Below, one piece after another: positions 1 through 64,000 of a stretch of 64,000 nucleotides of DNA; within the stretch, counting starts at the first letter, position 1, and the number at the start of each line of letters is the position of its first letter. The stretch is taken from positions 124,001 to 188,000 of the forward strand of contig CACMBV010000001.1 of the NCBI GenBank assembly GCA_902612125.1, written 5' to 3'. Below the pieces are notes generated by a model. That model saw nothing but the letters and a program-made list of their open reading frames with translations, was not told where the DNA came from and made no database searches. The translations under genes were made by a program, and so were the position numbers. Origin of the DNA: an uncultured Verrucomicrobiota bacterium (GTDB lineage: Bacteria; Verrucomicrobiota; Verrucomicrobiia; Opitutales; Seribacteraceae).

Positions 1-1
1 A

Positions 2-688
2 GGTTCATGGCCCCTGGAAAATCCATCTGGTAAGAACTGGGTTGAGTTTATTCGCCAACTTCCTCAAGATACTCCTGGCCAAAAAGCCTATCAAAAATTT
101 CTCAAAACTTGGAAAGGAAGCTCAAAAAAGCATCGTGATCTGGGCTTCCTTCGGTTAATAGCCAGGGAATATTTCAAAGTAATTGGCAATACCCAACGTA
201 AATTTGCTCCTAATCATTTAGTCTTTGGAGAACGTTTTGGTATTAATTCACTTAATATTTACGAAACAGTGGTCGTAGAAGTTGTTGAGGAAATGCTCCC
301 CTATGTGGATGCAATTGCCGTGCAACCTCCTTTTCATTCAAAATTTCCTAAAGAAGATTTCGACAAGATTTATAAACTTACTCAAAAACCTATTATGATT
401 TGTGACTTCGCCATTCGATTCAAAGACGGAGATAAGGACATCCGCGGTTGGAAGCCAGAGAGTGATTCAATTGCAGCAGGTAAGGCATACTCTCAATACA
501 TCAAAGATGCGTTCAAAACAAAATATGTGATCGGTTCTTTTTGGTGCAACCCAGTCGACACGAAGGTAGGTTTTGGAAAGCAAGGAGTAAAACAAGGGTT
601 TTTTAATTATGATCTAAGTCCTCGAATCGGACTTTACGAGTCCGTAAAAGTACTGAATCAATTCATTCTCACACAAACTCCGAATTAA
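2..688 (+). CDS. Glycoside hydrolase, agarase-like TIM barrel (C-terminal part; 5' end lies outside the window)
   Basis: The frame stays open from base 2 (GSWPLENPSGKNWVEFIRQLPQDT...) into the listed ORF at 269. The sequence ERFGINSLNIYE...YVDAIAVQPP...KPIMICDFAI...GSFWCNPVD resembles the C-terminal barrel of GH50/agarase-like enzymes. Confidence 0.5.
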   Translation, partial: GSWPLENPSGKNWVEFIRQLPQDTPGQKAYQKFLKTWKGSSKKHRDLGFLRLIAREYFKVIGNTQRKFAPNHLVFGERFGINSLNIYETVVVEVVEEMLPYVDAIAVQPPFHSKFPKEDFDKIYKLTQKPIMICDFAIRFKDGDKDIRGWKPESDSIAAGKAYSQYIKDAFKTKYVIGSFWCNPVDTKVGFGKQGVKQGFFNYDLSPRIGLYESVKVLNQFILTQTPN

Positions 689-754
689 ATAATTTTATCA
701 AACTGGTTTTCAGGAGCAAATAAGGATTAATCTTACAGATACCTATATTTACTT

Positions 755-2182
755 ATGCAACTTCTTTTGAAAATTCTATTTTTCACAATCCCCTTGATTC
801 TGACACAAACCATTTTATTGGGTAAGGACCGCATCTCCGAGATGCCCAACCTGATTATTCTGCTGGCTGACGATTTGGGCTATGGAGAACTTGGATGCCA
901 GGGAAATAATGATATCCCCACACCTAATATAGACGGAATCGCCAAAAAAGGGGTCCGCTTCACTCAAGGCTATGTGACTGCACCCAACTGCAGTCCCTCC
1001 CGAGCCGGTCTAATAACTGGAAAATACGGCACCCGGTTCGGGCATGAGTTCAACCCAACCGGAGCCAAGAACGAGCAGCCGGGCTACGGTCTCCCCCTTT
1101 CTGAAAAGACCCTGGCTGGTTCTCTCTCGATGGCCGGATATGTAAACGGATTGATTGGCAAGTGGCACCTGGGAGGAACCGCAGCATACCATCCGTTTCG
1201 TAGAGGGTTTGATGAATTTTTCGGATTTACTCATGAGGGCCATTACTTTTTGCCCGAACCGTGGGAAGGAACTACTACTTGGTTACGAAGAAAAGTCCTG
1301 CCGGGTGGTGGCAAAGGAGTAAGATCATTTGGTAAAGTAATTTATTCGACTCACTTGGGAAATGAACCTGATTACGACGCCAACAACCCAATTGTTAGGG
1401 GAAGCCAGCCCGTCCACGAAGCAGAGTATTTTACCGATGCCATTACCCGCGAGTCCGTCGATTTCATCGACCGGCATGCCGACAAACCTTTCTTTTTATT
1501 AGTTTCGTACAACGCGGTTCACAGCCCCCTGCAGGCTACGGACAAGTACATGAAAAAGTTCAAGCACATCAAAGATATACAGCGACGAATCTTCGCTGCC
1601 ATGCTTTCAAACCTCGATGATAGTGTAGGCGACATTTTGAAAAAGCTGGAAAAAGAAAACCTGGAAAAGGATACCTTGGTGTTCTTCCTTAGCGATAACG
1701 GTGGCCCTACCAAAGAATTGACGAGCAGCAACCTACCATTACGCGGCGGAAAGGGACAAATGTATGAGGGTGGTATCCGTGTACCCTTCCTTTTCCAATG
1801 GCCTGGAAAAGTGCCAGCCGGGACAGCTTTTGATCGTCCCGTTCTCAGCACGGATATCTTCGCAACCATCCATGCAGCCGCCGGAGCTCCCAGACCTAAA
1901 GGAAAATACATCGAGTCCTATGATCTGCTTCCCTACCTCACGGGGAAATATAAAGAAGATCCCCATGAATGGCTTTATTGGAGACAAGGTCATGAGGCGG
2001 CCTTTCGCGTAGGGAATATGAAAATTCTCAGGCAATCCCCCCCCAAATGGGAGCTCTACGACTTAGCCAAGGATCCATCTGAAACCATGGACTTGAGCAA
2101 AGAACTACCGGACCAATTTGAATTCCTGCTGGAAGGCTGGAAAAAGATCGATGGGCATATGGTTGAGCCTTTATTCAAGTAA
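755..2182 (+). CDS. Sulfatase (S1 family, arylsulfatase A-like), secreted
   Basis: Signal peptide; PNLIILLADDLGYGELGCQG metal site; C-S-P-S-R FGly motif (NCSPSRAGLITGKYG); GKWHLGG; FLSDNGG. Confidence 0.93.
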   Translation: MQLLLKILFFTIPLILTQTILLGKDRISEMPNLIILLADDLGYGELGCQGNNDIPTPNIDGIAKKGVRFTQGYVTAPNCSPSRAGLITGKYGTRFGHEFNPTGAKNEQPGYGLPLSEKTLAGSLSMAGYVNGLIGKWHLGGTAAYHPFRRGFDEFFGFTHEGHYFLPEPWEGTTTWLRRKVLPGGGKGVRSFGKVIYSTHLGNEPDYDANNPIVRGSQPVHEAEYFTDAITRESVDFIDRHADKPFFLLVSYNAVHSPLQATDKYMKKFKHIKDIQRRIFAAMLSNLDDSVGDILKKLEKENLEKDTLVFFLSDNGGPTKELTSSNLPLRGGKGQMYEGGIRVPFLFQWPGKVPAGTAFDRPVLSTDIFATIHAAAGAPRPKGKYIESYDLLPYLTGKYKEDPHEWLYWRQGHEAAFRVGNMKILRQSPPKWELYDLAKDPSETMDLSKELPDQFEFLLEGWKKIDGHMVEPLFK

Positions 2183-2269
2183 AACGGAACATAACTCTCA
2201 CTACTTTCCCTGGGGTATGTGCTTTGAGAACTTGGCAATTTTGTAATTTTTATATATAATAACGCTTAT

Positions 2270-3553
2270 ATGTATTCACATAAAAAAATCGGCAGACGTC
2301 GCTTCCTGCAGGGAATCGGAGGCTCATTTCTTGCTCTGCCGCTTCTTAATGTCCACTCCTTTGATGGCAATTTTGTCACTCCAAAAAGAATCACTGCAAC
2401 TGGTGTTTTCTATGGTTTTGTCCCTGAAAATTTTCATCCACAACAAACTGGATCAGATTACGAATCCCCACTTTTGTTAAAGTCACTAGAACCTTTCCGT
2501 CAGGACTACACCGTTTTTTCAGGACTTGATCACAACCTTACTGGTGGCCATAACTCCACCAAATTTTTTCTTTCTGGAATTCCCAGCAGTCAATCCAAGG
2601 GGTTTTCTGAGTCCAATATTTCCGTGGATCAAAAGGCGGCCAACTTTGTTGGAGGAGAAACCCGCTACCCCTCCCTTACCCTTGATTCAGATCGTGGATC
2701 CGAGCACACTTTAGCATGGACAAAAAACGGTAATAATATTCAGCCTATTCGAAGCCTGGAAAAGTTGTACCAGTTGCTGTTTCGAAAAGACAACCCTGCT
2801 TCCCTTCGACAGGCAGAAAAAGACTTAGCTGATAAACGCTCAATTCTTGATCTGGCCAGATCGGAGGCTGCAAGCTTCAAGAATGGTTTGGGGAGGGAAG
2901 ATTCCGAGAAACTCGATCAGTATTTTACATCCGTGCGAGAATTTGAAAAACGAATCGAGCAATCCACTGTTTGGCTGGACAAGGAAAAACCAGTTACTCC
3001 TTTCAAATTACCAGCAAGAGCTGACTCCTTAACGCTAAAAGATAAGACTCCCCTTTTCTATGATCTTATGGCATTGGCACTGCAAACTGACTCAACTCGT
3101 GTTATCAGTCTAGCTTTTACTAATCTAGGAAAAGAAAACGGAGGCTTAAGCGGTGTATCCCGGGGGTATCACACTCTTTCACATCATGGTCAGGTTCAGG
3201 ATGCGATCAATGAACTTTCCATCATTGAAAAATTTCATGTGGAGCAATTTTCACGCTTTTTGGGCAAGCTCAAAGATATCACGGAGCCGAACGGTAAAAC
3301 TTTACTCGATAACACCATGGCTCTTCTGGGAAGCGGAATGAGCAATGCAAATTCTCACAGCAATCGGGATCTTCCTGTTTTGCTCGCAGGAGGTGGGTTC
3401 AAACATGGTCAACATTTACACTTTGCCCGTAATGGAAAACATTCCACTCCCCTATGTAATCTCTACCTCTCCATGTTACAGAATTTTGGGCTTGAGATTG
3501 ATACATTTAATACCGCTAGCGGCACCCTTACTGGCCTTACCAAAGTTACCTAA
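2270..3553 (+). CDS. DUF1552 family protein
   Basis: Tat-like N-terminus (GRRRFLQGIGGSFLALPLLN); 'VFSGLDHNLTGGH', 'FLSGIP', 'ALQTDSTRVISLAF' and 'LLAGGGFKHGQHL' are typical of DUF1552; precedes a DUF1592 gene. Confidence 0.85.
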   Translation: MYSHKKIGRRRFLQGIGGSFLALPLLNVHSFDGNFVTPKRITATGVFYGFVPENFHPQQTGSDYESPLLLKSLEPFRQDYTVFSGLDHNLTGGHNSTKFFLSGIPSSQSKGFSESNISVDQKAANFVGGETRYPSLTLDSDRGSEHTLAWTKNGNNIQPIRSLEKLYQLLFRKDNPASLRQAEKDLADKRSILDLARSEAASFKNGLGREDSEKLDQYFTSVREFEKRIEQSTVWLDKEKPVTPFKLPARADSLTLKDKTPLFYDLMALALQTDSTRVISLAFTNLGKENGGLSGVSRGYHTLSHHGQVQDAINELSIIEKFHVEQFSRFLGKLKDITEPNGKTLLDNTMALLGSGMSNANSHSNRDLPVLLAGGGFKHGQHLHFARNGKHSTPLCNLYLSMLQNFGLEIDTFNTASGTLTGLTKVT

Positions 3554-3564
3554 AATTTTTAAAG

Positions 3565-6162
3565 ATGGAACTCGTTGTAAGGATTTACGGGATTATCTTA
3601 TTTTCCTGTCTGGTATCTTCGCCAACAAAAGTATTCTCCAAACCAATTGAATTCGATGACGGGGTTCATCAGTTTATCAATAATTACTGCATTCGTTGTC
3701 ATGGTATCGATGAGGAAAAAGGGGATCGTACCTTTCATGAGCTTAGCTACCGAGAGAATGAGAAAAGATTAATTAATCTGGAAAATCCGGATAAAGTAAA
3801 TCTTCTCCAAGATATATTGGATCAACTCAATCTTGGAGAGATGCCACCAAGAAAAAAAAATGTGGATCATCCCAGTGAAAGTGAAATCCAAAAGAGCATA
3901 AATTGGCTAAGCAGTACCCTTCTCGAAATGGAAAAAAACCGGGGGCCCAAACAAACGGTACTTCGAAGATTGAACCGCAGAGAATACCGTAACACCATGC
4001 GTGACCTTTTGGGACTTAATGATCTACCCTTTGACTTCACTCTGGACTTTCCATCGGATGAAAATGATCACGGTTTTGTGAATATTGGGGATGCCCTCAA
4101 TTTATCAGATCAGCACCTCGATGCCTATCTAAAGGCGGCTGACCGGTATCTGCGAATGGCATTTCGTTTTGATGAAATCAAAAAATCAGAAACCCAGATA
4201 ATCAAGCCCAAAGATTGGGGCTATCCCGAAAAGCAGGACAAAACTCCATGGATGTACCGCGTGTATCAACCCGGAAAGTTTCTCGATTTTGCCGCAGGAA
4301 AAAAACAACTTTCCGAGCATTTCGATCTAGGCACATTCCCTCACGCCTGGTACAGAAAAACAAAGGGCATTCAAACACCGGGTTACTACAAGGTTGTCCT
4401 TACGGCAGAAGCCGTTCGTAGGCTAACCCATCCCTACGATCCGAAAATGATACCCACCAATCTGGAAGCTCCCATGCAACTCTCCCTGTACATTTCGAGA
4501 GGAAATCAGGGAACAGCTTCTGATTCGCTCACTTTCCGATCCAAGATTGGTCACTGGGATCTCGCTGATCATCAAAACACAAAATTCGAAGTGGTCACCT
4601 GGATGGATGAAAAGGATGTTCCCTTTGTTAACTGGGATAATGGCCCCGGTCCCTCTGATTATTGGATGCGGGACATTTGTAAAGAATATCATACTGACAT
4701 CGAGTTTCAGGGAAAACAAGGATCCCACGCCTGGCATATCATAGGAAAGGACCTCGTTCCCGGCCGAATTGTCTCAGATGTATGGAAAGGGCCCGTCATT
4801 CGACTTCATGACTTCCGGATCGTTGGCCCCCTTCCCTACACCTACAGCACAAAAGCCCAGAATGTTTTCCTCAATGATAAGAAAAATCTTTCCCAGGTGA
4901 ATCTACCCTTGGCATTTTCCAGATTCGCACGCCGGGCATTTAGAAAACCAGTCAGTCGGAAGGATATCGAACCGTATCTTGAAATCGAAAAACATGCCCG
5001 CACGAAACTTGGCCGTAACCAAGAGGAAGCATTTTTCCTCGCCCTAAAGGCAATGCTTGTCTCTCCCGACTTTCTCTACATCCGTGAGGAAAAGTCTAAA
5101 TTGGACAGGCTTAACAGCTTTGAAATTGCCAATCGATTGTCTCATTTTGTGTGGTCTTCATTACCCGATAATGATCTGTTCACACTGGCAAAGGATGAAA
5201 AACTCCAAGATCGGGAGATACTGAAGCAACAGGTGATCCGCCTGCTCAATGATGATCGTAGTCGGTCCTTTGTGGAAGGTTTTGCAGATAGCTGGTTACG
5301 CTTGGACAAACTGGGAACCATGCCGCCCGCTTCCCTAAAATTTAGGGAGTATTATCGATATGGACTTAATGATGCGATGTTGGAAGAAACATACCGCTTT
5401 GTCTCCAATGCCGTTGAGGAGAATGTACCCGTTACAGATTTCATCCACTCAGATTATGCTTTTATCAATCAGGATCTGGCCCGTCATTACAAAATGGAAG
5501 GAATTGAAGGGATTCATTTCCGGAAGGTTTCCCTTCCGAGCGAAAGCATGCGTGGCGGCCTACTGGGACAGGCTAGTATTCTGACACTTACTGCCAATGG
5601 AGTTGACACCTCGCCAGTAATCCGAGGGATCTGGGTACTGGAAAGCCTGCTCGGCACTCCCCCTTCGCCTCCTCCACCTGATGTAGAACTGATTGATCCT
5701 GATGTACGCGGTGCCAAAACCATGAAAGAGCTCCTCGAAAAACATAGATCAGTCCAAGCATGTGCGGATTGTCATGCTAAGATTGACCCGTATGGTTTTC
5801 CGCTTGAATATTTCGATCCAGTGGGAGGATATCGCCCGACTTACTATCGTTCCCGGTTCTGGAAAAATTCCACCCAGACGACACAACTTATTCCCGCCAA
5901 ACCAATTGATGGAACAGCCACTCTAAGCTCTGGAGAAAATGTTTATGGTCCCCGTTCTCTGAGAAAGTCTCTCCTAACAAAAAAACATCTACTAGCCCGA
6001 AACCTTGCTGAAAAACTATTGATTTACGGCACGGGTCGAGAAATTACTCTTCGGGACAAAAACGAAGCCCGGGAAATTGCCGATTCCATTCTTTCCGAAA
6101 ATTTTGGTTTCCAGGATTTAATCGTAAAGGTAGCCACCAGCGACGCCTTCAGTCGTAAATAA
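3565..6162 (+). CDS. DUF1592/DUF1588/DUF1585/DUF1587/DUF1595 multidomain protein with c-type haem motifs
   Basis: CIRCHG and CADCHAK haem motifs; 'RRLNRREYRNTMRDLLGL' (DUF1587); 'FARRAFRKPVSRKDIEPYL' (DUF1595); 'SHFVWSSLPDNDLF' (DUF1592); 'GTPPSPPPPDVE' (DUF1588). Confidence 0.88.
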   Translation: MELVVRIYGIILFSCLVSSPTKVFSKPIEFDDGVHQFINNYCIRCHGIDEEKGDRTFHELSYRENEKRLINLENPDKVNLLQDILDQLNLGEMPPRKKNVDHPSESEIQKSINWLSSTLLEMEKNRGPKQTVLRRLNRREYRNTMRDLLGLNDLPFDFTLDFPSDENDHGFVNIGDALNLSDQHLDAYLKAADRYLRMAFRFDEIKKSETQIIKPKDWGYPEKQDKTPWMYRVYQPGKFLDFAAGKKQLSEHFDLGTFPHAWYRKTKGIQTPGYYKVVLTAEAVRRLTHPYDPKMIPTNLEAPMQLSLYISRGNQGTASDSLTFRSKIGHWDLADHQNTKFEVVTWMDEKDVPFVNWDNGPGPSDYWMRDICKEYHTDIEFQGKQGSHAWHIIGKDLVPGRIVSDVWKGPVIRLHDFRIVGPLPYTYSTKAQNVFLNDKKNLSQVNLPLAFSRFARRAFRKPVSRKDIEPYLEIEKHARTKLGRNQEEAFFLALKAMLVSPDFLYIREEKSKLDRLNSFEIANRLSHFVWSSLPDNDLFTLAKDEKLQDREILKQQVIRLLNDDRSRSFVEGFADSWLRLDKLGTMPPASLKFREYYRYGLNDAMLEETYRFVSNAVEENVPVTDFIHSDYAFINQDLARHYKMEGIEGIHFRKVSLPSESMRGGLLGQASILTLTANGVDTSPVIRGIWVLESLLGTPPSPPPPDVELIDPDVRGAKTMKELLEKHRSVQACADCHAKIDPYGFPLEYFDPVGGYRPTYYRSRFWKNSTQTTQLIPAKPIDGTATLSSGENVYGPRSLRKSLLTKKHLLARNLAEKLLIYGTGREITLRDKNEAREIADSILSENFGFQDLIVKVATSDAFSRK

Positions 6163-6259
6163 ATTCAGGTTTAAACTTCGAAGTTAGAAAGGCGGTTTAC
6201 TGTCGACCTTGAATCATTGTCTGCTAATTTGGATTTCTCTCAAATCCACACTCTCATCC

Positions 6260-8071
6260 ATGATAAAATCTGCCCTTTTACTTTGTTGCTTCACTCTTTC
6301 ACTACACGGTAAAGACACCCTCACACCCATAACTGACTCAGCAAAGCTTCCCAAAAGTGCAATGGAACTTTGGCAGGCTTACCACCCTCAGGCGGAACCA
6401 TTAGAGGTTAAAATAATTAAAGAATGGAAAACTAACGAGGTCACCACCCGCTACCTTACTTACAAAGTCGGTCGATTCAAGGGAGCCAATTCGCGGGTCT
6501 CCGCTTATTATTCTTTTCCGAATAAACCGGGGAAGCATCCTGCATTCGTATGGGCCCACGGTGGCGGTCAAAGAGCCGAGAAAAATCGTAGTATTTATTT
6601 TGCTAAGCAGGGCTTTGCCAACATCGACATCAATTGGCTTGGAAGACCGGTGGAAGAGGATATGGGAATTAACACCGACTGGGGAAAAGTGGATCCCACC
6701 CAGGGTCCGAAATTCTACTCCAAAGCCTTACGCAAAGGATGGAAGGTAAACCTGCAACCCGATGAATTTTCAATCGACCCCATTCCCAGTCCCCGAAACT
6801 CCAACTGGATACTCCTTTCAATGGCGGGTCGACGGGCGATTACATTTCTTCAAGATCAACCTCAGGTAAAGGCAGACAGAATCGGTTTCACCGGCTTTTC
6901 CATGGGAGGGATGATCACTGCCCTTACCGCGATTGACCCGCGCTTGAAAGCGGTCGCTCCGTTTGTGGGGGGCTCCGGGTTTAAAGAAGTCGATTTCCCT
7001 GGTGGAATTGTCGGGAGCAGTAAGCGTCAGCAGTTTCAAAATCTTGAAATGTACCAGAAGGTTATCGATCCGCAATCATACTGGCCTCATGTACAATGTC
7101 CAGTTGCCTTCATCACTTCGTCAAACGACTTTCATTCCACCTTTGAAAGAATCTACAGATCGATGGATTTGCTTCCGCATGACGATTGGAGAGTGTCTTC
7201 CAATGTTCATTATAACCATCAAGTTGGTCCCGAGGGATGGGCAGTGCTCAATCTATGGTTCAGGAAATATCTGGGAGATGAAGAGATTGTAATCCCGGAA
7301 ACACCGCCGTCGAATTTCTCTTTAGAGAATGGAATTGCCACCTTCTCCGTATCACCCAAGGCAATCAATCGACTGGCTGAAGTCAAAATCTACTACAGCT
7401 ACGATCCGAATTCCCGCACCCGTTTCTGGCACCATGCGGATGCTAAAAAGTCAGATAATACCTGGATCACCGAGATCCCAGTGTACTCCAAACTTCCCCT
7501 CTATGTATTCGGACATTGTACCTATCATTTAGATCAGAAAATGATTCTACAAGTTGGGAGTTCCACTACTTTTTCGATTAATTCCAAGCAAGCAATCCAT
7601 GAACCTGAAAACATTGATCTTAACGAAATGTCCAAGCTGGCAAAAAGCGGACTAATTGAGGACTTTTCCAATGGCTCTGCAGACTGGGCCAGTCGAAACG
7701 GCGAAAGTCTTACCACCTACAAACTACAGAGCCCGATGATCAAACGTTCAAACGACAAGGCTTTGGCTTTCACCATTGACCCTCAGGGAAGAGATCACAC
7801 CCTTCGTCTTCGCCTGGGCAGTTCATTTCTTAGTCGGGAAAACAATCTCGGTACTTTTACTTACAACACACAAGTCAACGGAAAAGGCCCTCAGCAAATT
7901 CTGGTTAACCGAAAAGACTTCAAGAGTGAAAAGAATCTGGAACTGGAATGGGCCAAGGTTTCAACATTCAATGTAACCCTGGTTGATCATACGAAAAGGA
8001 GAGCCATTAGGCTAACAGATCCTGAAACGCACTCCATTTTAAAAAGAATTGAATTGATCGACCGCCCCTAG
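6260..8071 (+). CDS. Secreted alpha/beta-hydrolase (acetyl xylan esterase / dienelactone hydrolase-like) with a C-terminal accessory domain
   Basis: ORF is listed from 6209, but the Met at 6260 starts a clean signal peptide (MIKSALLLCCFTLSLHG). Nucleophile elbow GFSMGG in 'RIGFTGFSMGGMITALTAIDPRLKAVAPFVGG'. Confidence 0.75.
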   Translation: MIKSALLLCCFTLSLHGKDTLTPITDSAKLPKSAMELWQAYHPQAEPLEVKIIKEWKTNEVTTRYLTYKVGRFKGANSRVSAYYSFPNKPGKHPAFVWAHGGGQRAEKNRSIYFAKQGFANIDINWLGRPVEEDMGINTDWGKVDPTQGPKFYSKALRKGWKVNLQPDEFSIDPIPSPRNSNWILLSMAGRRAITFLQDQPQVKADRIGFTGFSMGGMITALTAIDPRLKAVAPFVGGSGFKEVDFPGGIVGSSKRQQFQNLEMYQKVIDPQSYWPHVQCPVAFITSSNDFHSTFERIYRSMDLLPHDDWRVSSNVHYNHQVGPEGWAVLNLWFRKYLGDEEIVIPETPPSNFSLENGIATFSVSPKAINRLAEVKIYYSYDPNSRTRFWHHADAKKSDNTWITEIPVYSKLPLYVFGHCTYHLDQKMILQVGSSTTFSINSKQAIHEPENIDLNEMSKLAKSGLIEDFSNGSADWASRNGESLTTYKLQSPMIKRSNDKALAFTIDPQGRDHTLRLRLGSSFLSRENNLGTFTYNTQVNGKGPQQILVNRKDFKSEKNLELEWAKVSTFNVTLVDHTKRRAIRLTDPETHSILKRIELIDRP

Positions 8072-8132
8072 TTTTCTGTTCAAGGGTTTATTCTTGGTTG
8101 CCTTGCTACCATGGTAAGACAACCCTTATGAA

Positions 8133-9682
8133 ATGAATATTTGTAAGCCTTTTTCAGTCATTCTCGTTTTTATTGCCCTAAGTTTCCCTCTTTCAGCCAA
8201 GCAACCCAACATTCTTTTTATTTTACCGACGATCATTCCCATCGGGCAGTGGGTTGCTACCCGGAATCACCCGATTGGGTGAAAACACCCCATATCGATT
8301 CCCTCGCCAAAAATGGTATTCGTTTTGCCAATTGCTACATGGGATCCTGGTGCATGGGTGCCCGTGCAACCTTGCTTACGGGTTTTCAAACCTATGGGAT
8401 TAAATCGATGCGAATGAAGGGGAAATATCCAGGTAGCGTCTATGATAGTAGTAAATCTCCCTTTTGGCCGGCGGTCTTTCGGAAAAACGGGTATCAGACC
8501 GCTCAGGTGGGAAAATGGCATACCGGGACAGATAACGGTTACGGGCGTGACTGGGATTTTCAAAAGGTCTGGAACCGACCTGCTTTTCCGGAAAATTCAG
8601 GAAATTATTTCAAGGAACAGCTAATCCAGACCAATGGAAAAAAAGCGGTAATGACCCAAGGCTACTCTACGGACAATTACACCAAGTGGGCGGAGGAGTA
8701 TATTAGGGGTAGACACGGCAAAAAGAAAGGTAAGCCATTCTATCTCTGGGTCTGTTATGGAGCGGTCCATGGACCCTTTACTCCCGCTACCAGACACTTG
8801 GAAAAGTATCCGGAGGTAAAGGTCGAAATTCCTGCGGACATCTATCCACCCCGAATAGGCAAACCAAAATATTCACGGGAGAAAGAACAATGGATCCGGG
8901 GAAAGAACGGATTGCCGGTTCTCAAAAATAAAAGATTTTCCGGGCGTACCGTCAGTGGAAAATTCATTCATGGTATAGATCTTCATTCTCTGGAAAGACA
9001 ATATCATCAGGGTGTGCTTGCCATTGACGAAGGTGTCGGAAAATTGATCAAGGCACTCAAGGATACCGGGCAGTATGAAAATACGCTAATCGTATTTGGA
9101 GCAGATCAGGGAATCGCCTGGGGGCAAAAGGGATTCCAGATGAAACTCGCTCCGTATGACGGCACCATTCGCGGACCGTTAATTGTAAGTATGCCTAAAA
9201 AGCTTCCTTGCGGAAAAGTCTGTGAAAAACCAGTCGGTGGGGCTGACCTTGTGCCCACTTTCTTTGAGGCTGCAAAACTTCAACCGCCCTGGAAAATGCA
9301 CGGTCGCGATCTGACACCACTCCTCAATACTCCAACGGATAAATCCTGGAATTCTCCCTTGTTACTTGCCCATACCGGCATGAGCTTTGGAGAAGATTGT
9401 GATGAGATTATTGATATGAAAGATGATCCCATATATCAAAAGCAGGAGGTTCCATGGTGGGTATTCCTTCGCACCAATCGGTATAAATATATTCGTAACC
9501 TGTTATCGGGAGAAACCGAGGAACTTTATGACATGAAAAATGATCCGGAGGAATTGGTCAACCTGGCCGCAAATAAAAAGAATCTCTCTTTGGTCCGAAA
9601 ACTTCGGGCCCGCACCATCAAGGAACTTGAAAAAACAGACTGTAAGTTTGCCTTGAAGATGCCACCGGTTCTCAATCCTTAA
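8133..9682 (+). pseudogene. Sulfatase gene interrupted by a 1-nt frameshift near 8221-8224 (in-frame ORF track: 8249..9682)
   Basis: ATG 8133 gives signal peptide plus MNICKPFSVILVFIALSFPLSAKQPNILFI, then leaves frame. Adding one T in the T-run restores ...NILFIFTDDHSHRAVGCYPESPDWVKTPHID, which continues into the 477-aa ORF. Active-site motif is C-M-G-A-R (SWCMGARATLLTG). It may be functional if the frameshift is a sequencing or assembly error. Confidence 0.75.
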
Positions 9683-11406
9683 AGATACTCCTGAAACCAC
9701 ATATCAATATCCTCAATTATCGGTAGAAACCACGGGTGCCGATTCCAGCATCCGTGCTTACCATCTTTGTAATGAGTCAGCAATTGAGTAGGCACGCCCA
9801 GCTTATTTAGTTTATTGATCGAAGGTTGCACCTTGGACGGATCCTCTTTGCCTCCGAATTGAAAAAGGATTGGGGGCGTTTGTTTATTAATATGAAGGTG
9901 GGCATCCGCTAGTTTGTAAAGCTCAGGCTCTTCCTTGACCGTCCCACCAAACAGGAAGATTGCATTGGCTACGGGATTTTTCGCAGTTAGCGACCGTTCC
10001 GCCACACTGCCGGTTGAGATTTCCATCGGCCCGGACATGACCACCGCGGCCTGAACGGCAGATGAATATTTGGCATTCCCGCCATCACCATGCAAAGATT
10101 TAACCTCAGCAGTGGTGGCTAGTAATCCAGCGAGGTGAGCACCTGCCGAGCCACCCACCACCCCGATTCGACCTGGATCCATTTTATACTTATTTGCATG
10201 AGCTCTGAGATATCGGACCGCAGCATGACAGTCCCGAATATTCGCCGGGAAAGGAGCCTCTTCAGCCAACCGGTAATCAATCGCCATGGAAACATATCCA
10301 CGCTTCGCCATTTCCACTCCCATTGCCCGGAATTTCATCTTGTCCCCCTTGATCCAACCTCCTCCATGAATAATCAAAGCGGCAGGAAATGGCCCCTTGC
10401 CCTTGGGAATAAAAATATCTGCCAGCATCTTTCTAGGACCATATTCTGCATAGGTGAGATCGAGCAATTGAGTCACATTAGCGGGCACTTGAACGCTAGG
10501 CTTATCTGACATGGAATCGGGCCATTCAGCAGGTGGTTGAGTGGGCACCCCTGACACTTTCATGCGTTGGACATGGACCCCGCCAAAGCCAGTCAAATAG
10601 AGATCACGTAATTGGATGCCGCCAAAGGCACAATTCACCGCCCGCTCGGGACAAACAATTTTGTCGATCAGCTTGCCCTTAGAGTCCCAAATCCAAATAT
10701 CCTTGGGTCCCGCGCAATAAACATTGCCGGCCCGATCCACACACATTCCATCGGCTCCCTTGAGGTTAAGCTGACCATCGTCCATTTTTGCAAAAAGCTT
10801 CTTTGCGTTCAAAGCTCCATTCTTGCCAACCTTGAAAGAAAGAATCTTCTTCGGAACATATTCGGACACATAAAGAGTTTTCTCATCGGGGCTCAGAATC
10901 AACCCATTGGGAGTCTGTATATTGGAAGCAACGGTTTGGGCTTTGCCCTGCGGGGAAACATAAACGACTTCACCCGCCCCGGTTAGGGTAAAATAGACCC
11001 CGCCCGAGCGATCGACTACCAAGTCATTGGGTTTCCGATGTTTATCCTTGGCCAAATCTTCCTGATAAACCAAAGACCATTTATTGTTTTGATCCAAGCA
11101 TCTGATTGCACTTTCCCCATGATCAGCAAAGTAGGTCTTCCCATGATTGAAGAAGCTCGCGCTGAACCGCTTTTCATTGGCGAGCAAATTCCATTTATTT
11201 TGTTTAATAATGAAGCGCTTCACCACCTGTGCTTTTGGATCCGGAACCGTAAGGTACCATCCCTGCCAAGAAGGTCCGTCTGCCAATCCGAAGTCACCGG
11301 AAACCAATGCAAGAGAAACAGATCGATCGACCGGGCCACCCCCAAATAAGCAAATGGCGAATAAAAGAGTAAACAGAATGGAATAAAAAGGCTTCAATAA
11401 AGTCAT
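9679..11406 (-). CDS. Fusion protein: N-terminal SMP-30/gluconolactonase-like beta-propeller plus C-terminal alpha/beta-hydrolase esterase
   Basis: N-terminal half '[16 protein letters not shown]...[19 protein letters not shown]...[19 protein letters not shown]'; C-terminal half '[14 protein letters not shown]...[21 protein letters not shown]...DGKHGCW'. Confidence 0.87.
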
Positions 11407-13022
11407 TTTTTCAATTTAGGTTTTTGGGATTTAACCGGGCGTTTAAACCCGTCGGTCATGGGGGATGTTTCAAAGAATTTCCCATTATCGACCAACCGGG
11501 GATCGTTATTATCACGCAGATACTTCATTAAACGGGCCCGAAGTTTTTTCACCGTTCCTGAATAGTCCGGGTCCTGAGCGAGGTTTTTCATTTGATCCGG
11601 GTCCTTGTTCATATCGTATAATTCTTCTCGGGGCCGCTTTCCGTATGCATGATCAAAAATTGGTTTTACTTTTGGATCTTTTCGATTGCTGACGATCCAT
11701 GCCTTGGTCGGCCCGGCATCTTCATCCGCCAGAGTTACGAAGGTTTGATTTTCCAGCAGGGAATAACCTGGTTCTTTGGGAGTATCGAGAAGAAACGGAT
11801 CTCCAAGGGGCCAACGGTCCGGACGAAAATTAATAACAAATTCAAAATCCTTGGTTCGAATCGCTCTTTGAGGATAAGGGAGGTATCCCGGGCGGGATGA
11901 AAAAACATGACGTTCCCGACCGGTGATTACCGCATCACGACTTGGATCCACTTGGCCATCCTTTTTCGACTTCAGTATTTTCCACAAACTTTTGGCCGAC
12001 ATCGCCTCAGGAACTTTTACCTTTCCGGCCTCGAGGAAAGTCGGAGCCAAGTCGGGAAGGCAGACGAAATCATCCACCACCCGGCCACCTCTCACACCCG
12101 GCCCGGCAATGGCCAGGCACACGCGGGTACCAAAATCATACAAATTACACTTACCATGTGGAAAACCGGGAGGCCCATGATCTCCACTGACCACGATCAG
12201 CGTGCTTTCATTCTCTGCCCGCTTCTTTAATTCATCGAGCAAAATTCCAAGTCCTGCATCAAATGCAGCAATTTCACCAAGATAATCAGCTAAATCCTCA
12301 CGCACCGCATGCACATCCGGTAAAAAGGCAGGCATCTTCCCCTTAAGTTTATCAGGATCAATTCCCCACAACTCCTTACCCGAGCCCTTAATCCATTTAC
12401 GATGAACATTGGTAGGACCAAACCAATAAGCAAAAGGCTGATCTTTCTTTATTACCTTTAAAAAAGAGTTAAAATTACTCCGTACTTCTCGGTACAATTC
12501 CTCCTTTGCATCTTTTACAGCAACTCCTTTGGAAGCACAATTATACACATATTGTGAAAATCCATTAAATTTTGCACCTGACTTTACGAACGCATTTGCA
12601 GTCCCTCCAATGCCTGCATCCCGCGGGTTTCCCGGTGACCATACCTTGTAGGTGTAGCCAATGTGGTAACCCGAATCTTTGAGCAACAAAGGCCAGGTGG
12701 AAATTTCCTCATCCCAAACCGCACCCTGGAGAATAGCACCTCGTCCGGTCTCCCAAAAGTTACGCCCGGAAAGAATGGAGCTTCGACAGGGTGTACAGGA
12801 GGGTGCATTGACAAAAGCATTTTTAAAGAGCACACCGCTCTTTGCCAACTTGTCAAAATTGGGGGTTTTCGCGAGGTCATTGATTCCCCCCTTTCCAAGC
12901 ACATGAGCGTAAATTCCGGCCTGCTGGCCCCAGTCATCGGCAAAAACAAAAAGAATGTTTGGTCTCTTTGCAGCAAAACATGAGGTAAAACAGGCGAAAG
13001 AAAAAACGAGGGGTCTTATCAT
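11403..13022 (-). CDS. Sulfatase (heparan N-sulfatase/choline-sulfatase-like)
   Basis: '[17 protein letters not shown]', C-T-P-C-R motif ([19 protein letters not shown]), '[15 protein letters not shown]'; overlaps the upstream-numbered ORF by 4 bp (11403-11406). Confidence 0.92.
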
Positions 13023-13097
13023 CAGACAATCTTCTAATCCTCAAACAAATTGGTCAAGGTATCCCTTAACCCTTCGATTAAATATAAAAGAAAGAAA

Positions 13098-14585
13098 TTA
13101 GTCAGAATGTTGTACCGTAACCTTCAAATTATTGATTAGCTCCATTACCGGGATCACCGAATCCATGGTTTCCTCATGCATAGAGTCTACCGTAAAGGTA
13201 ATCCGATCAGCAGGACATCTTACCAGGCCAAGGGCAGCGTCAAGGTTCACCCATTGATCATCCAGATAAAACTGGGTCCACATGTGGTAGACCAACACAT
13301 CCTTTTTACCCTCAAATTCATCAGCATAAACCAAGCCGGTTGCCACCCGGGTGGGAATCCCCAGGACACGCCCAAGGGCAGCTAGTAACATGGAATGCTC
13401 AGTGCAATCACCCTCTTTATTTCGTGCAACTTCACTGGCCGTGGCAAAACCAACCCCATAATTCTTCCCAGACACATAGCGGTTCACGAATTGGGTTAGT
13501 TTCTTGGCAATCTCCCTTTGCGTTCTAGCTTTCCCTTTTCCCTTTTTGGCAAGTTTTTGAATCAAAAAATCATCAATATCTAAGTAAACACTTGGTGAAA
13601 GAAAAGGCTTCAGATCAATTTGCTCTTCAACTTTTTTCTTGTTTGAAGACTGATCCACAATTACCCGAACTGATTTATCATCCATCTTCTCCACCTTCTG
13701 ACCAGTTCCTTCAAATAAAGTGGCTGACCATTTTCCCTTCACGGTTTCCATGATGAAAATATTTTTCTCTCCTTTCGAAACGGGTGCATTCAGAGTTAGG
13801 ACTGAGCTCAACAATAATTCATGGACCTCAGCATCCATCTTCTTGGCTTTCTTTTTGGGTACCTGAATTATGGAAATATTCATTCCCCCCATATTCATGT
13901 CTGTTCTTACAGCCACGCACTCCTTATCGAACCAAGATTTCGTCTTCAATGACCCAAATGTGCTTAGCAACTCCATGTCCACTTCGTAGGCCTGAATCTT
14001 TTCTTCCCTTATTTGAATGAGTTTTTCTCCCGAGCAAATTATATTTGCTTTTACCGGTGCCTTCATCCCCAAGTCCGGAGAGTAGACTTTGAGTTGATAG
14101 GTTTTACCGGCTTCCTGAAATCCATTTTCAAGAACCTGTTTGCGCAGACCCCAACTTACGGCTCCTTCAGGGTCAAAAGGATACCTGGTTTCCTTGCCCG
14201 TAATGAATTGCTTTTCATAAACAACCAATTCCTTCCCTTCCACCCTGCCTTTTTTAAGCATGGGGATTCCTGCCATCTTGGTCTCACTGTTAAAATCGAT
14301 TAGCTCTCCACTTAGCTTCTCCTTGGTTTCCTGCTCAACCGTGATTTCAACGGTCTGACCGGCCCGTTTAATCAGCATCAGAAATTCATTTCGGCTTTTG
14401 ATAACATCTCCCTCTTTCTGCATGATGTCCGAAACATAACCAACTTTCGTATTTCCGAGGTAGACTTCATACCATCGATCAACCGGTGTAAACTCGGCGT
14501 TTTGACCAAACACATTTATTCCGGAGGATAAAATAACGACCCAAGCAATGGTGTTTAAGGCAAGTTTCTCTAATAAATAAAACAT
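13098..14585 (-). CDS. Secreted transglutaminase-like domain protein
   Basis: 'NKEGDCTEHSMLLAALGRVLGIPTRVATGLVY...VYHMWTQFYLDDQWVNLDAAL' carries the Cys/His/Asp triad context of transglutaminase-like proteins. Confidence 0.82.
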   Translation of the reverse strand: MFYLLEKLALNTIAWVVILSSGINVFGQNAEFTPVDRWYEVYLGNTKVGYVSDIMQKEGDVIKSRNEFLMLIKRAGQTVEITVEQETKEKLSGELIDFNSETKMAGIPMLKKGRVEGKELVVYEKQFITGKETRYPFDPEGAVSWGLRKQVLENGFQEAGKTYQLKVYSPDLGMKAPVKANIICSGEKLIQIREEKIQAYEVDMELLSTFGSLKTKSWFDKECVAVRTDMNMGGMNISIIQVPKKKAKKMDAEVHELLLSSVLTLNAPVSKGEKNIFIMETVKGKWSATLFEGTGQKVEKMDDKSVRVIVDQSSNKKKVEEQIDLKPFLSPSVYLDIDDFLIQKLAKKGKGKARTQREIAKKLTQFVNRYVSGKNYGVGFATASEVARNKEGDCTEHSMLLAALGRVLGIPTRVATGLVYADEFEGKKDVLVYHMWTQFYLDDQWVNLDAALGLVRCPADRITFTVDSMHEETMDSVIPVMELINNLKVTVQHSD

Positions 14586-14710
14586 TCTTAAATTTTCATA
14601 CGAAATACATATTTTTAAACTTTTGATTCCTTACCAGCTAAGGAAGGAATTCAAAAAGACTTAATTTAATTTTATGACATTTCCAAAAGAACAAAGGAAA
14701 TGAAATAAAC

Positions 14711-16015
14711 TCAGATAAAATCGTTGACCAGATTTTCCAGCATTTCCTGACGACCACTCGCTAGTGTTGGCTCGCCATTACTCAATGCATACTGTTCCAA
14801 TTCCGCAAAACTTGTGGTACCCCCTTCAATCTTCGCTCCGATATCAATGTCGTAACTGGAATAACGATCCTGCACAAACTGGGCTAATCGTCCATCTTCA
14901 CGAATGGCATGGGCTACTTTCAAACCACGGGCAAAGGCGTCCATTCCGCCAATGTGTGCGTGCATCAAATCGATGGGTTCATGAGACTCGCGTCGGCGCT
15001 TGGCATCAAAATTCAAGCCCCCTGTTCTGAAACCGCCAATTCCTAAAAGTACCAGCATGATCTCCGTGGTCATGTAAATATCGGTAGGGAACTGATCGGT
15101 GTCCCAACCAATCAGGGTGTCACCCGTATTGGCATCCACACTACCAAGGGCATCCGCATTCGCGGCTACAGTCAGGTCGTGTTGTACGGTATGTCCGGCG
15201 AGTGTGGCATGGTTCGTCTCAATATTAAGTTTGAAATGATCGAGCAAGTTATACTCGCGTAGGAAATTCAGACAGGCTGCCGAGTCACTGTCGTATTGGT
15301 GGGTGGATGGCTCACGAGGCTTTGGTTCAATATAAAATGGACCGTCAAATCCAATATTCTTTGCATGATCCACCGCCATATGAAGGAAAGCTCCAAGGTG
15401 ATCAAGCTCTCGTTTCATGTTGGTATTAATCAGGGATCCATATCCTTCGCGACCACCCCAGAAAGTATATCCCAGACCGTCGAGTTCCTTGGTTACCTCC
15501 ATTGCTTTCTTAACTTGTGCCGCCGCATAGGCATATACCCGTGCATCCGGTGAAGTTGCGGCCCCGTGTGCATATCGCGGATGGGCAAACAAACAGGCGG
15601 TTCCCCAAAGAAGTTTCTTGCCGGACTCCGCCTGCTTCTCTTTCAGCTTCGCCACGACCTGATCTAGGGCATCATTGGATGCTGAAAGATCATTTAACTC
15701 CGGGGCAATATCTCGGTCGTGAAAACAATAGTAATCAATACCAATTTTATCCAGGAATTCGAAAAATACATCCACCCGGGCAAGGGCGTTCTCCACTGAA
15801 TTACTCTTGTTATCCCATGGCATCTGGGCAGTACCTGCACCAAATGGATCGGCCAATTCGTTCCGCATTACATGCCAGTAAGCGGCCCCAAATCGAAGGT
15901 GGTCCTTCATCGCTTTTCCACCGACTTCTTCAGTCGCGTTGTAGTGCTTGAAGGATAAAGCATTTTTAGAGTCAGGTCCTTCGTATTGAATCTTTTCGCA
16001 ATCGAAATATTGCAT
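14711..16015 (-). CDS. xylA: Xylose isomerase
   Basis: '[23 protein letters not shown]', '[13 protein letters not shown]', '[28 protein letters not shown]', '[21 protein letters not shown]', '[14 protein letters not shown]'. Confidence 0.95.
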
Positions 16016-16506
16016 AATTTTGTAGAGGCTGAAGAGTTATTTAGGTAAAAGGTATTTTTAGACGGATCGATTTATTTTTAAAATCGCATAGTGCGTCACA
16101 ACTTTGTTCATTTCAGTCTCATCCTTTAAGAATGTCAAGTTGCCAAAGAATTTAATCTAACTCAAGTTTTTGAATTTTATGCATTTGGATTCTTTTGGTT
16201 AGCTTGATCTTACTCTCCATTCTTTTCAATCTCTTCTGATGACTAGACACCTTACCTTGATTTTCTGAAGTTTCCCTTTTCGCACAAAATCCACCTTAGA
16301 ATGTCTTTCCAGATGCCGAACCACCCTTCTATCGGATACGCCATCAAGCATCAAAGAACCCCAAAGGTCTTCAATTTCCGGTAAAGTTAAAAATTTGGAT
16401 ACTTGGAGGATGTAAAAATTCTCCAGGTTGTGGTCGTCCACCAGCATAAGTGGGGTGAAGGGTCGTGTAAGTCAGGTCTTACCGGAGCTTGGGACTAAAT
16501 TGGTAG

Positions 16507-16665
16507 GCACAGGCTAAGAAGCAGGGCTGTGCCCTTCTTTCTCCATCTTATGAACAGCTGAAGAAAGAATATTGTCATTTGTGTTATGATCCCCGCAACG
16601 ATTCCGACAAGGCTTGTCTTAGGGCGCTTGAGGAACTTGGTAAAGATCGACCGTCTTGGAATTAA
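16507..16665 (+). pseudogene. Short coding-like remnant (no start codon)
   Basis: Open stretch after a TAG: AQAKKQGCALLSPSYEQLKKEYCHLCYDPRNDSDKACLRALEELGKDRPSWN*. Protein-like composition, but no ATG and no same-frame upstream extension. Confidence 0.3.
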
Positions 16666-16895
16666 GTTGTAGTGCCCTTGGCTCTCTGGGGACACAGGGG
16701 TGACGGCCATTCGGACACTCGCTCTTTCAAGGCCTTCAATACAGTAACCCCACTGTTTTCATTAGTTAAAATAGCCTTTTACATTGAGGAAGATCAGATA
16801 TGTGCAACCTACGAGGTGGCATCCGAAAACACTGTTGGTCTAGAATCTAATTCCACCCGATTTCTAATTGGTTCTCGGTCAGAAAGAAGGAGGGA

Positions 16896-19634
16896 TCAGT
16901 TACTCAAAAAGGTCTCGTCAAGGACGATGAGTTTGATTAAGTCTTTCATCCCTTCTTCGGAGCCATAAACTTGGTTAATAATGTTATCCACCGCAGGCCG
17001 GTCTCCACTGTTTAATTTTCGGCCAATCGCATAAGTCATCATCTTTTTAGTCAGGCAACGCAGAAAGGTTTCTTCCTGATCAATTACAAGCTCCCTAAAC
17101 TCTTCAGGTGTGGAAAAAGTCTCTCCGTTGGGAAGTTGACCAGATGGATCCACATCAAGTTTGCGGTCATACTTTACTCGCCATGCCCCAATCGCATCGT
17201 AGTTCTCCAGGGCAAATCCGGCGGGATCAATCTTCTTATGACACTGGGCACAGGAAGCATCTTCTCGGTGTTTAATTAGCTTTTCTTTTAAAGTGGTGGC
17301 CCCAGTTACATCCGGCTCGATTTCCGGCACATCATCCGGTGGTGGTGGGGGAGTATAATCAAGAAGTTTGTTCATCACATAAATTCCACGTACCACCGGT
17401 GAGGTGTCCACTCCGTTGGCAGATGCAGTCAAAAAGCTACCATGACCAAGAATTCCGCCGCGTTCGGCCCCAGCCAAGCTGACTTTTCGAAATTCATTTC
17501 CCTCCAGCCCAGATATACCATAATGAGCAGCTAGTTCCCGGTTTATGTAACTGTAATCCGCAGTAAGCAATTCCAGGGGACGAAGATTATTCTTGAGTAC
17601 ATTCTCAAAAAGAAGTTCCGTTTCTTTCCTCATTGCACTCTCCAAATTATCCCGATAAAAACTTACGAATTCTCTGGAAGGTGGCATTTTTCCGATGTTG
17701 TCCAGTTCAAGCCAAACACGCAGAAAGTTACCTACGAAGCGTTTTCCCTTGGGGTCAGCAAGCATGCGGTCTACTTGTGTAGTTAAAATATCCGGATTCT
17801 TCAGCTTTTCTTGCTCCGCGAGTTTAAATAGTTCAGCATCCGGCATGGAAGACCAAAGAAAGTAGGAAAGTCTCGAAGCCAGTGCATAATCATTTAATTC
17901 TCCCTCGCCTTCATTCAGGTAAAGAAAACCAGGCGCGGAGAGGATGGTTTGAAATCCTAGTTGCAGCGACTCCAGGGAAGACAAGCCCTCCCTCAGTTTC
18001 GCTTTAATCATCCCCAAGATAGGACTTAATTCACCCTCAAGTGGAGGACGACGAAAAGCAAACTTGGCAAATTGGGTCAGCCGCTCTTCAATAATTTCAG
18101 CACTTAAATCCTGCGGTGTAAGCTCATCGTAGAGAGCCTCATGACCTAGAGGTGGCCACTCATCAATGTGAGGACCATCCACTTGTATTTCCCATACCCG
18201 AAGAACCGGTCCTTTGTAGGCTCTGAGGGTACCATGCCAGCGTTCATAACCTTTCTCCTTCGCGGATTTCATCTGGAGAAAAGGTTGAAATTCGGGAAAT
18301 GTATCGGCTTTATTCAGCAACAACCGAACCAATCGCTTAGCCGCTGCCGTTCCGTTACGGAATCGAACCTCAGGCTCAAATCCCTTTTCCATATACCCAG
18401 TCCATTCAAACCATTCCGGCTCGGCCTCTTTCAATTCAAACGAAGTCAATGAAACTGATTTTGTAACATTTCCGCTTGTCCCGGCGGTGCTTCCTTTTCG
18501 ATCCACAGAAGCAAGCTCCATCACCAGTGGATCCCCATTCCGAAAATCACCCAGAATTTTTCCGTAGGGATGTAATCGGTTAACTGCCGCCGCCTTCACC
18601 CTTATGGTATAATTTCCACTGTGGGGAACCCCGCCGGCTTTATTCAAGGGTAAAAAGCCCAAGTGCCCGCCTCGATAAAAGCGACCATAAAGATCGGTGT
18701 AGGGAGTTTCAGGTTCGAAGCGGTAACGGTCTACTTTAAAAAGTTTGGGCAAACCATTGGATTTCTTTCCCCTAAAGTAAAAGGGTGATTTTTGTATATA
18801 GCTTTTGCTAACTGGTCGGTTTTCAAACTTCGTGGCCCGGGTAATTGCTCCTTCTGCGGCCGGAAAATATTTTTCCAGTAACAACCCGGAAGTTACCAAC
18901 TCAGCCCCGTCATTATCAAATCCATCCACATGTACATCCGCTGGAAAATCAGCAGATGGGTTCCACGACTCCGTATTTAGTCCGAGCAGGTCACTGATTG
19001 TATTGGAGTATTCAAACTTATTGAGACGACGCAAAACGGTGTGATTACTAATCCCGGAAAACTTCTCCCGAGCCTCAGCTATCTCATTGGTAATTAAATC
19101 AATTATCGCAAGTCTCTCAACTTCACTGGGCTGAGAGACATGCTCGGGTGGCATTTCTCCCAAATTCAGCTGATCTACAATTTCCTGCCAAAGTTCTTGT
19201 TCGCGGAAATCCTGAATCGATGAGGATAACAGGTCGAAACGACGATCCGCTTTCTGTTTTTCTTCACCGTGGCACTGGTAGCAATACTTACTGACAAATT
19301 CTCTGGGATTGGTATTCGTGACTAATGGATACTTTTCCTGTTCCTTTAAGGCATTCTGTACATAAGCTTGATCTGATCCCGAAAGAATGGATAGCGGAAA
19401 GAGGAATTGCTTGGAGTCACTTCTTTCAATGATAATCTTTTCCCCTGATCGGCTAATTAAATGTGCCTGTATTTCTACTCCTTCGCTTGAGGTCCAAGTA
19501 CGGAGTGGAAATTCAGCGGAAAAACATTGGAGTCCGAAAACCAATAAGAGAAAAGCCGAAGGCAGAAGATTACTCGAATAACTGCAAGCTATGAACCCAT
19601 AACGGGACCGATCAAAGAATGCCAATCTCAACAT
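16896..19634 (-). CDS. DUF1592/DUF1587/DUF1588/DUF1585/DUF1595 multidomain protein with c-type haem motifs
   Basis: CYQCHG and CAQCHK; 'VLRRLNKFEYSNTISDLLGL'; 'YALASRLSYFLWSSMPDAELF'; 'LDYTPPPPPDDVPEIEPDV'. Confidence 0.88.
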   Translation of the reverse strand: MLRLAFFDRSRYGFIACSYSSNLLPSAFLLLVFGLQCFSAEFPLRTWTSSEGVEIQAHLISRSGEKIIIERSDSKQFLFPLSILSGSDQAYVQNALKEQEKYPLVTNTNPREFVSKYCYQCHGEEKQKADRRFDLLSSSIQDFREQELWQEIVDQLNLGEMPPEHVSQPSEVERLAIIDLITNEIAEAREKFSGISNHTVLRRLNKFEYSNTISDLLGLNTESWNPSADFPADVHVDGFDNDGAELVTSGLLLEKYFPAAEGAITRATKFENRPVSKSYIQKSPFYFRGKKSNGLPKLFKVDRYRFEPETPYTDLYGRFYRGGHLGFLPLNKAGGVPHSGNYTIRVKAAAVNRLHPYGKILGDFRNGDPLVMELASVDRKGSTAGTSGNVTKSVSLTSFELKEAEPEWFEWTGYMEKGFEPEVRFRNGTAAAKRLVRLLLNKADTFPEFQPFLQMKSAKEKGYERWHGTLRAYKGPVLRVWEIQVDGPHIDEWPPLGHEALYDELTPQDLSAEIIEERLTQFAKFAFRRPPLEGELSPILGMIKAKLREGLSSLESLQLGFQTILSAPGFLYLNEGEGELNDYALASRLSYFLWSSMPDAELFKLAEQEKLKNPDILTTQVDRMLADPKGKRFVGNFLRVWLELDNIGKMPPSREFVSFYRDNLESAMRKETELLFENVLKNNLRPLELLTADYSYINRELAAHYGISGLEGNEFRKVSLAGAERGGILGHGSFLTASANGVDTSPVVRGIYVMNKLLDYTPPPPPDDVPEIEPDVTGATTLKEKLIKHREDASCAQCHKKIDPAGFALENYDAIGAWRVKYDRKLDVDPSGQLPNGETFSTPEEFRELVIDQEETFLRCLTKKMMTYAIGRKLNSGDRPAVDNIINQVYGSEEGMKDLIKLIVLDETFLSN

Positions 19635-19637
19635 TAC

Positions 19638-20903
19638 TTAGGAAAAATTCAGCCCTGAAAAAGTACCGGTGCTCTTCCCAAAATTATCCCGTTCCACTCC
19701 AAACCATTGTAGTGCGGACAGCCAAAGGTTACTCAAAGGTATCCGTTTATGATGCTCTTCCGGAGAAATAATATGCCCCTTGTGATTCAATCCACCCCCT
19801 GCCATTAGCACGGGTAAATTCTTATTGCTGTGCCTGGATCCGTCACTCATTCCGCTACCCACGATCACCAGGGTATCATCAAAAATCTTGGCTTCCTGCA
19901 ACTTGGTAAACAACCGATTTACCTGGCTAAAAATATAATCCTCCGCAACCTGTAACTCCGCCAGTTTGTCCACTCCCTTACTGTGATGCGAAAGCCCATG
20001 ATAGCCGTAGGAGACTCCATCCAAATCGGTGGTGGTGAATCCAATTGGAATCTCAAAGGTGGCAACCCGGGTGGAATCCGTCTGCAAAGCAAGGGTGAGT
20101 AAATCAAAGAATAAAGGCATCTCCTCTATATCCATCCGTTCTTCATCGGTGATTGGACTTATTCCGGGCTCAGGCTTTGGCCGGTCAAGCCATTCCTTGG
20201 ACATTTGCAATCTGAGTTCGACCTCGCGTACCGAAGTCAGGTACTGATCCAGTTTATCACGATCAAAACCGTTGATTTTTCCCTGCAAGGATTTGGCGGA
20301 ACCCATGAGAGCGTCCAGTATGCTTCCCCGATGGGTCAGTCGTTTACGCTCAAGGTTTCTTTCAGACTGCGAGGACTGGGTAAATAAGGCATTAAACAAA
20401 CGAGCCGGGCTGTTAACCGGTGGAATTCGTACGCCGGTACGGGTCCAGCACATATCCGTACCCTCCCCAATTCCGGCAGTGATGGATGGAAAGCGGGCGG
20501 CGGTGCCGACATGTTCCGCAGCAATCTGATCGAGGGAAACATTTTTCTCCGGGAAACCCTTGGATTCTTGTTTTTTTACCCCGGTAAGAAAAGAATTTAC
20601 TCCGCCATGTCCCCCACCCACATCATGATCAAGGTGAGAAAAAACCGTGAAATTTTTCCTATGCCCTTCAATATTTTTCAGGGTTGGACTACTTACATAA
20701 TCCGTTCCCTCCTCCTTCGGGAAAAACGCACCTGGATAAAAGCCCAAGTGATTCCCAACCGCAAGAATTCGCTTGTTTCGAACTGTTTCAATTGCCCCGT
20801 AAGCCGTGGTGGATGTGCTTTCAAAGAACGGTATAGCTAATGCCAACCCTGCACCCCTTAAAAAGTTTCTTCGATCAATCATGCTCCGGCGTGTTAAATT
20901 CAT
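19638..20903 (-). CDS. DUF1552 family protein
   Basis: 'DRRNFLRGAGLALAIPFF', 'VFSHLDHDVGGGHGGVNSFLTG', 'ALQTDSTRVATFEI', 'YHGLSHH', 'VLMAGGGLNHKGHI'. Confidence 0.87.
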   Translation of the reverse strand: MNLTRRSMIDRRNFLRGAGLALAIPFFESTSTTAYGAIETVRNKRILAVGNHLGFYPGAFFPKEEGTDYVSSPTLKNIEGHRKNFTVFSHLDHDVGGGHGGVNSFLTGVKKQESKGFPEKNVSLDQIAAEHVGTAARFPSITAGIGEGTDMCWTRTGVRIPPVNSPARLFNALFTQSSQSERNLERKRLTHRGSILDALMGSAKSLQGKINGFDRDKLDQYLTSVREVELRLQMSKEWLDRPKPEPGISPITDEERMDIEEMPLFFDLLTLALQTDSTRVATFEIPIGFTTTDLDGVSYGYHGLSHHSKGVDKLAELQVAEDYIFSQVNRLFTKLQEAKIFDDTLVIVGSGMSDGSRHSNKNLPVLMAGGGLNHKGHIISPEEHHKRIPLSNLWLSALQWFGVERDNFGKSTGTFSGLNFS

Positions 20904-20930
20904 ACTAATTAATAGTAGACATTTACTTAT

Positions 20931-22025
20931 TTAACCCAACTCTTTTTTAAATTGAAAACGATCCATCAAGCAGACTACGACTGTGTGTGGGAGAGTAAGG
21001 ATGGAAATGCCAAGCATTGCCTTTCCCAACCAGTCGAGTTGGATCCCTCGGAAGGAAAGCGGTAGGGCAAGTAAAAACCATAGTCCAACCAAAGCCAAAA
21101 AAGTCATAAGCCCACTTATTTGTAGCCAGCGTGCCTTGAGTTTCAGATAAGCACCTTTCTCCAGACTTTCCTTCCCTATCGGGTCTATCCAGATTATGCG
21201 AAGACTGTGCCGGAGACTGTGCCAAAGTGCGAAGTAGGTCCCAAGTGCCCAAAGGGGAGGAAGCCATAAAAACCAAACCAAGAGAAAACAAGCTTCAAAA
21301 AAGTCAAAAGCCCAGGCTCCCTTCTCATTTTTTTCAAGCTTGTGAAATGATAAAAACAATTGCATCACTGTAAGAATTAGTGGAATTGCGAGAAAAAAGG
21401 ATTGATTTTGGGTGATCCAGACAAGGTCATAATTTACTCGTCCGCCCTGACGGATCATCTCCTCCAAAAACATACGATAAGTCTCGTTACCCAAATAACC
21501 GGGTAAGAGGATCGGAATGCTTCCCCTCGCCATTATGTGTAGAGATTTTAAAAAAAAGGACCGTTCGAGATAGCCCGCCCGGTGCATTTTTACCGATAAG
21601 TATCGATCTCCCTGCCCCCAGTGAAAAATGGTGATGATCAAAAAGAATACAGCCGAAGCCAAAGGCTGGAAATACCAGCCGATCAGATACAGAACCGACA
21701 ACGTTGGGTAAAGTAAAAGTGTGGATATTCTGAATGCCCATGTACTTTTTTTGATCATTCCCCAGATTAATAAATGATCAGCCCCACCATGAGGCATTCC
21801 GAAAAGAAAGAGACTTAAATAAAGCGGGAGTAATTGGTAGGATATGGGCCAATCAGAACTCAATATACCCAAGACACCCATGGGAATAAGAAGTCCAAGC
21901 GTAAGCTTGGTCAAGCCTATCGAATAGGACTTGGGTAAGAGTTCCCCGTTGGATAAGTAAATCCCTATCGGATTCCATTCTATCCATTTCATCAATCTTG
22001 ATTTCTCCATGCCTGCCAAAGACAA
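20931..22025 (-). CDS. blh: Brp/Blh-family beta-carotene 15,15'-dioxygenase (retinal-forming)
   Basis: Multi-TM protein with 'FLFGMPHGGADHLLIWGM' and 'TIFHWGQGDRY' motifs (Brp/Blh family); lies in an operon with rhodopsin and carotenoid genes. Confidence 0.88.
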   Translation of the reverse strand: MSLAGMEKSRLMKWIEWNPIGIYLSNGELLPKSYSIGLTKLTLGLLIPMGVLGILSSDWPISYQLLPLYLSLFLFGMPHGGADHLLIWGMIKKSTWAFRISTLLLYPTLSVLYLIGWYFQPLASAVFFLIITIFHWGQGDRYLSVKMHRAGYLERSFFLKSLHIMARGSIPILLPGYLGNETYRMFLEEMIRQGGRVNYDLVWITQNQSFFLAIPLILTVMQLFLSFHKLEKNEKGAWAFDFFEACFLLVWFLWLPPLWALGTYFALWHSLRHSLRIIWIDPIGKESLEKGAYLKLKARWLQISGLMTFLALVGLWFLLALPLSFRGIQLDWLGKAMLGISILTLPHTVVVCLMDRFQFKKELG

Positions 22026-22687
22026 AGCCCCTGCAAGACAAACAAATTAGTTAGGGCAAAGAAGAGGGCTTCCTCAACCGGAAGTATACCCAGTTCAATG
22101 CCCGAACGTGTGGCCTTAGAAATCCTCCAAATACCCTCCGAAATCGCATGAGCATCCACCAGGCAAAGATATATCGTAAAACCAGCCCAAACCGGCAGCC
22201 AGGTCTTAGCACCTGAGACAAGTGTTCTCGCCCCCAGTCCCCACTGAACCATCAAAGGTGGGAATGCCCAGACCAAGATTAGACCGGCATAGGTTCCCGA
22301 ATCACTACTCAAACAGTAAGCCCCAATCAGGCCGGGCATTAAACCCAAAACAAATCCTTTGCCTGAAAAGTTAAGCCTAAAAACTTTCACTTTTTGTGAA
22401 ATCATAGACCATAAAACTCCTGCAAGCATGGTTTGCATGACCATAAATCCATATTCCTCAATGGGCACAAAGCCGATAGTCCCAAGAACTACTCCTTCTG
22501 GATAACTCCAAATATTTTTCATGATCAGGTAGTTATCCCACGGGGTGGTGTAAACCAATGCAATAGCACTCATCACTCCAATGCCCGAGAGGGTGTTCCG
22601 ATCAAGGCATTTTTTTTGGCCAGCCCAGGTAGTAAAGGCAAGTAATGGAATGCCTATCAATTGAATTAGGAACTCCAGGTAGGTCAT
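21992..22687 (-). CDS. Lycopene cyclase, CrtYc/CrtYd-type (both halves in one polypeptide)
   Basis: Two internal halves: 'YTTPWDNYLIMKNIWSYPEGVVLGTIGFVPIEEYGFM' and 'HAISEGIWRISKATRSGIELGILPVEEALFFALTNLF'. The PIEE and PVEE motifs are typical of CrtYc/CrtYd. Overlaps blh by 34 nt. Confidence 0.9.
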   Translation of the reverse strand: MTYLEFLIQLIGIPLLAFTTWAGQKKCLDRNTLSGIGVMSAIALVYTTPWDNYLIMKNIWSYPEGVVLGTIGFVPIEEYGFMVMQTMLAGVLWSMISQKVKVFRLNFSGKGFVLGLMPGLIGAYCLSSDSGTYAGLILVWAFPPLMVQWGLGARTLVSGAKTWLPVWAGFTIYLCLVDAHAISEGIWRISKATRSGIELGILPVEEALFFALTNLFVLQGLCLWQAWRNQD

Positions 22688-22693
22688 ATTTTA

Positions 22694-25009
22694 TCAGGAT
22701 ACAAAGGCCCGAAAGAAGGAGGGTAGTAAGATTCTCATTTTTTTCGTCCCTGTTACCACTGCCCGGTTTGCATGATAGAAAGACGGATCTTTTTTAATAA
22801 GTTCACCAATTTCCTGATACATGCGACCCGCCCAGCGGACCACAATCCTCATTCTTAGCGGTAGATAACGAATTCCTGCTTCTCCACTGGCATACCTTTG
22901 ATCCGCAAGCCTGAGCAGGCGGCTCTTAACTAGATTAATTTCTGCCAGAGATTTTGAATTCTCTGATAGCAGGGTGGAAACGGTGGGTAAGTTTTCAAAA
23001 AAATCTGCGGGTAGGTAAATCCTGTCTTTTTCCGCATCTTCATGAACATCCCGGCAGATATTTGTAAGTTGCATCGCGATACCCAGATCATCGGCATGCT
23101 GCAAGGCTTCTGTATCCGTAACTCCAAAAATTGGACAAGTCATCAATCCAATCGTTCCTGCCACTCCATGACAATATTTAATCAGCTCAGCTTCCGATTG
23201 AACCCGCACACGGTTCTGTTCACCGATCATCGCTTCCATTAATTCTGTCAGAGGCAACGAGGCCAAACCCCACCTGGCCTGAAGGAATCGATAATGGTCA
23301 AGGAGTTCGTGCGGATGATGATTTTTCCAACAGGTCATCGCTTCCTTCAGTTTCTCCCCTTCCCCCTCGTCCGCCCAATCATCCAGGGTCCTGCAAACAT
23401 AATATAACCTAAAAACAGCTTCAGCTCTTTCCTTCGGTAGCAGGAAGGAAGCAAGCGAGAAGGTACGACTTTTGGAGCGGAAAATCCGGTGAAATGCAAC
23501 CTCCTCACCGAGTCGGGAAGGGGGTACCAGTTTTTCCACCACCTTAGCCGAAGAGACCACTCCCGGAACTCCGGCTCCGGGGTGCGTACCCGCGCCGCAG
23601 AAATAAAGATTCTCCAGGTCTTCTGACCGGTTATGAAAACGAAACCATGCGGATTGCCGAAAGAGAGGGGCTATCGAAAACCCGCTACCCCATAAAGTGT
23701 TAAATTTACCTTCAAAATCGTCTGGAGTCACAAAATGAGAAACTTTGAGGCAGTCTCCCAGGCCGGGAAGCAGGGTTTTCTCCAACTGAGTCTGCACTTG
23801 CATGCGAATCCGCTCCCCCGCCTCCCGCCAATCAATATTGGCCAGCTTATTGGGGACTGGTGCCAGCACATAAAAAGCATCGCCGTCCTTCGGGGCCATA
23901 CTCGGATCCGTCGCTGACGGGCGGTGCAGGTAAAGACTCAGATCATCGGAAAGGATTTTCCGACCGTAAATATCTTTGAGCAATTCCTTGAAAGCCTTTC
24001 CCATGATGATGGTATGATGCTCGACACCGGGATAAGAACGACTCGTTCCAAAATACCAAACAAATAGGCCCATGGAAAATGAGAGGCGACCGAGTCTTTT
24101 GTCCGTCCATTTCGATCGGTGCTTGGCGGGAATTAAATCCCGGTATACCTTAGGAGGATCGGCGTCAAAAACGATCAAGTCGGCAGATTTTAGCTCCCCT
24201 GACTGCAGACGAATACCCGAGGCTTTTTTCCCCTCGACAAGCACCTCATTTACTTGCTGATTGAGCTCAAGTTTAACCCCCGCTTCCCTCATTAATGTTA
24301 CCAAGGCTTGGACCAATGCTCCGGTTCCTCCTTTGGGGAACCAAACTCCCCATTTTCTTTCCAAGTAATGAATAAGGCAATAAATGGAAGTGGTTTGCAG
24401 AGGATTTCCTCCGACTAAAAGGGGATGAATACTAAATGCCCGGCGTAAACGGTCATCCTTAAGAAAATTGCCAACCAGGGAATAAACTGAAAGGTAGCTT
24501 TTTAGGGCGAGAAGAGCCGGAACTTGAAAAATCATAGTCCGGAATCGATGAAAAGGTTGATCCGCCAGTTTTTCAAAACCCACGGCAAATATGTTTTTGG
24601 AGAAGTCGACCAGTTTTTCATATCCCGACCCTTCACCAGGAGAAAGACGGTTGATCTCGGCGATAGTATCTTCAAGACGTCCTCCGTAGTCCAATTTTGA
24701 ACCATCCACAAACTCAAACCGATACCAAGGCTCAACAGGAAGAAAATCTACATAATCCGATCTTTTTTTACCATACAGCTCGAATAGTTCATCAAACAAA
24801 AAAGGAGCTGTTATGACTGTTGGGCCTCCATCAAATTTATATTCCTCTATTTCGTATACTTGGGCCCGACCACCCGCTTTTGGATTATTATCAACCACGG
24901 AGACTTCATAGCCAAGTCTTCTAAGTCGTAAACTCATGGCTAGGCCGCCAAAACCGGCACCAACAACAATGGCTTTACGGGGGGGACAGGGATGGTTCCC
25001 GTTGATCAC
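22694..25009 (-). CDS. Bifunctional CrtI-CrtB fusion: phytoene desaturase (N) plus phytoene synthase (C)
   Basis: N-terminal FAD motif 'AIVVGAGFGGLAMSLRLRRLGYEVSVVDNNPKAGGRAQ' and C-terminal CrtI signature 'YFCGAGTHPGAGVPGVVSSAKV'. Phytoene synthase begins directly after: 'HRIFRSKSRTFSLASFLLPKERAEAVFRLYYVCRTLDDWADE', 'YCHGVAGTIGLMTCPIFG', 'QLTNICRDVHEDAEKDRIYLP'. Confidence 0.93.
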   Translation of the reverse strand: MINGNHPCPPRKAIVVGAGFGGLAMSLRLRRLGYEVSVVDNNPKAGGRAQVYEIEEYKFDGGPTVITAPFLFDELFELYGKKRSDYVDFLPVEPWYRFEFVDGSKLDYGGRLEDTIAEINRLSPGEGSGYEKLVDFSKNIFAVGFEKLADQPFHRFRTMIFQVPALLALKSYLSVYSLVGNFLKDDRLRRAFSIHPLLVGGNPLQTTSIYCLIHYLERKWGVWFPKGGTGALVQALVTLMREAGVKLELNQQVNEVLVEGKKASGIRLQSGELKSADLIVFDADPPKVYRDLIPAKHRSKWTDKRLGRLSFSMGLFVWYFGTSRSYPGVEHHTIIMGKAFKELLKDIYGRKILSDDLSLYLHRPSATDPSMAPKDGDAFYVLAPVPNKLANIDWREAGERIRMQVQTQLEKTLLPGLGDCLKVSHFVTPDDFEGKFNTLWGSGFSIAPLFRQSAWFRFHNRSEDLENLYFCGAGTHPGAGVPGVVSSAKVVEKLVPPSRLGEEVAFHRIFRSKSRTFSLASFLLPKERAEAVFRLYYVCRTLDDWADEGEGEKLKEAMTCWKNHHPHELLDHYRFLQARWGLASLPLTELMEAMIGEQNRVRVQSEAELIKYCHGVAGTIGLMTCPIFGVTDTEALQHADDLGIAMQLTNICRDVHEDAEKDRIYLPADFFENLPTVSTLLSENSKSLAEINLVKSRLLRLADQRYASGEAGIRYLPLRMRIVVRWAGRMYQEIGELIKKDPSFYHANRAVVTGTKKMRILLPSFFRAFVS

Positions 25010-25043
25010 TTATGTGCGGAGGGGTTACCCAAACGATCAATAG

Positions 25044-25955
25044 TTAGGAATTACCCAAGATTTTTCTGGCTGGCTGAATGGGAGAAGTGAGGGTGATGAA
25101 CGGTTTAATAACACCGGTAAAAAAATCGCTCATTTCAGGGACATGGAGTTTAGCTAAGTCCATTGCAGATGTAATCAGGCTTACTTGAAAATCTTCAATA
25201 AATTCTTGATGTTTCCCATCGTAGGAAGCTGAATTTTCCAAAAGGTAGTATAAATTGGGTCTATTATTCTGAAAGTCGGATGGATTCCTGCGACCTTTTT
25301 TGATTCCATAATAATCAGACTGATCATCACGGATTTGGTAAGCGACCGCCAAGTTTGTGAAGATTTCAGTAATAGAATTAAGGACCAATTGGTTTTTTCT
25401 GGCTGCGATAGCCACACAACGGGCAGGCAGGGCAAACATGACCCCGGTTTTTTCTCGAGACATTTCTGTGTAGCCTGAAAGCACATCGCTTGTAATTTTG
25501 GATGAAAAGTCTAATTCTTTGAAAGCACCCTTGACCGCAGTATAGACACAGTTTGATATTTCCGATGACCAAGAAGCCTTTACTGTTGGTTCGATGCTAA
25601 TGAGGGCTGAGACTTTCAATGATTTGGCAATCAGTAAGTCTCCTAGTAAGAGTGCTTTTTCTTTACCGTATTTTTTCCACGGGGTTTCATATCCCCTTCT
25701 CTCTGCATCATCGTCTATCAAATCATCATGGATGAGACTGGCATTGTGAAGAAGGTCAGTGAAAGCAGCTATGTCTAGTAGCAAATCTTCTTTCAGGCCA
25801 AAAGATTTACCAACGGAGAAACAAATTTTGGCACGAACTTTTTGACCAGACCAGAAATACGGGTCTTCCACAAAGTCCCTGAGTATGGGATCTTCACAAA
25901 AGTAGTTCCTGAGCCGCCATTGAAGACGGCTCAGGAAGTCTAAACTACAATCCAT
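25044..25955 (-). CDS. crtE: Polyprenyl (geranylgeranyl) diphosphate synthase
   Basis: First Asp-rich motif in 'LLHNASLIHDDLIDDDAERRG'; second in 'AYQIRDDQSDYYG'. Confidence 0.88.
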   Translation of the reverse strand: MDCSLDFLSRLQWRLRNYFCEDPILRDFVEDPYFWSGQKVRAKICFSVGKSFGLKEDLLLDIAAFTDLLHNASLIHDDLIDDDAERRGYETPWKKYGKEKALLLGDLLIAKSLKVSALISIEPTVKASWSSEISNCVYTAVKGAFKELDFSSKITSDVLSGYTEMSREKTGVMFALPARCVAIAARKNQLVLNSITEIFTNLAVAYQIRDDQSDYYGIKKGRRNPSDFQNNRPNLYYLLENSASYDGKHQEFIEDFQVSLITSAMDLAKLHVPEMSDFFTGVIKPFITLTSPIQPARKILGNS

Positions 25956-25977
25956 AGATTGTGTATCTAGTGGAAAA

Positions 25978-26793
25978 TTAAACTGTCTGTTCGCTCTCGC
26001 TATCGCTTACAGCTGCGACCCAGATGGCAAGTCCAAAGGCTGCCTTGTTTACCAAATCTGCCAAATTGTAAATAATGTTTAATGCTTCGCTGTCATTGCT
26101 TCCACCACCCATATAGGCGATATAATAACCTAGCGGATAAATAGCCCAGCCAAAGGTTACAATAGCACGAATGGTTTTAAATGCCTGCTGACTGGCTGCA
26201 TTACCGCTGTTTTCGTTGAGCTTGGAAGCTTCCCCTTTGAAAATTTCGTAGATTATGTAAAGCCAACCAGCCATGCCGACGACAAAAGCAGGACCGACAT
26301 CTGCATAGCCAGCTTCCCCAGCATACCCACCAACCAACATAACAATTGAAGCGATAAGTAACTTCCAAAAAAGTTCCACGCTCACCTTGGTAACTGCTGC
26401 GAGAATTAAATAAAACTCGACAATCTGTAGTGGTACAGTGATAAGCCAATCAATATATCTAAAAACTGTGGGACTTGTTCCAGTGTTGACCCAAACTTCT
26501 CTCATGTACATGTAATGCCAAAATGCAATACCGGTTACCAGTCCAGCCACTGTTAGGGAAGTTTTCCATTTACCCTTAACGCGATCACGCTCGATGAAGA
26601 AAAATACCGTGGCGGCGAGCATCATGGCCGTAGCAAGCCAGAAACTTACTCCCACAAAGTCGTCTGGAAGAAGGGAACCGTCGTAAACAATTTCAGTTGC
26701 TTCAGGTTCTTCTTCTGCATGGTCATCCGCAAATGTCACAAATGGGATGAAGATTGAACTTAATAGTATGAGTAGGATGTTTTTCGTTTTCAC
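25978..26793 (-). CDS. Proteorhodopsin, light-driven proton pump, predicted blue-absorbing
   Basis: 'FWHYMYMR' (His75 region), 'RYIDWLITVPLQIVEFYLIL' (D97, T101, Q105, E108 by proteorhodopsin numbering), 'YNLADLVNKAAFGLAIW' (retinal Lys). GTG start; N-terminal signal peptide. Confidence 0.96.
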   Translation of the reverse strand: MKTKNILLILLSSIFIPFVTFADDHAEEEPEATEIVYDGSLLPDDFVGVSFWLATAMMLAATVFFFIERDRVKGKWKTSLTVAGLVTGIAFWHYMYMREVWVNTGTSPTVFRYIDWLITVPLQIVEFYLILAAVTKVSVELFWKLLIASIVMLVGGYAGEAGYADVGPAFVVGMAGWLYIIYEIFKGEASKLNENSGNAASQQAFKTIRAIVTFGWAIYPLGYYIAYMGGGSNDSEALNIIYNLADLVNKAAFGLAIWVAAVSDSESEQTV

Positions 26794-26821
26794 AGGATAT
26801 ATTTTATGTTTTGAGTTTGGG

Positions 26822-26838
26822 GTTCGTAAAATACGAAC
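26822..26838. promoter_or_regulatory. Palindromic operator candidate GTTCGTA-AAA-TACGAAC upstream of the proteorhodopsin operon
   Basis: Perfect 7-bp inverted repeat with 3-nt spacer, ~28 bp upstream of the rhodopsin start codon. Confidence 0.45.
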
Positions 26839-26948
26839 TAAGATAAAAGGAGATTTTCGTTCATATTACAAATAAAAAATAGTCTATGGATCAGTTACCC
26901 ATTTTACTTATTGCATGCATTCTGACCTGATTTTCCATTTTTTCGGTA

Positions 26949-26963
26949 TGGGTTGTCAACCCA
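26949..26963. promoter_or_regulatory. Second dyad TGGGTTG-T-CAACCCA upstream of the proteorhodopsin operon
   Basis: Perfect 7-bp arms around a single central base in the same intergenic region (~155 bp upstream of the start). Confidence 0.35.
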
Positions 26964-27134
26964 CTTTATTTTTTTTGACCAAAAAATAACTCAAGCTACC
27001 ATCACATTTAAATCTTTCATCAATGAATTTGAAAGCTTAGAGGGCATTGGAGTAAACATTCTTAAATCTCTCAACCATGCTCCAACAAAAGAAAGAAACT
27101 AGCGATTTCAAGATATCCCAGGCAAAAGAGAATT

Positions 27135-27287
27135 TTAGGCAGCTAAGGATTTTAAATTTTTTGGTTTGCTAAGCGGTGCATAATCCAGATCAATCCCATT
27201 GGTGTCCAAGAACAACACCCCGATGTATTTAAGTTCCGGTGATCTTTCTATTGTTCCAGTATTAATGAGATTCTTTTTAGTAAAGAA
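27135..27287 (-). pseudogene. Degraded leucine-rich-repeat-like fragment
   Basis: Minus-strand open stretch TFFTKKNLINTGTIERSPELKYIGVLFLDTNGIDLDYAPLSKPKNLKSLAA*; LxxLxLxxNxI spacing; no start codon. Confidence 0.3.
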
Positions 27288-27435
27288 AGTCTAACTTCTT
27301 GCTCGTCGTTCTTGCTCCTATGCCGGATTGGTGTGCTGATACGCTAATTGCTTCCCCTTGTTATCAAGTGCCCACCAGTTCAAATTTTCTGGATCTGGAG
27401 TGATCGTGACTAGTATTGCAATTTTCATTTAATCC

Positions 27436-28293
27436 CTACTTCCGTAGTTTAAGTGTGGCAGTCACCGGATAATGATCGGACGGATATCTCCCCCCGAACT
27501 CTGAACGATCAATGTTTGCTGATAAGACACGAAAATTTCTCGTGCACAGAACCCAGTCAATTCGATTACCGGAGGTTCTTCCATTCCAACCGCTCAAGGT
27601 GCTCTCTTCTGTGGTATGTCTGGTATGTATGACCCTGAAAGTATCGACTATTCTCCCCCCTACCAATCTTAAATAAGGGTCACTTCCTTCTTTAGCATTA
27701 AAATCCCCGGTTAGAATCACCCGGGCATCTTCGTGCAAATCTTGAATCCTTTTTTTCAAAAGAAGAGCCGCTTTTTTTCTCGATTCTCTTCCCTTATGAT
27801 CAAAATGAGTGTTGATGAAAAAGATTTCCTGTTTGTCATTCATTTTATCCCTTAACAAAGTCCAGTTGGCGATCCTGGGCAGGGAGGAATCCCAGCTTTT
27901 ACTTTCAACGATGTCGGGTGTTTCCGACAACCAGAAAGTTTTTCCCTCCAGCATTTCATATCGATCCTTGCGATACATGATGGCACATTGCTCTCCTAGT
28001 TCCATACGACGACTTCTCCCATAATAAGCATAATCGGAAAGCCTTTCTTTCAGGTATTCCTCCTGCACCTCCCAAACCTCCTGTAAACCCAGAAGATCGG
28101 GTTCGAAATTCTCAATGGTTTTAAGCACCAATTCTTTTCTCTTGTCCCAGTGATTCTCACCATCATTGGCCACGCCTAGCCGGATATTGAAACTCATTAC
28201 CCTTAAATCCGACTCCCTGGAAAATACCGAGCCTAAGAAAATTAATAGAAATATCAAAAGACAGGATAATTTTCGGTTTGCATGAATGGGCAT
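27436..28293 (-). CDS. Endonuclease/exonuclease/phosphatase family protein, secreted
   Basis: 'LRVMSFNIRLGVANDGENHWDKRKELVLKTIENFEPDLLGLQEV', 'VILTGDFNAKEGSDPY', 'RIDWVL', 'YPSDHYPVTATLKL'. Confidence 0.92.
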   Translation of the reverse strand: MPIHANRKLSCLLIFLLIFLGSVFSRESDLRVMSFNIRLGVANDGENHWDKRKELVLKTIENFEPDLLGLQEVWEVQEEYLKERLSDYAYYGRSRRMELGEQCAIMYRKDRYEMLEGKTFWLSETPDIVESKSWDSSLPRIANWTLLRDKMNDKQEIFFINTHFDHKGRESRKKAALLLKKRIQDLHEDARVILTGDFNAKEGSDPYLRLVGGRIVDTFRVIHTRHTTEESTLSGWNGRTSGNRIDWVLCTRNFRVLSANIDRSEFGGRYPSDHYPVTATLKLRK

Positions 28294-28392
28294 AAAATTC
28301 TTTCAAACCAGTTGAACAGGCATCGTCAAGATAGAGAGTAGGAAATAAACCAAACGATTTGACTATCTTACCGCGGAAGACTTTCTTAAATC

Positions 28393-29577
28393 ATGTTTCA
28401 ATCCAAACAGTTACTTCTTCACCCTAGACTGGGCAAAATCAGTACGCTACTGACATTCTGTGTTTGGTTGAATGCAGAAAATAATCATACCCAATGGAAC
28501 TGGCACGGTGCATTCCCCTGGGTTTACAGTGACGAGGATCAAGGCTGGCACTACTGGCATGCAGGAACTGACGGAAAATTTTACCGTTGGAAAGATTCAA
28601 ACCAGACTTGGTATCTCTATGATCAAGACTTAGACAAATGGACTGCTGTATCTGTGGTTGGGACTTCCAGTGAAGACTCCAAGAGCGACTCAACCGATAA
28701 ATCTGGATATGAAAATTGGTGGGATTATTACAACAAATCGGATGATTCATCCAAAGACAAGTCCTCCAATTCATCTGAAGATTCTAAAAGTCTCAGTTTA
28801 CAGCTCGATGGGCTTACCCGGGAATATTTACTTTATGTTCCCAGTTCATACGATGGTGGTTCAGCGGTCCCCCTCCTGTTTAACTTTCATGGTTACGGCG
28901 GTACCAGCAGTGGTCATCTTGCAACTGCGGATATGCGTGTGCTTGCCGACCAGGAAAATTTTCTTCTCTGTTATCCTCAGGGCTCCCCCGACAGTACAGG
29001 ATCCGGTCATTGGAATACCTCCCTGCCCGGTGGAGACAACAAAAGCAGTGCTGATGATACGGGTTTTGTAAGTGCCATGATCACATCCATTTCCACTAAC
29101 TACAAAGTAAATGCCAACCGTATCTACGCCTGTGGCTATTCAAACGGCGGCATGATGTCCTATTTTCTAGGCGGATTGATGAGCGACCAGATCGCTGCCA
29201 TCGGATCCGTTTCCGGTACGATGCTCGATGGTAATCCTGATCCCACCAACCCCGTCCCCATGATCAATCTTCACGGCACTGCCGATTATGTACTAGCCTA
29301 CTCAGGTGGGGATGGGAGTACATCCACCACCGATACTCTCACCTCCTGGGCCGCTTGGAATGGAGCAAGTACTACACCGGTGGTCACTACCATGAATTCC
29401 GGCAATCTTAGCGTGGAAAAATCCGTCTACTCCGATAGTAACGGCACTGCGTGGGTCGAACATTACAAAGTGATTAATGGCGGACATGTCTGGTTCAATC
29501 TTGATCTCAATGGTTCGGATACCAACCAGTTACTTTGGGACTTTTTTAAGCGGCACGATCTCAACGGCCCGCTTTAA
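28393..29577 (+). CDS. PHB depolymerase/LpqC-like esterase with an N-terminal aromatic-rich module
   Basis: 'REYLLYVPSSYDGGSAVPLLFNFHGYGGT', 'RIYACGYSNGGMMSYFLGG', 'MINLHGTADYVLAYSGG'. N-terminal 'WNWHGAFPWVYSDEDQGWHYWHAGTDGKFYRWKDSNQTWYLYDQDLDKW'. Confidence 0.85.
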   Translation: MFQSKQLLLHPRLGKISTLLTFCVWLNAENNHTQWNWHGAFPWVYSDEDQGWHYWHAGTDGKFYRWKDSNQTWYLYDQDLDKWTAVSVVGTSSEDSKSDSTDKSGYENWWDYYNKSDDSSKDKSSNSSEDSKSLSLQLDGLTREYLLYVPSSYDGGSAVPLLFNFHGYGGTSSGHLATADMRVLADQENFLLCYPQGSPDSTGSGHWNTSLPGGDNKSSADDTGFVSAMITSISTNYKVNANRIYACGYSNGGMMSYFLGGLMSDQIAAIGSVSGTMLDGNPDPTNPVPMINLHGTADYVLAYSGGDGSTSTTDTLTSWAAWNGASTTPVVTTMNSGNLSVEKSVYSDSNGTAWVEHYKVINGGHVWFNLDLNGSDTNQLLWDFFKRHDLNGPL

Positions 29578-29599
29578 AATAATTTTTGACTGCAGCTCT

Positions 29600-30757
29600 T
29601 TACTTAGCCGGGTTTTTAAACCAAACGACATTATGGCTACGCTGGCCGGCCACCAGGATATCTTTGTGCCCGTCACCATCCAGATCGGAGATCATGGTAT
29701 CGTAGGCCATTTGATCGCGACTTAGAATATGGCGGGTGAAGTTTCCCTTGCCATCATTTTCGTACCAGACTGCCAGCTTGGATTCATATCCAACGGTACT
29801 CATATCCATATCACCATCTCCATCAATATCTCCAAAATCGGTCGAGTGCGTGGAATCAATGGTATCATCAATCATATGCTGTTTCCACTCGGGAGCCTCA
29901 AACCATAATACCCCCACGCCGTGACCACGGGTTGCTAGGATGTCGATCTTACCGTCCCCATTCACATCCGCAGGGGCAGCATGCGTAGCTCCAAATTGTT
30001 CTCCGGCTCCAGGTAGCAATTCCTTTCGCCAGGGCTTGGTAATATCCGCCTGTGAATAATAAACGGCGAAATAATTTCCGTTTTCAAAGGGCTTACCCTT
30101 GGCCCCCATGGCAAAGTCAATTCGCCCGTCTTCGTTAACATCCCCAAAGTCGAAGTAATGACTGCCTCCCTGAGCCGTCCCTTTGGCCAGGGGAATGATC
30201 GTCCACTCCATAGGTTTCTTTTTTCTAAGCTTGGGCTTAAGCCAACAAACCGATCGGGAATAAGGTCCCTTGTCATCGCTAAAATCATTGGTGATCAAAT
30301 CATTCTTACCATCCTGGTTGATATCGAAGGAACGAAGGCAATGAACTCCAAAGATCTCATCGGTTATCAGGTGCATTTCCCAAGTAGTGTTGGTCGGATT
30401 TTGATCGGGGCATTCAAGCCAGAACACTTCCCGAACATAAGAACCCACAAAGTCAAGATCCCCATCCCCATCAACATCATGAAGGACACAATGAATACAG
30501 CGGGGTTTCATCTTTGCATATTTGGGCGTGGCTTCGGCAAATACGAAGGGCTGGTCATATTCAGGACCCAAATACATAAAGAATTTTCCTTCAGCCGAGA
30601 AGAGAATTTCCTGTTTCTCATCTCCGTCATAATCATGGGCAGTCGCCGAATTTACATGGGATCCGGAATAAATCTCCTGACTAGGCCAACCCGCATCTTT
30701 AGCCCATCCATTCGAGACAAACCAAAAGAGGCTAATGGAAAAGACTATTATGCTCAT
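29600..30757 (-). CDS. FG-GAP/VCBS-repeat beta-propeller protein, secreted
   Basis: Repeated Ca-loop motifs: DYDGDEKQEIL, DVDGDGDLDFVG, DINQDGKNDLI, DVNEDGRIDFAMG, DVNGDGKIDILAT, DIDGDGDMDM, DLDGDGHKDILVAG. Confidence 0.92.
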   Translation of the reverse strand: MSIIVFSISLFWFVSNGWAKDAGWPSQEIYSGSHVNSATAHDYDGDEKQEILFSAEGKFFMYLGPEYDQPFVFAEATPKYAKMKPRCIHCVLHDVDGDGDLDFVGSYVREVFWLECPDQNPTNTTWEMHLITDEIFGVHCLRSFDINQDGKNDLITNDFSDDKGPYSRSVCWLKPKLRKKKPMEWTIIPLAKGTAQGGSHYFDFGDVNEDGRIDFAMGAKGKPFENGNYFAVYYSQADITKPWRKELLPGAGEQFGATHAAPADVNGDGKIDILATRGHGVGVLWFEAPEWKQHMIDDTIDSTHSTDFGDIDGDGDMDMSTVGYESKLAVWYENDGKGNFTRHILSRDQMAYDTMISDLDGDGHKDILVAGQRSHNVVWFKNPAK

Positions 30758-30771
30758 ACAAGTTTTTCTGG

Positions 30772-32346
30772 TTACTTCCTACCTGACCAAAAGTCCGCAG
30801 TAGAATCGTAATTCGGGTTTGGCTTCATCATCTGGGCACCCACCCGGTTACGCCAACGATGAAGTTTGCGGAGCAGCTTATTGGCTTTCTCAACCTCGAT
30901 CTTGGCGAGGTCTTTTTGCTCTCCAATATCCTTGACCAGGTTAAACACTTGAACGGTTCCATTTTCAAAATATTCAAGCAGTTTGTAATCCCCGTCCCGA
31001 ATCGCACCTCCCGGACTTTGCATCCCATGGTTACTGTAATGTGGAAAATGCCAATAAATTGGCCCACGATCCATTTTCTTACCTTTAACTAAACGAGTTA
31101 TGCTCTTGCCATCAATCTTCTTGGGATCGTATGGAAAACCAAGCATTTCCAAAATGGTGGGGTAAAAATCAGTGCTGATAACCGGTTCATCGCAGATGAT
31201 ATTCTGCCTTCCCTGATGAGGCCATTTCACAATCATGGGAACCCGAACCCCGCCTTCATATAACCAGCCTTTAGCTCCACGCAAGGGAAGATTGGAACTC
31301 GAAGTCGCGGTATCCAATAGTTTTTGAGGAACCACCCGGGCCGGGGTTCCATTCATCACCGACATACCCCCATTGTCAGACATAAAGAATACAATGGTGT
31401 TTTCCACCAAGCCATGCTCCTTTAACTTAGCCATCAAGGTACCCAGGCTCTGATCCACCGCTTCCACCATTCCAGCGAACTGGACATTATCCTGCTTCTG
31501 TTTCACTTTCACCAAATCATTGGGGTAGGATTTATAACTATTGGCATAAAGAGGGCGTTTGATCAGTTCGTCCAATTCGGCCCGGGTGGGAAATGTTTGG
31601 CTATCCGGGTTGCCTTCGAGAATATAATCGGGCCCGGGCTGGGGTTTCATTCTTGCCAATTTCTTTTTGTATTTTTCCACGAGGTCCGGACGACCATGAA
31701 TGGGATCATGGACCGAGAAGTGGGACATGAAGAGAAGGAATGGCTTGTCCTTGTTGTCATCGATGTAGTTGGCCGCCAATTCCGCCAGGCGATCGGTGAC
31801 ATACTCGCCTCCATCCAGACCGGGAATTTTCTTGGGATTGTAGAATCCCCTCCGGCCCAGGTTGGAATTCACGGAATGGGGAACATGAAGATCAAAGCCA
31901 TGTTCGGTTGGACTGGTGTCCCTGCCCAAGTGCCACTTACCAAACAGTGCGGTGGCGTAACCTTCCTTCTTCAAAACCTCAGCCAGAGTGTTCTCCTTGG
32001 GATCCAGAGCCATGGCTTTGTCCGGGTTTAATAATATCTGGTATGGTCGATCGGATCGACCATTGAGCCACTCAGTTAAGTTCATAGTGGCAGGATACTT
32101 CCCAGTGAGAATGCTAGCCCGGGTGGGGGAACAAACATGACAGGCAGCATACCCGGAGGTAAACTTCACCCCCTCCTTGGCCAATTGGTCAATATGAGGC
32201 GTTTCATAAAAAGAGGATCCGTAACAAGCCACATCGGACCAGCCTAGGTCATCGACGAGAAAGAAAACAACATTTGGCTTCCCAGCCGAAATCTGAAAAG
32301 TACCAAAAGCGAATAGACAAAGAAAAAATGAATTTACATTTCTCAT
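30772..32346 (-). CDS. Sulfatase (arylsulfatase A-like)
   Basis: 'KPNVVFFLVDDLGWSDVACYGSSFYETPHID', C-S-P-T-R (HVCSPTRASILTGKYP), 'GKWHLG', 'FMSDNGG'. Confidence 0.94.
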   Translation of the reverse strand: MRNVNSFFLCLFAFGTFQISAGKPNVVFFLVDDLGWSDVACYGSSFYETPHIDQLAKEGVKFTSGYAACHVCSPTRASILTGKYPATMNLTEWLNGRSDRPYQILLNPDKAMALDPKENTLAEVLKKEGYATALFGKWHLGRDTSPTEHGFDLHVPHSVNSNLGRRGFYNPKKIPGLDGGEYVTDRLAELAANYIDDNKDKPFLLFMSHFSVHDPIHGRPDLVEKYKKKLARMKPQPGPDYILEGNPDSQTFPTRAELDELIKRPLYANSYKSYPNDLVKVKQKQDNVQFAGMVEAVDQSLGTLMAKLKEHGLVENTIVFFMSDNGGMSVMNGTPARVVPQKLLDTATSSSNLPLRGAKGWLYEGGVRVPMIVKWPHQGRQNIICDEPVISTDFYPTILEMLGFPYDPKKIDGKSITRLVKGKKMDRGPIYWHFPHYSNHGMQSPGGAIRDGDYKLLEYFENGTVQVFNLVKDIGEQKDLAKIEVEKANKLLRKLHRWRNRVGAQMMKPNPNYDSTADFWSGRK

Positions 32347-34229
32347 TTGGCATCTCCTTTGCGGTTAACATAAGCATAATAAGCACTCAGCATGATTCCA
32401 TCTCTCCCCTTAAACCAGGTATGGAGAGCGGTTGGGCCTTTCTTCAGGTTCATGGTGAAGATTACACCCTTGTCCTTGGGTGTGACCCGTTTGGTTAAAC
32501 CTTCGAACTGGTAGGACTTCTTTTCAGAAATCTTCAAGTGGTTATGTCCGCTGACGAATAACATTGCCTGAGTGATGGGCAAGGCCGTGCCACTGCCATC
32601 AGGCAAGGTTCCGCTGACTGTTCCGCCCGCTTCCTTGGGCCAGCGTCGCAGCTCAATCTCGTACTCTCCTGCCCTCGCCACATCAATGAGCCAATATCCA
32701 TTTTTCAATACTCCCCTCCGGATTTGCCCCTGCTGATCGACAAAGACATCGAGCCATTCGGTGGCTGATAATTTGCTCGGGTTCTCGTACTTGGATCCTA
32801 CGATTATCCTCTGTTCCTGATTTGCCAAATCCTTCACCCCTTCCCACCAGGAGTATAATTGCCGGCGCATTTTGGCCACCACTGTGGGGTAATGATCAAT
32901 TACATTTTCCTGCTGCAAGGGGTCCGATGCGAGGTCATAGAGTTCACGATCTTCAAGCAGTCGCCAGCGTTTCCAGAGCACCGCAGCCTGATCGGCCCGC
33001 ATCTGAGTCTGAGAATGAGGCGAAGGGTAATTGGAAAACCCAGGCATGCGACTGTAGTTAATGATTAGAATACGATTCTGGGGAACCTGTTCTTTCCCTT
33101 GAAGGACAGTGGCCAGACTGATGCCGTCAAACTTGGCATTTTTCTTAGGTTTGATTCCGCATAAATCCAACAGGGTGGGCAACAGGTCCTGAACCTGAGT
33201 AAGGCCACTCACATCGCGGGGTTTACCAAATCCACCTTTTGGCCAGCGAATAAAACAGGGTACCCGATGTCCACCCTCCCAGATCTCGGTTTTTTTTCCC
33301 CGCATACCGGCATTGAAATACTGGGGCCCGAGTAGACTTCCATTGTCGGTCTTGAAGATTAAAATCGTATCTTCGGCCAGGTTCTCGTCTTCCAAGAATT
33401 TCATGAGCTTGCCCATATTCCAGTCGATATTGCGGATCATCCCCAAATAGAGAGCGAGGCGTTTTTTGAGACCAATATCCAAGTGATCGAATTTGGTCTG
33501 AGCAAGCAGCTTGGCAATCTCCTCTCGGTCCTCTTCCTTTGGCCAGAAGGGACCGTGTGGGGTGTTAGTGGCAAGATAACACATGAACGGCTTATTACTT
33601 TTCGCAGACTGCGACATAAATCGCTTCGCCTCATTAAAAAAAACGTCCGCACAATAGCCTTTGAACCGCTTTTCCTTCCCGTTTTGAATGTAAACATCGT
33701 CAAAATAATCATTACCCCAATAGGCGGGAACGGAGGGAATCGATGATGAAGGATACCAGACACTTTCCTGAAAACCCCGGTCCTGTGGCCTGAAGGGATA
33801 ATTGGCTCCGAGGTGCCATTTTCCAAACACTCCCGTAGAATAGCCCGCTTCCCCGTAAAAATCGGCAATGGTGGAAACTTCGGGTCGAAGGAGGGCCCGA
33901 CCGCTGCTGACATTAACCGCTCCGTTTCGAGCAGCATCCAAACCGGTAAGAAGTTGACCACGGGTGGGAGTACACATGGGTGCCACATGATAATCGGACA
34001 GACGAATGCTCTGCTGATAAAGACGGTCGAGATTTGGGGTCTGCAGGACCGGATTGCCATGAGCGGAGATTTCGGGATATCCCTGATCGTCAGTCATAAT
34101 GATTAAGACATTGGGACGGGCAACGACTGGCAAGCAAAGACAAGCAAGAACACCTATTAAAAAAGAATTTCGCACTTGGTTGTTCACGAAGTGTAATGCG
34201 GAATTCCTGAAAAGTAGTAAGATATGCAT
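32343..34229 (-). CDS. Sulfatase (arylsulfatase) with extended C-terminal domain
   Basis: 'RPNVLIIMTDDQGYPEISAHGNP', C-T-P-T-R (PMCTPTRGQLLTG), 'GVFGKWHLGANYP', 'FKTDNGSLLG'; 4-bp ATGA overlap with the next ORF. Confidence 0.93.
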   Translation of the reverse strand: MHILLLFRNSALHFVNNQVRNSFLIGVLACLCLPVVARPNVLIIMTDDQGYPEISAHGNPVLQTPNLDRLYQQSIRLSDYHVAPMCTPTRGQLLTGLDAARNGAVNVSSGRALLRPEVSTIADFYGEAGYSTGVFGKWHLGANYPFRPQDRGFQESVWYPSSSIPSVPAYWGNDYFDDVYIQNGKEKRFKGYCADVFFNEAKRFMSQSAKSNKPFMCYLATNTPHGPFWPKEEDREEIAKLLAQTKFDHLDIGLKKRLALYLGMIRNIDWNMGKLMKFLEDENLAEDTILIFKTDNGSLLGPQYFNAGMRGKKTEIWEGGHRVPCFIRWPKGGFGKPRDVSGLTQVQDLLPTLLDLCGIKPKKNAKFDGISLATVLQGKEQVPQNRILIINYSRMPGFSNYPSPHSQTQMRADQAAVLWKRWRLLEDRELYDLASDPLQQENVIDHYPTVVAKMRRQLYSWWEGVKDLANQEQRIIVGSKYENPSKLSATEWLDVFVDQQGQIRRGVLKNGYWLIDVARAGEYEIELRRWPKEAGGTVSGTLPDGSGTALPITQAMLFVSGHNHLKISEKKSYQFEGLTKRVTPKDKGVIFTMNLKKGPTALHTWFKGRDGIMLSAYYAYVNRKGDAK

Positions 34230-34273
34230 CTAAGTCTTTTGATTTCCATGCAGCTTAAAGATGAATTTGATTC

Positions 34274-35773
34274 CTAGGGATTAAAGGATGTTGGCATGGG
34301 GTCAACCTTCCAACCGGGAAACTTGGGAGCCCTGTAGAAGGGATAATAGTCCCACAAAGCCGGTTTACCGGTAAGCCTAGGATCTCCGGTCTTTGTGAGA
34401 TGCTGATGGAGTCGTTTTCTAAGTTGGGAAAGAATTTCCTCAAATTCACTTTGGTCGGCATGGTTGCGAAGTTGATACTGATCATCCGAGATCCTGTAGA
34501 GTTCCTCTGCGGGTCGCTTTCCAAAAGCAAGATTTGCGAACTTGGAATATTTGGGATCATCCATCATCACGGTTTTAGTGGGTGAAGGATCCACTTCTCC
34601 GTAGCGGATGTGACGAACACAATGTTTTCTTTCAGGAGATCCAGCCGGCCAACGACCAGGGTCAAAATTCCTAATGTAAAGATAATCCTTTGTCCGGATG
34701 GCCCGGCAGGGATATCCCTTGCCACCCTCCCGGCAACCGGCATGTCTTTCCATGGCAATAAAAGCAGATTCTCTTACTATCTTGGTCTTATCTTTAAATA
34801 TATCCGCCAGTCCTTTTCCGGTCATCATTTTGGGAACCGAAATTCCGGCAGCCTGCAAAAAAGTGGGACCCAGGTCACTCAAGTTTACCAATGCTTGAGA
34901 AACCCGTCCGGGTTTTCGAATTCCTTTGGGCCAACGAATGGCGAGTGGAACATGAGTACCGGCATCGTATAAACTGGCTTTGGCTCTAGGGAATGGCATA
35001 CCATGATCACTGGTTACTACCACGATGGTGTTATCCAATTGACCAAGCTTTTCGAGGGAATCAATGGCACGGACGACCATCTTGTCGAAATATTCAACTT
35101 CAACAAAATAATCGAGGATATCATTCCGAACGATAAAATTGTCGGGAAAAATTCCGGGAACAATCACATTGGCCTCGTCCTTTCCAGTACGTTTTCCTGC
35201 TCCCCTTTCATATGCTCGGTGAGGTTCACTCGTTCCCAGCCAGAAGCAAAAGGGTTGCCCCTCTTTTACCTGTGCGAGAAAATCATCAAAGTTAGCGGCG
35301 TAGTCCGTATTCCTGATCCATTTGAATGGCGGCTTTAGTTTTCTATTATCAAACTCCATACCGGCGGGATTGGTATCACGCCCGCCCGCAGAGAGACGCC
35401 CGGGGCTCCACGCTTTCCCGGTGAAACCTACCGAATACCCAGCCTGGGCCAAGGCCTCCGGGTAGGTGATGAACTTCTTTGGAAGTGTGCTCCAAAGGTT
35501 ACCCGCTTCTTCCAATCGCCAGATCGGCTGGCCGGTAAGGATGGCACTGCGGGACGGGCCACAGGTAGGCGCGTCGCAAAATGCTTGGGTAAAACGGATT
35601 CCCTCCCTCGCAACCCGGTCAAATGCAGGGGTCTTAACTACCGGGTCTCCATTCGCTCCGGTATGGGCGTAGGACTGATCATCGGATATGCAAAAAAGAA
35701 TATTGGGACGCTGATCCGCGGATAAAATCCATACCGATAGAAAAAAGAGCAAAGATCGTGAGAATGCTCTCAC
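34274..35773 (-). CDS. Sulfatase (heparan N-sulfatase-like)
   Basis: 'RPNILFCISDDQSYAHTGANGDPVVKTPAFDRV', C-G-P-S-R (PTCGPSRSAILTGQPIWRLEEAGNLWSTLP), 'VVTSDHGMPFPRAKASLYDAGTHVPLAIRWP'. Confidence 0.94.
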   Translation of the reverse strand: MRAFSRSLLFFLSVWILSADQRPNILFCISDDQSYAHTGANGDPVVKTPAFDRVAREGIRFTQAFCDAPTCGPSRSAILTGQPIWRLEEAGNLWSTLPKKFITYPEALAQAGYSVGFTGKAWSPGRLSAGGRDTNPAGMEFDNRKLKPPFKWIRNTDYAANFDDFLAQVKEGQPFCFWLGTSEPHRAYERGAGKRTGKDEANVIVPGIFPDNFIVRNDILDYFVEVEYFDKMVVRAIDSLEKLGQLDNTIVVVTSDHGMPFPRAKASLYDAGTHVPLAIRWPKGIRKPGRVSQALVNLSDLGPTFLQAAGISVPKMMTGKGLADIFKDKTKIVRESAFIAMERHAGCREGGKGYPCRAIRTKDYLYIRNFDPGRWPAGSPERKHCVRHIRYGEVDPSPTKTVMMDDPKYSKFANLAFGKRPAEELYRISDDQYQLRNHADQSEFEEILSQLRKRLHQHLTKTGDPRLTGKPALWDYYPFYRAPKFPGWKVDPMPTSFNP

Positions 35774-38700
35774 GACTTCTTTTTCTTCACAATGACCGGA
35801 TCCAAGTTGGCTTCAATCTCAATGTGATCCGGAGTGGATGAGCTCACCCCATCTTCAGGTACTTCCATACCGGCAGTCCAAAGAATCGCATTGAGCATAA
35901 TCTTACGATAATTATCGTCTTGCCAGCTAACATGATTATGCCCGCCGGTAAATCCAAAGCCTCGCCCACCTTCTGGTCGTTCATAGGCCCAGGCAACATG
36001 TTGGCTCTCCCCATTGGCCACTGCCTTGCGTACCGCCGGGTTTCCACTGCGTATACCATCCGGTCGCTTCAGGGTTTCCAGGGGGGGGACATCGGTGAGA
36101 ATGGCAGTAAATCCGGTTCGATCCTCTACGAAACGCATATGATAATACCACTCATCATCCACACTAAAGGGTTGTACACCGTTCCAAATAGAATGCTTGC
36201 GGGGCATAAAGTTTGGTTTCCAATGAGGATTCACCGACCAGTTAAGGTCACAGAAGCCACCCATCCATTGGAGAAACTTATCTCCAGGAGCTCCACTGAC
36301 CGCTTCGGTTGCCCAGTGGATCATGATCACTCCAATTCCTTTTTTCATCAGGGCATCAAATTCCTTAAGCTTAGGATTGAGTAAGTGATTCCCATGCCCG
36401 GTACAAAAGACCACGATGGTGGAGGCATCATGGAGAACGGATTCATCCTTGGGATACCCTATGTCCTCCAAGACCACAGCCTTGATGGGCAAATCGGACT
36501 CGTTCAACCGCTTGGCCAGAATCATATTTCCCGCCCGATGCTCGTGCTTCATCCACCCGTGGCTGGGCTTGCCTGAAATAAAGACCACCTTTTTCTTTTT
36601 GGGAGCCACTGAGTTTTTGAGACTAGCAAGAGGCATCGTGCTCAGTTTGACTTCATGCCAGTAGCCCCACTCGTTTCGCCAATCTGTAGGATAATTCTCC
36701 AATTGAAGATGGATCTCTTTACCCGCGTAATGAGATAAATCCACTTCGTGCGTAAGCCATTCATCAATTACTGTCCTGGAAGAAACTTCGGCCTTGGAGA
36801 CGATCTTTCCGTTTATCTTAACCCGTAATTCCCAGTCTCCATGTGGGTGATGGCTGACGGTGGCATGCAGAATCGTTTTCAAATCTTCTTGTATCTTCAA
36901 CTTGCGACTCAGGATCGAGGGAACTCTTTTCCAAATCGGATGGGTTCGGGTGGCAGTCTTATTGCGAAAGCTCTCAAAGCGTACCACTCCACCCTCTCCT
37001 GAGCCGTTAATGGAAAATTTATGAGCCGCTTTTTGAATCAGTTTTTGCCAATTGGCCAGGTTTGATTTTGAGGACTGCGGTTGGTTGGACTTGTGAACGG
37101 TTTTTCCACCGAGCAGTCGGCGGGGCGTGAACTCCTGTAATCGGGGAAGGTCGGATGCAGAGGCCAAAGCCATGGACTTTTGCGGGTTTTGGACCACCAT
37201 GGGCTCCAAGGCCAACCAAAGCATGCGAGGAATGTTGTTATCTTCCATATCTTCCCCAAACTTGGATAAGGATTCCAAAATATTCCAGCGCTGATCATGA
37301 GGCATACGCTGGAGGGCGCTAGCCAGATAGAGTCGCACCACGGGCGACTTTTCCGATTTTGCCATTTGTGCAAATTTTGAGCGTATCACTTCGGAAGGAT
37401 GTTTGTTTTCAGCGAGTAATTGAATGGTCCAGGCCCGAATGTACTCCTCGGAATCACTGAGGAGGGAAAGCCCATGCTCCTCAGTAATTCCATTAGTCAC
37501 ATGAAGAGCCCATAAAGCACGCAAGCGTTTACCAACGGTTTTGGCATTTTTCAGCATGGACTTGAGTTTTAGATGAACAGAGGAGTTGCTGAGCGTACCG
37601 GAAATCGTGCGGTGATGAAGAATCGTGCGGGACTGACGAACATACCAGTCATTAGAATGTGCCTGCATCTCAACAAGTTCGACATCACTAAGCTTATTCA
37701 AATCGAAGGCTTTAGGACCTTTCACTCCTTTGGGCATAATGCGGTAGACTCGAGCTGAATTGGCGAATCGAATCTCATTTCCGCAGATATTTTGATCGTG
37801 CCAATCCAAAATGTAAATCCCACCGTCTGGACCGGTATCCACACTGAATCCTACCCAGGCCAAATCGTTTGCGAGCAGGAAGTCAGGACCATGCTTGCCG
37901 ATGAAGCTCGACCCCTTGGGCACCATGTAGTCGATTAAAACCGCATGTTGATGAATATTGCACATGAAAAGTTGATCGCGGTATTTCTCAGGAAAAACAT
38001 CCGCCAAGTAGAAACGGGCACCCCCATGAGCAGACTTATGAACATGGTCGCGAATAGTCTTGATATTATCGTACACATAGGGATTCACATTCTGCTTACT
38101 TTGCTTATGATAAACACCTCCCTGCACGACATGGAAGAGATGGGGAATCACACAACAGGTGGCAAAGCCCTGCCCCATATCATTAAAATCAAAGCCCCAA
38201 GGGTTGGATAGACCCTCGGCAAAAATCTCAAACTCCTTGGAATGGGGATGAAAGCGCCAGATCCCGGCATCAATGAATTTCCGGTCTTCCTCCTTGGCAC
38301 CCGGACTTCCAACCAGCGATTGGGTAAAAACACCATGACATCCATACAGCCAACCGTCCGGACCCCATATGAAACTGTTTAGGGTTTCATGACGATCCTG
38401 AATGCCCCAGCCATCGAGCAGGACTTCATGAGGACCATCGGGTTTGTCATCCCCGTCGGCATCAGGAATGAAGATCAGTTCGGGAGGCATGCCAACATAG
38501 ACCCCGCCCATACCCACAGCAATACCAGAGCTGAAAGAAAGGTTTTCGGTAAAAGTCTTCTTCTTATCAAAAACACCATCCGCGTCCACATCCTCAAAAA
38601 TTTGAATGCGGTTTCGCATGTCGGCGCTATGTTTTTTCCGGGTTTGATAATTGTAATTTTCCAAGGTCCAAAGCCGCCCGCGGAAATCAAAACAAAAAGC

Positions 38701-38877
38701 TATGGCTTCGCCAATGTCCGGCTCGGCCACGAAGGCCTTGACCTCAAAACCTTTCAGAGTCTTCATCTTGGTAATGGCCTCTTCGGGAGTGAGAAAGGGT
38801 GCGTCACTGGTCTTAGGCTCCGCCCACATTAGGAAGAGAGGAAGAATCAAAAGGAAAGGTAAGACATAAGACTTCAT
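35770..38877 (-). CDS. Putative membrane-bound dehydrogenase domain (TIGR02604-like) fused to a C-terminal ThuA-like domain
   Basis: 'GFEVKAFVAEPDIGEAIAFCFDFRGRLWTLENYNY', 'DGWLYGCHGVFTQSLVG', 'GLSNPWGFDFNDMGQGFATCC'. C-terminal 'KKVVFISGKPSHGWMKHEHRAGNMILAKRLNESD...GFTGGHNHVSWQDDNYRKIMLNAILWTAGMEVP' (ThuA). Confidence 0.88.
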   Translation of the reverse strand: MKSYVLPFLLILPLFLMWAEPKTSDAPFLTPEEAITKMKTLKGFEVKAFVAEPDIGEAIAFCFDFRGRLWTLENYNYQTRKKHSADMRNRIQIFEDVDADGVFDKKKTFTENLSFSSGIAVGMGGVYVGMPPELIFIPDADGDDKPDGPHEVLLDGWGIQDRHETLNSFIWGPDGWLYGCHGVFTQSLVGSPGAKEEDRKFIDAGIWRFHPHSKEFEIFAEGLSNPWGFDFNDMGQGFATCCVIPHLFHVVQGGVYHKQSKQNVNPYVYDNIKTIRDHVHKSAHGGARFYLADVFPEKYRDQLFMCNIHQHAVLIDYMVPKGSSFIGKHGPDFLLANDLAWVGFSVDTGPDGGIYILDWHDQNICGNEIRFANSARVYRIMPKGVKGPKAFDLNKLSDVELVEMQAHSNDWYVRQSRTILHHRTISGTLSNSSVHLKLKSMLKNAKTVGKRLRALWALHVTNGITEEHGLSLLSDSEEYIRAWTIQLLAENKHPSEVIRSKFAQMAKSEKSPVVRLYLASALQRMPHDQRWNILESLSKFGEDMEDNNIPRMLWLALEPMVVQNPQKSMALASASDLPRLQEFTPRRLLGGKTVHKSNQPQSSKSNLANWQKLIQKAAHKFSINGSGEGGVVRFESFRNKTATRTHPIWKRVPSILSRKLKIQEDLKTILHATVSHHPHGDWELRVKINGKIVSKAEVSSRTVIDEWLTHEVDLSHYAGKEIHLQLENYPTDWRNEWGYWHEVKLSTMPLASLKNSVAPKKKKVVFISGKPSHGWMKHEHRAGNMILAKRLNESDLPIKAVVLEDIGYPKDESVLHDASTIVVFCTGHGNHLLNPKLKEFDALMKKGIGVIMIHWATEAVSGAPGDKFLQWMGGFCDLNWSVNPHWKPNFMPRKHSIWNGVQPFSVDDEWYYHMRFVEDRTGFTAILTDVPPLETLKRPDGIRSGNPAVRKAVANGESQHVAWAYERPEGGRGFGFTGGHNHVSWQDDNYRKIMLNAILWTAGMEVPEDGVSSSTPDHIEIEANLDPVIVKKKKS

Positions 38878-38985
38878 GGTAGCAGGGTTGATTTTACGGT
38901 TCTTATGCAGGCGAGGGAACTTGGAATCAATTTATTTTGTATCTCTTGGATCATGCATAGATAAAGGGTATATCCATAGGATCGG

Positions 38986-40131
38986 CTATTCAACAGCGAA
39001 GATTCCCTGCATAATTAAACCATGACCGGGATAAGTGCAGATAAAATGGTAGTCCCCAGGTTCTTCCGGCACCGCGAAATAGAGGGTGTATTTCATGCCT
39101 TGGGCAACTTGTGGTGTAGAGGCGAGCAGTTCGGGTATTTCCGGAATGAAATTTTTCTTCAGCCCTGCCGCTCCCATGGCAACCGCCGCTTCCATGACGG
39201 TCTGGCTTGAACCCGGAGTGATGATGGCCAAATTGTGTACCATGCCGCTGGAATCGTCGTTAGGGAAGACAAAAACAATTTTTTCCCCTGTTTTTGCCTC
39301 AATACGGGAGGTGTTAAACTTGAGACCCGGTAACACACCCACCTCGATCAGGCGGGCTTCCGCAAAACCGTCGGGTACCGGTTTAACCGGTTTTTTGCTG
39401 ATTTCGGAAAGCTCGCCCATTTCCAGAATCTTTCCGTATACTTTGTCGAAGGCAACACCCAGCATTTTTCGCAAATTACGGGCGGTGTAATTTGGAACTT
39501 CCGATTTGTTGATCTTTCCGTTTCGCAACGCCTCGAGCAATGCCTTGGCATAGAAATGACTCGATGACAGGGTATCAATGGTTGCCCGTTTGGCAACGGT
39601 ATTAAAATTCTGATATTTGGAAATCAGTTCATTGGGAGCTTCCGGGTAATTAAAAAAAGAATAGGCCCGAATTGCATCCACCCTTAAACGGCTATCCAGT
39701 AATAAATTGAGCTTACTCGGAAGCTTCTGAAATCGCATTGCCACCAAACCGGTAAGAGCTCTCTTTCGGTCATCGAGATTCGCATCTCCGTTGAGCACAA
39801 GTTTCAGTGCATCCTCACTCACGGAAAGATCTCCAAAAATTTGACTGAGCTGGTCAGCCAACTTAACAACTTCCGGATTTTCAGATCGACCCAGTTTAAT
39901 ACGCAACGACTTCCATAAGGCAGGTGCTGCAAGATCCCGCTTGCCGGATAGTCCGTCGAGCGTACCACGAAGAATCGATGCCTGTACCGCAGAATCTTCG
40001 GTTTGGGTCAAGGAGTTGAAAATATGATTCAGTTGAGAATTAAGGGAATTTCCGAGTGATTGCAGGGATAATTGCCAGCAACTTAAGCTTAGCAAACAGG
40101 TGCATTTTAAATTATGGAAAAGCAGTTTCAT
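38986..40131 (-). CDS. Secreted protein with C-terminal azurin/plastocyanin-like type-1 copper domain
   Basis: Copper-ligand pattern in 'GMVHNLAII...GDYHFICTYPGHGLIMQGIFAVE' (His ... Cys-x4-His-x3-Met); N-terminal helical region. Confidence 0.85.
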   Translation of the reverse strand: MKLLFHNLKCTCLLSLSCWQLSLQSLGNSLNSQLNHIFNSLTQTEDSAVQASILRGTLDGLSGKRDLAAPALWKSLRIKLGRSENPEVVKLADQLSQIFGDLSVSEDALKLVLNGDANLDDRKRALTGLVAMRFQKLPSKLNLLLDSRLRVDAIRAYSFFNYPEAPNELISKYQNFNTVAKRATIDTLSSSHFYAKALLEALRNGKINKSEVPNYTARNLRKMLGVAFDKVYGKILEMGELSEISKKPVKPVPDGFAEARLIEVGVLPGLKFNTSRIEAKTGEKIVFVFPNDDSSGMVHNLAIITPGSSQTVMEAAVAMGAAGLKKNFIPEIPELLASTPQVAQGMKYTLYFAVPEEPGDYHFICTYPGHGLIMQGIFAVE

Positions 40132-41603
40132 CTGAAATGACGGATTAAATTGTAGGGAGAGCTTTGGGGGATTCCAACCATGGCTGCCGACTTGGTGGGA
40201 ATTCCCAAGGATAATCTCTTTTTGACTTCTGAAAAATTTAGATCTTCGCTCAGGTTGTGGAATTCATGGCTGTCCTTTTCCAAATCATATAATTCCTCAA
40301 ATCCATCGGGGTATTGAATCAGGCGATAGCGGCGATCCGAAACCGCATGAGAGGGAGCAGAATCTCCCTGAAACTGGAAGGAGGTCAGGGAAAGTGATTT
40401 TCCCCTTTTTTCCGGATTCCTCAGCTGGGAAACCAAAGACTTTCCGTCACACTGCTTGGGAACCGGCAGGCCAGCCAGTTCGCACAGTGTAGGATATAAA
40501 TCGGTCAGGGTGACCGGATAACGGGTTTTTACTCCATCCTTACTGACTCCAGGCGCATGTATAAATAATGGTACTCGGGTTGTCTGATCCCATAAGGCAA
40601 ATTTTTCCCAGTTCTCTTTTTCACCAATATGAAAGCCATGATCCGTCCAGAGAACGACAATGGTATTCTTTTTTAGACTTGATGAATCCAGGGCATCCAG
40701 CAAACGACCGACCTGATGATCAACATAACTGATGCTGGCAAGATAGCCACGCATCAAATGCTTCCATTGCTTGTTTTGGCTAACCCACTGGTGCCAATGT
40801 ATACGCCCATGCGGACGGGCATCCTCGAGGTCATTTTTCAAGTACATAGGGAGCCGGACTTTTTCAATCGGGTAAAGATCAAACCACCTTTGGGAAACTT
40901 CAAATGGAATGTGAGGACGAAATAATCCCACGGCCAAAAACAGGGGTCGGTCTCCCTTTTCTTTCATCCGCTCGATCGCCCAGTCCACTACGAGATGATC
41001 GCCATAAGTTTGGTCATCCTTTTCGATAGCTGCGGCACCAAAGTAATGATTGCTGAGTGGTCTTTTACCGATAAATCCCTCGTTCTGGTCAATTTCCGTG
41101 CTTTCCGGTCTGGGCCAATCCCTGGAAATGGGATCGAGCGGATCGCCCCGATATTCATCCCAGACATCGGGATCATTCTGGGAATCGCCCGGAGTCCACT
41201 GCAGGGTATGAAAAATCTTACCTCCACCGGCAGCCCAGTATCCATGATCGCGAAAATGCTGGGATAGAACCACCACATTTTCCAAAACCTTGGACTCATG
41301 CCGCCAACGCGGACCATGGGCTCGGAACATATTCCGGTAAATCCCGGAACGGAATGGATGCACGCCGGTCATCACCGCAACCCTTGAAGGATGACAGGCG
41401 GGTGCAGCACAATGAGCATTGGCAAAAGTTACCGATCGATTCGACAACCTGTCGAAATTTGGAGTCTTAATTCCAGGATGGTTATCCAAAGGAGAAATGT
41501 AGTCATTAAGATCGTCGATGCTGATGAATAAGACATTCTTTTTTTGCGCCGCATAGATTGAAGCCGATACGGTACAAAACCAACTTATTATCAGAATTTT
41601 CAC
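40128..41603 (-). CDS. Sulfatase (iduronate-2-sulfatase-like)
   Basis: 'KKNVLFISIDDLNDYISPLDNHPGIKTPNFDRLSNRS', C-H-P-S-R (PACHPSRVAVMTGVHPFRSGIYRN), 'VLWTDHGFHIGEKENWEKFALWDQTTRVPLFIHAPG'. Confidence 0.95.
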   Translation of the reverse strand: MKILIISWFCTVSASIYAAQKKNVLFISIDDLNDYISPLDNHPGIKTPNFDRLSNRSVTFANAHCAAPACHPSRVAVMTGVHPFRSGIYRNMFRAHGPRWRHESKVLENVVVLSQHFRDHGYWAAGGGKIFHTLQWTPGDSQNDPDVWDEYRGDPLDPISRDWPRPESTEIDQNEGFIGKRPLSNHYFGAAAIEKDDQTYGDHLVVDWAIERMKEKGDRPLFLAVGLFRPHIPFEVSQRWFDLYPIEKVRLPMYLKNDLEDARPHGRIHWHQWVSQNKQWKHLMRGYLASISYVDHQVGRLLDALDSSSLKKNTIVVLWTDHGFHIGEKENWEKFALWDQTTRVPLFIHAPGVSKDGVKTRYPVTLTDLYPTLCELAGLPVPKQCDGKSLVSQLRNPEKRGKSLSLTSFQFQGDSAPSHAVSDRRYRLIQYPDGFEELYDLEKDSHEFHNLSEDLNFSEVKKRLSLGIPTKSAAMVGIPQSSPYNLIRHFR

Positions 41604-41625
41604 TTTGAACCAAAGTTCAAGTAAA

Positions 41626-42759
41626 TCAGGAACTCATACTCCAATCCGGCAAGCGAGTGAGCTCCCCCCCCTTGAGGGCGGACTGATGAGCGAGAATACC
41701 GGTAAGAGTGATATTGGCGGACTGCACCGCATTGGGGTAGCCCTCTCCTTCTCCACGAAGGAGTTGTACGAATTGGTGAACGAGATGAGGATGCGAACCG
41801 CCATGTCCGGCACCCTGGGTGAAACTCAAATGTTCTTCACCATCCTCATTGGAATAAACGCCTCCAGTGGTGAATGGAGCAATTTCTTGGGGCAGCAGTT
41901 TGGCAAAGTCTGGACACTCCACCTTCTCGGGAATCTCCGGTTCAGGTTTCTTAGCTGTATGCACCACCAGGGGTTCACCTTCGACCAAGGGCCATTCGAC
42001 CGCCTTTTCGGATCCGTAGACTTCAAAACTTTCACGATACTGACGGGCCACATCGAACAGAGAACGATAGACCTGGGCACTCAAGTCACTGTTGCGGAAC
42101 TTGAGATGAGTCGTTTCCACGGCGAAAGGGGAATTGTAATGACCGTGCATTTCCTCGCGAATAGTTCCGCTCGGGAAACAACTGACATACTCCGCCTCAT
42201 GCCTACCCAAGCCAAGAACCGGTCCAACACAATGGGTGGCATAATGCATCGGAGGAAGACCGGGCCAGTAGCCTGGCCATCCATCCATGTCCTGTTGATG
42301 GCTAGCCTTGAGAAACTGCAACTTTCCAAGCTCTCCATTCTCGTAGAGTTCCTTCATGTAGAGAAATTCCCGGGCATAGACTACGGTCTCCATCATCATG
42401 TATTTCATGCCACTCTCCGCAGAAAGTTTTACGATGGCCTCGCAATCCTCGACTGAAGTAGCCATGGGCACGGTACATGCCACATGCTTCCCGGCCCGCA
42501 TACCCTCAAGGGTTGCCTCTGCATGATGCGGAATGGGCGTATTTAAATGAACCGCATCAATCTCGGGATCTTCGAGCAATTTTTCGTAATTGGTAAATCT
42601 TTTGGCAATCCCGTACTCATCGGCAATTTTATTTAGGCTTTGCTCGTTCCTCTGACAAATAGCTACGATCTCCGCATTGGGATGGCGCTGGTAGATGGGA
42701 ATGAACTCGGCACCAAAGCCGAGTCCGACTATCGCAATTGTAGGTCTTTCAATATTCAT
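41626..42759 (-). CDS. Gfo/Idh/MocA family oxidoreductase
   Basis: ORF track starts at 42873; the internal Met at 42759 (MNIERPTIAIVGLGFGAEFIPIYQRHPNAEIVAICQRNEQ) fits the Rossmann start. 'EIDAVHLNTPIPHHAEATLEGMRAGKHVACTVPMA'. Confidence 0.9.
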   Translation of the reverse strand: MNIERPTIAIVGLGFGAEFIPIYQRHPNAEIVAICQRNEQSLNKIADEYGIAKRFTNYEKLLEDPEIDAVHLNTPIPHHAEATLEGMRAGKHVACTVPMATSVEDCEAIVKLSAESGMKYMMMETVVYAREFLYMKELYENGELGKLQFLKASHQQDMDGWPGYWPGLPPMHYATHCVGPVLGLGRHEAEYVSCFPSGTIREEMHGHYNSPFAVETTHLKFRNSDLSAQVYRSLFDVARQYRESFEVYGSEKAVEWPLVEGEPLVVHTAKKPEPEIPEKVECPDFAKLLPQEIAPFTTGGVYSNEDGEEHLSFTQGAGHGGSHPHLVHQFVQLLRGEGEGYPNAVQSANITLTGILAHQSALKGGELTRLPDWSMSS

Positions 42760-42879
42760 AAAAAAAGAAGTGGGGATTTGTTGAAAAAAGAAGCCAGACT
42801 TAAAGAGGAAGCATTTATTATGTGCAACTAACTTATCATAGATCGACGTGAAACAATAGGTTGACTTCGTCATATTTTA

Positions 42880-43665
42880 TTGAAAGTTCGCCATATGCAG
42901 ATTTCCCTATTTTCTCAAGAACAGAAGTTGTTTCTCGAAAACATCCAACCACCTACTAGTTTTCTTCAGATGCTTGAAGCCCTGGAAGGAATTTCTTTTT
43001 TCGTTAAGGATATAGGGTTTCGTTTAATATTCGCCAACCCATACTTCTTCCGTAGGCTGGGTCTCCGATCAGAAATTGAGCTCATCGGAAAAGATGACTT
43101 TGAACTTTTCCCCGAGCCCCTTGCTCGTAAATTCAGAAAAGATGACGAAACCATTATGCAGAGCGGACGGCCCCTAACAGGCTTGGTTGAGCTCTTCCTT
43201 AACCAACAGGGTATTCCTGCATGGTATCAAACCAATAAATTTCCCGTTTTTGATCTAGATGGGAAAGTTTTGGGAATCATGGGAACAGTGCAAAGGTATG
43301 AAAAATCAAGTCTTACTGTCAGCCTGGACTCCAAGGTTGAAACTTTAGCCAAGGAATTTAGAAATGAAAAAAATAACCCTGTCTCAATCCCTCAACTGGC
43401 AAAAAAAATAGGTCTATCGCATCGACAATTGAATCGTAGATTTAAAGAGGCTACTGGATTATCTCCCCAACAATTTCAAGTTAGAGTAAAAATTGAAAAA
43501 GCTTGTAAACTTCTGCGTGAAACCGAGAAAGCTCTGGTCCAAATCGGATTAGAATTAGGGTTCTGCGATCAAAGTGCTTTTACCGCTCAATTTCGCAAGC
43601 GAATGAGTATGACCCCCAGGCAATACAGGACTCAATACGGACGAAACAGGTCATCCGTAAGCTGA
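42880..43665 (+). CDS. AraC-family transcriptional regulator with N-terminal PAS domain
   Basis: PAS-like 'EGISFFVKDIGFRLIFANPYFFRRLG...IGKDDFELFPEPLA'. C-terminal HTH 'LAKKIGLSHRQLNRRFKEATGLSPQQFQVRVKIEKACKLLRETEKALVQIGLELGFCDQSAFTAQFRKRMSMTPRQYR'. Confidence 0.93.
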   Translation: MKVRHMQISLFSQEQKLFLENIQPPTSFLQMLEALEGISFFVKDIGFRLIFANPYFFRRLGLRSEIELIGKDDFELFPEPLARKFRKDDETIMQSGRPLTGLVELFLNQQGIPAWYQTNKFPVFDLDGKVLGIMGTVQRYEKSSLTVSLDSKVETLAKEFRNEKNNPVSIPQLAKKIGLSHRQLNRRFKEATGLSPQQFQVRVKIEKACKLLRETEKALVQIGLELGFCDQSAFTAQFRKRMSMTPRQYRTQYGRNRSSVS

Positions 43666-43945
43666 TTAAAGTGCGATCATGCGGGGAAAGTATCTTGCAT
43701 GACCTACAATCTTCACTAGCTTAAAAGCTTCATTTAATTTGCAATATTTCATTAGACATACGGCCCGTTTATCCTTCTACGCCTTGATCATGCCAGGCGC
43801 ATCTTCAAGCGTCGTATTGCTAAATGGGCCATCGGCACAATTAGGGAAATCCGCTAATCTCGAAAAAAGATGATCAATTCGGAGATATTTATTTGACCGA
43901 GGAGTACAGCCTAGCCGGTGGCCACATAAAAAATTAGCTATCTCC

Positions 43946-45232
43946 ATGCGTCACAAACCGATTGACTCGAAACTTTTCTCAACCCACCGCAAAAATCTCT
44001 GCGAGCGGTTGCCCCACAAGGCACTGGCCATTTCCAATGCCAACGATATCCTCCCAACCAATGCAGACGGAACTTTACCCATTCATCCCAATTCAGACCT
44101 TTTTTATCTATCGGGCATCGAGCAAGAAGAGAGTATTTTGGTGCTTTTCCCCGATTGCCCCAAACCCGAGCACCGCGAAATTTTATTTGTACGGGAACCG
44201 AGTGAACGCCTAAAAATCTGGGAGGGTTACAAACACAGCCAAGAAGACGCCCGTAAAATTTCGGGCATTCAGACAGTCTTTTGGACTGAGGATTTTGATA
44301 AAGTTTTTCAATTGCTGGCTGCCGATGCGGAAACTTTTTTCCTTAACGACAATGAACACAGCCGGGCATCCAATGAAGTGGAAACTCGTGATCAACGATT
44401 CAACAAAAAGATTCAACGGGACTACCCGCTCCATAAAATTGATCGCCTTGCTCCTCATCTGCATGAATTACGCTTTTGTAAAAATCCACTCGAGATCAAA
44501 CTGATTAAACACGCAGTCGATGTCACTGCCCATGGATTTCGCCGGGTACTAAGCATGATAAAGCCGGGAATCGCAGAATACGAAATAGAAGCGGAATGGG
44601 CGAAAGAATTTATCAAAAGAAGATGTAAGTTCGCCTACACACCTATTCTGGCATCCGGAGGAAATGCCTGCGTACTCCATTATCTGCAAAATGATCAGAC
44701 CTGCCGAAAGGGACAACTTATCCTAATGGATGTGGGTGCCTGCTATGCCAATTACAATGCGGATCTTACCCGTACAATCCCCGTTAGTGGAAAATTCAAC
44801 CGCCGACAAAAACAAGTATACAATGCCGTTTTGCGGGTCCTTCGCCAATGCATTGAGAATGCCACCATTGGTAAATCGTTAAAGGAATGGCAAACGGACT
44901 CCCATGATATGATGACTGAGGAAATGCTTCGCCTGAAACTGATTACCAAGGGCCAGGTAAAGAAACAAGACTCGGATCTACCGGCTTGCCGGAAATATTA
45001 TATGCACGGCCTTGGACATTCCCTTGGACTGGATGTTCATGATGTCAGTAATGGACAGATGGAATTTCGCGAAAATTCGGTTTTTACCGTTGAGCCTGGT
45101 ATTTATCTTCCTGATGAGGGCTTTGGTATCCGGCTGGAAGATGACATTCAAATTACCAAGAATGGTCCCATTAATCTAATGTCTAACATTCCGATCGAAG
45201 CCGATGAAATTGAAGAGATCATGAACCGGTGA
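43946..45232 (+). CDS. pepP: Xaa-Pro aminopeptidase (M24B)
   Basis: N-terminal 'NSDLFYLSGIEQEESILVLFPD'; metal-ligand motifs 'MDVGACYANYNADLTRTIPVSGKF', 'YMHGLGHSLGLDVHDV', 'FTVEPGIYLPDEGFGIRLEDDI'. Confidence 0.94.
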   Translation: MRHKPIDSKLFSTHRKNLCERLPHKALAISNANDILPTNADGTLPIHPNSDLFYLSGIEQEESILVLFPDCPKPEHREILFVREPSERLKIWEGYKHSQEDARKISGIQTVFWTEDFDKVFQLLAADAETFFLNDNEHSRASNEVETRDQRFNKKIQRDYPLHKIDRLAPHLHELRFCKNPLEIKLIKHAVDVTAHGFRRVLSMIKPGIAEYEIEAEWAKEFIKRRCKFAYTPILASGGNACVLHYLQNDQTCRKGQLILMDVGACYANYNADLTRTIPVSGKFNRRQKQVYNAVLRVLRQCIENATIGKSLKEWQTDSHDMMTEEMLRLKLITKGQVKKQDSDLPACRKYYMHGLGHSLGLDVHDVSNGQMEFRENSVFTVEPGIYLPDEGFGIRLEDDIQITKNGPINLMSNIPIEADEIEEIMNR

Positions 45233-45248
45233 TTTAAATTTTATAAAA

Positions 45249-46790
45249 ATGAAAATTATTAGTTACCTACTTGCAATCACTGCCCTAAGCTCCTGGGTAA
45301 ATGCCAAGAAACCAAATGTCATCGTAATCATGGCGGATGATCTCGGATACGGAGACCTCGGGTGTTATGGGGCAAAGCCAACGAATTTAAAGACTCCAAA
45401 TATTGATAAACTGGCTAAGAAAGGCATCAAATTCACCAGCGGATATTGTTCCGCTTCGACTTGTACGCCCACCCGTTATTCTTTCCTAACCGGGACCTAT
45501 GCTTTTCGTGGTAAGAATACCGGAATTGCTCCTCCCAGTTCCCCCCTTATTATACCTGAAGAAACCTACACCTTGCCCGATATGCTCAAGGAAGCAGGGT
45601 ACAAAACCGCAGTGATTGGCAAGTGGCATTTAGGGCTGGGAAGTCCGGGTGTCGGACCTCAATGGAATGAGCAATTAAAACCCGGCCCAAGAGAAATTGG
45701 TTTTGATTATAATTTTCTGCTTCCCACCACCAATGACCGGGTACCTCAGGTTTATGTGGAAAATCATAAGGTGCTTAATTTGGATCCCAACGACCCTCTC
45801 TGGGTTGGAATGAAACAACCAAGTCCCGATCATCCCACTGGAATAACCCATCGCGAAACCCTGAAGATGGATTGGACTCATGGACATAATCAAACGATTC
45901 ATAACGGCATAAGCAGGATTGGTTTCTACACTGGCGGTCATGCTGCCCGGTTTCGGGATGAGGACCTAGCGGATAAATGGGTGGAGAAATCAAAGGAATG
46001 GATGGGAAAGAATAAAAACCATCCATTTTTTCTCTTTTTTGCCTCCCACGATCTGCATGTACCCCGAATTCCTCATGAGAGATTCCGAAACACTTCTGCG
46101 ATGAGCTATCGTGGAGATGTCATCGTACAACTCGACTGGTGCGTGGGTGAGATCGTAAAATATCTGAAAAAAGAGGGACTTGAGAAAAATACCATGATCA
46201 TCTTCTGCTCGGACAATGGACCGGTGGGAGATGACGGCTATGCCGATGAAGCCCTTGAAAAAATGGGGAATCATCGGGCAGCAGGTCCCTACTCAGGTGG
46301 AAAATACAGTATCTTCGAAGGCGGTACGCGCACACCCTTTATTACCTACTGGCCGGGTACCATCAAGCCCGGCGTGTCGAATGAAATGGTCTGCACCATT
46401 GATCTGGCTGGCAGTCTTGCAAACCATTTGGGAATTAAACTTCCTAAAGATGCTTGCCTGGACAGTCTGGATGTGATGGATGCGATGCTCGGAAAAAAAG
46501 GAGCCAAAGGACGGCCTCATTTGATCCAGCAGGATAATGGTCGTGGAAACAACTATGGATATCGGGTTGGTAAATGGAAACTGCAAAGACACGATTCGAA
46601 GAAGACCAACAACTATCAGGTAAATAAATTACTCGGTAGCCAACGCGGACAAAAGGTACCTCAATTTGCCCTATTTGATTTATCTAAGGACTCTTATGAA
46701 AAAAATAACCTGGCGGAGAAAAACCCAAAAGTATTCGAAAGAATGAAATCCGGGTTACAAAAGTTTCTCGACGACGGAAGAAGCCGTTAA
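45249..46790 (+). CDS. Sulfatase (arylsulfatase A-like)
   Basis: 'KPNVIVIMADDLGYGDLGCYGA', C-T-P-T-R (STCTPTRYSFLTGTYAFR), 'GKWHLGLG', 'FCSDNGPVGDDG'. Confidence 0.95.
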   Translation: MKIISYLLAITALSSWVNAKKPNVIVIMADDLGYGDLGCYGAKPTNLKTPNIDKLAKKGIKFTSGYCSASTCTPTRYSFLTGTYAFRGKNTGIAPPSSPLIIPEETYTLPDMLKEAGYKTAVIGKWHLGLGSPGVGPQWNEQLKPGPREIGFDYNFLLPTTNDRVPQVYVENHKVLNLDPNDPLWVGMKQPSPDHPTGITHRETLKMDWTHGHNQTIHNGISRIGFYTGGHAARFRDEDLADKWVEKSKEWMGKNKNHPFFLFFASHDLHVPRIPHERFRNTSAMSYRGDVIVQLDWCVGEIVKYLKKEGLEKNTMIIFCSDNGPVGDDGYADEALEKMGNHRAAGPYSGGKYSIFEGGTRTPFITYWPGTIKPGVSNEMVCTIDLAGSLANHLGIKLPKDACLDSLDVMDAMLGKKGAKGRPHLIQQDNGRGNNYGYRVGKWKLQRHDSKKTNNYQVNKLLGSQRGQKVPQFALFDLSKDSYEKNNLAEKNPKVFERMKSGLQKFLDDGRSR

Positions 46791-46898
46791 ATTACTCCCT
46801 CTTTTGGAGTGCAGGTTTTATGCAACTTCTACTAATTAAAATGAATAGATGCCTAGGTGTGCGAAGTTGCAGGTGGTATGACTATTGCATTGCTTAGA

Positions 46899-47009
46899 TT
46901 ATTTGCGTCCGCCTTTGTACACATGGCCTACTGTCGGTATGGATTTTCCACGGGCACCATGTTGAAACTTTTTGAATTTGGAAAAAAATGACCAAGGGTA
47001 GACTCGAAC
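46899..47009 (-). pseudogene. Short C-terminal coding-like remnant
   Basis: Minus-strand FVRVYPWSFFSKFKKFQHGARGKSIPTVGHVYKGGRK*, no start codon, preceded by an in-frame stop. Confidence 0.25.
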
Positions 47010-47063
47010 AAACTACCTTAGTTTTGGGCTCTTAGGACTTGCACTCATCCTGAATTTTTTCTC

Positions 47064-48104
47064 TTGAAGATTTTTATCCCAGTCATCTCTCTTTTTATCT
47101 TTTGTATATTCAGTTGCACAGATTCAAGGGAACAGCCTGTCACAAAGCTTTATGAGCTAAAGGGACGAGCATTGGGCACAACCTGGACGATCAAAACACT
47201 TTCTCAAGATGAACTAGACCAAAAAGAATTACGGAAAGATATTGTGAGCCGACTTGAAGAACTAGAAAAAATCTTTTCTCATTGGAGAGCTGAGTCAGAG
47301 CTTTATCAATTTAACGCAGCCCTGACCACCACTCCAATTTCAATCCATCCGGAATTACTGGAATTACTGAGACATGCACAGTGGATGCACAAGCAAAGTG
47401 ATGGTACCTTTGATCCCACAATCGCTCCGGTTGTAAATATTTGGGGATTCGGACCGGTTGGGAAGACTCGCTCCACCCTTCCAACCGAGGATCAAATTCA
47501 GAAAGCAATGTCTTTGGCTGGCATGGAAAAACTGGAAATTTTACCCCAGGGGATGGTTCGAAAAAAAGTGACCACTCTTCAGCTTGATTTCTCCGCCTCA
47601 GCTAAGGGTGAAATCATTGATCAAATTTGCAAGCTTCTTGATCGTTGGGGATTAAAAAATTATCTTGTGGAGATCGGCGGTGAAATAAGAGCCGAGGGAA
47701 AAGGTCGAAAGGGAAAAGGTTGGGTTGTAGGTCTCGAAGATGGGAATCTCCAAAAGCCCGAAGACATGACATCCGTAACCTTGCGAAACTACGCCGTAGC
47801 CACTTCCGGTAGTTACCGACTTACCAAACCCAATCCTGATTCCAACCGCAGTGCATCCCATTTGATTGATCCCAGGACGGGTAGACCCATCGAACATTCT
47901 CTCGTTGCGGTCAATGCCTTTGCGCCAACCGCACGAGATGCGGATGCCTGGGCTACTGCCCTAATGATTTTGGGTCCTGAAGAAGGAATGAAAAAAGGAG
48001 AGGAGCTGGATATGGTCGCCCGTTTCATTACGATAGAAAATGGAAAAATGAGAACATTTCTTACCACTGCTTATCATAGACTGTATTCCATCGACATGCC
48101 TTGA
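47064..48104 (+). CDS. apbE: FAD:protein FMN transferase (ApbE), lipoprotein-like
   Basis: 'LGTTWTIKTL', 'FSHWRAESELYQFN', 'HKQSDGTFDPTIAPVVNIWGFG', 'LDFSASAKGEIIDQICKLL', 'ASHLIDPRTGRPIEHSLVAVNAFAPTARDADAWATALMILG'; TTG start. Confidence 0.94.
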   Translation: MKIFIPVISLFIFCIFSCTDSREQPVTKLYELKGRALGTTWTIKTLSQDELDQKELRKDIVSRLEELEKIFSHWRAESELYQFNAALTTTPISIHPELLELLRHAQWMHKQSDGTFDPTIAPVVNIWGFGPVGKTRSTLPTEDQIQKAMSLAGMEKLEILPQGMVRKKVTTLQLDFSASAKGEIIDQICKLLDRWGLKNYLVEIGGEIRAEGKGRKGKGWVVGLEDGNLQKPEDMTSVTLRNYAVATSGSYRLTKPNPDSNRSASHLIDPRTGRPIEHSLVAVNAFAPTARDADAWATALMILGPEEGMKKGEELDMVARFITIENGKMRTFLTTAYHRLYSIDMP

Positions 48105-48261
48105 ATTAAGGCTGGTGAAAATATTTACTTACAATGGAAAAACCAAAAGTCGAAAAACTAAAAGTGGTTCTGGTTTGTTGAATTAGAAAGGTGTACTCCT
48201 TATAAAAAAATAAACGAATCAAAGAAATTTCCACAATTTATGTTTTTCAGAATAAATGTGA

Positions 48262-49179
48262 TTAAAGTTTCTGCCTAAGGATTTTCGGTAAATCTTCTTT
48301 AAAAGATCGAAAACGCAAGCCGAAGCGAAATTGCAATGATTCAATTTCATCAGAATCCAATGTTTTTTTTTCATAAAGCTCAAAGACCTTATCTTTAAAT
48401 CGATGAATTCCTAGCACAACAAACTTCATAAAAAATTGAGGGATGGGTATTGGCAGAGCTACAACATGGCGAGCAATTGCGATTGTTATAGTGTGTAACC
48501 CTATCGATTTCCGACCGGCAATTGAATACACACTAGACTCACCATGATTGACTAGGTGAACAACCGCTGAAGCAACATCAAAAGCATGGACGGGTTGTAA
48601 TTTTGAATCTTTTAGACCCAAAAGTGGTATCATCCTAATTCGTCGACCGAGTTTGATAAGTTGATCGATAAATTCGTTTCCAGAATCATCATATATAAGA
48701 GTAGGACGGATTGTATGTATAATGCAATCTTGTAAAAGTTCATTGAAAACTTGCTCTACTATTAACTTGGAAGAGGCATAATTTCCACGGCAAGAAAATG
48801 TGACATTATGGGAGCTTATATTCACAATACATGTAATTAACATTTTTCTTGCAATAATAGATACCGTACGAGCCATTTTAATATTAGGCCGAAAATCTGA
48901 GTTTGAAGTTGGATCTAAACCTGCAGCATGGATGAGAGCCTTTGGTGTTTTGGAAAGTCTTGGCAGTGCTTCATTCGCTAATATTAGATCAAACACAAAG
49001 ACACTAAGCATAGGGTAGTGAGCAGCAAGATTATCAATTTTATCTCTAGATTTATGTACTATTGCAACTACTTCATAACCTTCTTTGAGTAGCGTATGAC
49101 ATATATGTTGCCCCAAAAAACCGTTTGCACCTGTTATAAGAATAGGACCATCTAGATTAGTCATAGTCAACCTCCTCAA
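48262..49179 (-). CDS. NAD-dependent epimerase/dehydratase (extended SDR)
   Basis: 'PILITGANGFLGQHICHTLLKEGYEVVAIVHKS', 'CRGNYASSKLIVEQVFNEL' (YxxxK). Confidence 0.88.
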   Translation of the reverse strand: MRRLTMTNLDGPILITGANGFLGQHICHTLLKEGYEVVAIVHKSRDKIDNLAAHYPMLSVFVFDLILANEALPRLSKTPKALIHAAGLDPTSNSDFRPNIKMARTVSIIARKMLITCIVNISSHNVTFSCRGNYASSKLIVEQVFNELLQDCIIHTIRPTLIYDDSGNEFIDQLIKLGRRIRMIPLLGLKDSKLQPVHAFDVASAVVHLVNHGESSVYSIAGRKSIGLHTITIAIARHVVALPIPIPQFFMKFVVLGIHRFKDKVFELYEKKTLDSDEIESLQFRFGLRFRSFKEDLPKILRQKL

Positions 49180-50642
49180 AAATAATTTCTTGCCATTTGC
49201 ATAAAATTTGCAAAGGCGTTGAGGATTAACTGTCGGTTTGTACCAGTCATTTTGAAAATACGGAGTGCTTGACGAGGACGGAGATAAAATCTTCGGACTG
49301 CCCTACGACGTAGACCTTCCAAAGTTGCAGGATCGATATTTTGATTAAGACTGTAAGCAGTTTTTGAACGATCAACATTGAAGATGATGTTTGGCTCAAC
49401 CAAACCTTTTTCAACTGCAAGTTTTCGAAGTTGCGTCCCATAATCTGGCGAGGGTGTAGCAAAGCTTGCAAGATCAATATCTAAGTTACATGCGTAATCG
49501 ATCGTTTCATTTATCCCTGCTAATTTCTCACCAGGTAATCCCAAAATGAAGTAGCCAATGACTGAAATTCCTTCAGCTCGAAGTGAATTAATTCGAGTTT
49601 CAGTCAGTTCTCGATTTTTTTTAGCCTTAAGAGTTGCTAAAACATCATCGTTTGCGGTTTCAATACCTATCAGAACAGAATGACAGCCTGCACGGCGCAT
49701 TGCAGAAATAAGCATATCATCCAAAGTATCTGCCCTACTGTTACAAAACCAAGTAATATTAGGACCTTCTTTTTCAAGAAGTTCACATAATCGAAGTAGG
49801 TTTTTGCGAGATGCCTCCATTAATTGATCTCGAAACATTATCTCTCTAACTCCTAATTCGTAGAGATATTGAATCTCGCGGTGAATTTCCTCTGCAGGAC
49901 GAGTTCTCCAGTCTACTGAAGATTGGCTACAAAACCCACACATAAAAGGACATCCAACAGCCCCTAGTATAGTTGCCACTGGTAAGCGTCGGTTCAGAGG
50001 CTGGCGATAGTTTTTAATGGGCAATTGTTCATGGTGAGGCATTCCCACAGTGAAATTTTTATTTCGCTTTAAAGGAATACCCTTTCGTATGCCATGAGGT
50101 GTTCTTACTATCCAATTATTCGGAGCATTAGTATTAGTTGTCTCGTTGTCCCAGTTTTTTAAAACATCAATTAGATTAGTTGTTGTAAAATCTAGCAAGA
50201 TGCCATCAATATCTTCACATTCGGAGAGTGCTAAATCGCCGTGTTCCTTACCGAAGTCTGCAATTATTATAAGTTTTGTATGGGTAAATCGTTTTTTTAA
50301 ATTTCTAAAAACCGCCTTATCGTGATGCCATGTAAGTGAACTAGTTAAAGAGATAATGAAATCAAAATTTTTATGAGATTCAAGGTATTTTAAAAGTGCA
50401 TGCTCATTAAGTTTTTCACCAACACAATCCGAGATCGTAACATGAAAATTGTGGCCTAATGAGGCTGATAATATAAGGGTGTCAACTGGTGCCCATACAT
50501 AAGATCCTTTTGAACTAAATGTGTGATAAAGGTCTCTGAAAACTATTCGCTCTGCAGGTGGATTTAAAAGAAGTACTTTTGGTATGTGAAATCTGGAATT
50601 TAATACACACTTATCATGAGTTTTTGAAACAGGGGCTATCAT
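49176..50642 (-). CDS. B12-binding-domain radical SAM protein
   Basis: CxxxCxxC in 'ATILGAVGCPFMCGFCSQSSVDWRTRPAEEIHREIQYLYELGVREIMFRDQLM', 'FCNSRADTLDDMLISAMRRAGCHSVLIGIETANDDVL', 'GYFILGLPGE'; N-terminal Rossmann-like 'KVLLLNPPAERIVFRD'. Confidence 0.9.
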   Translation of the reverse strand: MIAPVSKTHDKCVLNSRFHIPKVLLLNPPAERIVFRDLYHTFSSKGSYVWAPVDTLILSASLGHNFHVTISDCVGEKLNEHALLKYLESHKNFDFIISLTSSLTWHHDKAVFRNLKKRFTHTKLIIIADFGKEHGDLALSECEDIDGILLDFTTTNLIDVLKNWDNETTNTNAPNNWIVRTPHGIRKGIPLKRNKNFTVGMPHHEQLPIKNYRQPLNRRLPVATILGAVGCPFMCGFCSQSSVDWRTRPAEEIHREIQYLYELGVREIMFRDQLMEASRKNLLRLCELLEKEGPNITWFCNSRADTLDDMLISAMRRAGCHSVLIGIETANDDVLATLKAKKNRELTETRINSLRAEGISVIGYFILGLPGEKLAGINETIDYACNLDIDLASFATPSPDYGTQLRKLAVEKGLVEPNIIFNVDRSKTAYSLNQNIDPATLEGLRRRAVRRFYLRPRQALRIFKMTGTNRQLILNAFANFMQMARNYF

Positions 50643-50852
50643 AAATTAATATGTCTTTCATATATACTACTAAAGCTTTTCAGGTTACAAGTAATCATTT
50701 TATTGATTTAGTTCTATATGGGACAGTGTTAGACGATTACTATTATGCAAAAAAACCTTATAAATAAAAGATCTCCAATATTAAGGCTTCCCCAATATTA
50801 AATCTTCCAGATTTTTAATACTTGTACTAATCAAGGTTTTTAAACAATAAAA

Positions 50853-50891
50853 AATGAGAATTTTTTAGATTCATTTGATCAAATTCTCATT
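50853..50891. repeat. Perfect 11-bp inverted repeat AATGAGAATTT...AAATTCTCATT with 17-nt loop
   Basis: Read directly from sequence: arms 50853-50863 and 50881-50891. Confidence 0.6.
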
Positions 50892-51084
50892 CTCACCTTA
50901 AGCTATTGCATCGAATTCGAGAATCATGATTTAATTCATAATCGTGATGATGAAAAAAATGAAACTTAAACAAATCATAACTACCTTGGAATTTTTGGCA
51001 AATTAGATAATGGGAAGAACGCCCGTAATAATTCAGGGGCTTTGCAACAAGGGATAGCCTGAATCAAAAAAAGTAATAAATCAG

Positions 51085-51369
51085 TTGAAGTCTATAATGG
51101 AGAAAAGGGCTTTCTTTTTCAGCTACTGCATCTTTGAATTTAGTCTAAATTTGCCTAGTCAAATGCTTAAAGATCGAGGCGAAAAGTCCAAAGTCTATAG
51201 ATTTAGAAAAGCTGAAACAGATTTGATCGAAAACTTAACGAAAAACACAGAGATTAATAACATCGGTTTTTACTCGGGATTTAAGGATAATATATGTGGT
51301 GTCCAAACTTTAAGAATTAAAGATTTATGTTCCTTTCTCGCCCTTGCTAACAAAGTCATAGACAGATAA
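51085..51369 (+). CDS. Hypothetical short ORF in AT-rich region
   Basis: Open reading frame only; no recognisable motif. Confidence 0.2.
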   Translation: MKSIMEKRAFFFSYCIFEFSLNLPSQMLKDRGEKSKVYRFRKAETDLIENLTKNTEINNIGFYSGFKDNICGVQTLRIKDLCSFLALANKVIDR

Positions 51370-51840
51370 TTAACCATTTTCACGAATGGAGAAAAGAGTT
51401 CTCCTCAAAAGAACTTTCGATTATCATAAAGAATTACAGAATTCAATTGCTCGAAGAGAAAATGGCTACCCCATGAACATTCATCTAAATGATGATAATT
51501 TCTAGCTCTTCAATTCTTCATATTATATTATTAACCTATAAAAATGCCCTAATCTGTTTCTAACGACTTCTTTTATCGTGCTTCTGTATCTATTTGAGAT
51601 AGAGATCTCATAATTAAAATCTGCATTCAAAACGGAATATCTGGAAAACTTCAAAAAGAATGCTTTGATAGTTATTCACCCAATGCAAAGAATTGTTTTA
51701 AGAAAGATATAAAAAAACTTTTTTATGAGTCAGCAGAAAGTTGAAACGAAACTAAAAATTTTTTGGCTAGCCAAAACTAAAACAGTGCTAGGTAAGCTAT
51801 CTACTTGCAAGAAATCCTTCCCCCAAAATAAGATTCATAA

Positions 51841-53922
51841 ATGACGAATTTCTGGCTTTTCTTTCTTTTTCCAATCCTTGGCAATTCCCAAATTTCAGAC
51901 CGGCCCAATGTGATCTTGTTTATGGCCGATGATATGGGCATGGGGGACAGTTCGGCTTATCAGTTTTTCACCAAGAATTCCGATTCACAACAGATTCATA
52001 CACCAGCCATGGAAAGACTGGCGAACATGGGAATGCTTTTCACCGATGCCCATACCCCATCTTCCCGGTGCACGCCGACACGATACGGATTACTCACTGG
52101 ACGATACCCTTGGCGTGCCCGAATGAAACACTGGGTGCTTTTTGGGGTACAGGGAGATCCACTGATTGAAGAAGACCGTCCTACCCTGGCTACTCTCTTT
52201 CGTTCCTGCGGTTATGCAACTGCGATGGTGGGTAAATGGCACCTTGGCCTGCGGTATACCCGATCTGATGGAAAACCGGCTGCCGGTTGGGCTGATGCAG
52301 ACCTGACCAAAGATGTTTTCGACGGACCCTGTGACCATGGCTTTGATTATGCCCGTTTTACCTCACGCTCCCATGGAACTTCCGGCCCTGATGCTGGTAC
52401 GACCGGTCCACGAATGGGTAAAAATAAAAAAGGGGACCGCAACACCTCCTGTCAGACAATTGGTCCCGGTCACATTCATAATCGCAGAATCATTGCAGCG
52501 ACCGGCAAAGGTAAACAGCTGACAAACACAGGAGATTTAGCCTATGATCTCCACTCCCTGGGTAGTCGTCATTCGGACCATGCGATGGAATTCCTTACCC
52601 AGCATTTACGAAACCGCGAGACCTCCTTTGACCCTTTCTTTCTCTACTACCCCAGTAATTCCAATCACGGCCCCTACACGGTGGACAAGGAAATTGGGGA
52701 GAATAAGATTAAGGGAGCCGGCAGGATGATTTCGGGCGACCCTGCATCCCTACGCCTCGATTACATTTATGAAAACGATGTGGCATTGGGGAGAATGCTG
52801 GATTTCCTTGAAAAAACTACGGATCCAAGACGCCCCAGCCGGAAACTTATTGAAAACACCATTGTCATTTTCACCTCGGATAATGGTGCGGAAGTAAACA
52901 CAAAAACCGCCACAGGTCCTGTTCGAAGTAACAAAGGTAGTTGTTATGAAGGCGGGCACCGTGTTCCCTTTATCGTAGCCTGGTCCGAAGGGAAGATCGG
53001 CAACGGGGATCAACGAAGTCCTGGAACAAGAAGCGATCAATTAATTGGTTTACAAGACTTGTACGCTACTTTCTCAAGTATACTTAGCAAACCCCTTCCC
53101 AATCTAAGGGCTGGTCAGAGGGGTGCTGAAGACAGTTACAACATCCTTCCGGCATGGGAGGGAAAAACATTACCCCAACGCCCCATGTTCTACAACGACC
53201 ATAAGGAGGCGAACAACGGAGCTGCCTGTGCGATGCGGATCGACAACCCGATCGTGGAAGGAAAACCGATCAAGGGTAAATGGAAAATTTTTTTTGATGA
53301 TTCTCTTTCGAGGTTTGGTAAAGCTATCCCCATCGAACTCTTTGAATTATCTTCGGATCCAATGGAATCCAGGAATCATATCAACGAAAAGGGACTAAAG
53401 CCTCTAGTCCAAGAATTGAGTTCCATTGCCCTGCTCCATCGGAATACGGGAGGTCATCGATTTGTCGAATTTTCCCCAGAAAAGCGTTTCGAATTTGATT
53501 GGAGAAAACCATTACCCGTGCCCGCTCCGCTCACCTTTTTTGTCTCCACCAAAGGAGGAGATGGAATCCGCGATGCAGAAGGACTTGGAATAGAAGGTAA
53601 GGACTCTGCCCGGGTGGATCCCGGGGAAGCCTTTGCCTTTCGTTTTGAATCGGATGTGCTCATCGAATCCATTGGCTTAACTGCCGGCAAGGAGGGATCA
53701 TGTGGCGGCTCCCTGCGGATGGGGAACCGATCAGTGCTCGCAATTTATTGTACGGATGCTGATAATGACGCCAAGGACCAACAGGGAATTATCAGCGATC
53801 TTGGTGTTCTAAAAAAGGGGGAAATGCTCATTCTTGACCCAAACCCTCACTGGGGAGTGGAAGTTCCGGGCAGCTGGAAATTACAATCCCTCGCCGTCCG
53901 ACCCATCAAAGAATTACAATGA
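51841..53922 (+). CDS. Sulfatase (arylsulfatase A-like, large)
   Basis: 'RPNVILFMADDMGMGDSSAYQ', C-T-P-T-R (SRCTPTRYGLLTGRYPWR), 'GKWHLGLRYTR', 'FTSDNGAEV', C-terminal extension. Confidence 0.94.
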   Translation: MTNFWLFFLFPILGNSQISDRPNVILFMADDMGMGDSSAYQFFTKNSDSQQIHTPAMERLANMGMLFTDAHTPSSRCTPTRYGLLTGRYPWRARMKHWVLFGVQGDPLIEEDRPTLATLFRSCGYATAMVGKWHLGLRYTRSDGKPAAGWADADLTKDVFDGPCDHGFDYARFTSRSHGTSGPDAGTTGPRMGKNKKGDRNTSCQTIGPGHIHNRRIIAATGKGKQLTNTGDLAYDLHSLGSRHSDHAMEFLTQHLRNRETSFDPFFLYYPSNSNHGPYTVDKEIGENKIKGAGRMISGDPASLRLDYIYENDVALGRMLDFLEKTTDPRRPSRKLIENTIVIFTSDNGAEVNTKTATGPVRSNKGSCYEGGHRVPFIVAWSEGKIGNGDQRSPGTRSDQLIGLQDLYATFSSILSKPLPNLRAGQRGAEDSYNILPAWEGKTLPQRPMFYNDHKEANNGAACAMRIDNPIVEGKPIKGKWKIFFDDSLSRFGKAIPIELFELSSDPMESRNHINEKGLKPLVQELSSIALLHRNTGGHRFVEFSPEKRFEFDWRKPLPVPAPLTFFVSTKGGDGIRDAEGLGIEGKDSARVDPGEAFAFRFESDVLIESIGLTAGKEGSCGGSLRMGNRSVLAIYCTDADNDAKDQQGIISDLGVLKKGEMLILDPNPHWGVEVPGSWKLQSLAVRPIKELQ

Positions 53923-54235
53923 AAAGTTCATTTCTTCTATGATTCCTGATCAGTCATCTGCTTCCTTGGGGTAAAAAGCCAGTGTGGTTTATATTCAAGT
54001 GACAGATAGAAAAGAAAAAAAGTCTTCGCCATTTCTTGCAGGTTGGAGAACGAAGCAGGTGAGAACCAAGAGGAATGAAAGCCCAATTATACCGGAATCA
54101 GGTCTTGACTACCAAGATTGAACAAAGTACGAAAAGGCAAATTTTCAAATGCCAATGAGCCTGAGGAAAGGGGTTTGAGCAAGCTTGGATTGATGGACAT
54201 GGAAGGAAAGTTCTGATAGGCGGACGCTGCTTAAA

Positions 54236-55858
54236 TTGAATCAAATACGATATCACGACCTCGATGCTCTTCGAGCTTTTGCCATGCTGCTGGGCATCGT
54301 CCTCCATGGATTGCTTTCTTTTATCCCCATTCCCATATGGCCGGTTCAGGATAATGATCAATCGGAGATATACATGATTCCACTTATGTTCATCCATGGA
54401 TTCAGGATGTCTCTCTTTTTCTTCGTCAGCGGTCTTTTTACTAGGATGATATGGCAAAAAAAAGGCACTCTCGGTTTATTACAAAACAGGGCCAAGCGGA
54501 TTGTCTTACCCTTTTTAATATTCGGAGCCTTACTCTTCCCCGTCCTAAATAACATGGGAACTTTTTTGATTACAGGGAAGAGTCATAAGGGAATCGAAAA
54601 AACCATTATTATAAATCCTGAATATCAAGTTCCGAATGATCTTGGTGGAGCTGCTCGAAAAGGAAATTTAAAGGAAATCAGGGGGTGGCTTCAAAAAGAT
54701 GAAGACATCAATGGAAAGTATGATAAGGGCTTAACCCCACTTCATTGGGCGGCAGTCATGAATCAAGTGGATGCAATCAAACTACTTGCGGACAAGGGGG
54801 CAAACTTGAATTCGAGGGATGGACACCAATCAACCCCGCTATTGGTGGCGACTTTTTTTGGCCAGACAGAATCGGTTAAAACCCTGCTTGAAATCGGGGC
54901 AAACCCAAAGCTCAAAAACAAAGATGGTGCTCTTCCCGAGCAAGCCATGATGGCGAATCGAGCAATTACCGAATGGGTGGCAAAGGATATTTTACAAATT
55001 CCTTTTAACTGGACTAAAATTAGTAAGGGAAGAAACCAGGTCAGAGAATTACTCGCCACGGATATTGCCTCCTTCGAAGAAAAGACCGGTTGGTTCGCTC
55101 GTAATTATTTTATGTTTGGTCAATTCTGTACCCATCATCTCTGGTTCCTCTATGATTTAATTTATCTCACCGTAGGCTTTATTTTACTCGCCTGGATCCT
55201 AAATTTTTTACCTGACTTAGGATTAACCAAATGGCTTGCTGAATCTTCTCTACGGCTCTTATGGTTAATCCCCTTAACCTTCTTGGCTCAATTCTACATG
55301 GGTAATGGAGACGATGGGGTATTTGGCCCGTCGACTGCAGTCTTTCTGCAGCCTGACTGGATTAAGTTGGGGTATTATGCGGTCTTCTTTGGCTACGGTA
55401 CAATCTGCTTTCCCCACAGGGGATTCCATGAAAAAGTAGGCCGCTTCTGGCCGGTCTGCCTTGCTTTCGCCACCCTTCTTTTTCTTGTCGCTTTGTTAAT
55501 AATCGAAGAAAAAGACCACTCGTGGAATTATGAATTAATCTCCCTTTGCTCAGCCTTCTTTGCATGGCTGATGATTTTTGGTCTGATGGGTCTGTTCCGT
55601 AAATGGTTCTCGAAAGAGAATTCAAATATTCGTTTTGTTTCTGATTCCTCCTACTGGCTCTACATTGCCCACCTGCCCCTGATACAAATAATACAATTCT
55701 GGGTAGCAGACTGGTCATTCCCCGGCCTGATTAAGCTTATCTTCGTCTGCATGATCACAACCGTTTTATTACTGCTTTCTTACAAATACTTTATCCGTTA
55801 CACCGTCATCGGAACTTTATTGAATGGCAAAAGATATAAAACCCATGAAGCAAGCTGA
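54236..55858 (+). CDS. Acyltransferase-3-like multi-TM protein with inserted ankyrin repeats
   Basis: N-terminal 'RYHDLDALRAFAMLLGIVLHGLLSF', 'MFIHGFRMSLFFFVSGLFTRM', 'RAKRIVLPFLIFGALLFP'. Ankyrin segment 'DLGGAARKGNLKEIRGWLQKDEDINGKYDKGLTPLHWAAVMNQVDAIKLLADKGANLNSRDGHQSTPLLVATFFGQTESVKTLLEIGANPKLKNKDG', then 'HHLWFLYDLIYL' and further TMs. TTG start. Confidence 0.9.
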   Translation: MNQIRYHDLDALRAFAMLLGIVLHGLLSFIPIPIWPVQDNDQSEIYMIPLMFIHGFRMSLFFFVSGLFTRMIWQKKGTLGLLQNRAKRIVLPFLIFGALLFPVLNNMGTFLITGKSHKGIEKTIIINPEYQVPNDLGGAARKGNLKEIRGWLQKDEDINGKYDKGLTPLHWAAVMNQVDAIKLLADKGANLNSRDGHQSTPLLVATFFGQTESVKTLLEIGANPKLKNKDGALPEQAMMANRAITEWVAKDILQIPFNWTKISKGRNQVRELLATDIASFEEKTGWFARNYFMFGQFCTHHLWFLYDLIYLTVGFILLAWILNFLPDLGLTKWLAESSLRLLWLIPLTFLAQFYMGNGDDGVFGPSTAVFLQPDWIKLGYYAVFFGYGTICFPHRGFHEKVGRFWPVCLAFATLLFLVALLIIEEKDHSWNYELISLCSAFFAWLMIFGLMGLFRKWFSKENSNIRFVSDSSYWLYIAHLPLIQIIQFWVADWSFPGLIKLIFVCMITTVLLLLSYKYFIRYTVIGTLLNGKRYKTHEAS

Positions 55859-56468
55859 ATCACTTTCCAGCAAAGCTTATCTATGGCTCGGGCTTTTCTT
55901 TAGCGTATTCATTTGGTCAGGCATTGAACCAAAAGATCGACTGACCTGGGTATTGGAAGCAGGACCGGCGATTATTGGTCTTTGGGTTGTGGCCAAAACC
56001 CGTTCATCCTTCCCCCTCACTCCCTTACTCTACTTTTGGATTCTGCTCCACTGTATTGTTCTCATGGTGGGAGCAAAATATACCTATGCCGAAGTTCCTT
56101 TGTTTGACTGGATTAGTGAGTTCTTTGGGTGGGAAAGAAACAACTATGATAAAGTCGGCCACTTAATGCAGGGATTGGTACCCGCACTGATTACCAGAGA
56201 GATTCTCCTGCGTAAGAAGGTGGTAATTCCGGATGGATGGCGAAATTTTATCATTATATCCATCTGTTTGGCATTCAGTGCCTTTTATGAATTAATCGAA
56301 TGGTGGGCAGCTCTGCTGATCGGAGAAGATGCGGATGCCTTCCTTGGTACCCAAGGATATGTATGGGATACGCAGTCCGATATGGCTCTCGCCCTTCTGG
56401 GTTCGGTTTTATCGATCTTGTTTTTGCGAAAAAGTCATGATCTTCAACTCAAGGCGTTGCTTAAGTAA
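55824..56468 (+). CDS. DUF2238/YjdF-like integral membrane protein
   Basis: 'ERNNYDKVGHLMQGLVPALITREILLRKKVV', 'FSAFYELIEWWAALLIGEDADAFLGTQGYVWDTQSDMALALLG' is characteristic of DUF2238; overlaps the upstream gene by 35 bp. Confidence 0.9.
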   Translation: MAKDIKPMKQAESLSSKAYLWLGLFFSVFIWSGIEPKDRLTWVLEAGPAIIGLWVVAKTRSSFPLTPLLYFWILLHCIVLMVGAKYTYAEVPLFDWISEFFGWERNNYDKVGHLMQGLVPALITREILLRKKVVIPDGWRNFIIISICLAFSAFYELIEWWAALLIGEDADAFLGTQGYVWDTQSDMALALLGSVLSILFLRKSHDLQLKALLK

Positions 56469-56492
56469 AAAACAAGCCTCATACTACCTTGG

Positions 56493-57077
56493 ATGACGCA
56501 AGAAACGGACTGGCAAGAAAGATATCAGATAAAGGACACGCCCTGGGATAAAGGAAAGCCGGCTCCCGGATTGGTTGACTGGCTCAAAAAACAAACACTT
56601 GATCCGGAGACCAGAGTGCTGGTTCCTGGATGTGGGCGTGGGCATGACGCTTCGGCGTGGGCAACCGCAGGCTTTAAAACCACCGGTCTGGACCTTGCCG
56701 ATCTGGCTTTAAGCGATGCCCGAAAAAGATACAAGTCCGTGCCCAACCTAGCCTTTTTACGAGGTAATTTCCTGGATGAAAACCCACAAGAACCCTTCGG
56801 TTTAATCTTTGAACACACTTTGTATTGTGCTATTGATCCGGTCCGAAGGGAAGATTACGCCAGGTCACTGCTAAACTGGCTAAAACCGGACGGCTATTTT
56901 CTGGCAATTCATTTTATATTCCCGCTGAATGACGAAGGTCCCCCGTTTGGAGGGAGTCGGGAAGAAATTATCAATCGTTTTAAACCAAACTTGAAATTAA
57001 TCGAGGACTGGAAGCCGAGTCATTTTGAAGGTCGTAAAAATGAAGAGTGGATGTTCCTTTGGCAGCGGATTTCTTAA
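56493..57077 (+). CDS. SAM-dependent methyltransferase, thiopurine S-methyltransferase (TPMT) family
   Basis: 'DWQERYQIKDTPWDKGKPAPGLVDWL', 'RVLVPGCGRGHDASAWATAGFKTTGLDLADLAL'. Confidence 0.9.
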   Translation: MTQETDWQERYQIKDTPWDKGKPAPGLVDWLKKQTLDPETRVLVPGCGRGHDASAWATAGFKTTGLDLADLALSDARKRYKSVPNLAFLRGNFLDENPQEPFGLIFEHTLYCAIDPVRREDYARSLLNWLKPDGYFLAIHFIFPLNDEGPPFGGSREEIINRFKPNLKLIEDWKPSHFEGRKNEEWMFLWQRIS

Positions 57078-57162
57078 TTTCATTCCTTCCTTTTAAAAAT
57101 AATCTCAGCTCAATCTTTCATTAGCCATTGGATTTTAAAAAAGATCATTTATCCTGTTTTGG

Positions 57163-59451
57163 ATGCAATTCAGGATAAATGTGGCTTTGATAATGATCGC
57201 TTCTCTTTGCGGTGCCAATCTCCGGGGTAGTCCTGAATCAGATAAAGGGAAAAAACTTTATGCCCAGTATTGTGCGGAATGCCATGGCCAAGGTGGTGAA
57301 GGAGTGGAAAATGAATTTTCAAAGCCTCTGATTGGTGACTGGCCCATCGAAAAACTTACTGATTATGTTGGTAAAACCATGCCCGATTATGACCCTGATG
57401 AAGTCACCGGTAAGGATGCTGAGCTTGTCTCCCGTTTCATTTACCAAAGCTTCTACCAAAAACCGGAACTCTTTCGAAAGGAATCAAAAATCCAGCTTGC
57501 CCGTCTAACCAATAGGCAATTTCGGCAATCCGTTACTGATTTGTTCGCCCAGTTTGAAGGGCAGCCCCTTCTTGCCACGCCCGTCCAAGGGCTCAAGGGT
57601 AAATATTATAACGCAGAAGGCATGAACAAACGTAAGAAAATGCATGCGGAACAAATCGATCCTTTTATCAATTTTAATTTCGGGAAAAAAGCCGCACTCG
57701 ACGGTATGAACCCAAAGAAATATTCAGTCTATTGGGAAGGCTCGGTCTTACCCCGTGAATCCGGATGGTATGAATTTTATGTTAAATCACCCAACGGTTT
57801 CGAATTAAGCATAAACCGTTCCATTGGGCCTCCCACAATTGATGAAAAGGTAACCGCCGGTGTACTCCGCGAAAAAAGGACTAAGCTCTACTTATTAGGT
57901 GGAAGACCCTATCCAATTCGACTGAACTATTTTAAATTTGATGATCCAAATGCCTCAATTGCATTGAGTTGGAAAACACCGGTCGGCCAGAAAGAAATTA
58001 TTCCATCCGAATATTTATTTACCCAAGTGGTGCCACCCTCGTTCGTAACCCAGCAAAAGCTTCCTCCTGATGACGCTTCCCATGGGTATGAACGGGGTAT
58101 TCAAGTAGATTCCACATGGGATGAGTCCATTACATATGCCGCTATTGAGGCTGCCAAATTTGCGGGTATTCGCATGTTTCGACTCGCTCGCACCAGTGAA
58201 AAAGACGAAAACAAAAGAGAGAAAATCATTGCTTTCGCCCAAGAATTTGTCCGTTACGCATTTCGTGAAAAATTGTCTAATGATGAAGTTGATCACTATA
58301 TAAAATCCAAATTCGGTGAAGATGTGCCCCTACATGTTTCTGTCGAAAAAATCGTTCTCCTTACCCTGAAGTCACCACGCTTCCTCTATCCTGAATGGCA
58401 AAGTTTGGCCAAAAAGAAAAAAGACCCATTTGTGGTGGCCTCAAGAATGGCACTTTATTTCTGGGATTCAATACCCGATAAACGAATACACAGCCTGATT
58501 GACCGTGATCAGTTGATCAAGGAATGGCAAGTGGAGGATCAGGCTAAAGTGATGCTAAAAGACGCACGGACAAAAGCGAAGTTTAACGACTTTATGATGC
58601 ATTGGCTAGACATGAAAAATAAAGAATTACCCACAATTAGCCCCAAAAAATATCCTAAATTTAATACAGGTTTGGCTCTAGACTTACGCAGGTCCTTGCT
58701 GAGTTGGGTTGAAAAATCGGTGTGGGAAAAAAATATTTCCTGGCAGGAATTTCTCCGTATGGACCATATACAGGTGAACGAAAGAATCGCGAAATTTTAT
58801 GAAATGCCCTATCCAGCTGAGAATAATTCAAGCGGTTTTGTGGAGCTGAATGCCTCGGTCATTGGACACGGGGGTCTATTTACTCATCCATACATCCTTG
58901 CCAGTCATTCCTACCCAGAGGAAAGTTCGCCGATACACCGAGGTGTTTTTACCGCTCGAAAAATATTGGGCCGGACCCTTCGTCCTCCCACCGTAGCCGT
59001 TTCTTTTAGAAACACGGATTTTAACCCCAACTGGACGATGCGACAAAAAGTAACTGAACTGACCAGGTCTGCCAATTGTATGAGTTGTCACGATCAGATC
59101 AATTCCTCGGGATTCGTTTTGGAAAACTTTGATGCAACCGGCAAAATCAGGACCCAGATTCAAGGCAGACCCATTGATTTAAAAGTAAAGTACCTTGATA
59201 GCGAAGGAGAGAAACGGGAATTTCAGGATGCGAACGATCTCCTCAAGCATGCCCTTAGATCTCCAAAGCCGGCCAAATCTTTTATTAAAGAACTTTTCAT
59301 GCATCTTGCCAAACAGGCAACCCCGAGCTACGGTGATTTGGATACTGATAAACTTTCGAAAATGCTGCAAGATGGTAAATTGAGTATAAAAGATCTCTAC
59401 CTAAAACTTTGTATTGAGGGAGCTTCAGATGGATTTGCTTATGCCCAATAA
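57163..59451 (+). CDS. DUF1592/DUF1588/DUF1585-type protein with N-terminal cytochrome c and PA14-like domains
   Basis: 'GKKLYAQYCAECHGQGGEG' (cytochrome c); PA14-like 'GLKGKYYNAEG...YSVYWEGSVLPRESGWYEFYVKSPNGFELSINR...IRLNYFKFDDPNASIALSW'; 'FVVASRMALYFWDSIPDKRI'; 'CMSCHDQINSSGFVLENFDATG'. Confidence 0.86.
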   Translation: MQFRINVALIMIASLCGANLRGSPESDKGKKLYAQYCAECHGQGGEGVENEFSKPLIGDWPIEKLTDYVGKTMPDYDPDEVTGKDAELVSRFIYQSFYQKPELFRKESKIQLARLTNRQFRQSVTDLFAQFEGQPLLATPVQGLKGKYYNAEGMNKRKKMHAEQIDPFINFNFGKKAALDGMNPKKYSVYWEGSVLPRESGWYEFYVKSPNGFELSINRSIGPPTIDEKVTAGVLREKRTKLYLLGGRPYPIRLNYFKFDDPNASIALSWKTPVGQKEIIPSEYLFTQVVPPSFVTQQKLPPDDASHGYERGIQVDSTWDESITYAAIEAAKFAGIRMFRLARTSEKDENKREKIIAFAQEFVRYAFREKLSNDEVDHYIKSKFGEDVPLHVSVEKIVLLTLKSPRFLYPEWQSLAKKKKDPFVVASRMALYFWDSIPDKRIHSLIDRDQLIKEWQVEDQAKVMLKDARTKAKFNDFMMHWLDMKNKELPTISPKKYPKFNTGLALDLRRSLLSWVEKSVWEKNISWQEFLRMDHIQVNERIAKFYEMPYPAENNSSGFVELNASVIGHGGLFTHPYILASHSYPEESSPIHRGVFTARKILGRTLRPPTVAVSFRNTDFNPNWTMRQKVTELTRSANCMSCHDQINSSGFVLENFDATGKIRTQIQGRPIDLKVKYLDSEGEKREFQDANDLLKHALRSPKPAKSFIKELFMHLAKQATPSYGDLDTDKLSKMLQDGKLSIKDLYLKLCIEGASDGFAYAQ

Positions 59452-59462
59452 TTGATTTTACA

Positions 59463-60791
59463 ATGAAACTTAATCCGATACACCGCCGTACTGCTCTGAA
59501 ACAACTTGGGCTCTCAAGCCTTTCCTTGCCGGTTTTATCTCAATCATCCAATCTCTTTGCAAACAACGGAAAGAAGGTTGTCCCGAAACAAAGACTCATT
59601 GTTATGTTCACTCCCAACGGAACAATTCCGGATCAGTTTTGGCCTGAAAAAATAGGAGAGGATTTTGAACATAAAACAATCATCAAGCCGCTTGAGCCCT
59701 TCCATGACAGAATGCTCATTCTTCGCAACCTCCACAATAAAGTGGGAGGTGACGGCGACAACCACATGAGGGGAATGAGCTGCCTGCTCACAGGTATTGA
59801 ATTATTCCCTGGCAATGTGATGGGAGGAGGCAATACGCCGGCCGGGTGGTCCAAAGGAATTTCCATTGATCGTGAAATTTGCAAGCACTTGCAATCCAAA
59901 GAAGAAACTCGCACGCGCTTTGGGGCTCTACATTTTGGAGTCGGGGTGCAGGACACCGCTGATCCCTGGACCCGTATGTCCTACGATGGTCCCAACCAAC
60001 CGGTTACTCCTCTCGCTGACCCTTACAACGCATATCGTAAGCTCTATGGGAATGGTAGGGAGAAAAAACAGGTTCTTTCCATTCTGGACGATCTTCGGGG
60101 CGATCTTGACAAAGTAGCCAGCAAACTGCCGGAATCTGACCGTAAACTTTTGATCGAGCACACCAAACTGGTCAATCGGATGGATCAAGAATATGCAAAG
60201 GGCTCATCCCTATCGAACCTCACGGCCCAGCCTCCCGAATTACCGGAAGGGTTGCGTAACCAAAATGACAACCTACCCCAACTTGGCCGATTACAAATAG
60301 ACATGCTGGTCAATTCCTTTGTGAATGATTTTGCTCGGGTAGCCACACTTCAGTACACAAAGTCTGTCGGGCAGGCCAAGATGAACTGGTTGGACATTGA
60401 TGATGCCCATCACACTCTTTCCCATGAACCAGATAAAAATAAAGAAGCTTATGATAAACTCGTACGCATCAATACTTGGTTTGCCGAAGAACTGACCTAC
60501 CTGCTGAAAAAACTGGAAAACACCCCTGAACCAGGACAAAAAGGTTGTATGCTTGATCATACTCTTGTCATCTGGACTAACGAGTTAGGAAAAGGCAACA
60601 GCCATACCTTGAACAATATTCCATTTGTTCTGGCAGGCAATGGTTTTGGTTTCCGCATGGGTCGTACCATAAATTGTGAAAATGATGCTCACAATCGTTT
60701 CCTGATCAGCCTTGCCCATGCGGTTGGGCATCCATTGGAAACTTTCGGTAATGTTGCACTTTGCAAGGGCGGCCCCCTTGATCTGTCCTAG
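59463..60791 (+). CDS. DUF1552 family protein
   Basis: Tat-like 'HRRTALKQLGLSSLSLPVL', 'LIVMFTPNGTIPDQFWPEKIGEDFEHKTIIKPLEPFHDRMLILRNLHNKVGGDGDNHMRGMSCLLTG', 'HTLSHEPDKN'. Confidence 0.87.
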   Translation: MKLNPIHRRTALKQLGLSSLSLPVLSQSSNLFANNGKKVVPKQRLIVMFTPNGTIPDQFWPEKIGEDFEHKTIIKPLEPFHDRMLILRNLHNKVGGDGDNHMRGMSCLLTGIELFPGNVMGGGNTPAGWSKGISIDREICKHLQSKEETRTRFGALHFGVGVQDTADPWTRMSYDGPNQPVTPLADPYNAYRKLYGNGREKKQVLSILDDLRGDLDKVASKLPESDRKLLIEHTKLVNRMDQEYAKGSSLSNLTAQPPELPEGLRNQNDNLPQLGRLQIDMLVNSFVNDFARVATLQYTKSVGQAKMNWLDIDDAHHTLSHEPDKNKEAYDKLVRINTWFAEELTYLLKKLENTPEPGQKGCMLDHTLVIWTNELGKGNSHTLNNIPFVLAGNGFGFRMGRTINCENDAHNRFLISLAHAVGHPLETFGNVALCKGGPLDLS

Positions 60792-60796
60792 TCCCT

Positions 60797-61414
60797 ATGA
60801 AAATTTGGAGTATTTATTTACTTACCGTTATGGTAATTACATCTGCTGGAATATCACAACCCACAAAAGGCTGGGTATCCCTGTTTGATGGGAAATCGAC
60901 TGCTAATTGGACACCTCGTGCAGAGGTGGAATTGTTCGAGGCCAAGGACGGAGAATTGCATCTATTTTCCAAACGTAATGTTTGGGTCATAAGTAAGCAG
61001 AAAATGAGAAACTTTGAAGTCGAGTGTGAAGTAATCATCCCACAGGATTATCAAGGCTTCAATTCCGGACTTGGCTTCCGCTTGTCCGTCAGCGGCGGCA
61101 AACCGAAAGGTTATCAATGTGAAATTGACCGACTCAAACCAGCTGGCATTTACGGAATTGGCATGGGCGGGTGGCTGTATCCCACCAAGTCTACGCAGAA
61201 GGAATATCAGGGACGCACAAAAGATTTATTTTCCCCTGAAAAATGGAATCATTTTCGCATCGCCTGTAATGGATCTAAGGCAATCACATTTTTGAACGGT
61301 AAACAAATTGCCAAGGTCGATTCAATCCAGGAATCTTCCGGTTATTTTGGAATTCAACATCACGGTAAGGGAGCGACGGTCAAGTTCCGTAATTTGAGGG
61401 CTCGTCAACTGTAA
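60797..61414 (+). CDS. DUF1080 (3-keto-disaccharide hydrolase-like) protein
   Basis: 'GWVSLFDGKSTANWTPRAEVELFEAKDGELHLFSKRNVWVISKQKMRNFEVECEVIIP...NSGLGFR...YQCEID...GYFGIQHHGKGATVKFRNLRARQL'. Confidence 0.92.
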   Translation: MKIWSIYLLTVMVITSAGISQPTKGWVSLFDGKSTANWTPRAEVELFEAKDGELHLFSKRNVWVISKQKMRNFEVECEVIIPQDYQGFNSGLGFRLSVSGGKPKGYQCEIDRLKPAGIYGIGMGGWLYPTKSTQKEYQGRTKDLFSPEKWNHFRIACNGSKAITFLNGKQIAKVDSIQESSGYFGIQHHGKGATVKFRNLRARQL

Positions 61415-61441
61415 ATAAAATATATCTTTTTTAACATTTCC

Positions 61442-61738
61442 ATGAAAATACACCCCACTTCAGTCTGCCTTTTAAGCCTACTTTCTTTTTTCAGTTGTAC
61501 CGAAATGAACGAGGAAGAATTGTTAAACAGCTTTTATCCTCTGGATTTTTGTATTGTCAGTGGTTCGGACTTGGGTGACATGGGAGAACCTGTAAGCTAT
61601 GACCATAACGGGACAATCATCAAATTCTGTTGTAAGCCCTGTATTCCTAAATTTCGAAGGAATCCTGAAAAATATTTAGTGCTCCTCCGGGAAGAGCTGG
61701 AAGCCATAAATGCCTCGTTGGAAGATAATTCGAGCTAG
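61442..61738 (+). CDS. Small putative lipoprotein with YHS/heavy-metal-type Cys motif
   Basis: Lipobox-like 'LLSFFSC'; 'YPLDFCIVSGSDLGDMGEPVSYDHNGTIIKFCCKPCIPKFRRNPEKYL' resembles a YHS-like metal-binding fold. Confidence 0.7.
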   Translation: MKIHPTSVCLLSLLSFFSCTEMNEEELLNSFYPLDFCIVSGSDLGDMGEPVSYDHNGTIIKFCCKPCIPKFRRNPEKYLVLLREELEAINASLEDNSS

Positions 61739-61741
61739 GCT

Positions 61742-63085
61742 CTACAAGTCACGAAGGCTCTGCCACCAGTTCTTTTTGGGTGGGTTACGAATACTTTTTT
61801 GTAAATCCTCAGAGAGTCCACTTTGAGGTAGCCAAGCCTCCACCGCATTCCTATCCTTGCGGTACCATTCCTGCCCAACCGAACGAATGGTTTTCTGCTG
61901 AAGCTTTTCTTCGGTGATCGATACCGCCCATTCCATAGCGGAGGCACCGTCATCCCGCGACACCGTTGAAGCATAGTTGGCCAACGCCGAATCAAGTCGC
62001 GGACTTGCAGGCTGTTTATTCAGCCAATTGCCGGCAGACAAGGGATCCTGCTTGGCCCACTTACCAATAACGCTCTTAAATCCCTGTACCTGATTTGAAC
62101 CTTCAGGTAAGGCGGTAAAATAGTCAATGGCCGCCTCCGGATCCGTTTCACCCCAGCGGGCTCCTAAATTCTCGAAAGCCTTGCCCGCATACTTCTTATC
62201 CGCATGTTCTTCCAGCCAGCGGGACAACTCACCGGGCTGATCGCGGGCAAGTGTGCGGCTTAATTTTGAGAAAGCGGCCTCTTTTAATTTCGGGTTTTCT
62301 ATTTCTTCCGCCCATCTTGAGACTTCTCCAAAGCCACGCTTCTGATAAAATTCCGCAAGAATGCTGGCAAGTTTCTGTACTTCATCCCCTCCTTCCATTC
62401 TCATAACATACTCGGAAGCACCTTCCAGATCTGTGCTGGCCCAACCTTTGATTAATCCAAAATTATATAGCTTGGCCATTCCCCTGTTTAAAGGATCCTC
62501 GACCCATGATTTAGCTTCCTCGGGATTACGGGCTGCCCAGCCTTCCAAAACCCCTGACACTGCAAACCCGGCTCCCATCCCCGATGCTCTTGATTTACAG
62601 TAATCGATGGCACCATATGGATCGAACTGACTCCATGCATAAAGAAGCATCCGATACTCCTGCATATTCTCAAAACCAAAAGGAATGGATTCAAAAACCT
62701 CCAGGGTTTCCTCCAAATTATCAGAATTTAGCTGCTTCATAGCTTCGGCCAGGGTGCCGTACTTATAGACCGGATTGGTTTGGTTCACAAATTGATCCAG
62801 AATTTCCCGAATACCGCCCCGTCGCCTCTCTTCCAATGGGTTTTTTGACTCATTTATGTTTGAATCAAAAACCATTTTGGAGGCAGAAGGGTCCGACACA
62901 GCTTTTATTTCTGGCTGCCGCAGCTCTTTCTTCAATTCTTTTTTATTTCGATCCGAAACAATTTTTGGCGATTCTATCTTAGTGTCAGCCGCTCCTGAAA
63001 GCCCGAGATAATATCCACCAGCAAAGAGCAGAGCTCCGCCCAACATAACATATGCAAAGAGCCAGAATCTAGATTCCATTGCCAA
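61742..63085 (-). CDS. Membrane-anchored helical-repeat protein of unknown function
   Basis: N-terminal TM helix; then tandem units with a W(A)..DP..A..W pattern (GWAARNPEEAKSWVEDP, GWASTDLEGASEYV, RWGETDPEAAIDYFTALP, KWAKQDPLSAGNWLNKQP, EWYRKDRNAVEAWLP). Confidence 0.75.
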   Translation of the reverse strand: MAMESRFWLFAYVMLGGALLFAGGYYLGLSGAADTKIESPKIVSDRNKKELKKELRQPEIKAVSDPSASKMVFDSNINESKNPLEERRRGGIREILDQFVNQTNPVYKYGTLAEAMKQLNSDNLEETLEVFESIPFGFENMQEYRMLLYAWSQFDPYGAIDYCKSRASGMGAGFAVSGVLEGWAARNPEEAKSWVEDPLNRGMAKLYNFGLIKGWASTDLEGASEYVMRMEGGDEVQKLASILAEFYQKRGFGEVSRWAEEIENPKLKEAAFSKLSRTLARDQPGELSRWLEEHADKKYAGKAFENLGARWGETDPEAAIDYFTALPEGSNQVQGFKSVIGKWAKQDPLSAGNWLNKQPASPRLDSALANYASTVSRDDGASAMEWAVSITEEKLQQKTIRSVGQEWYRKDRNAVEAWLPQSGLSEDLQKSIRNPPKKNWWQSLRDL

Positions 63086-63087
63086 AA

Positions 63088-63597
63088 TTATTTATTTTGG
63101 TCGATCTTGGAAATCTTGCCATAGAGGTGGCCTCCCACCTTACCGTGAGACCAAGTACCTGCATATTTCTGACCATCGATTACCACATGTGCACTAAAGG
63201 TACCGAGTCCAGGTATATTTAAGTCCTGCATGGTAATTACCGGCACCTCCCCCACCCACTTTACCGGTAAAGGCATGGGCAAGGTTACATCCTTTTTGCC
63301 ATACTTAATACGGGCAGTGAAGATCCATAGGTCATCCTCACCAAACTTTTGTACGCTATGAATTTCATAAGTCTCTTCCGATGGTGGCTGGTCGGATCCA
63401 TCAACCGTGAAGAATCCAGTGAAACGAACGCCCTTCATTGCATCTGAAAATTTCTCATAACTATCTGCGGAACTACCAGATTCCTTGGATGAATAAATTT
63501 CCTGAAATGGCATTAAGAAAAACTTTATCATAATCAATGAAAGGAAAAAAAACTTCATATCATAAATGATCTTTCGTGCCGTGACCTTTGCAAACAT
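63088..63597 (-). CDS. Hypothetical secreted protein
   Basis: 169-aa ORF with hydrophobic N-terminus, ending 2 bp from the start-side of the 447-aa ORF on the same strand; no family recognised. Confidence 0.55.
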   Translation of the reverse strand: MFAKVTARKIIYDMKFFFLSLIMIKFFLMPFQEIYSSKESGSSADSYEKFSDAMKGVRFTGFFTVDGSDQPPSEETYEIHSVQKFGEDDLWIFTARIKYGKKDVTLPMPLPVKWVGEVPVITMQDLNIPGLGTFSAHVVIDGQKYAGTWSHGKVGGHLYGKISKIDQNK

Positions 63598-64000
63598 GAA
63601 AATTATTATTCTACAGGATAAAAAAAGACTCTGTTATCTTTTTCAAGCAATCAGTAAATTTGATTCACCTGAAACCATAACTCTTGATTTTCCGATCTTC
63701 CTGTTTGGGTCTTTTCCTCCAGGCATAAGATTAGATCTATTACTAACATATACCAATTCGCATGAAAATACCTTTATCCAAATCCTCTTACTACCTATCT
63801 GCCCTTTGATCTTGTTAATGAACTCGGCATTTGGTCAATTCGATACCAAAGCTAACCCCATTGATAGTAGATTTGTAAAAGACGGTTTCGAAGTTAAATA
63901 CCTTTGCCTGAATGACCGTAATCGAATCGTTGCGAGCGATTAATTTGCTAGACTGTATCTCCTTAAAGCTCCTGCTGGGAATCAGACACTCAAAGAAAAT

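Follow-up and report, generated by a model that had tools for sequence, protein, structure and literature searches.

A fused crtI-crtB gene in a proteorhodopsin operon of Opitutales and its predicted bifunctional phytoene desaturase/phytoene synthase

Is an open reading frame that joins a phytoene desaturase to a phytoene synthase inside a proteorhodopsin operon a genuine bifunctional gene, and how did it arise? This question was raised by crtIB, a predicted phytoene desaturase/phytoene synthase of 771 aa encoded on the minus strand at 22694..25009 of the window (the whole stretch of 64,000 nucleotides analyzed here). The ORF had a GTG start and no internal stops; the remaining two frames of its strand had 32 and 49 stops. 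The CrtI domain (23522..24973, minus strand, aa 13-496) scored 556 bits on TIGR02734 (NCBIfam crtI_fam), for which the cut-off is 238, spanning 1-489 of the 504 model positions, and the Pfam family Amino_oxidase (PF01593) was matched at aa 21-489. The phytoene synthase domain (SQS_PSY, PF00494) was located at 22751..23479 (minus strand, aa 511-753) with an E value of 9e-52. TIGR02734 and PF00494 thus confirmed a full CrtI and a full phytoene synthase on a single ORF, as an earlier note on this DNA had claimed. The linker between the domains (23480..23521, minus strand, aa 497-510) was short, as that note had said, though its length was about 14 residues and not about 10; this length did not vary among the main-clade fusions that were aligned.

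The catalytic motifs, described earlier as intact in both domains, were invariant in 20 aligned fusions. These were the FAD-site motif GxGFGG (aa 17-22; G17 and G19-G22) and GxHPGAG (aa 474-480; H476-G480) in the CrtI part, and DDxxD (aa 543-547, here DDWAD; D543, D544 and D547) and NxxRDxxxD (aa 650-658, here NICRDVHED; N650, R653, D654 and D658) in the synthase part. The best equivalog for the CrtB part was 15-cis-phytoene synthase at 140 bits, under the model cut-off of 500, and the operon context supports phytoene rather than squalene as its predicted product. An AlphaFold model of the protein had a mean pLDDT of 76 and a pTM of 0.79, with parts of the CrtI domain below 50 pLDDT and no inter-domain error estimate, so domain orientation was left aside; the CrtI fold in the model matched 4rep and 4dgk.

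The placement of crtIB inside a proteorhodopsin operon was borne out by its neighbors. On the minus strand, the order was a proteorhodopsin-type proton pump (26793-25978, 271 aa; PF01036, E value of 2e-47), crtE for a polyprenyl (GGPP) synthase (25955-25044, 303 aa; PF00348), crtIB (25009-22694), a CrtYcd-type lycopene cyclase (22687-21992, 231 aa; two TIGR03462 stretches) and blh (22025-20931; TIGR03753). The operon is a complete GGPP-to-retinal path adjoining its user, the rhodopsin. The rhodopsin, crtE, crtIB and cyclase genes were spaced by 22, 34 and 6 nt, and the cyclase gene and blh overlapped by 34 nt, so that a single transcript would be expected. Scanning 5' of the rhodopsin gene returned 4 sigma-70-like sites when 2.3 were expected, which gave no evidence of a promoter there. 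Helix C of the rhodopsin reads RYIDWLITVPLQIVEF, with Q at the usual spectral-tuning site, indicating a pump that is probably blue-absorbing; the retinal lysine was read directly from the sequence within NLADLVNKAAF. Elsewhere in the window, a xylose isomerase-like ORF (14711-16015), a DUF1592/DUF1552-type pair adjoining the operon (16896-20903) and two sulfatases (30772-34229) were identified by sequence recognition only. The DUF1592/DUF1552-type pair also lay beside the operon in two related loci (L003 and L004).

A fused frame could be an assembly or sequencing artefact in which adjacent genes were joined through a missed stop or frameshift, the more so as crtI and crtB abut or overlap in unfused relatives and a single error could join them. 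Against this, the frame stayed open across the fusion in about 20 SAG/MAG assemblies, which stemmed from more than one project, and also in G212, a genome on a single contig; the linker length was constant and dN/dS was far under 1. The recurrence in about 20 separate assemblies refutes an artefact in the main clade and excludes the missed stop or frameshift that the earlier note had named as a refutation; we consider the chance of such an error negligible. A close-locus search, in which one genome per species was scanned, returned about 20 loci, all fused except L023, and the gene order PR-crtE-crtIB-crtY-blh was common to most of them. The gene is under strong purifying selection: between the window's crtIB and that of L004, dN was 0.087 and dS 1.68 in the CrtI part (dN/dS about 0.05), and dN was 0.092 and dS 1.13 in the CrtB part (dN/dS about 0.08).

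Two irregular loci were also observed. In L023 (G065:C6), crtIB was frameshifted near CrtI residue 246, giving frames of 251 aa and 533 aa, while the rest of the operon was complete; this copy is either a pseudogene or a sequence error. In L010 (812-1820; G097:C48), the rhodopsin gene was matched as two segments, residues 40-82 and residues 107-267, about 390 bp apart, suggesting an insertion or an assembly fault.

When 273 genomes of the order Opitutales were surveyed, fused copies were present in four families. The main type occurred in 10 genomes of the window's genus and in G011, G195, G251, G212 and G244; further copies were frameshifted in G065 and divergent in G256. The rarity implied by the earlier note was not upheld: the fusion is routine in the clade, which that note had named as a second refutation, and Bar-Shalom et al. 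(2023, PMC10284914) had already described it as the trait that sets verrucomicrobial 'PR-1' operons apart. Among the 27 genomes of the window's genus, several of which are incomplete, crtIB was found in 10 and rhodopsin was detected in nine, all of them crtIB carriers, indicating that the cassette is patchy but moves as a unit. In the tenth carrier (G185), the contig ended inside crtE. Rhodopsin-linked crtI/crtB in this genus was fused in every case found, and no second full crtI or crtB was found in the window's genome, which gave a weak 58-residue match only; as this genome is 64% complete, it may still have separate extra copies elsewhere.

Spread to other phyla was considered from loci in assemblies labeled SAR92 (L011), Euryarchaeota (L021) and Gammaproteobacteria (L022), and was rejected when each assembly proved to hold its own, different crtI-type gene. 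Short of proof, we take these loci for binning errors or chimeric contigs and not for cases of transfer; the L022 copy was cut by the contig end and lacked its first 64 residues. By eye, REP-associated (IS200-like) transposase-like ORFs lay one on each side of the operon in L011 (720-1691 and 8531-9214), a possible route of cassette movement. No relative was found in IMG/VR. Viral origin or carriage was also rejected, with few matches in a phage collection, at 25-34% identity and to unannotated Staphylococcus and Listeria phage records. So was plasmid carriage, since every plasmid match was under 60% identity and the two-gene matches among those listed were annotated as separate genes.

Separate maximum-likelihood trees were built for the CrtI and CrtB domains from 64 rows. 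The 23 verrucomicrobial-type fusions, including that of the window, formed one clade with support of 100/100 in the CrtI tree and 100/99 in the CrtB tree, indicating a single fusion event for all 23. The nearest neighbors in the CrtI tree were unfused verrucomicrobial rhodopsin clusters and Legionella worsleiensis; those in the CrtB tree were less certain. In L. worsleiensis, the crtI stop TAG was followed nine bases on by the crtB ATG in the same frame; in a SAR92 genome, crtI and crtB shared one frame with one stop between them, and the two genes overlapped in other unfused relatives. Such abutting or overlapping pairs show that fusion is an easy step. We conclude with high confidence that crtIB encodes a genuine bifunctional enzyme of marine Verrucomicrobiota (Opitutales) that arose by one ancestral fusion of adjacent crtI and crtB and was inherited with the rhodopsin cassette. 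Its domains, motifs, operon, conservation and the single origin of its clade were computed; its reactions are predicted from homology.

Two more fused lineages were placed outside this clade by the CrtI tree and the CrtB tree alike, and strongly supported there. One was in G256 (Opitutales, f13; L122, G256:C1:481592-483847), where the operon order was rhodopsin-crtE-crtIB-crtY-blh and the cyclase was of the classical FAD type (PF05834), showing that this cassette is of another lineage than the window's. This fusion was present in one of nine genomes of its genus. Its junction reads GAAAAAGTGAATAAC, with five A's beside GTGA; if the run had four, two genes would overlap there at GTGA, and the fused frame may therefore reflect a sequencing error. 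The other lineage was found in three of 26 small Burkholderiaceae genomes (G615:C2, G618:C111 and G608:C220, being loci L155, L156 and L159; 91% identity), in which about 45 residues link the two domains; kin at 57-82% identity were unfused. PucC, UbiA-type (BchG-like) and BchP-like genes were neighbors of the G615 fusion, which probably sits in a bacteriochlorophyll cluster. No earlier description of either lineage was found in the main texts consulted.

In the proposed pathway, CrtE would supply GGPP, and the C-terminal phytoene synthase would join two GGPP into phytoene, which the N-terminal FAD-dependent desaturase would convert to lycopene. Four-step desaturation by the CrtI domain is predicted from the lycopene cyclase and Blh encoded downstream. 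The CrtYcd-type cyclase would then form beta-carotene, and Blh would cleave it to retinal for the proteorhodopsin. Covalent linkage would fix a 1:1 stoichiometry and may ease the hand-over of hydrophobic phytoene; substrate transfer between the domains is plausible. Engineered yeast fusions have been cited for better metabolite transfer (Bar-Shalom et al., PMC10284914). We tentatively propose, at somewhat less than even odds, that bacteria have fused CrtI and CrtB on three or more separate occasions, always in light-related clusters, which would point to selection for covalently coupled phytoene hand-over. The fusion might instead be translated with no functional advantage: a stop codon would have been lost neutrally, drift would have fixed the loss, and the operon would have taken it along. 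Abutting in-frame genes need very few mutations to join, as crtI-stop-crtB in one frame in L. worsleiensis and SAR92 illustrates, and the main clade requires one fusion event only; yet no reversal to separate genes was seen in the 23-member clade, and the two additional fusions in light-related clusters suggest, without proving, an advantage. A neutral origin is a serious possibility, if not quite an even one. The fused enzyme offers a small, naturally occurring component for pathways to lycopene and retinal, and it provides a case in which to ask whether joining two genes aids the passage of an insoluble intermediate. Because independent fusions recur and closely related unfused pairs exist, this question can be put to natural enzymes by comparison, and it is the recurrent fusions that add modest interest beyond the published one.

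Among known systems, the CrtIBY of thraustochytrids and apusomonads (PMC5924542, PMC10016063) resembles crtIB in its CrtI-then-CrtB polypeptide and its link to beta-carotene and Blh. However, CrtIBY is eukaryotic, carries a third, cyclase domain and was placed elsewhere phylogenetically by its authors, whereas crtIB has no C-terminal cyclase domain and ends 6 nt ahead of a separate cyclase ORF. A verrucomicrobial CrtIB as the bacterial source of thraustochytrid and Thecamonas CrtIBY would fit the common I-B domain order, the CrtYcd-type cyclase just 3' of crtIB and the Blh that accompanies the protist proteins. This origin is most improbable, since Rius et al. (PMC10016063) assigned the protist domains, whose affinities differ, to 'ABA' lineages (Actinobacteria and others), and the nearest unfused kin of the window's CrtI are other Verrucomicrobiota, Legionella and Proteobacteria/Myxococcota. 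Fungal CrtYB is also a natural phytoene synthase fusion, but its partner is a cyclase and not a desaturase (PMC2889829). Thermomicrobium roseum was rejected as a prior report of the fusion, the genes being separate in its paper. The unfused verrucomicrobial rhodopsin clusters and L. worsleiensis share the rhodopsin-crtE-crtI-crtB order with the window's operon but encode two polypeptides, from overlapping or abutting genes. By contrast, the CrtIB of PR-1 operons (e.g., Ca. Pelagisphaera phototrophica ISCC53, PMC10284914) has the same domain order, proteorhodopsin operon type and phylum as the window's crtIB. The fused single-contig genome G212, which we infer to be the published PR-1 strain or close kin, belongs to a different family from the window's genus (71% identity). 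The crtIB fusion was thus already known, and the window's copy is a further instance of the PR-1 type.
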